25,425 bases of DNA from a virus. Where the stretch lies: IMG/VR virus record IMGVR_UViG_3300046010_003549, positions 1 to 25,425 of that record; one strand, written 5' to 3'. Under the pieces are notes generated by a model. The model had not been told where the DNA came from and did not search any database. It saw only the letters and a list, made by a program, of their open reading frames with translations. This document shows positions 1 through 25,425 of this stretch, one piece after another (position 1 is the first letter of the stretch; every line of letters begins with the position of its first letter). Made by a program: the position numbers and the translations under genes.

Positions 1-136
1 TCCGTTCAAATGGTTTGCGAGGTGACGCATCAGCAATGTGTTGAGCAATTGCATTAAAGTCAAGTTGCTCACTTGGATAACTCGCAGATTGTACGCATAT
101 AAACTTGCGTGGGTAGGTGCTATCAAATTTCTTCAT
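1..136 (-). CDS. Unrecognised protein, N-terminal part only
   Basis: An open frame starts with ATG at 134-136 and runs off the left edge without a stop, giving about 45 residues beginning MKKFDSTYPRKF. It overlaps the end of the upstream gene (123-353) by 14 nt, a spacing typical of translationally coupled phage genes, so I take it as the next gene of the same minus-strand operon. I do not recognise a family in the visible part, and there is no signal peptide or membrane segment. It is too short to assign a role. It could be an early or replication gene because the operon reads away from the virion genes, but that is inference from position only. Confidence 0.55.
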   Translation of the reverse strand, partial: MKKFDSTYPRKFICVQSASYPSEQLDFNAIAQHIADASPRKPFER

Positions 137-353
137 AACCTATGTTTTTCTTTAATTTGTTTACTAAATCAATTGCCTCTTCGGGTGTCATTATAAATGC
201 ATCCTCTTCGTTTGACCTCCATTTATTAACCAAATGAGTTATTGCAATTGTTTGGTTAATGGTCAATGAATAAAGCGATTCATTTAATGGATTTCTTTTT
301 GGTTTGAAATCTTCAAGATTTCTACCATAAATTTCAATCTTTTTGAACTGCAT
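123..353 (-). CDS. Small hypothetical phage protein (76 aa)
   Basis: A 76-residue protein begins MQFKKIEIYG and ends in a Lys-rich segment followed by an acidic tail. The middle (MTPEEAIDLVNKLKKN) looks like an amphipathic helix. No domain, metal site or membrane segment is recognised. It sits 2 nt after the stop of gene 356-538 and overlaps the next gene by 14 nt, so the three minus-strand genes look like one operon read from the promoter at 569-598. Its function is unknown. It is real by context and by length in a tightly packed operon. Confidence 0.65.
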   Translation of the reverse strand: MQFKKIEIYGRNLEDFKPKRNPLNESLYSLTINQTIAITHLVNKWRSNEEDAFIMTPEEAIDLVNKLKKNIGYEEI

Positions 354-355
354 AA

Positions 356-538
356 TTACCCGATGTGTTTAGTAATGAATAAAGGTGCTGACTCAATTGG
401 ATAGTATTTGGTCATTGTCCAACAAATGTTACCAATCATTCTGCAAAGAGCAATTTCGTTACCTGCAACGTGAATTTCGTTGATTCCTTTTTTAGCGACA
501 GACAATCTGTGTTGTCTTGAAATGATGTTGTTTTTCAT
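356..538 (-). CDS. Small hypothetical phage protein (60 aa), first gene of the left minus-strand operon
   Basis: I place the start at the ATG at 536-538 (MKNNIISRQHRL). A longer in-frame reading from 571 would begin inside the -7 promoter box at 569-576, so it would lie upstream of the transcript start. The 60-residue product has a basic N-terminal half and a C-terminal half with two Cys and aromatic residues. No family is recognised. It is the promoter-proximal gene of the left operon, with a leader of roughly 20-30 nt that is rich in A and C and has no Shine-Dalgarno site, as is common in Bacteroidota. Confidence 0.6.
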   Translation of the reverse strand: MKNNIISRQHRLSVAKKGINEIHVAGNEIALCRMIGNICWTMTKYYPIESAPLFITKHIG

Positions 539-568
539 AACTGTTGTTTTTTTGTTTGTTTGATGAAG

Positions 569-598
569 CAAATATATAAATAAATTTTAATCTGTCAA
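569..598 (-). promoter_or_regulatory. Bacteroidota-type promoter for the left minus-strand operon
   Basis: On the minus strand there is TTG at 598-596 (within TTGACA), a 19-nt spacer, and TATATTTG at 576-569. This matches the Bacteroidota housekeeping consensus TTG-N19-TAnnTTTG closely. Transcription would start about 6-8 nt downstream, near 562, ahead of the ATG at 538. The match is seen directly; activity is inferred. Confidence 0.7.
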
Positions 599-645
599 TA
601 GTTTTATCAAATTATTTTTAGTTTTGTAGGTTTTATGCGGGTTTC

Positions 646-686
646 AAGATGCATTTTTTTTTTGATGAATGTCAAAAATGCGTCTT
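646..686. repeat. 13-bp inverted repeat between divergent operons
   Basis: Arms 646-658 (AAGATGCATTTTT) and 674-686 (AAAAATGCGTCTT) pair over 13 positions with one G-T wobble, around a 15-nt loop. It lies between the minus-strand promoter (569-598) and the first plus-strand gene (698), in what would be the 5' leader of the nuclease/sigma operon if transcription starts near the -7-like TAGTTTTG at 619-626, which has no clear -33 partner. It could be an operator for a dimeric repressor, a leader hairpin, or a terminator. The T-run lies on the left arm and loop rather than after the stem. Confidence 0.5.
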
Positions 687-697
687 AAATTAGTGAC

Positions 698-1093
698 GTG
701 AAAGGTAAAATACTACATTCAATGAAGCCACGAGCGAAAAAACCATTCGCAGGTGAGGCAGGATTGCAGCAATCCATTATCCAATACATCAAGATGCAGT
801 ACCCAAATGCACTTTATTGCGCCTCAGCGGGAGGAATGTTCACGAGTATGAAGCAGGCGATTAAGATGAAGGCGACTGGATATGTGAAAGGTTTTCCCGA
901 TCTTCAAATATGTGAGCCTAATGGCAAATACTTTGGCCTCTTTATTGAAGTCAAAACGGAGAAAGGAGTTGTGAGTAAGGAACAAAAGGAATGGATCAAA
1001 GAGTTGAACAAAAGAGGCTATTATGCTACTTATGTTAAAGGATTTGACGCAGCTCAAAAAATTATAGATGATTATTTCAAAGGCACAATATGA
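698..1093 (+). CDS. VRR-NUC domain nuclease
   Basis: The 131-residue protein matches the small stand-alone VRR-NUC nucleases of phages, a PD-(D/E)xK-fold family. Visible hallmarks in order are an early EAGLQQSIIQYI helix with the first acidic residue (about residues 20-31), a basic GGM-containing turn, GFPDL with the catalytic Asp (about 65-69), and FIEVKTEKGVVSKEQKEW with the E-x-K pair (about 81-100), followed by a C-terminal helix. Such enzymes cut DNA, often at junctions or flaps, and sit in replication or packaging contexts. The frame opens with GTG at 698; ATG at 722 (ninth codon) is an alternative start. Its end overlaps the sigma factor gene by 26 nt, suggesting coupled translation. 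The exact substrate cannot be read from sequence. Confidence 0.88.
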   Translation: MKGKILHSMKPRAKKPFAGEAGLQQSIIQYIKMQYPNALYCASAGGMFTSMKQAIKMKATGYVKGFPDLQICEPNGKYFGLFIEVKTEKGVVSKEQKEWIKELNKRGYYATYVKGFDAAQKIIDDYFKGTI

Positions 1094-1550
1094 GCAGCAT
1101 AGAAGGTTAGCAATCAACCTTTGCGGTGGCAATGTCTACGAGGCAGATGATTTGCTTCACGACACGCTATTGTGCATCTTCGAAAACAAATCCACTATAA
1201 AGAACTCCGAGCATTACATAAACCACGCATTAAAGATTGCCCATTGGTCAAATAGAAGTCATTACCATAACACCATTCGCAAGTTCAACCAAATGAGTGA
1301 TGAGCCAACCGAATCACAACTGCGAGATTTTGAAAGTGTGGAGGTGTGGTTAGGTGATCGCATCACAAATGAACAACTTGATATCTTGATTTCACGGCTT
1401 CCGATGTTGGAGCGTGAAGTCTTTTATCTATATGCCTTAAACGATTTTAGTTATCAAACTTTGAGTGATGAAACTGGAATTCCTAAAAAAGCACTTTATA
1501 ACTTTGTGAAATACGCAAAAAACGAAATACGAAAAGCAATAGTCATATGA
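1068..1550 (+). CDS. Phage RNA polymerase sigma factor-like protein (sigma-70 family, ECF size)
   Basis: This 160-residue protein has the two-domain plan of a small sigma factor. A region 2-like helix pair, with YEADDLLHDTLLCIFENK at about residues 25-42, would bind core polymerase and the -10/-7 element. A C-terminal region 4-like helix-turn-helix, LPMLEREVFYLYALNDFSYQ followed by LSDETGIPKKALYNFVKYAK (about 107-152), would contact the -35/-33 element. The start is ATG 1068, inside the end of the nuclease gene, and the stop overlaps the next start as ATGA. It is second in the plus-strand block, so it may redirect host polymerase to phage late genes. That role is inferred from position. Region 2 is divergent and its promoter sequence cannot be predicted. 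It could instead be a sigma-like DNA-binding regulator. Confidence 0.8.
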   Translation: MIISKAQYEQHRRLAINLCGGNVYEADDLLHDTLLCIFENKSTIKNSEHYINHALKIAHWSNRSHYHNTIRKFNQMSDEPTESQLRDFESVEVWLGDRITNEQLDILISRLPMLEREVFYLYALNDFSYQTLSDETGIPKKALYNFVKYAKNEIRKAIVI

Positions 1551-2044
1551 TTAATAAGATAATGCAAATGGCCAATGAACGGATGCATATCTGCATAGAG
1601 TGTCCCGTGTACAATTCCACAACTCGCACTTGTGGGATGCCATTAAACAAGTTAAACCCATTCGCACAACCAGTCACCCTGGATGGTGTCACATTCAAAC
1701 CGTGTGGTTGTTTCCTTGACCTTAAAACAAAGATGAGTTTTGCGGATTGTCCTGCTGGCAAATGGCCAAAGATAGTTGATGCCGAATTGGTAGAGCAAGC
1801 CAAAGCACTTATTGAAGAAGTAAAACGCACCAATGTGCTATCTGATGGCAATCGTAAATTACTTACGCAGCTCGATACTATAATGAAAGGTACTAACACC
1901 AAAACGAGTAGCTGCATTCCTTGCGTTAATAAAATCATTGACGAACTCAATAACCAACTAAAACGTGAGGAGGTGCTACCTACTGAAGAAGAAACCCCAC
2001 AACCTAAAAAACGTGGAAGAAAACCAAGAAAATCAGGAGTATGA
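1547..2044 (+). CDS. Cys-rich (zinc-ribbon-like) protein with C-terminal AT-hook
   Basis: The 165-residue protein has an N-terminal cluster of six Cys: C16 and C19 (CIEC), C29, C53 and C55 (CGC), and C68 in a CPAGKW context, arranged as a likely zinc ribbon. Similar CGC...CP.GKW proteins are common hypothetical proteins of Bacteroidota phages. A middle helix is followed by C-terminal acidic residues and a basic KKRGRKPRK stretch at the end, an AT-hook that would bind the minor groove of AT-rich DNA. Its start overlaps the sigma factor stop by 4 nt and its stop overlaps the next start by 4 nt. A DNA-binding or transcription accessory role beside the sigma factor fits, but is not shown. Confidence 0.72.
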   Translation: MINKIMQMANERMHICIECPVYNSTTRTCGMPLNKLNPFAQPVTLDGVTFKPCGCFLDLKTKMSFADCPAGKWPKIVDAELVEQAKALIEEVKRTNVLSDGNRKLLTQLDTIMKGTNTKTSSCIPCVNKIIDELNNQLKREEVLPTEEETPQPKKRGRKPRKSGV

Positions 2045-2238
2045 TGAGCCTGCTACATTTTTGTTTTATGTCCTATTTACTGATAGGCTTATTACTTATT
2101 GGACTGATGGCCGTGATGATCCTAAGGCAAACCCTACGTTTTTCTCTTGAAAATATTATGGGTATGCTATTCACTGCGTTTTGTTGGCCAGTTGTTTTGG
2201 CAATGACAATTATTGAATTGTTCAAAACTAACGATTAA
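2041..2238 (+). CDS. Small inner-membrane protein (65 aa)
   Basis: Two hydrophobic segments are visible: residues about 5-28 (FMSYLLIGLLLIGLMAVMIL) and about 40-60 (MLFTAFCWPVVLAMTIIEL), joined by a short basic/amide linker. The start, one of two adjacent ATGs, overlaps the previous stop by 4 nt, so it is translationally coupled to the AT-hook gene. No family is recognised. Small two-helix membrane proteins in phages include holins, superinfection-exclusion proteins and antiholins. The holin is better placed at 20388, so this gene's role is open. Confidence 0.65.
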   Translation: MMSLLHFCFMSYLLIGLLLIGLMAVMILRQTLRFSLENIMGMLFTAFCWPVVLAMTIIELFKTND

Positions 2239-2267
2239 CTTTTAAGGCAACCATTGCACTGAATTAC

Positions 2268-2275
2268 TATCTTTG
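2268..2275 (+). promoter_or_regulatory. Bacteroidota -7-like box ahead of a structured leader
   Basis: TATCTTTG at 2268-2275 matches TAnnTTTG. There is no good TTG/TTTG at 18-20 nt upstream, so the promoter is weak or uses another sigma factor, possibly the one encoded at 1068-1550. A start near 2282 would place the transcript's 5' end right at the hairpin that begins at 2280. Confidence 0.35.
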
Positions 2276-2279
2276 TAGT

Positions 2280-2350
2280 GTTGAGTGGTTAAGCGTTTTC
2301 CCCCTTTCGTTATAACCCTCAACAAGTTAATACGATTGGGGGATTTTTTT
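2280..2350 (+). promoter_or_regulatory. Structured leader with terminator-like hairpin (attenuator candidate or small RNA)
   Basis: First hairpin: GTTGAG-T-GGTTA at 2280-2291 pairs with TAACCCTCAAC at 2313-2323, giving 11 bp with one bulged T. Second hairpin: TCCCCC at 2299-2304 pairs with GGGGGA at 2338-2343 and is followed at once by seven T (2344-2350), the layout of an intrinsic terminator. The C arm lies in the loop of the first hairpin. The two structures therefore either form a pseudoknot or compete, as in attenuators and riboswitches. The run of T ends 9 nt before the ATG of gene 2360-2569. The pairing is seen; regulation is inferred. Confidence 0.5.
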
Positions 2351-2359
2351 GAGATACTT

Positions 2360-2569
2360 ATGAAAAATAAAGTTTGGAACAAAACAGTTATTGCAACAGA
2401 AGAGCAGAATGTTGAAATTTATCCAACCGAGGAATTTCATGGAATCATCATTGAAACAAAAGAGTTGGATGATACGAAAGGTAGTCCAAGATTGTATCTC
2501 AATAAAGATGAAATGGAACTTTTAATTATCAAGATGCAAGAGATGATGAATTACGTTTTGGAAAAATAA
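2360..2569 (+). CDS. Small hypothetical protein (69 aa) behind the attenuator-like leader
   Basis: I place the start at ATG 2360 (MKNKVWNKTVIAT). The frame stays open back to a GTG at 2285, but that upstream part overlaps the hairpin/terminator-like leader and translates to an unconvincing hydrophobic stretch. The product is acidic, with a likely beta-rich N-terminal half (VEIYPTEEFHGIIIETKEL) and a C-terminal amphipathic helix (KDEMELLIIKMQEMMNYVL). No family is recognised. It may be controlled by termination in its leader. The tRNA-like gene begins 5 nt after its stop, so both could share a transcript. Confidence 0.6.
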   Translation: MKNKVWNKTVIATEEQNVEIYPTEEFHGIIIETKELDDTKGSPRLYLNKDEMELLIIKMQEMMNYVLEK

Positions 2570-2574
2570 AAAAC

Positions 2575-2650
2575 AGTCAGGTGGTGGAATTGGTTAGACA
2601 CGCTCATCATTAAGCAATGAGACTTTACAAGTTCGAATCTTGTCCTGACT
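2575..2650 (+). tRNA. Atypical phage tRNA, Leu(UAA)-like by D-arm and anticodon
   Basis: A cloverleaf can be folded. The acceptor AGTCAGG (2575-2581) pairs with CCTGACT (2644-2650) over 7 bp. The D-arm (2584-2601) has GTG/CAC stems and a Leu-like GGTGGAATTGGTTAGACAC sequence. The T-arm ACAAG-TTCGAAT-CTTGT (2627-2643) is perfect. The anticodon arm is odd: CTCAT (2603-2607) pairs with ATGAG (2617-2621) around a 9-nt loop, CATTAAGCA. If the closing C-A pair is counted as a mismatch, the 7-nt loop is ATTAAGC with anticodon TAA (Leu). A long Leu-type variable arm is absent and CCA is not encoded (TCAA follows). It could be a degenerate tRNA, or one with altered decoding. Confidence 0.6.
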
Positions 2651-2654
2651 TCAA

Positions 2655-2914
2655 ATGATAAATAGAAAGAAATTCTCCTTTGGCATTGGGAGATGCAAAC
2701 GCCAAACTTGCGATACATCAACGCTTGGTTCAGGTAAATTCGCTATTCGCGAAATTGTTTGTTTTTCTTGGGGGGGCTTTTTCTTTTCTTTCTTTTTCTT
2801 TTTTACCTTTTTTTCTTTTTCTTTCTTTTCTTTTGAGTTATAGTTATTACTTTATTAATTAATATAACTATTAATAATTAGGTCTTATCTTAAATAATTT
2901 AGTAAATTTGAAAT
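2655..2914. other. Intergenic region with no convincing gene
   Basis: This 260-nt gap between the tRNA and gene 2915 holds an imperfect hairpin at about 2740-2757 (around TTCGC and GCGAA), a run of seven G (2770-2776), a polypyrimidine tract, and an AT-rich inverted repeat: ATAGTTAT at 2840-2847 pairs with ATAACTAT at 2864-2871. A -7-like TAAATTTG lies at 2903-2910, only 4 nt before the ATG at 2915, and would give an essentially leaderless message if used. Open frames here translate the tract into Phe/Ser repeats and look spurious. Confidence 0.5.
2777..2834 (+). repeat. 58-nt polypyrimidine tract next to a G7 run
   Basis: Positions 2777-2834 are C or T except A at 2805, built from repeated C-T(3-7) units, and are directly preceded by seven G (2770-2776). 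Such mirror-like homopurine/homopyrimidine runs can adopt triplex (H-DNA) structures and are prone to length variation. It lies in non-coding DNA just before the long structural gene block. Confidence 0.8.
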
Positions 2915-3271
2915 ATGATAATTCTACCTGCACAAATCGAATCAATCAAAAGTCGTAAGGACAAAACTACGGCCATTGTGATAGGCACTAATGAATTAAC
3001 TCCAGCAACTGCAGGTCAACTATTCAGCCTTCAAAATTCATTCGTCTATTGTGCGATAAAAGAGGAGGAGTTTGCTACTAATGAAAGGGACATTCTTAAT
3101 GACCTTAAAGCTGATTTTGAGATTGAGAGAAAGAGTAATGGTCAAAGGTTGAGAAATATCCTCTATAAGTTATGGGAAAGTGATAAGGAAGGATTCCTTA
3201 CCTTTACTAAATACTATGACCACAAGATGGAGCAACTAATAAATCACTTTAAAAGTAAGTTGGAATTGTAA
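2915..3271 (+). CDS. Conserved-type Bacteroidota phage protein, function unknown (118 aa)
   Basis: The 118-residue protein begins MIILPAQIESIKSRKDKT. It has a beta-rich N-terminal half containing IGTNELTPATAGQLFSLQ (about residues 23-40) and a helical C-terminal half (SNGQRLRNILYKLWES, then a segment near the end with HKMEQLINHFK). The style matches a hypothetical protein I recall from other Bacteroidota phages near the packaging/structural start, but I cannot give it a function. It is the first gene after the tRNA and polypyrimidine region, and 21 nt precede the next gene. A nucleic-acid-binding role would fit the basic, helical C-terminus; that is speculation. Confidence 0.65.
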   Translation: MIILPAQIESIKSRKDKTTAIVIGTNELTPATAGQLFSLQNSFVYCAIKEEEFATNERDILNDLKADFEIERKSNGQRLRNILYKLWESDKEGFLTFTKYYDHKMEQLINHFKSKLEL

Positions 3272-3292
3272 GTATCAACAAAATTCAATCGT

Positions 3293-3583
3293 ATGCCATT
3301 TGAAAAAGGAAAATCGGGAAATCCAAACGGTAAGCCTCAAGGTGCTAAAGGTCAAAAGACTTTGCAATGGGAGGCATTGGGCGAATCAATTACTGGTCAA
3401 CAAGCTGAGCAGTTCAATGACTTCTTGAACAAGCTTTGGGGATCAAGAAACGATGAAGATAAAATGATAGCATCTGAACTTTACCTCAAGACTTTGGAAT
3501 ACTTCAAACCTAAGCAGGCACGCAATACGATTGTGGGTGACGCTGATGCGCCAGTACAAATAATAATATCGGATAAGTTATGA
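3293..3583 (+). CDS. DUF5681-like protein, possible small terminase-like DNA-binding protein
   Basis: The N-terminus FEKGKSGNPNGKPQGAKG (residues 3-20) is the DUF5681 signature (KGqSGNPnGRP). That short motif is found in many phage and mobile-element proteins next to packaging genes. The rest is helical (GQQAEQFNDFLNKLWGS, EDKMIASELYLKTLEYFKP) and ends in a beta-like tail. In many phages such small basic/helical proteins act as the DNA-recognition terminase subunit, and its place at the start of the virion block is compatible. However, the large terminase lies about 21.5 kb away on the other strand, so that assignment stays tentative. The stop overlaps the next start (ATGA). Confidence 0.6.
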   Translation: MPFEKGKSGNPNGKPQGAKGQKTLQWEALGESITGQQAEQFNDFLNKLWGSRNDEDKMIASELYLKTLEYFKPKQARNTIVGDADAPVQIIISDKL

Positions 3584-3804
3584 AGCCAAAAGAATACGCA
3601 GCTGAATTAGTCAAAGGATTTAAACCAATGGTCAGGTCAAAGATGTCTGAAGATGAGGGTAGTGTCTACGCACGTGCGGTTAACTGCGCGTTACATCACA
3701 TTGAGATAGTGCTAACCTTGGATATCCCCACAATGAGTGAAGGGGATGAGCAAGACTTTTACGATTGGTATAAGCTTGTCAAATTAGAACTGCAAAAGCT
3801 ATGA
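3580..3804 (+). CDS. Small hypothetical protein (74 aa)
   Basis: The 74-residue protein has two likely helices: KPKEYAAELVKGFKPMV near the N-terminus, and YARAVNCALHHIEIVLTL in the middle. An acidic C-terminal segment rich in Asp/Tyr/Trp follows. It is similar in style to the small KEYA...LV..F proteins common in phages between packaging and head genes; no function is known to me. It is flanked on both sides by 4-nt ATGA overlaps, so it is co-translated with its neighbours. Confidence 0.65.
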   Translation: MKPKEYAAELVKGFKPMVRSKMSEDEGSVYARAVNCALHHIEIVLTLDIPTMSEGDEQDFYDWYKLVKLELQKL

Positions 3805-4022
3805 AGGTCATATACGAATTCACCGAGGATGACAAAGAGGAGTTGGAGTTATTCCAACAATCTCGCAAGTTGTGGGTGACGTTTTGGGAATTAGAGCAAG
3901 AGCTGCGCAGTTGGGTGAAGTACAATAGTCAAAATCTTTCAGCTGAACAACTGGATGGTGTGGATAAATTCCGTACACGTTTTTATGAGATAATAAATGA
4001 AAATCAAATAAAGTTAGACTGA
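3801..4022 (+). CDS. Small acidic helical protein (73 aa)
   Basis: The protein begins MKVIYEFTEDDKEELELF and is dominated by charged helices (SRKLWVTFWELEQELRSWVK, then a second helix ending NENQIKLD). It fits a recurring type of small Bacteroidota/Firmicutes phage protein found near packaging genes, with no assigned role. It starts in a 4-nt overlap with the previous gene, and its stop shares one base with the next start (TGATG). I see no metal site or membrane segment. Confidence 0.65.
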   Translation: MKVIYEFTEDDKEELELFQQSRKLWVTFWELEQELRSWVKYNSQNLSAEQLDGVDKFRTRFYEIINENQIKLD

Positions 4023-4195
4023 TGGAAGAAAAAGAAGTTAACCCAGCTACACAATCAACATTCACCATCGCAGTGTTATTCGGTATGTGGCTACAACAAA
4101 AGGAGCAACGCAAGAGATTAGCAAAGGCAAAAATCACCGAACTTTTCACCGAATGGATCACCGAACTTGAAAAGAAACTACCCGACAATGAATAA
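4022..4195 (+). CDS. Small hypothetical protein (57 aa)
   Basis: ATG at 4022-4024 lies in a TGATG junction with the previous stop, and the frame runs to TAA at 4193-4195. The 57-residue product begins MEEKEVNPATQSTFTIAVLF. It has a short hydrophobic stretch (FTIAVLFGMWL, about residues 14-24), then a strongly basic helix (QKEQRKRLAKAK) and an acidic-basic C-terminus. The tight coupling on both sides (1-nt overlap before, 8-nt overlap ATGAATAA after) is the main evidence that it is translated. The hydrophobic part is too short for a confident membrane span. Its function is unknown. Confidence 0.6.
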   Translation: MEEKEVNPATQSTFTIAVLFGMWLQQKEQRKRLAKAKITELFTEWITELEKKLPDNE

Positions 4196-4796
4196 AATAA
4201 AAATATCACTTGACTATAACACCATCACGGTAAAGCAGTACGTTGACTTCATCTTGAATGAGGGCAATGAGGTAGGTCAAGTTTCAGCTATACTGAACAA
4301 GCCAAAGGACTTTGTGAGGCAACTTGCACCTGATCAATTGCAAAATGCAATAAATGCATTTCGTTCGATTATAGAACAACCCCAAGCTTCAAAACAAAAC
4401 AGATGGAAGGACTACGGATTTGTTCCCGACATTAACGCTATCTCATTTGGTGAGTGGCTTGACCTTGATAGTAACTGCAAGGACTTCCCAAAGAATCTTA
4501 ATAAGATACTATCAATCCTTTATAGACCAATCAGCAATCAGTTAGGCAATAAGTACGTAATAGAACCGTACACATCAGCACATTTAAAAAATGCTGATGA
4601 GTTCAATGAGATGCCTTTATCAATTGCAAACGGAGCGTTGGTTTTTTTTTCGACTATCGAAAAAGAATTGGTGAACACTTCGCTTCAGTTTTTGGATTCA
4701 GAAGTGACGAGGAATCTGAAGGAGGCGATGATGATGATGGAGGAGGCATTGCAACAAGCGAACTCTCAAGTAAATACGGATGGTTCCACGTCATAG
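4188..4796 (+). CDS. Tail assembly chaperone, short form (gpG-like)
   Basis: I choose ATG 4188 (MNKIKISLDYNTITVKQYVD), 8 nt inside the previous gene, rather than the TTG at 4167. The 202-residue protein is helical, with DUF-type features of tail chaperones that precede tape measures: QYVDFILNEG, NEVGQVSAILNKP, and a middle GFVPDINAISFGEWLDLD segment. At residues 152-154 the frame crosses a T9 run, and the -1 frame after it is open for another 94 codons, encoding a convincing second domain. This G/GT layout is the hallmark of tail assembly chaperones, which bind and thread the tape measure protein during tail assembly. Oddly, the tape measure is 8 kb away. The chaperone role is inferred from the frameshift arrangement and position, not from a clear sequence match. 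Confidence 0.7.
   Translation: MNKIKISLDYNTITVKQYVDFILNEGNEVGQVSAILNKPKDFVRQLAPDQLQNAINAFRSIIEQPQASKQNRWKDYGFVPDINAISFGEWLDLDSNCKDFPKNLNKILSILYRPISNQLGNKYVIEPYTSAHLKNADEFNEMPLSIANGALVFFSTIEKELVNTSLQFLDSEVTRNLKEAMMMMEEALQQANSQVNTDGSTS
4643..4664 (+). promoter_or_regulatory. Probable programmed -1 frameshift (or transcriptional slippage) site
   Basis: T4642-T4650 is a nine-T run. In the zero frame it reads GTT TTT TTT TCG, so 4643-4649 is a T TTT TTT slippery heptamer. Sequence 4646-4653 (TTTTTCGA) pairs with 4657-4664 (TCGAAAAA) around a CTA loop, an 8-bp hairpin overlapping the tract. A one-base backward slip enters the open -1 frame at TTC (4649-4651). The same product would arise if polymerase added one U. 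Confidence 0.7.
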
Positions 4797-4933
4797 AGGA
4801 GTTGGCAGATAGAGATGTAACGAAATTTGATGCCATCACAAATACACAAGCCTCAACCATCTTTGCTCATCTATCGTATCGCATAGATTATTTCAATTTC
4901 CAAAAGCAATTACTGACTAAAAACAATCATTAA
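4649..4933 (+). CDS. Tail assembly chaperone, frameshift extension (T-like domain)
   Basis: This -1-frame segment has no start codon of its own that explains it. It becomes the C-terminal 94 residues of a 248-residue fusion starting at 4188, with TAA at 4931-4933. After a Gly/Asp-rich linker (EGGDDDDGGG), the domain SKYGWFHVIEELADRDVTKF and then DAITNTQASTIFAHLSYRID has the helical W...LA..D..K...I...F..L.Y pattern of tail chaperone T domains in other Bacteroidota phages. The first 148 nt overlap the end of the zero-frame gene, so both frames are under constraint. In lambda-like phages the T domain binds the tail-tube protein while G binds the tape measure; the same division is inferred here. 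Confidence 0.72.
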   Translation, partial: FDYRKRIGEHFASVFGFRSDEESEGGDDDDGGGIATSELSSKYGWFHVIEELADRDVTKFDAITNTQASTIFAHLSYRIDYFNFQKQLLTKNNH

Positions 4934-4948
4934 AGCTACTTAACTAAT

Positions 4949-5419
4949 ATGAGCGCATCTTCACTTTATACTTATAATGTTGTCATTGGTAAATTCGAGG
5001 AGTTTGCAAATGCACACGCATTGATACGTAGGTTCACACACGGACAAATATCGCAGGCAGATTTGGAAAAGGAAGGCGAATGGCCTTGGATGCACGTTAC
5101 CCCTACTTCATTTTCATTTGATGCAGGTTCATTGACCTATTCTTTTGACGTTTACTTTTCAGATTTGCCACGTGACAAAGAAGAAAAGACTGAATACCAA
5201 AGGCAGTCAATGAGCGAGTGTATCCAGTTGGCAGGAGACTTTGTAAATATGTTGGAAAACGGAACAATCTTCGATGAGTCAGTTGTACTTGGCAAACCAA
5301 TTTCAGCACAACCTTTTATTGAGGAATTTAGCCACGTGTTAACTGGCGTTCAATTGTCAATTGACATCACAGTAGATTATGAGTGGAACGCTTGTGACAT
5401 TCCATATATTGGTGAATAA
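4949..5419 (+). CDS. Virion protein, tail-completion/tail-terminator-like
   Basis: The 156-residue protein starts MSASSLYTYNVVIGKFEEFA. It shows a helix followed by alternating strands: WPWMHVTPTSFSF, TYSFDVYFSDLP, a helix SECIQLAGDFVNML, then FSHVLTGVQLSIDITVDY. This alternation resembles the small alpha/beta tail-completion or tail-terminator proteins that cap phage tails. Proteins of this style, with FANAH near the start and I.L.V.Y near the end, are frequent in Bacteroidota phages between the chaperone and fibre genes. It follows the chaperone stop by 15 nt and its stop shares one base with the next ATG. The structural role is probable; the specific role is uncertain. Confidence 0.6.
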   Translation: MSASSLYTYNVVIGKFEEFANAHALIRRFTHGQISQADLEKEGEWPWMHVTPTSFSFDAGSLTYSFDVYFSDLPRDKEEKTEYQRQSMSECIQLAGDFVNMLENGTIFDESVVLGKPISAQPFIEEFSHVLTGVQLSIDITVDYEWNACDIPYIGE

Positions 5420-7056
5420 TGAAGAAGCTGCAATACACAACCAATGATCCATCAGCGTCAACCGATTATTTGGCGGCTGACAATACTTGGAAAACAATAC
5501 CTGGCGGTGGTGGTGGTAGTGGCATCCCAAAGGGGACAACTTCGGGAACTGATACCTATACCACAACCATCAGCGGTATCACTTCATTGAGTGACCAAGA
5601 TGCGTTCCTCATTCGTTTTATCAATGGCAACACAACTGGATGCACCTTGAATATCAATTCACTTGGTGCTAAAACTTTGTATCGCAATAACGATGGTGCG
5701 TTGATTGGTGGGGATATTGTAAGTGGAGCAGAAATGTTTTGCATTTATAACACAACGCTCAACGGATTCCAAGTAATTGGAACTGCGCCAAACACACTTC
5801 TTGCATACGTGACCAATGCTGATTCCGTTACAATAACCAAAGGACAACCAGTGTATGCATTTGGTGGACAAGGTGACCGATTGACCGTGAAGCTTGCATC
5901 TAATTCAAGTGATGCCACTTCAGCGCAAACAGTTGGATTGGTGGTGTCAGCTTCAATAGCTGCTAATCAAAAAGGATTGATAATGGTCAATGGTCTACTC
6001 GATGGATTAAGCACATTATCAACATCAACGTGGGCGGATGGAGATGCAGTTTATCTTGGTGCAACGGCGGGAACTATAACGAAAGTAAAACCATCAGCAC
6101 CTAACCACCTTGTATATCTTGGATTCGTCACAACGGCAAGTCCAGGAAGCGCAGGTCGTATGTATGTAAGGGTTCAGAATGGTTATGAGTTAGATGAAAT
6201 TCACGATGTTAAGATAGCATCGGTTGCAAATAACGATGGGTTGTTCTACAATTCATCTAATGGACTTTGGGAAAACAAACAACTCAAAACATTTAATGGT
6301 AATTCAATTGTAGGTTCTGGAACTGAATTGGTTTTCAATTACGATAGGGCAAGATTTGGTATTGAAGGATTCAGCGATTTCATTTCACCTGCTGCAACCA
6401 ATAACGCTATTGATTCAGCTTACACGGTGTTCACCCAAGGTTCAGGAGCAACTGCATTAATAAGCGCAGCCCCTTCAGTTCGTGCCACAAATCAACAAGG
6501 CTTTATTCAACCTGCAACTGGTACAAATGCAACTGGTGCGGCAGGTATATTTAGCACAACAAGTGGCAATAACTTTTTAGCTTTGGGAGGTGGTGCATTT
6601 AGCTTCACAACATCTATTTTAATTCCAACCTTAAGCACATCACTTGAGAGGTATCGAATTGTCCTTGGAATAGGTACATCGGTTATCAATGCATCTGATG
6701 CAACTGGTATATTTTTCACTTATGATGAGGGCGGAATTCAGAACGGTACTTCACCATCTCCAAATTGGCAATGCATAACGGCGGTTAGTTCGGTGCGTAC
6801 ATTGACCACTACAAGTGTGGCAGCTTCAACAACGGCGTGGCAAAAGTTCACCATTGAAGTTAACGCAGGTTCTACATCAGTTCAATTTTACATTGACAAT
6901 GTTTTAGTTGCAACACACACGACTAACATACCAACTGGAATAAGTCAGTTGATAACTCCAAAAATTCAGATAGCTAAATCAATAGGCACAACTGCACGTA
7001 GTTTCTTTGCTGATTATTTTGGATATAAACAAACATTCACAACTCCAAGAATATGA
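5419..7056 (+). CDS. Tail fibre / receptor-binding protein
   Basis: The 545-residue protein has a short N-terminal attachment segment, then a Gly-rich hinge (IPGGGGGSG, about residues 28-36). A repeat-rich fibre region follows, with the widespread phage fibre pattern KGQPVYAFGGQGDRLTVKLA, TVGLV, GLMVNGLLDGL-like turns, GDAVYLGATAGTIT, GRMYVRVQNGYELDEIHDV (about 140-280). The C-terminal part (about 380-540), ending with FTIEVNAGSTSVQFYIDN, looks like a jelly-roll/lectin-like fold and may bind a surface glycan. Thr, Ser, Asn and Gly are abundant and Cys is rare, as in trimeric fibres. No autochaperone or peptidase motif is recognised. It sits among tail genes and overlaps the next small gene by 4 nt. 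Confidence 0.75.
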   Translation: MKKLQYTTNDPSASTDYLAADNTWKTIPGGGGGSGIPKGTTSGTDTYTTTISGITSLSDQDAFLIRFINGNTTGCTLNINSLGAKTLYRNNDGALIGGDIVSGAEMFCIYNTTLNGFQVIGTAPNTLLAYVTNADSVTITKGQPVYAFGGQGDRLTVKLASNSSDATSAQTVGLVVSASIAANQKGLIMVNGLLDGLSTLSTSTWADGDAVYLGATAGTITKVKPSAPNHLVYLGFVTTASPGSAGRMYVRVQNGYELDEIHDVKIASVANNDGLFYNSSNGLWENKQLKTFNGNSIVGSGTELVFNYDRARFGIEGFSDFISPAATNNAIDSAYTVFTQGSGATALISAAPSVRATNQQGFIQPATGTNATGAAGIFSTTSGNNFLALGGGAFSFTTSILIPTLSTSLERYRIVLGIGTSVINASDATGIFFTYDEGGIQNGTSPSPNWQCITAVSSVRTLTTTSVAASTTAWQKFTIEVNAGSTSVQFYIDNVLVATHTTNIPTGISQLITPKIQIAKSIGTTARSFFADYFGYKQTFTTPRI

Positions 7057-7175
7057 TATTAACGAAATATAGAATGATTACGGATAATGGCTATATTGAG
7101 ACTTTGGATATTCAAGAGGCTGAAGCTTATGGCAATTATATAATAGTTACCGAGGAGGTTGTAGATGGCGAATAA
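7053..7175 (+). CDS. Small hypothetical protein (40 aa) between fibre and gp10-like genes
   Basis: ATG at 7053-7055 overlaps the fibre stop (ATGA) and the frame ends at TAA 7173-7175, 11 nt inside the next gene. The product begins MILTKYRMITDNGYIETLD and ends EEVVDGE. Small TKY.MITD.GYIETL proteins in the same place are familiar in Bacteroidota phages; their role is unknown. A strong GAGGAGG Shine-Dalgarno-like sequence (7152-7158) lies near its 3' end and would serve the next gene, which is unusual for this host group. Confidence 0.6.
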   Translation: MILTKYRMITDNGYIETLDIQEAEAYGNYIIVTEEVVDGE

Positions 7176-7704
7176 TCCACTCACTCAGTTAATGAATGAC
7201 TTTGGTCAAGAGGTTGTTGAAAAGGCAATGCTCAATCTTGGTGTGTATAGAACTGTCAATGGAAAGAAACGCAGAGCGGTGGCATCTGATACGTTACGCA
7301 AGTCGTTAGCATTTCGTTATGATAACAAATACAAGCGCATTGATTTCTTTGCAAAGGGTGAGGCGGAGAAATATGCATACTATGTAGAGGAAGGAAGAAA
7401 GCCAGGTCGTAGACCTCCAACGGATGCAATCTTGCAATGGATGAAAATCAAAAAGATTTCACCACGCAATGAGAACGGCTCATTTAAAAAGTTCAAAACT
7501 CCAAAGGCAAGGGAAAACGCAATGGAGGCAATCGCATACAATATCAGTATGTCAATTGGTAGAAGGGGAATCAAACCTCTTTTCTACTATCGGGATGCAG
7601 TCAATGAAACGTTGGTTGATTTTAATGACAAATTTATGGCTGCATTAAAAAGTGAAATTACAATAGCAATCGAAGAAAATTTAGCAGGTACAATAAAGGT
7701 TTAA
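7165..7704 (+). CDS. HK97 gp10-like neck/tail protein
   Basis: The 179-residue basic protein carries the pattern of HK97 gp10 / tail-joining proteins. An N-terminal helix (LMNDFGQEVVEKAMLNLG) is followed by a basic loop (RTVNGKKRRA) and then YAYYVEEGRKPGRRPPTDAI (about residues 71-90), the usual aromatic-GRKPG-RPP segment. A second conserved-type segment IAYNISMSIGRRGIKPLFYY (about 123-142) is typical of the end of the family. The product probably sits at the head-tail or tail-tube junction. GAGGAGG at 7152-7158, 6 nt before the ATG, supports this start. It overlaps the preceding 40-aa gene by 11 nt and is followed 3 nt later by the baseplate-type gene. Confidence 0.78.
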   Translation: MANNPLTQLMNDFGQEVVEKAMLNLGVYRTVNGKKRRAVASDTLRKSLAFRYDNKYKRIDFFAKGEAEKYAYYVEEGRKPGRRPPTDAILQWMKIKKISPRNENGSFKKFKTPKARENAMEAIAYNISMSIGRRGIKPLFYYRDAVNETLVDFNDKFMAALKSEITIAIEENLAGTIKV

Positions 7705-7707
7705 GAT

Positions 7708-9543
7708 ATGGCATATAACACAGCAATAAGAGGACTTTCAGCACAAGGAGGTAATAGTACAAAAGGAATGTGCTACTCGAATAATGATGTTTCATTTACA
7801 ATGACGTCAACGGAGTTCGCTAATCCTGGATTCAAATACATTGTTGAAATAACTGATTTGAATACAACTGAATCGTATAAATTTTACATCGCACCTAATG
7901 CGGTGGGTAGTGGTGTGTTCAATGCTAAAACGATTTTCAATCAACTCATCAAAACCAATGTGACCATTGATGACACGGATAACATCTTGTTGCAAATAAC
8001 TGAACCAATAGTAGTTAACAACAATTTGGTCAATAGATTTAGAATTGAATTATACGAAGGTTATGAGGTTGCAGGTGTGTTTACTGAAGATACATCAGTA
8101 GTCAATACATATATATTAATGTGCGTCTACGGAAAGGGCAAGAGCAATTATTTGGTAATGGGTACGGCATCAACCCCACCTATTGCATTGTCGCAATATT
8201 ACGACAATACACTTGGATTCGGAAAAGAAACGATTGCAACTCGCATTGATATTCCTTTGACATTGCAACAAGAGGTCATTAATTGGCAACGTGTATCAAG
8301 GTCAAATGTTAAAGGTGCAAAGGATAGCGCTTACAAGATTTTAAGTTGGATAACTGATAATGGTAATCTTATTAATGAAGCTTATCAATATTACACAATT
8401 GCGAATTTCAGATTTTATTTATACGATTCCACTTACACTCAAATTACAACTTTTGACATTCCATTTATTCAACAAGCTGCATCATTATACCATCTGCCAG
8501 TAGGTCTTAAAAATTTAGTTAATGGCAGTTACATAACTCAAGAGGATGCTGATGATACGTTATTTTGGACTGTTGTTGGTATTGATGGAAATGATGATGA
8601 AGTAACTGCAAAGTACGGATTTTACATTGATGAAGATTGCAAACACAATCCAGTTCACGTCTATTGGCTCAATCAATTAGGTGGTTGGGATAGTTACTCA
8701 TTTATCAAGAAAAATGAAAGGTCTATTGATGTTGAAAAGAAACGTTACAAGACCTATCTCGGCAACTATAACACGGCAAGTGTTGAAACTCCATTTGATA
8801 CTAAAAATTATTCACGTGCATTAACTGAGCGTGAGCCAATCGTAAAGACATTCATCAATCTTACAAGTGATTGGTTAACCGAATCTGAATACAAGGCAAT
8901 GAAAGATTTGTTTTACTCAAAGTCTGTATGGATGGTAGATGACAACGTGGATGGTTACAACATTTTGCCAGTTGTTGTTGAGGACACAAATTATTTGATG
9001 AAGCGTGAACGCAATTCAAGAAAGTACAATCAAACGTTGCGCCTTCAATTGGCTAATGATTACGATACAATCAATGATTTGCCTGCTGAATTCCCAATAC
9101 CTTCACCTGATGCTTGCGAATTCTTTACCATTTTTGGGAAAACTGGAGGTAACGGGCAGTTGAATGTTGGGCCAAATGTTGGAGATGCTTGTAATATAAT
9201 TGTAACCAATGCAACACGTGGAAGATGGATTCAAGTAAGCGTTGATGGAACGGGAATAAGTATAGTGCCAGGCCAAGCATACTACGTTCAAATTGATTAC
9301 ACCACAACTATACCTTTTCCACACGCTGAAAGTGGTTATATACAACTCGGAAATGTTGCAACGGGGGGAGGTTCTACGACTTTCTTTTCAATGCTATCAG
9401 CTGGAACTCCAATTATAGCAAGTGGAATTTGGGGAACAGGAACAGGAACAAATTACTTCAAGTTGCAAGTACCTCAATGGAGTGGCGGTGGCTCATTCAG
9501 CGGAAACATTTACGTTACAGTTGGTCAGGGAACTTGTCCATAA
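7708..9543 (+). CDS. Large tail/baseplate structural protein
   Basis: The 611-residue protein starts MAYNTAIRGLSAQGGNSTKG. The N-terminal half is beta-rich, and a central segment, FYIDEDCKHNPVHVYWLNQL followed by GGWDSYSFIKKNERSIDVEK (about residues 307-346), is a feature I associate with large Bacteroidota-phage tail-tip proteins. YNQTLRLQLANDYDTIND (about 441-458) closes the core. The last 140 residues are a separate Gly/Thr-rich beta domain with a Cys at each end (DACEFFTIFGK and VGQGTCP), possibly a carbohydrate-binding domain. It lies between a neck/tail protein and another baseplate protein in a single operon. Its exact position in the virion cannot be told; an adhesin or distal tail protein is most likely. 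Confidence 0.65.
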   Translation: MAYNTAIRGLSAQGGNSTKGMCYSNNDVSFTMTSTEFANPGFKYIVEITDLNTTESYKFYIAPNAVGSGVFNAKTIFNQLIKTNVTIDDTDNILLQITEPIVVNNNLVNRFRIELYEGYEVAGVFTEDTSVVNTYILMCVYGKGKSNYLVMGTASTPPIALSQYYDNTLGFGKETIATRIDIPLTLQQEVINWQRVSRSNVKGAKDSAYKILSWITDNGNLINEAYQYYTIANFRFYLYDSTYTQITTFDIPFIQQAASLYHLPVGLKNLVNGSYITQEDADDTLFWTVVGIDGNDDEVTAKYGFYIDEDCKHNPVHVYWLNQLGGWDSYSFIKKNERSIDVEKKRYKTYLGNYNTASVETPFDTKNYSRALTEREPIVKTFINLTSDWLTESEYKAMKDLFYSKSVWMVDDNVDGYNILPVVVEDTNYLMKRERNSRKYNQTLRLQLANDYDTINDLPAEFPIPSPDACEFFTIFGKTGGNGQLNVGPNVGDACNIIVTNATRGRWIQVSVDGTGISIVPGQAYYVQIDYTTTIPFPHAESGYIQLGNVATGGGSTTFFSMLSAGTPIIASGIWGTGTGTNYFKLQVPQWSGGGSFSGNIYVTVGQGTCP

Positions 9544-9552
9544 ATTTAAACT

Positions 9553-12500
9553 ATGCAAACAGCACTAATCTTATACACGCAAGAGGATGAAACTCCTCTA
9601 TTGGTTGACCTTTACGAGAATGAAAACATCTCTTTGAATTGGTCATTCAATGACATTCAAGACCTTGCACCACGTGGTAACTATTCGAGGACTTTTCGAA
9701 TTCCATTCACACCTACCAACGCAAGTATTTTTGGATTCATTCAAGAGAACACATTTCAATTTAGTGGATTCAATCCCAAGCGTAAAATCAACGCATCTAT
9801 CACGGTTGATACCATACCAATTATAGAAGGCTACGTGCAATTTAAAGCGGCATACACGAGCAATGGTGAGGTATCTGATTTGGAGATAGTGTTTTTTGGT
9901 AACACGGTGGATTTCTTCAAAACCATTGGAGATGCTGACTTTAAAAATTACATTTCATCGGAGTTGCAAGAAAACTATGATTTCATTGTGTCTTATGTTA
10001 CAACCGATGCAGTTAACGCAAGTGGAAATGTTTATCTTGGATTGACTGACAAAGGTCAAAATTGGGTAATGAATGTCAATGATTCAGGCACTCGAAACAT
10101 TTTAAGCAGTGATTTTAATATAGTTCCAAAGATTGGTGAACTCACCCCATTTGTAAGGGCAAGATACATATTTGATAAGATATTCGCATTGAGTGGATTT
10201 GAATTCAATGAAACGGATAGCACTACACTTACCGAGCAGTTGGATAAGATGTGGATTCCTTGGATTGGTGAAAGTGATTTAATAGCACAACAAGGAAATC
10301 CTGATACTGCACGATTCAAGTTAACTAATAGTGGATCAATTACACTTGATACAACTGATTTCACATTAACAAATTTCGCAAGTGGAGGAAGTTGCTTTGT
10401 TGCTGAATTACCAACTTTAAACATTGATATTGATTCGGGTTCAAATATTGGTGCAAATAATATTTATACAGTACCTTTTAGTGGTAGTTATGTTTTTGCA
10501 GGTAATATGACTATTCAAGCTGACAATTCAATAGGTTCAGTTTGGATGGGTTTTTTGGCGAGTGATGGAGTATCTTCTTTTTTAATAGCTAATGGTGGTT
10601 CAGCTAATTTTGTGGTATGGGATAATGCTTTACAAGATTATATCTATAACACCAATACTGATGTTGATGCAACAACTGGAACATCTTCCGCTTTTGTTCA
10701 AGAAGGATGGACAATTAAACCAATTCTTTACATCTTTACAGATGTTTATCTACAATCATACAATCTTAATCCATTAGTTACATTTACAATATCATCTTTT
10801 GAGGTTGGCACGTTGGACATATCAAAGCCATTGTTTGGTAACGCAATTGATTGGGCAGCTAATGCTCCAGTAATGAAGTGTAGTGAGTTTATGTCATCAC
10901 TTTTTAAGATGTTTAATTTGGTTGTTATTGCTGATGATATCAACCCAAATCTATTGACATTTAAACCGATTCAAGAATATTTAGCTGAAGGAGTTGCAAA
11001 AGATTGGTCGAATAAATTAGACGTATCAAAAGACATTACACTCACATCAACTGCTGATTATCAATCAAAAGAAAATTTGTGGACATACAAGTCAATGAAT
11101 GATTATTTTAATCAATTATATAACGCACAAGGAGGTCGTGTATATGGTAGGTTGTTGTTGATTGATCCCGAAAATGATTTTGCAACCAAAGAACAAAAAA
11201 CTGAAATAATGTTTGGTGCTACTCCATTAAATAGCATCAAAGGTAGTGACTATCCTATACCTAAATTTCAGTCAGGAAATGGACAATTTGCAGCACCTGG
11301 CGCACGCATTTTGTATAAAACTGAAGATGAGATAACATTCAATATTTATAATGATGACTTTGGTAATGTGCTACCATATACTGCATTTTTATTTAGTCAT
11401 TACACCACAGCTATTCCATCAATTGCAGATGAAGATTTAAACTTTGGACAAGAAGTGCCTTTGCACTATTTAGATAGCACACCATATAAGACGTTATATC
11501 AACGCTATTGGAATAATTATATATCTGACATTTACGCACCTGATGCACGTGTTATTGAAGCTTTCTTTGCCTTGGATTTTGCTGATGTTTATCAATTCAA
11601 ATTCAATGATAAAATCTTTATCAAAGATGCGTACTATAGAATTCTTGACATTAGTGATTATGTGGTAGGAATGCAAGATAGCGTTAAGGTGAAGTTGATT
11701 AAATTTGTTAGCGCAACTCCCGATTGTTTACTTTCTCCAAAGCCAGTTATTGGAATTAATGGAAACATTATTTGGGAAGATTCTGAAGGTGATACACAAC
11801 CTGCAACTGAATCTTGTTGTGATAAATACGGATACTATTGGGTTGGTTCAGAATGCTATCCAACACCAAGAGATTCAAAAGGAAGGGGGGGAAGAACTAA
11901 AATGTTTTCAGAGGTTACCACTACTCTTTCAAATGTTGAAACAACACCAGTTAACAAGGCGGCATACATAGCTGATAATGCAGTTGTGCAAGAAATCAAT
12001 GAAAGAACTTTTGTAAATGGTAATAATGTTTTTGTTGGTGGTTCAAATAGTGGCAGTATTGTGAGTGGTTCAAGTAATATAGTTGTTTCTGATTTGGGAA
12101 GCGTAATGGTACTTGGCACATCAGCAAGGGCAATCAATCAAGGTGTGACATTAGGCGCAGGTGGCGCATATGCAGGTGAGTATCAAAGCGGAATTATTCA
12201 AGTTCGTGGTGCAGGAGATTGGACAAATAACACCACACCAATAACGCTAACAAATGAGAGAAATGGTTATATCACCGTTCCTGATGATTCAGTATGGTAT
12301 GCAAAATTGATGTTGACCATTGGACAAATAAGCGCAGGGATAGACGGCAATGGAGTTGTTGAATTTAATATTCAATTGGGTGCAAGTGCTGGAGTGTTAT
12401 CCGTGAAAGATGCCATTATAGTTAGTGAAAATCTTGAAACGATTAGCGGTAATTTTGAACTCGGAGTGGATATTGTGGGATTAACATTTGCTCCACAATT

Positions 12501-12582
12501 ACTACTTAAAAATAGCAGCTATCCACAAGACAATATCTTCATTGGAGGTCAAATAATCTATAACCAATACCATTATGAATAA
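9553..12582 (+). CDS. Very large baseplate/tail-tip protein with beta-repeat C-terminus
   Basis: The 1009-residue protein begins with a domain typical of Bacteroidota phage tail tips: LILYTQEDETPLLVDLYENE, then NWSFNDIQDLAPRGNYSRTF and RIPFTPTNASIFGF (about residues 25-62). Later come a hub-like segment FNLVVIADDINPNLLTFKPI (about 453-472) and YLQS-rich strands. Around 740-775 there is a Cys cluster (CCDKYGYYWVGSEC) followed by RDSKGRGGRTKM. From about 810 the sequence becomes short Gly/Ser/Val repeats (NNVFVGGSNSGSIVSGSSNI) like a trimeric-adhesin head or beta-helix, and then a final beta domain. I infer that the N-terminal two thirds form a baseplate hub and the C-terminus a host-contacting knob. 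The stop overlaps the next gene by 8 nt. Confidence 0.65.
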   Translation: MQTALILYTQEDETPLLVDLYENENISLNWSFNDIQDLAPRGNYSRTFRIPFTPTNASIFGFIQENTFQFSGFNPKRKINASITVDTIPIIEGYVQFKAAYTSNGEVSDLEIVFFGNTVDFFKTIGDADFKNYISSELQENYDFIVSYVTTDAVNASGNVYLGLTDKGQNWVMNVNDSGTRNILSSDFNIVPKIGELTPFVRARYIFDKIFALSGFEFNETDSTTLTEQLDKMWIPWIGESDLIAQQGNPDTARFKLTNSGSITLDTTDFTLTNFASGGSCFVAELPTLNIDIDSGSNIGANNIYTVPFSGSYVFAGNMTIQADNSIGSVWMGFLASDGVSSFLIANGGSANFVVWDNALQDYIYNTNTDVDATTGTSSAFVQEGWTIKPILYIFTDVYLQSYNLNPLVTFTISSFEVGTLDISKPLFGNAIDWAANAPVMKCSEFMSSLFKMFNLVVIADDINPNLLTFKPIQEYLAEGVAKDWSNKLDVSKDITLTSTADYQSKENLWTYKSMNDYFNQLYNAQGGRVYGRLLLIDPENDFATKEQKTEIMFGATPLNSIKGSDYPIPKFQSGNGQFAAPGARILYKTEDEITFNIYNDDFGNVLPYTAFLFSHYTTAIPSIADEDLNFGQEVPLHYLDSTPYKTLYQRYWNNYISDIYAPDARVIEAFFALDFADVYQFKFNDKIFIKDAYYRILDISDYVVGMQDSVKVKLIKFVSATPDCLLSPKPVIGINGNIIWEDSEGDTQPATESCCDKYGYYWVGSECYPTPRDSKGRGGRTKMFSEVTTTLSNVETTPVNKAAYIADNAVVQEINERTFVNGNNVFVGGSNSGSIVSGSSNIVVSDLGSVMVLGTSARAINQGVTLGAGGAYAGEYQSGIIQVRGAGDWTNNTTPITLTNERNGYITVPDDSVWYAKLMLTIGQISAGIDGNGVVEFNIQLGASAGVLSVKDAIIVSENLETISGNFELGVDIVGLTFAPQLLLKNSSYPQDNIFIGGQIIYNQYHYE

Positions 12583-12757
12583 TCCACAACAAACATTCAA
12601 GAACATTTGCGAGATGCAAAAGATGGGCATCAAGTCGAATGCGAAAAGCTACCAAAATAATTTACCAAAATGGCTAACTGGTTGTATCAATATGACCATT
12701 CTTGCTACTTTAATTTGGGGAACATATGAATTAATTAAAATGATTTTCAATGGCTGA
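12575..12757 (+). CDS. Small single-span membrane protein (60 aa)
   Basis: The protein begins MNNPQQTFKNICEMQKMGIK, with polar/basic residues up to about 33, then one hydrophobic segment CINMTILATLIWGTYELI (about 37-54) and a short tail. It overlaps the previous gene by 8 nt and the tape measure by 8 nt, so it is firmly part of the tail operon. A small membrane protein directly before the tape measure is unusual. It could associate with the tape measure or help DNA entry across the inner membrane; neither is shown. Confidence 0.6.
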   Translation: MNNPQQTFKNICEMQKMGIKSNAKSYQNNLPKWLTGCINMTILATLIWGTYELIKMIFNG

Positions 12758-14621
12758 TAATAAAGTAGTTTTAGAATTTGAAGTAAAAGGTAACGGAGAG
12801 CAAAAGGCTCAATCGTTAAGGGCGCAAATGAAGGCGCTCAGAGATGAGTTAGGAAGGTTGCCCGAAGGCACGAAAGAGTTTGACGAAATACAAAGACAAC
12901 TCGGAGAATTAACGGATAAAGTTGGTGACTTAAATAGGTCAGTTAATACATTGGCAGGTGATCCATTGGAGAGGTTAAACAACTCCTTTGGAATGATTGG
13001 AAGTAGTTTGATGTCACTTGATTTTGGCGGTGCGGTTACTGGGTTAAATGGTGTTTCAGGTGCAATAAGTGAAATCAAATTTAAAGATGTAGCAAAAGGA
13101 GTTGAGGATGTTGGAGGGGCATTTGCAAAACTTGGAAAAGCTTTATTAACTAATCCAATATTTTTACTGGCTGCAACAATTGCATTGGTTGCAATGAACT
13201 TTGATAAACTTATCAAACTGTTTCCATCACTTGATCAAGCATTAACTGGTTTAAATGATTCTGAAAGAGCATTGGCAGCATCAACTGAAGCAAGGGCAGC
13301 CGCGAGTCAAAAGGCTTATGAAACAATCAAAAAACAAGATAATATATTAAAGCTTCAAGGATTAACTGAAAAAGAAATTCTTGAGCGAAAAATAAAATCT
13401 GTTGCAATTTCGATTCAAGATAGAAAAGCACAATTAATTAATGCTCAAGAACAAGCTAAAATACAAATTGAAACTGCAAAAAGAAATCGTCAGATTTTGG
13501 ATGGTATGCTTCATTTTGTGACTGGCCCAATTGAGGTTATTGTTGGTATGGTTGATTTGATTGGAAATGCTTTCGGTCAAAAATTCAACATACGTGAACA
13601 AATGATGGATGCTATTGGCGATTTGCTTTTAGATTCAGACGAACAAGAAAAGAAATTGAATGAGGACATTGAAAAAAGTAAAGATGCACTCCTCACAATG
13701 GAGGAGGAATTTGCAGGTTATCAATTGTCCATTCAGGCAATGGATAAAAAGACCAGTGAAAACAAAAATAGTTTAGCTCAAAATGATCATAAAACTCAAA
13801 AGGAATTACAAGAAAAAGAATTAAAGCAAAAAGAAGATTTAGCGCAAAAAGAATTAGATGCAGCCAAAAAGCAAAAGGATTTATTAAAGCAAATTGAAGA
13901 GGAAGCACTTACAGAGCGTGAAGCATTAGCGCAAGAAATTCAAAACATTCGTCAAGGTGCTGAAGCTACTGAAATTCAAAATTTAAGGGATTCATATTTT
14001 ACAAAAATTGCAATTGCTGAAAAAGAAGGTTTAGATTTTTTAGCATTAGAAGAAAAATTAGCGCAAGAAGAACAAGCCATTCGAGAGAAATATGCAGTGA
14101 AAGAAGTTGAGTTGGTCAAAATGACAACTGAACAAAAAATGCAATTGGCTCAAACTGGTTTAAATGGTCTAATGAATTTGAATGATTTACTAACTGCATC
14201 AGGTTTGTTAAATGCGAAACAATCTTTCAAAATAAATAAAGCGTTACAACTTACACAAGCGGGAATTGGTGCGGTGCAAGCGGTGCAAAATGTTTTGGCT
14301 GACCCTACCTTAATTGGTGGTACACGTTTTATAGCGGCGGCGGCGGCGGGTGTTGCAGGTGCTGCGAATGTCGCAAAGATTGCAGCAATGAAATTCAATC
14401 CAGGTTCTGCCTCAAGTCCTTCTGGTGGGGGTGGTGGTTCTATGGGCGCAGTTGGTAACGGTGGCGGTGGTTCAACATCCGCACCTGCCTTGGATTTGTC
14501 ATTCTTGAACAACCAACAAACGAAAGCGCAACCGATACAAAGTTATGTTTTAGCTACTAATGTGACGAGCGCACAAGATGCACAACAAAAAATCTTAGAC
14601 CAATCAAAATTAATAAAGTAA
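12750..14621 (+). CDS. Tape measure protein
   Basis: The 623-residue protein has the composition of a phage tape measure. An N-terminal charged coiled coil (KAQSLRAQMKALRDELGRLP, residues about 19-38) is followed by a hydrophobic segment LLTNPIFLLAATIALVAM (about 131-148), a second one near GPIEVIVGMVDLIG (about 258-271), and a long Lys/Glu/Gln coiled coil (about 300-470). The C-terminus holds Ala-rich AAAAAGVAGAANVAKIAAM and a Gly-rich linker before the final YVLATNVTSAQDAQQKIL helix. Using about 0.15 nm per residue, the tail would be near 90 nm. That suggests a siphovirus- or myovirus-type long tail, and no sheath gene is seen. It should work with the chaperone at 4188. Confidence 0.85.
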   Translation: MADNKVVLEFEVKGNGEQKAQSLRAQMKALRDELGRLPEGTKEFDEIQRQLGELTDKVGDLNRSVNTLAGDPLERLNNSFGMIGSSLMSLDFGGAVTGLNGVSGAISEIKFKDVAKGVEDVGGAFAKLGKALLTNPIFLLAATIALVAMNFDKLIKLFPSLDQALTGLNDSERALAASTEARAAASQKAYETIKKQDNILKLQGLTEKEILERKIKSVAISIQDRKAQLINAQEQAKIQIETAKRNRQILDGMLHFVTGPIEVIVGMVDLIGNAFGQKFNIREQMMDAIGDLLLDSDEQEKKLNEDIEKSKDALLTMEEEFAGYQLSIQAMDKKTSENKNSLAQNDHKTQKELQEKELKQKEDLAQKELDAAKKQKDLLKQIEEEALTEREALAQEIQNIRQGAEATEIQNLRDSYFTKIAIAEKEGLDFLALEEKLAQEEQAIREKYAVKEVELVKMTTEQKMQLAQTGLNGLMNLNDLLTASGLLNAKQSFKINKALQLTQAGIGAVQAVQNVLADPTLIGGTRFIAAAAAGVAGAANVAKIAAMKFNPGSASSPSGGGGGSMGAVGNGGGGSTSAPALDLSFLNNQQTKAQPIQSYVLATNVTSAQDAQQKILDQSKLIK

Positions 14622-14622
14622 T

Positions 14623-15219
14623 ATGAAAGAAGAAGAAGTAAAAGTCATCGAATATACGATAGACGATAGCGGTTATTTAGGAGTTCACGCAATGAGCCTT
14701 GTTGAGAATCCTGCAATTGAGGTAGATTTTGTGGCATTGTCAAAAACACGCAAGGTTCAACAAGCTGCAATCGAAGAAGGTGAAAGAAAAATGGTCTATG
14801 GTGCGGTGATGATACCAGAGCAATTGATTTATAGAGTTGATACAATGGGTCGTGAGTACTACTGCAAATATTCAAAGGAAACAATCAACAAGATAGCGCA
14901 AGAATATCTCAAAAGAAATATGCATCACAACTCAAATTTGGAACACGAAATTCCAGTTGTTGGATGCACGGTTGTCGAGTCGTGGATAGTGGAAGGAGCG
15001 CACGACAAGAGCCAAAACTTTGGATTCTCATTTCCTGAAGGCACGTGGTGTATCGGTATGAAGATTGATAACGATGAGGTGTGGGCATCCATTAAGCAAG
15101 GTGATGTAAAAGGCTTTTCATTGGAGGGATTCTTTACTGAAATAAGTGATGAATATATGACTCAGCAAGAAATCGAAAAGATAATGAAGGAGTTAGAGAA
15201 TGAATTGAGTGGGTTGTAA
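14623..15219 (+). CDS. XkdF-like prohead serine protease
   Basis: The 198-residue protein matches the putative phage serine protease family named after XkdF of PBSX (peptidase S78-like). It has VHAMSLVENPAIEVDFVAL near the N-terminus, then GAVMIPEQLIYRVD (about 65-78), REYYCKYSKETINKIA, a His-rich MHHNSNLEHE (about 106-115, candidate catalytic His), TVVESWIVEG (about 121-130), and GTWCIGMKIDNDEVW, with a final GDVKGFSLEGFF (about 168-179, candidate nucleophile Ser). Such proteases clear the scaffold and trim the capsid during head maturation. Context agrees: scaffold and capsid genes follow. It begins 1 nt after the tape measure stop. Which Ser is catalytic is inferred from the family pattern. 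Confidence 0.82.
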   Translation: MKEEEVKVIEYTIDDSGYLGVHAMSLVENPAIEVDFVALSKTRKVQQAAIEEGERKMVYGAVMIPEQLIYRVDTMGREYYCKYSKETINKIAQEYLKRNMHHNSNLEHEIPVVGCTVVESWIVEGAHDKSQNFGFSFPEGTWCIGMKIDNDEVWASIKQGDVKGFSLEGFFTEISDEYMTQQEIEKIMKELENELSGL

Positions 15220-15224
15220 TAAAT

Positions 15225-15242
15225 TACACCAGTGCAGGTGTA
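15225..15242 (+). repeat. Small hairpin after the protease gene
   Basis: TACACC (15225-15230) pairs with GGTGTA (15237-15242) around AGTGCA. It starts 5 nt after the protease stop and precedes the larger terminator by 15 nt. It could protect an mRNA 3' end or be incidental. Confidence 0.4.
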
Positions 15243-15257
15243 TGTTTACCCGACAAA

Positions 15258-15283
15258 AAAGGCCTCCACGTTTGGGGGCCTTT
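15258..15283. terminator. Bidirectional-type intrinsic terminator before the scaffold/capsid unit
   Basis: AAAGGCCTCC (15258-15267) pairs with GGGGGCCTTT (15274-15283) over 10 bp, including one G-T wobble, with a 6-nt loop. Plus-strand RNA ends in CUUUCUUG, a weak U-run; the minus strand ends in six U from the A-run at 15255-15260. It lies in the 161-nt gap between the protease and scaffold genes. The remainder of the gap (15291-15380) is A-rich with no clear TAnnTTTG box; TTTTG at 15344-15348 is the only -33-like element. Confidence 0.72.
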
Positions 15284-15380
15284 CTTGTGAAACCGAACTA
15301 AAACAAACTAAAAAAACACATTACAACGGAACAAAAATAGGTGTTTTGCTACTTATGATTAGAAAAAGTAAAACATAGAT

Positions 15381-15968
15381 ATGAACAAAGTAAGTGAAAT
15401 CGTTTCCAAGTATGCAGATAGATTGAAAGCTTTTGGCATTCAGTTGTCCGCAGAAGGGGAAATCACAAAAGAAGCTCAGATGGCAATGGCCGTTTTAGCT
15501 GATGGCACGGAGGTATATTCTCCAGATGCTGAATTCAAAGTAGGTAGTGAACTTTTCATTATGGATGGTGACGGCAATCCCGTTCCTGCACCTGATGGAG
15601 AGCATACAACCGCCGAAGGTAAAATGATTGTAGTTGCAGGTGGTGTAATCACCGAGATCAAAGAACCAATGGAAGAAGAGCCAAAGGTTGAAATCGAAAT
15701 CGAAGAGGAAAAGCAAGCTGCTTTTGAAGGTGTAAGCAAAGAAGAATTCGAGTCTACAATCAATTCATTGGTTGAGGCATTTGAAGCTAAAATTGCCGCA
15801 TTGAATGCAGAGAAAGAAACTCTTTCATCTACTATCGAAAAGATGTCAAAGCAACCCGCAGTTGATAGCGTAAAGAAATCAACAACAGTTGCGAAAAGTG
15901 AGCCAATCAACTTGGCTAAAATGGATTCTAAAAACAGAATCTTCTCAATTATAAATAAGTATAAATAA
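15381..15968 (+). CDS. Head scaffold-like protein
   Basis: The 195-residue protein has an N-terminal helix (VSEIVSKYADRLKAFGI), a compact beta-type segment around ADGTEVYSPDAEFKVGSELF and GEHTTAEGKMIVVAGG, then a very acidic linker (EEEPKVEIEIEEEKQ). A coiled coil follows (SKEEFESTINSLVEAFEAKI, about 121-150), and the C-terminus is basic (NRIFSIINKYK). Acidic coiled-coil proteins directly upstream of the capsid gene and downstream of the protease are typical scaffolds, whose basic C-terminal end contacts the capsid. No enzyme motif is seen. It lies 18 nt before the capsid gene, within a unit bounded by terminators. Assignment rests on context and composition. Confidence 0.7.
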   Translation: MNKVSEIVSKYADRLKAFGIQLSAEGEITKEAQMAMAVLADGTEVYSPDAEFKVGSELFIMDGDGNPVPAPDGEHTTAEGKMIVVAGGVITEIKEPMEEEPKVEIEIEEEKQAAFEGVSKEEFESTINSLVEAFEAKIAALNAEKETLSSTIEKMSKQPAVDSVKKSTTVAKSEPINLAKMDSKNRIFSIINKYK

Positions 15969-15986
15969 AAATAAAAAAGAAAAACA

Positions 15987-16922
15987 ATGGCTGATAGCTT
16001 AACCATTAACAGTTCAACCTACGCAGGTGAATTAGCGTTACCGTACATCAACGCTGCTATATTGTCTGGAGACACTTTAGCAAAAGGATACGTTACTCTT
16101 AAAGAGGGTGTAAAATACAAGGCTGTATTGAAGAAATTGTCCAACGCTGCATCTTTGGTACAAGCTGCATCTTGCGACTTTTCTCAAGCTGGTTCTTTGA
16201 ATTTAGATGAGTCAGTTTTGACTGTATCTGATTTGAAAGTAAATCTTGAACTTTGCAAAGCTGAATTTGCACGTGATTGGGAAGCTGCTGCTACTGGTCG
16301 TGGATTCATCAATGATGTTGTTCCTGCAAACTTCTCTGATTTCTTGATTGGTTACGCCGCTGCTAAAGTTGCTGAAAACATCGAGTTTACTATTTGGCAA
16401 GGTAACACAACTGTTGGTTCTACTTATCCTGCTTTCAATGGTTTTGAAAAAACTGTGAATGTAGCTTCTGCTTGGTATCGTGCAGCATGGTCAGAAGGTA
16501 CTGGAACAATGAGTGTTACAACTATCATTGCAAACTTAAACCAAGTGATTAACAACTTGCCAGTTGCTTTGATTGGTTCACCTGAAACAAAGTTGTATAT
16601 GAATCGTCAATCAGCACAATTCTATCGTCAAGCGGTAGCTGCTGAAGGTTACTTGCAACAATTCCAAGCTTCATCTGATTTCAATTTGCAATTCAACGGA
16701 TATGACATTTATGTTTGTCCTGGAATGAGCAACGGAACTGTAATCGCTGCACAACCTTCTAACTTGTTTGTTGGTGTAGATGCAAACTCTGATTTCGCTG
16801 AAGTGAGAGTTGTTGATATGTCTTTGACTGACGCATCTGACAACGTACGTATGGCAATGAGATTCCGTGTAGGAGTTCAAGTTGGTGTATTGGGTGACGT
16901 TGTTTATTGCTACAACGATTAA
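15987..16922 (+). CDS. Major capsid protein (probable)
   Basis: The 311-residue protein begins MADSLTINSSTYAGELALPY. It shows features of Bacteroidota-phage capsid proteins of HK97 type: an N-terminal arm, the segment GVKYKAVLKKLSNAASLVQA, a helix-rich middle (AATGRGFINDVVPANFSDFL and AAAKVAENIEFTIWQGNT, about 100-140), and a late segment with LYMNRQSAQFYRQAVAAEGY and FNGYDIYVCPGMSNGTVIAA (about 190-255). It ends with the strand-rich VRMAMRFRVGVQVGVLGDVV. Codon use here favours fewer variants (many GCT, TCT, GTT) than in the neighbours, as in highly expressed genes. Position after protease and scaffold and before a terminator supports the capsid call. Confidence 0.8.
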   Translation: MADSLTINSSTYAGELALPYINAAILSGDTLAKGYVTLKEGVKYKAVLKKLSNAASLVQAASCDFSQAGSLNLDESVLTVSDLKVNLELCKAEFARDWEAAATGRGFINDVVPANFSDFLIGYAAAKVAENIEFTIWQGNTTVGSTYPAFNGFEKTVNVASAWYRAAWSEGTGTMSVTTIIANLNQVINNLPVALIGSPETKLYMNRQSAQFYRQAVAAEGYLQQFQASSDFNLQFNGYDIYVCPGMSNGTVIAAQPSNLFVGVDANSDFAEVRVVDMSLTDASDNVRMAMRFRVGVQVGVLGDVVYCYND

Positions 16923-16935
16923 TTTAACCACAAGT

Positions 16936-16968
16936 AAAGGGGAAGGTGGTTAGTTCTACCTTCCCTTT
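16936..16968 (+). terminator. Intrinsic terminator after the capsid gene
   Basis: AAAGGGGAAGGT (16936-16947) pairs with ACCTTCCCTTT (16958-16968), 11 bp with one bulged G, around a 10-nt loop, followed by ATTTTAA. It lies 14 nt after the capsid stop. It would end or reduce transcription after the capsid, or act as a stabilising 3' hairpin. Confidence 0.72.
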
Positions 16969-16997
16969 ATTTTAACTAATAAAAAAAATATAATAAT

Positions 16998-17543
16998 ATG
17001 GCTTGTGAATTAACCGCAGGATTTCTATTAGATTGTAAAGATACAATCGGAGGAATAAAAGCAATATATGTTCAACAACACGCTGACTTTTTGAATGGTG
17101 TGAGTGTTGATCCAACCACTTTGGAAATTGATGGTTTATCAACTGCATCCGTTTACAAATATGTATTGCCAAAGCACACAGGTAGCTTTACCGAGGAGGT
17201 AGCTTCAAGCGTTGAGAATGGTACAATTTTCTATACTCAAACCGTTACCGCAACTTTCTTTAAATTGACTGCTGCACGCAGAAAGCAATTGGAGTTATTG
17301 GCTAAAAATCGTCTTGTTGTTTTTGTTCAAGACAACAATAATAATATTTGGATGATTGGCCGTATGGATGGTGCTGAAGTAACTGCTGCATCAACTGCTA
17401 CTGGAGTTGCCAAAGGTGACTTGAATGGCTACACAATTACCTTTACTGCTGAAGAAAAGGATAAAGCTTATCGTTTGGAATCTTATAGCGATGATCCATT
17501 TGATAACTTCAATACTATCAACGTTGTAGCACCTACAATTTAA
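16998..17543 (+). CDS. Virion structural protein, major tail-tube candidate
   Basis: The 181-residue protein begins MACELTAGFLLDCKDTIGGI. It is beta-rich, with VYKYVLPKHTGSFTEEVASS, a segment with GTIFYTQTVTATFFKLTAAR, VVFVQDNNNNIWMIGRMDGA and GDLNGYTITFTAEEKDKAYR. This N-terminal CxLT.G...C.D..GG signature and the GYT.TFTA.E ending recur in a group of Bacteroidota phage proteins that I take as tail tube or major virion proteins; the chain length fits a tail-tube subunit. It follows a terminator, so its level would be set separately from capsid. Its place between capsid and portal is unusual for a tail tube, so a head decoration protein is the alternative. Confidence 0.55.
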   Translation: MACELTAGFLLDCKDTIGGIKAIYVQQHADFLNGVSVDPTTLEIDGLSTASVYKYVLPKHTGSFTEEVASSVENGTIFYTQTVTATFFKLTAARRKQLELLAKNRLVVFVQDNNNNIWMIGRMDGAEVTAASTATGVAKGDLNGYTITFTAEEKDKAYRLESYSDDPFDNFNTINVVAPTI

Positions 17544-17552
17544 TTATATTTG
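17524..17552 (+). promoter_or_regulatory. Bacteroidota-type promoter ahead of the small virion gene and portal
   Basis: TTG at 17524-17526, an 18-nt spacer, and TATATTTG at 17545-17552 match TTG-N18/19-TAnnTTTG. It overlaps the end of gene 16998-17543. The start of transcription would be near 17558-17560, at or next to the ATG at 17560, so the message might be leaderless. The sequence match is seen; its activity is inferred. Confidence 0.5.
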
Positions 17553-17559
17553 TAAGTAG

Positions 17560-17964
17560 ATGAATTACTTACAGACAAATACTGCATCTCAAAACCTCCT
17601 TCTCTCTTTAGAGGAGGGGGCTTTGCTTTTACCAACGTTTGAGTATTATTTATTGATACTTCAAAACGAAATTACATTAGAAAAATTTGCGGTTATTCCA
17701 ACGCTAATTAGTACAAATGAAAGAATCTCAATTTTGTCAATTAGTACAAATGCAGATGATGCCGTTAATGGCAGCATTCTCATTACTGAAGGAGGTCGTT
17801 ATAACTACGTTATATACGGTCAAAATTCGGTTGGCAACCTTGACCCTACTTCTGCTGATGTGGTTGGAGAGATTAAGCGTGGCTATATTGAATTTAATAC
17901 GCTAACCGCCTACTTTGACCAACCATCACTAACCATACCTAATGACATCGAATACAATGGATAA
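17560..17964 (+). CDS. Small virion-associated protein upstream of the portal
   Basis: The 134-residue protein begins MNYLQTNTASQNLLLSLEEG. It continues FEYYLLILQNEITLEKFAVI, with a domain ending in GGRYNYVIYGQNSVGNLDPT, VVGEIKRGYIEF and a C-terminal SLTIPNDIEYNG. The YGQNS..NLDPT..DVVG.I.RG pattern is familiar from Bacteroidota-phage proteins located between tail-tube-like and portal genes. The fold looks like an Ig-like beta sandwich, but the role is unknown. An 8-bp hairpin with CCTTCTCT/AGAGGAGG arms lies within codons 9-19 (about 17587-17606) and could be an accidental terminator-like element. The gene overlaps the portal start. Confidence 0.65.
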   Translation: MNYLQTNTASQNLLLSLEEGALLLPTFEYYLLILQNEITLEKFAVIPTLISTNERISILSISTNADDAVNGSILITEGGRYNYVIYGQNSVGNLDPTSADVVGEIKRGYIEFNTLTAYFDQPSLTIPNDIEYNG

Positions 17965-19753
17965 TATCCTTTCAAATATAAAATCAAGAGTCGGCGATAA
18001 AGTCGAAATGGCTAAATACGTAAAGATTGCACCCATTGAAAAGGAAAATGTATCAAGGGGATGGGTAAATTTTGGTGAGGCTAATATGTATCCACAATAT
18101 TTGATTGAGTTACAAAGTGAATCGCCAGTACACGGATCAATTGTGAACTCAATTAGCCAAATGATTGCAGGGAAGGGAGTGAGTGGTGGTAATGATACCG
18201 CTAATGCGTATTTGAGTGGGTTAAAAATTGATTCAATTATACCGCATATATCAAGAGACCTTAAATTATTTGGAGGTTATTATTTGGAGGTTATCTGGTC
18301 AATGGATAGAACAACCATTGCGCAGGTTAATCATTTGCCTTTTGAGAATTGTCGCCTTGCGTGTAGTGATGAAAATGATGATTTGATTGGTGTTTGGTAT
18401 TCGAGAGATTGGAGCGATATGCGGAAAAAGAAAAACACACCGCATTTTATTCCAATGTTTGATGAAGAAAATAAAGAGACTTGCCCAAAACAAGTCCTTT
18501 TCATACATACGTTAAAAATGGGTAGTGAATACTATCCTAAACCTGATTACATTGGTAGTGTTAACTACATTGAACTTACAAGACAAATTGGAGAATACCA
18601 CGTTAACAATATTCTCAACGGATTTTTTCCTTCATTGATTGCGTCTTTCAACAATGGCATTCCATCTTTGGAAGAGCAACATATGATTAAGAATCAGTTA
18701 CAGATGTCCATTCAAGGTGCTGAAAATGCAGGAAAGGTATTGACATTTTTCAATGAGGAAAGAGATAGAGGTGTTGAATTCACAGCGTTTCCAATTAACG
18801 ATGCAGATAAGCAATATCAGTTTTTGAGCGAAGAGTGTACAAAGCAAATTATGATTGCTCACAGAGTCACATCACCTTTGTTATTTGGTGTTAGAGATGG
18901 CGGTGGATTGGGTTCAAATACCGATGAAATGAGAACTGCTTTGTTCATCTTTCAGCGTCAAGTAATTGAGCCTTTCCAAAGACTAATTGAAGATGGAATA
19001 TCCATCATTTGTGAGGCATCCAATGTGGTTGCAACTCCAAAAATTATTTCAAATGAAATTTTGGAAGTACAACCAGTTGAAGCGCAGCAATCAGCAGTAA
19101 AAAAAAAAGTTGAGTGCGAACACCAAAGCGTTTCTAAAATCTGTTGTTCAGCAGGAAATGATTTTACAGATGAGGAAGGTAGAATCTTCATTGATGAATT
19201 GAAAAGCAAAGCGGAATACATTGATGTTGAAGAATGGGAATTGATTAGTGAAGAGGATGTATTAGATCCTGAGAATGAATTAAACTACACCTCACAACTA
19301 TTCAACAAGATGCCATCAATGTCAGATGCGAATGGTGGAGATAAGTCACAATGGGGTGATGCAGGACTTTACAAATTACGTTATGCATATTCACAAAATC
19401 TATCTGCTAACTCACGTGAATTTTGCGTTGAAATGGTAGGATTGTCAAAGGCAGGAGCGGTGTTTAGATACGAGGATATTGAAAATATGAGTGAGAAAGG
19501 AGTTAATGGAGATTTCGCACCAACTGGGGCATCAACTTATTCGATTTTCCGCTACCTCGGCGGTTCATTTTGCCATCATTTTTGGAAGCGTCAAATCTAT
19601 ATGAGAAAGAGAGATTCAAAAGGTAGAATTCTACCCAATGAAGGTCTTGAAAATGATAAAAGAGTAGCTAATAATCCGTTTGTTCCAAGAAAAGGAATTG
19701 AAGGAATTGCACCAATAAATAGACCAGGAAGAGGTTCACTTAAATACCAATAA
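17957..19753 (+). CDS. Portal protein with C-terminal Cys/His extension
   Basis: I choose ATG 17957 (MDNILSNIKS), giving an 8-nt overlap with the previous gene; an upstream ATG at 17942 adds five residues. The first ~380 residues look like a portal: GWVNFGEANMYPQYLIELQS, GSIVNSISQMIAGKG, DLKLFGGYYLEVIWSMD, VNYIELTRQIGEYHVNNILN, the long helices after it, and a late HRVTSPLLFGVRDGGGLGSN (about 300-320). This ring is the DNA gate of the capsid and the docking site for terminase. After a run of Lys codons (A10) there is an unusual ~215-residue extension with REFC (about 485), GGSFCHHFW (about 535) and RDSKGR (about 553), resembling C-terminal parts of head-morphogenesis-type proteins. See the slip-site entry and findings. 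Confidence 0.82.
   Translation: MDNILSNIKSRVGDKVEMAKYVKIAPIEKENVSRGWVNFGEANMYPQYLIELQSESPVHGSIVNSISQMIAGKGVSGGNDTANAYLSGLKIDSIIPHISRDLKLFGGYYLEVIWSMDRTTIAQVNHLPFENCRLACSDENDDLIGVWYSRDWSDMRKKKNTPHFIPMFDEENKETCPKQVLFIHTLKMGSEYYPKPDYIGSVNYIELTRQIGEYHVNNILNGFFPSLIASFNNGIPSLEEQHMIKNQLQMSIQGAENAGKVLTFFNEERDRGVEFTAFPINDADKQYQFLSEECTKQIMIAHRVTSPLLFGVRDGGGLGSNTDEMRTALFIFQRQVIEPFQRLIEDGISIICEASNVVATPKIISNEILEVQPVEAQQSAVKKKVECEHQSVSKICCSAGNDFTDEEGRIFIDELKSKAEYIDVEEWELISEEDVLDPENELNYTSQLFNKMPSMSDANGGDKSQWGDAGLYKLRYAYSQNLSANSREFCVEMVGLSKAGAVFRYEDIENMSEKGVNGDFAPTGASTYSIFRYLGGSFCHHFWKRQIYMRKRDSKGRILPNEGLENDKRVANNPFVPRKGIEGIAPINRPGRGSLKYQ
19099..19113 (+). promoter_or_regulatory. A10 slip site with -1 stop at the portal core/extension junction
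   Basis: Ten A (19099-19108) read in frame as GTA AAA AAA AAA GTT. A AAA AAA at 19099-19105 is a slippery heptamer. A -1 slip reads AAA AGT TGA, with the stop at 19111-19113. The result would be a portal lacking the extension, as in the dnaX frameshift logic. Polymerase slippage by one A would do the same. Only the sequence is seen; use is inferred. Confidence 0.5.
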
Positions 19754-19756
19754 AAA

Positions 19757-20332
19757 ATGCCAATACCACAAGAAATATTACTCATCAATGAGGACTACAT
19801 CAAGAAGTTCACACCGCTTACTGATGCAGTTGATCCCAATCTTATCAGACCTGCCATCTATCTTGCTCAAGATAAGTATTTGACCAACTTTTTGGGGACA
19901 AATTTGACGGTTAAATTGAAAGCTGATGTTGCTGCGGGTGAAATTACAGGCGACTATGAGATATTGCTCAATGAGTACGTGTTAAAGGTTGTGTTGTGGT
20001 GGACTATGGTTGAGATATATCCATCTCTTTTGTATAAGCACGACAACGGTAACTTGGTGAGTAGACAAAGCGAAGATACAACTCCAGTAACTAAATTTGA
20101 AATGGAGTCACTCAAAGAGGCTGCACGGCAAAATGCACGTTGGTACACCAAAAGAATGGTAGATTATTTGTGCTACAATAGCGAACTATTCCCCGAGTAC
20201 ACTAACAATACAGATAACAATATCTTTCCAGATAGAAACCCATACGGAAAGAGTAACTTTCTTATATCAAATTCATACAAAGAATGGAGAAACAAGTGGT
20301 CAATCAAAGACTTTCTACCCCCATCGTATTAA
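19757..20332 (+). CDS. Head-tail connector / head completion protein
   Basis: The 191-residue protein begins MPIPQEILLINEDYIKKFTP. It is mostly helical: DAVDPNLIRPAIYLAQDKYL, NFLGTNLTVKLKADVAAGEI, a hydrophobic aromatic segment LKVVLWWTMVEIYPSLLYKH (about 75-94), then ESLKEAARQNARWYTKRMVD and a C-terminal proline-rich end. The layout matches the gp6-like/DUF6712-type connector proteins of Bacteroidota phages: N-terminal IT..D...L.P....V....I, central helices and YL..N...FP.Y near the C-terminus. These attach to the portal and form the neck. It begins 3 nt after the portal stop, the expected place. Assignment rests on pattern and position. Confidence 0.7.
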   Translation: MPIPQEILLINEDYIKKFTPLTDAVDPNLIRPAIYLAQDKYLTNFLGTNLTVKLKADVAAGEITGDYEILLNEYVLKVVLWWTMVEIYPSLLYKHDNGNLVSRQSEDTTPVTKFEMESLKEAARQNARWYTKRMVDYLCYNSELFPEYTNNTDNNIFPDRNPYGKSNFLISNSYKEWRNKWSIKDFLPPSY

Positions 20333-20391
20333 AGCGTAAGGAGTACGAAAAGTTATTGAAGCAGTATCTTAAAAAACAAGAAAAGAGATGA
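20284..20391 (+). CDS. Tiny basic protein (35 aa) coupled to the holin gene
   Basis: ATG 20284-20286, in a different frame from the connector gene, runs to TGA 20389-20391, which overlaps the holin ATG by 4 nt. The product MEKQVVNQRLSTPIVLKRKE continues as a Lys-rich helix. It overlaps the end of the connector gene by 49 nt. The ATGA coupling with the holin start is the main support; the overlapping frame could also be chance. A role as a translational coupler or small holin regulator would fit. Confidence 0.4.
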   Translation: MEKQVVNQRLSTPIVLKRKEYEKLLKQYLKKQEKR

Positions 20392-20795
20392 AAGTAAAGT
20401 TGTGGTTGTTAGGTATTGCAACGGTCTTTATGCCAATCAAAGAACTGATGATTACCATTGGTTTTTTGGTCGCAATGGATATGGTGGTGGGCATTTGGAA
20501 AGCTTTAAAATTAGGCCAAAAAATTAGATCAAGAAGGATGAGTGATACCATCACAAAAATGCTATTGTATCAAGTTGCTATTGTGAGTGGATTTCTAATT
20601 GAAACCTACATAATTGAGCAACTTATCCCCATCACAAAGTTGATAGCAACCGTTGTAGCCATCATCGAATTCAAATCAATTATTGAAAGTATTGAGTCTG
20701 TAACTGGTAAGGATTTGTGGAGCAAGATTAAGACAATCATTGGAAGGAAATCAGAGGACATAACCGATGCAATGACTGATGGACAAGGTAAGTAA
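20388..20795 (+). CDS. Holin (phage holin 4 / toxin-secretion holin-like family)
   Basis: The 135-residue protein begins MKVKLWLLGIATVFMPIKEL. It has three membrane segments: about 4-15 with 20-40 (ITIGFLVAMDMVVGIWKAL), 63-80 (LLYQVAIVSGFLIETYII), and 85-105 (ITKLIATVVAIIEFKSIIE). Between the first and second is a basic loop (KLGQKIRSRRMSDTITK), and the D in AMDMVVGIWKA is the common D..tG..kA feature of this holin family. The C-terminus is charged and cytoplasmic-like. The holin makes the inner-membrane lesion that releases the endolysin encoded next (17-nt overlap). This position is the clearest argument for function. Confidence 0.82.
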   Translation: MKVKLWLLGIATVFMPIKELMITIGFLVAMDMVVGIWKALKLGQKIRSRRMSDTITKMLLYQVAIVSGFLIETYIIEQLIPITKLIATVVAIIEFKSIIESIESVTGKDLWSKIKTIIGRKSEDITDAMTDGQGK

Positions 20796-21240
20796 GTACG
20801 TATCATACAAAGAGGTAACGCATAGCAATCAAGCTACTGCATTGAAGATTGGAAACACTCCAAACGCTGAACAATTGCATAACTTAAAGCTTGTATGTAC
20901 CAACATTTTTGATAAAGTCCGTGAGCATTTCGGTAAACCAATCGGTATCTCATCAGGCTTCCGCAGCCACGAATTAAATACACGCATCGGTGGGAGTAAG
21001 TCCAGTTTACATATGGAAGGAAAAGCGATTGATGTGGATGGAGATATTCACGGAGGAGTGAGCAATAAAGAGATATTTGATTATATCAAAAATAATTGTA
21101 CATTTGACCAACTGATATGGGAGTTTGGAAATGATAGCGCACCATCTTGGGTACACGTATCTTACAACAAGGAAGGAAATAGAGGTCAGATATTACGTGC
21201 GGTCAAGAGTGGTGGTAGAACAGTATACCAACCATTCTAA
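20779..21240 (+). CDS. Endolysin, peptidase M15 family
   Basis: The 153-residue protein is a single M15-type zinc peptidase (M15_3-like). It has SGFRSHELNTRIGGSKSSLH (about residues 59-78), with the HMEGKAIDVDGD stretch giving His78 and Asp85 as metal ligands and a late APSWVHVSYN (about 120-129) giving the second His. Such enzymes cleave peptide crosslinks of peptidoglycan (D,D- or L,D-type). There is no signal peptide, so it depends on the holin encoded upstream, with which it overlaps by 17 nt. Its size equals the bare catalytic domain and no cell-wall-binding domain is present. Confidence 0.88.
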   Translation: MDKVSKYVSYKEVTHSNQATALKIGNTPNAEQLHNLKLVCTNIFDKVREHFGKPIGISSGFRSHELNTRIGGSKSSLHMEGKAIDVDGDIHGGVSNKEIFDYIKNNCTFDQLIWEFGNDSAPSWVHVSYNKEGNRGQILRAVKSGGRTVYQPF

Positions 21241-21245
21241 AATAT

Positions 21246-22244
21246 ATGGCAGCAGAAAGTCAAAAGACAAAAATCGCACGTGAACTGCGTGAGCGTTTTC
21301 CTGATACACCAACTTTAACGTTGGCGAAGAAGTTAAGCAAAGAACATTTTGAAACATTTTTAGGAGTTGAAGATGCACGTGGTGTATTGCGTAGAATTGA
21401 AGGTAAGAATGGTGCAAGGAATAGAAAACAAACAACTGATAAGTCATTGTACACATCAGAGGAAAGACCACGTAACCCATTCAAGTTACCGAAGTCATAT
21501 GCAAAAGGTCGCAAGCATATTGATATCAAAGGCAAAAAGATTTTAATCTTATCCGATATTCATATCCCATATCACGATATTGATGCAATTTCAGTAGCCA
21601 TTCAAACTGGATTAGATGAAGGAGTTGATACAGTTGTGCTGAATGGTGACGCACTTGATTGTCATATGATAAGTGACTTTGTTAAAGATCCAAAGAAAAG
21701 AAAATTCAAAGACGAATTGTATGCGATGCGTACTTTCATTTCTGAATTAAGGCAAACATTCCCAAAAGCGGAAATCATTTATAAAGAAGGTAATCACGAG
21801 GAAAGATACTGGAGGTATATGCGTGTGAAAGCACCTGAGTTATTTGATATAGATGCCTTTGATTTCGCTTCACTTTGCCATCTTGATAAGAATAATGTCC
21901 AATGGATTGAAGGTAAAAACAAATTAAACGTAGGCGGTCTATCCATCTTTCACGGCCACGAATTCGGAAAGCAATTTATACCATCAGTTAACGTTGCAAG
22001 GGGATTGTTTTTAAAGACAAAAGCAAACGCAATGTGTGGACACCACCACCAAACTGCTGAGCATACTGAAAGAGATGTTAATGGAAAGGTGATAACGTGT
22101 TGGGGTGTTGGGTGTCTATCTGAATTGTCACCTGATTACAATCCATATAGTAAATACAATCACGGATTTGCAATAATCACAAGAGGCAATGGAAAAGAAT
22201 TTCACGTTAAAAACTATCGCATTAATCAAGGCAATATCTATTAG
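21246..22244 (+). CDS. Metallophosphoesterase (calcineurin-like)
   Basis: The 332-residue protein has the full set of metallophosphatase motifs: ILSDIHIPYHD (D-x-H, about 100-110), VVLNGDALDC (GD-x-x-D, about 128-138), KEGNHEERYW (GNHE, about 179-188), SIFHGHEF (about 232-239) and MCGHHHQTAEH (about 262-272). The first 95 residues form a distinct basic helical domain (IARELRERFPDTPTLTLAKK) followed by a linker, and may bind nucleic acid. Substrates of such phage enzymes include phosphodiesters and RNA or DNA ends; the sequence does not settle which. It sits 5 nt after the endolysin, an unusual place. It may be a late-acting nuclease or phosphatase. Its end overlaps the next gene by 56 nt. Confidence 0.85.
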   Translation: MAAESQKTKIARELRERFPDTPTLTLAKKLSKEHFETFLGVEDARGVLRRIEGKNGARNRKQTTDKSLYTSEERPRNPFKLPKSYAKGRKHIDIKGKKILILSDIHIPYHDIDAISVAIQTGLDEGVDTVVLNGDALDCHMISDFVKDPKKRKFKDELYAMRTFISELRQTFPKAEIIYKEGNHEERYWRYMRVKAPELFDIDAFDFASLCHLDKNNVQWIEGKNKLNVGGLSIFHGHEFGKQFIPSVNVARGLFLKTKANAMCGHHHQTAEHTERDVNGKVITCWGVGCLSELSPDYNPYSKYNHGFAIITRGNGKEFHVKNYRINQGNIY

Positions 22245-22500
22245 CATTGGCATTGCCATTGGTGTATTGATTTGCAGACCTGATTCAAGTAGGGTACAAA
22301 TTGTACCCAACTCAGATACAATCACCGCATATTTGCGGACAATAGACACGCTAACCATTGAACGCACCAAATTAAAGACAATTTATGAAAAGGATATTGA
22401 TACTATTTACCTTCTTGATAGCACTGCCATCGATAGCGCATACTCAGAGGCAATACAAAGACTCATTGAACTCGAAGGGGCTGGATTTTTTAACCGTTGA
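22189..22500 (+). CDS. Membrane-anchored periplasmic protein, i-spanin-like candidate
   Basis: The 103-residue protein starts at ATG 22189, inside the metallophosphoesterase gene (56-nt overlap, other frame). Residues about 11-29 (ALIKAISISIGIAIGVLIC) form one N-terminal membrane segment, followed by a polar, helix-rich region (RTIDTLTIERTKLKTIYEKD and ATEAIQRLIELEG-like C-terminal part). That topology, N-in with an exported coiled-coil tail, is typical of inner-membrane spanin subunits (Rz). The Cys after the membrane span is not in a canonical lipobox (VLIC). Its last 116 nt overlap the next gene in another frame, as Rz/Rz1 pairs often do. Spanin function is inferred from topology, overlap and lysis context. 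Confidence 0.5.
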   Translation: MEKNFTLKTIALIKAISISIGIAIGVLICRPDSSRVQIVPNSDTITAYLRTIDTLTIERTKLKTIYEKDIDTIYLLDSTAIDSAYSEAIQRLIELEGAGFFNR

Positions 22501-22756
22501 ACGCAGGTTAGTTGTACTTGGTGTGAGGTCATTGGATTACTATATTGAACTCGATAAGAATAATCGTAGCATAATTCATACATATGCCCAACTGAATGCG
22601 TTTAATGTCCGATATATTGATCAATTAGAGGAATTAAATGCGGGATTAAGTGAGGAATTAAATGAGGGATTAAGGTCAAAAAAAAAGTGGCGCAATGCCA
22701 CTCTTTTGATTGGTAGTATTTATGTATTTACTGCTGCTATTATTTATCTTCAATAG
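22385..22756 (+). CDS. Secreted/membrane protein with signal peptide, overlapping lysis partner candidate
   Basis: The 123-residue protein starts at ATG 22385 within the previous gene. It has a very good signal peptide, MKRILILFTFLIALPSIAHT, with likely cleavage after A18. A helical polar body follows (YIELDKNNRSIIHTYAQLNA and YIDQLEELNAGLSEELNEGL) with coiled-coil character, and a C-terminal membrane segment NATLLIGSIYVFTAAIIYLQ. The last gene of the lysis cassette in this order would fit a spanin-type partner, but it lacks a lipobox, so it is not a classical o-spanin. Nine A at 22678-22686 form a slippery site before the last membrane segment. It ends convergently, with a 17-nt overlap of minus-strand gene 22740-22940. 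Confidence 0.55.
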   Translation: MKRILILFTFLIALPSIAHTQRQYKDSLNSKGLDFLTVERRLVVLGVRSLDYYIELDKNNRSIIHTYAQLNAFNVRYIDQLEELNAGLSEELNEGLRSKKKWRNATLLIGSIYVFTAAIIYLQ

Positions 22757-22940
22757 TTAAATAACCAACTACAATTCCAACTCCCGTAATTGCAGAAATA
22801 GTGTAAACGCATTCAGCTTTGCCTATTGGTTCCCAATTGCATTGGATAGCTTTGTAAATACATTTTACTTCACCTATCAACCCTGCAATGGCTAATCCTA
22901 TCCAAAGGATAAATGCAAATAATCTCATGTTGTCTTTCAT
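22740..22940 (-). CDS. Small membrane protein (66 aa), last gene of the right minus-strand operon
   Basis: The protein begins MKDNMRLFAFILWIGLAIAG; the second Met at residue 5 is an alternative start. Two hydrophobic segments are visible, about 7-24 (LFAFILWIGLAIAGLIG) and about 46-62 (YTISAITGVGIVVGYL), with two Cys between them (C27, C34) and one at 44. No family is recognised. It is the promoter-distal gene of the minus-strand operon and overlaps the end of the plus-strand lysis gene by 17 nt, with no terminator between the two converging units. Confidence 0.6.
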   Translation of the reverse strand: MKDNMRLFAFILWIGLAIAGLIGEVKCIYKAIQCNWEPIGKAECVYTISAITGVGIVVGYLTIEDK

Positions 22941-22945
22941 TTTAT

Positions 22946-23176
22946 TTATTTTTTTGATGGATATAATTCGTTTACTTTATTTAATCTTTCGATTGACAAA
23001 ATCATACTTTTCATATCAGCTGCCCATTGAGGATTAATTAAACATTTTGCTTCATTAATTAATCGCCATTTAGCTGCGCTAATATGTTTCTTTCCTTTTT
23101 TTGTTAAATTAATAGATGGCCCTGCTATGTATTCGCAACGTATCGCCATCAATAATAATTCACTTCTTCTGTCCAT
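22946..23176 (-). CDS. Small hypothetical protein (76 aa)
   Basis: A mostly helical, basic 76-residue protein begins MDRRSELLLMAIRCEYIAGP. A central segment with KKGKKHISAAKWRLINEAKC and a C-terminal helix follow. No motif or family is recognised. The start is 3 nt after the stop of the upstream gene and the next gene starts 5 nt later, so it is part of the same minus-strand operon. Function unknown. Confidence 0.6.
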   Translation of the reverse strand: MDRRSELLLMAIRCEYIAGPSINLTKKGKKHISAAKWRLINEAKCLINPQWAADMKSMILSIERLNKVNELYPSKK

Positions 23177-23179
23177 AGT

Positions 23180-23392
23180 TTATTTTTTATTGTTCATCAT
23201 TCTTTTTAGATAGATAGCGAAATCTAAAGCTTCTTCGTAAGCGTGCTGCATCCATTCACGCTCTGATAAATTCGCATTATCTACTGTCGTGCCATACTTC
23301 ATTCGTCCCATCTTTTCACGTGAGATAAGGTCAGTTATGACTTCTTTGTAGACATCGCTTTGGCAGTTGTCAAAATCGTGTGTTATATTCAT
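23180..23392 (-). CDS. Conserved-type phage protein with KYG...W.QHA.EEALD motif
   Basis: The 70-residue protein carries ISREKMGRMKYGTTVDNANL followed by SEREWMQHAYEEALDFAIYL, a pattern I know from many phage hypothetical proteins. Those look like minimal relatives of all-alpha NTP pyrophosphohydrolases: a basic R..G..KYG segment, then a W.HA.EE.LD helix with acidic residues. The function is unproven; nucleotide binding or hydrolysis is possible. A MazG-like gene lies two genes upstream, which would fit a nucleotide-pool module. Its start overlaps the previous stop by 4 nt. Confidence 0.65.
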   Translation of the reverse strand: MNITHDFDNCQSDVYKEVITDLISREKMGRMKYGTTVDNANLSEREWMQHAYEEALDFAIYLKRMMNNKK

Positions 23393-23664
23393 TTTCTTAC
23401 TAATTCGTCTTGCATTTTACCCCATTCATAATTGTGCATTTCTGCCCATATATCATGAATAGTATCCTCATCCAAACCTGCATCCCAATTATCTTCAATA
23501 GGCCACAATGAAAAATTCAAATTCATACATTCACCCTTTTCTTCCCAGTAATAATCATCAATACCATAGTTTTTAATTTCGCAAAGAATAACCTTTGTTT
23601 CATCATCATTAATTTCGTAATGCATTTCAACATTAAAATTCTTAATCAATTCTTCAATTTTCAT
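23389..23664 (-). CDS. Acidic hypothetical protein (91 aa)
   Basis: The protein begins MKIEELIKNFNVEMHYEIND and is strongly acidic, with many Trp and Tyr (YYWEEKGECMNLNFSLWPIE, EDTIHDIWAEMHNYEWGKMQ). It may be a DNA mimic or a small binding protein, as acidic phage proteins often are, but no family is recognised. It starts 11 nt after the stop of the MazG-like gene and its stop overlaps the next start by 4 nt. Confidence 0.6.
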   Translation of the reverse strand: MKIEELIKNFNVEMHYEINDDETKVILCEIKNYGIDDYYWEEKGECMNLNFSLWPIEDNWDAGLDEDTIHDIWAEMHNYEWGKMQDELVRK

Positions 23665-23675
23665 AACTTTATTTT

Positions 23676-24041
23676 TTATTGGTTTATTATTTTTTTCAAG
23701 TTAGGTGTAAAATAGTTTTCTCCTTTTAGAACCTTTCCATCCTCTCGGTAAATGGGTTGACCGTTGCTATCCAGTTTGCTCATATTACTTGCGTGAACCT
23801 CATCGAACATTGCTTCAAGTTTGTCATCAATTCCCAAGTCAATTGCATACCCAAAAAGTAAATACATTTGATCAATGATTGCATCAGAAATCTCAAAAAT
23901 ATCTAATGCATTTTTCATTTCATCAAGTTCCTCTTGAATAAGTCGCTCATGCAATGCGCAGTCTTGAATATTTTTACAACCTGCAATGGGAAGGTTGTAT
24001 GTCTTGCGAAATTCTCGCACCTGGTCAATTTGTTTCTTCAT
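23676..24041 (-). CDS. MazG-like nucleotide pyrophosphohydrolase
   Basis: The 121-residue protein matches phage MazG-type (HisE/PRA-PH-like) all-alpha NTP pyrophosphohydrolases. QVREFRKTYNLP begins the first helix, RLIQEELDEMKNALDIFEIS (about residues 33-52) gives the metal-binding E-E-x-x-E pattern, and DAIIDQMYLLFGYAIDLGI (about 53-71) carries the D...D. The final DEVHASNMSKLDSNGQPIYR with REDGKVLKGENYFTP is typical of this phage subgroup. It removes pyrophosphate from NTPs or dNTPs and can alter nucleotide or (p)ppGpp pools. It starts in a 4-nt overlap with the previous gene. Confidence 0.85.
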   Translation of the reverse strand: MKKQIDQVREFRKTYNLPIAGCKNIQDCALHERLIQEELDEMKNALDIFEISDAIIDQMYLLFGYAIDLGIDDKLEAMFDEVHASNMSKLDSNGQPIYREDGKVLKGENYFTPNLKKIINQ

Positions 24042-24268
24042 TGTAATACTCTTTTTAATACGCTAAATTTTGAATTAAATATTTCTTTTGTGAATTTACC
24101 TATTGAATAATCAAAGAACCAACCTTCCCCATCTTTTGACCATTTGAAGTAGTTGCAAATTCTGCAACATTTGACACGTTTATGGTCACTTGGCCTTTGA
24201 TATTTCATCTTGTCCTTTGAGAAAAAGAACAATGGGAATTTACGATTACAACTAAAGCACTTTTTCAT
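24038..24268 (-). CDS. Small Cys-rich zinc-binding-like protein (76 aa)
   Basis: I start it at ATG 24268 (MKKCFSCNRKFPLFFFSKDK), 17 nt inside the previous gene; the frame is open to 24310, but the extra part is an unsupported extension. Cys4, Cys7 and, later, CCRIC (about residues 34-38) form a CxxC...CxxC zinc-finger-like arrangement, within a short, aromatic and basic protein. Small CxxC-N.KFP.FF proteins are widespread in phages, with no known role. The C-terminus is Lys/Phe-rich. Its stop overlaps the MazG-like start by 4 nt. Confidence 0.65.
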   Translation of the reverse strand: MKKCFSCNRKFPLFFFSKDKMKYQRPSDHKRVKCCRICNYFKWSKDGEGWFFDYSIGKFTKEIFNSKFSVLKRVLQ

Positions 24269-24479
24269 CTTCAAATATTTCTTTGTAGTAAATTTCTGGG
24301 CGAAAACCATTTTTTACATCAATTTGATACGCTGCGCCATATACATAAGCATTAAGTATCTCCTCCTTGTGCATTGCTTTGATAACATCATAATTATTTA
24401 GCATCCACGATTTGAAATCTGAATCTGATAATAGATTAAAAGCATTTAATATGAAATCAACGCTACTTTGCTTACTCAT
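24252..24479 (-). CDS. Small hypothetical protein (75 aa)
   Basis: The protein begins MSKQSSVDFILNAFNLLSDS and looks helical, with SWMLNNYDVIKAMHKEEILN, a YVYGAAYQIDVKNG turn and an acidic end. No family or motif is recognised. It overlaps the previous gene by 8 nt (ATGAGTAA) and the next by 17 nt, firmly placing it in the operon. Confidence 0.62.
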   Translation of the reverse strand: MSKQSSVDFILNAFNLLSDSDFKSWMLNNYDVIKAMHKEEILNAYVYGAAYQIDVKNGFRPEIYYKEIFEDEKVL

Positions 24480-24825
24480 TTACCACCTCCACTTTTTCAG
24501 ATTCTTCTTTTGCGTTCTGAATTAATTTAGTCAATTCGGGTAGCATCCAGTATCCGTACGTTGCCATTTCATAAGTAAAGTCATCCAACTGCCGAGTAAT
24601 ATCAGGTAGTATAGCTCCATCCACATTCCAAAGTTCCGTTATTGTCTTGCCGTGCTCACGTTGAATGGACTCATTGAGTCGCTTCATCAGCATCTTTGTT
24701 TGGTGATTGTAAAACCATTTGACGGTCTCGCACTCATCAGCTGCATACAATGAAGCTTGTAACCACATCAATAGGTTAAGCACCTTCAATTTTTCGTGGT
24801 CTTCAATTGTAATTTTGTTTTTCAT
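24472..24825 (-). CDS. Hypothetical helical protein (117 aa)
   Basis: The protein begins MKNKITIEDHEKLKVLNLLM. It is predicted helical over most of its length: WLQASLYAADECETVKWFYN, then HQTKMLMKRLNESIQREHGK, and later DDFTYEMATYGYWMLPELTK and IQNAKEESEKVEVVNE. No recognised motif. It starts in a 4-nt overlap with the small gene 24822-24974 and its end overlaps the next by 8 nt. Function unknown. Confidence 0.62.
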   Translation of the reverse strand: MKNKITIEDHEKLKVLNLLMWLQASLYAADECETVKWFYNHQTKMLMKRLNESIQREHGKTITELWNVDGAILPDITRQLDDFTYEMATYGYWMLPELTKLIQNAKEESEKVEVVNE

Positions 24826-24974
24826 AATTCATCATTGATTTGTTTAGAGATTAGTTGTAGTGCATACTTTGCACCTTCCATAAATGCGAAATAAGCAGAG
24901 CCGCTCATATCGTCTTCGTTTCCAAATGATGCGTAGCTTTCCGCTTGCATCTTGATTAATTTGTTTAGTTCCAT
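24822..24974 (-). CDS. Small helical protein (50 aa)
   Basis: ATG at 24972-24974 runs to TGA at 24822-24824, which overlaps the next ATG by 4 nt. The 50-residue product begins MELNKLIKMQAESYASFGNE, continues DDMSGSAYFAFMEGAKYALQ and ends QINDEL. It has a helix-turn-helix appearance similar to small phage proteins of the A.FM.GAKYA type. The 4-nt coupling and good composition make it credible. It is the first complete gene after the terminase end. Confidence 0.55.
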   Translation of the reverse strand: MELNKLIKMQAESYASFGNEDDMSGSAYFAFMEGAKYALQLISKQINDEL

Positions 24975-25012
24975 ATGTGTTTTTTTAGTTGGTTACAAAT
25001 ATAAATAAATTT

Positions 25013-25425
25013 CTACGCAAACGCATACTTTCCGAAATTCTTTTTTAATTCATAGAATGCCCTCATCATAATTGCGTCTGCAAAGTCAGGAGATATTCCG
25101 TGACGTTTTTTTAAGTCCTCTTTGTTAGTCACTCTTAACTTTCCATCACTATCTAACTTCTCCCTACGAATCATCTCCAGTTCTTTAACGATGGTGTCCT
25201 TGTGAGTTGATTCAAAAGTTATGAGGTTGTTGGTAATGAGTTCTCCAAGCTTGAAATAGCAATCAGATTTAAGATTCATATAATTATCTCGCACTGCTTT
25301 TGATCCGTTCAAAAATCCTTTGCATTTAAGGTAGTCAACTGCACCACCACCAATGCCGTCTTCATCACATAGCACATTGGATAGCTTCACACCGTGCGAT
25401 TTTACAAGTTGATTGATGGTGTCCT
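25013..25425 (-). CDS. terL: Large terminase subunit, C-terminal nuclease part (partial)
   Basis: The frame is open to the right edge, so the start and ATPase domain lie outside the window; about 137 residues are visible. NVLCDEDGIGGGAVDYLKCK and NGSKAVRDNYMNLKSDCYFK (with FNL/MNLKSQ-type context), IVKELEMIRREKLDSDGKLR, then SPDFADAIMMRAFYEL, are the RNase H-like nuclease hallmarks of TerL, including the D.DG.G.G and the final D-A Asp. This enzyme cuts and packages phage DNA through the portal. It is on the opposite strand from the head and portal genes and from the DUF5681-like candidate small subunit, an unusual layout. The visible end is certain in family; the size is unknown. Confidence 0.85.
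   Translation of the reverse strand, partial: DTINQLVKSHGVKLSNVLCDEDGIGGGAVDYLKCKGFLNGSKAVRDNYMNLKSDCYFKLGELITNNLITFESTHKDTIVKELEMIRREKLDSDGKLRVTNKEDLKKRHGISPDFADAIMMRAFYELKKNFGKYAFA

Follow-up and report, generated by a model that had tools for sequence, protein, structure and literature searches.

Two versions of one protein from a T-run frameshift in a large and still unannotated group of viruses infecting Bacteroidota

Introduction

In phage lambda, gpG and gpGT are read from one start, gpG in the zero frame and gpGT as a −1 fusion carrying a small C-terminal domain, with the change of frame made at a slippery heptamer of mixed composition within the late tail genes. Lambda-type G-T shifting is ribosomal and requires no stimulator (PMC5009743), and G/G-T shifts of tail chaperones are described as ribosomal in the literature consulted. 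In Shigella mxiE, an extra U in a T run joins two frames, and there slippage has been shown experimentally (PMC1088944, PMC3711429).

The locus described here lies in an IMG/VR virus record, and the whole stretch of DNA that was analysed (25,425 nucleotides) is referred to as the window. Its architecture follows that of lambda in having one start, a zero-frame G, a −1 fusion that ends in a small domain, a slippery heptamer and a place among late tail genes; a −1 shift towards the 3′ end of G joins the two overlapping frames, and a heptamer of the X_XXY_YYZ form stands in frame (T_TTT_TTT, 4643–4649), as it does in all tracts of the relatives. Unlike lambda, the tract consists of T only (9–12 bases) and the zero frame continues for 25–57 codons beyond the site. 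The gene is also not placed directly between the major tail protein and the tape measure: T abuts H in lambda, whereas here the tape measure gene is found ~8 kb downstream in the same gene run, with five genes between. No homology to gpG/gpGT is detectable. With mxiE the locus has in common a long T tract at which a single added U would link two successive frames so that a longer protein is made, although mxiE is a host regulator gene and its protein is unrelated. Nonlabens phage P12024S (genes 38/39, JQ823122) carries homologues of G (27% identity) and T, and its T9 stands in the same codon phase, but there the genes are annotated as two hypothetical proteins, the zero-frame tail is shorter and no hairpin is present. 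Together with their relatives, these loci define a large and so far unannotated group of viruses infecting Bacteroidota that have a two-version protein from a T-run frameshift. The G/T gene is currently missed or split by annotation pipelines.

Two overlapping reading frames

All features of the locus lie on the plus strand. The zero frame begins at the ATG at 4188 and its stop ends at 4796, giving a G-like protein of 202 amino acids (followed by translation and in a 60-member G alignment), and the tract of nine T (4642–4650) stands in it in the context G-GTT-TTT-TTT-TCG, with the heptamer at 4643–4649 as the candidate −1 ribosomal site. A −1 shift at this point, equivalent to the insertion of one T, produces a 248-residue fusion that shares residues 1–154 with the shorter protein and whose stop ends at 4933. 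The T-like domain thus occupies the −1 frame from 4643 to 4933 (stop included), and between 4650 and 4796 the DNA is double-coded, the zero-frame tail being read against the linker and T domain of the −1 frame. An earlier sequence-only reading had proposed this arrangement, namely the two products with 154 common codons, the T9 tract and an extension open for 94 codons after the heptamer, and each of these elements is present as proposed. No promoter-like site was found near the G/T gene, and no Rfam match was obtained.

When synonymous codons were randomised with the zero-frame amino acids held fixed, the overlap stayed free of −1 stops in 1.3% of trials for the window, and in a median of 0.3% across 69 diverged relatives; the reverse randomisation gave a median of 3.7%. 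Since the −1 frame is open against these odds, both the G and the T frame are judged, on this codon-level comparison, to be translated and under constraint. Independent initiation of the T domain was considered and ruled out: in 67 of 69 relatives the −1 frame offers no start codon on the stretch leading from its last stop to the tract, and in 68 of 69 no ATG precedes the conserved Trp motif. With no start codon available in its own frame, the T domain is reachable only by a change of frame. What is observed, then, is a pair of overlapping frames conserved jointly, a tract of strictly nine or more T, and no other start for the T domain.

Conservation of the tract

Used as queries, the zero-frame protein and the T domain returned dozens of relatives, all of which keep the frame offset and have CGA after T9. 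The isolated Nonlabens phages P12024S and P12024L, at 27% identity, likewise have T9 in the window's codon phase and a T-like domain in the −1 frame. Broader profile scans detected at least 541 and at least 587 related loci and reached a large marine group. The narrow profile found no match in genome contigs; the broader one also matched two MAG contigs (Flavobacteriaceae, Winogradskyella), where the frameshift arrangement holds.

Nine or more T (as T9, T10 or T12) make up the tract at all 350 loci where the match to G extends as far as the site; five further loci were left out of this count because the contig ends before it. Reduced to 172 non-redundant contexts, the tract is T9 in 105, T10 in 60 and T12 in seven, with none shorter than nine; every one of these contexts has a T-like domain in the −1 frame, and none has an in-frame G-T fusion. 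A tree built from 69 representatives shows five changes in the tract's codon phase and eight in its length, with no loss. The sequence-only reading had advised comparing T-run length among homologues, and had named an extension in one uninterrupted frame as a finding that would tell against it; the run never falls below nine, and no relative has such an extension. The programmed −1 frameshift that it proposed is therefore strongly supported by the conserved tract, by the T domain in the −1 frame and by the absence of in-frame fusions. Judged from these comparisons, the frameshift is real and programmed.

The phenylalanine codons of the tract lead in the same direction. The second is TTT in all 172 non-redundant contexts, against a TTT:TTC usage of 684:377 in the rest of these genes. 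With any base but T at the preceding wobble position, the third phenylalanine codon is TTT (28 of 28); with T there, it is TTC in 35 of 42. This compensating change has a pooled Fisher p of 5e-13, computed on rows that are related to each other; a tree-aware independent-pairs test had two supported pairs, too few to give it power. As read from codon usage, the pattern reflects selection for the tract and not codon bias.

Polymerase or ribosome

These observations fit −1 slippage of the ribosome on U_UUU_UUU as well as slippage of RNA polymerase, and the two may act together. In either case one start would give two proteins, most of the product being the 202-residue G-like protein and a minority the 248-residue fusion with a small, T-like helical domain. 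In the polymerase version, host RNA polymerase would add one U to part of the transcripts; in the close alternative, tandem tRNAs would slip on U_UUU_UUU. On sequence grounds we lean slightly towards the polymerase as the main source, a little ahead of the ribosome.

Programmed transcriptional slippage is marked by a conserved A/T homopolymer of about nine bases or more at the frame junction, found here in 172 of 172 contexts, and by avoidance of such runs in other coding sequence, also found here. Runs of A or T of at least nine are about sevenfold rarer than expected in the other genes of these phages (~7 observed against 49 expected), and across related loci they are nearly absent outside the G/T and portal genes. 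Shorter runs of 7–8 bases are depleted ~1.5- to 5-fold in the coding regions of related loci, about equally in all three codon phases, which points to length, rather than an in-frame heptamer, as the hazard avoided. Nine is a common length at which many bacteria avoid A/T runs (PMC1088944). No tract has T_TTT_TTC by itself, even though the phenylalanine codon that follows is usually TTC. It is the combination of this missing site, the phase-independent avoidance of runs, the nine-base limit and the weakness of U_UUU_UUU as a ribosomal site in E. coli (PMC5009743) that inclines us to the polymerase.

A purely ribosomal origin, in which tandem tRNA-Phe slippage would operate by the lambda G-T mechanism on an unusual all-U site and the long run would amount to a heptamer plus coding requirements, is a serious competitor that we hold somewhat less probable than even. 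Every copy offers T_TTT_TTT in frame, known G-T shifting is of this kind and needs no stimulator, and the protein itself calls for additional T's: V, L or I is conserved before the two phenylalanine codons and Y, W, S or F after them, while in the −1 frame F or L must follow. Tract length alone is thus no proof of polymerase slippage, since T9 may equal a seven-base heptamer with protein constraints on either side. Against the ribosome acting by itself, T_TTT_TTC would allow re-pairing as well and still does not occur alone, U_UUU_UUU is weak in E. coli, and run avoidance in the genome takes no account of phase. The suggestion of the sequence-only reading that the site may work by transcriptional slippage is plausible and mildly favoured, by the phase-independent avoidance and the absence of a lone T_TTT_TTC.

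Protein identity and gene neighbourhood

The same reading had called the gene a tail chaperone, and here the architecture and gene neighbourhood fit, while comparisons of sequence and of fold gave no match to a known one. Pfam gave no credible match for G, PHROGs only families of unknown function, and hhalign profiles against lambda G and T were not significant. The AF2 model of G (pLDDT 82.8) gave only long-helix matches, none of them significant, in Foldseek and VIA comparisons with the PDB, and in BFVD retrieved uncharacterised phage proteins, the best match named tail chaperone having an E of 0.15; the model of the T domain alone is poor (pLDDT 53.6). By architecture the gene would work like a G/G-T pair, whether or not it belongs to that family by descent.

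The tape measure protein, the presumed client of the chaperone, is encoded at 12750–14621 (phrog_9483, E 2.6e-10), and no other G/T-type pair was seen beside its gene. In P12024S, TerL is followed by G/T, then by a tail-completion/Neck1-like gene and one resembling a tape measure gene. From architecture and the neighbourhood of tail genes, a chaperone role for the G/G-T pair seems likely, and so does the wider reading that a programmed −1 frameshift produces a tail chaperone pair of this type, whichever machine slips. If it behaves as lambda G and G-T do, the pair would cover the tape measure protein while the tail is being built and bring in the subunits of the tail tube.

The frameshift could instead serve a phage protein other than a tail chaperone, made in two forms, such as a packaging or connector factor encoded beside the terminase. 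This is suggested by the position directly after TerL in P12024S and by the want of sequence or fold matches to known chaperones, but is unlikely given the two-form G/G-T architecture, the tail genes downstream and the lack of a rival pair by the tape measure gene.

Two further observations concern neighbours and candidates. No large terminase lies upstream of G in the window (3293–4188) or in the related locus L019 (9617–10001), while in P12024S TerL is directly upstream. Flavobacterium phage 6H gp10 (BFVD E 2e-3) was set aside, its C-terminal frames having no clear T-tract junction.

The hairpin

A perfect hairpin, TTTTTCGA-CTA-TCGAAAAA, spans 4646–4664 and overlaps the tract, with an 8-bp stem of about −6.5 kcal/mol when folded together with it. 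The sequence-only reading had noted it as overlapping the slippery run; it is indeed present in the window, yet is confined to the window's lineage and is no general feature of the site. Within that lineage, ATC/CGA, the codons that preserve the stem, are kept in 66 of 68 contexts, although ATA/AGA would leave both proteins unchanged and AGA is much commoner than CGA (75:10) in the window's genes, so some selection on the stem is possible on codon evidence. That the hairpin drives the slip in this lineage, as this codon retention and the stem's stability might suggest, is nevertheless very improbable. The stem is broken in two natural variants (L010 and L053) and missing from P12024S/L and all marine relatives, which keep the tract; being so lineage-specific, it is not the general driver. 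It also contains the decoding site and hence cannot be the usual downstream stimulator, and it is still untranscribed while polymerase sits on the T run.

Homopolymers are prone to phase variation through slippage in replication, to decay into pseudogenes and to assembly errors, the last of which the sequence-only reading had named as able to overturn it. All three accounts of the T run can be dismissed here, as hundreds of independent assemblies agree, none of the 172 contexts has a frame-fusing length, and both frames are under constraint.

A second homopolymer in the portal gene

The portal ORF of the window (17942–19753) contains a run of ten A at 19099–19108, situated between the portal domain and the C-terminal domain. 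Among 66 non-redundant relatives (drawn from L359–L375 and L381–L460) the run is A11 in 48, A10 in 15, A12 in two and A9 in one, and in 51 of the 66 the −1 frame stops immediately after KKKS. In the rest of the genes with this tract, which is absent from P12024S, lysine is encoded by AAA about as often as by AAG. By analogy, the run looks like programmed slippage of the dnaX type, which would give a truncated or core portal beside the extended one. Because a second conserved tract is found in the portal gene, homopolymer slippage in the window's lineage becomes more plausible, and the strategy may be common to its virion genes.

Taken further, these phages of Bacteroidota may set the ratios of structural and assembly proteins by RNA-polymerase slippage, T9–T12 fusing the T domain and, in the window's lineage, A9–A12 truncating the portal, a tentative proposal to which we give slightly less than an even chance. 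As the unannotated group is large (at least 587 related contigs) and its T tract never shorter than nine, it would offer a natural test of whether polymerase slippage can replace ribosomal slippage in setting a structural protein ratio.

Some homopolymer and portal variants may be recorded alongside. A run of nine A at 22678–22686 in the window, within a 123-residue ORF (22385–22756, RSKKKWRN), is not conserved in the loci examined. In L407 and in one A12 relative from the L381–L460 set, the portal C-terminal domain is out of register, reflecting either an assembly error or a natural variant. In L362, L363, L365, L366, L369 and L375, an extra segment of ~100 residues (...ESFEPTNEMAAEAELGL...) is found just after KKKV, past the poly-A tract.
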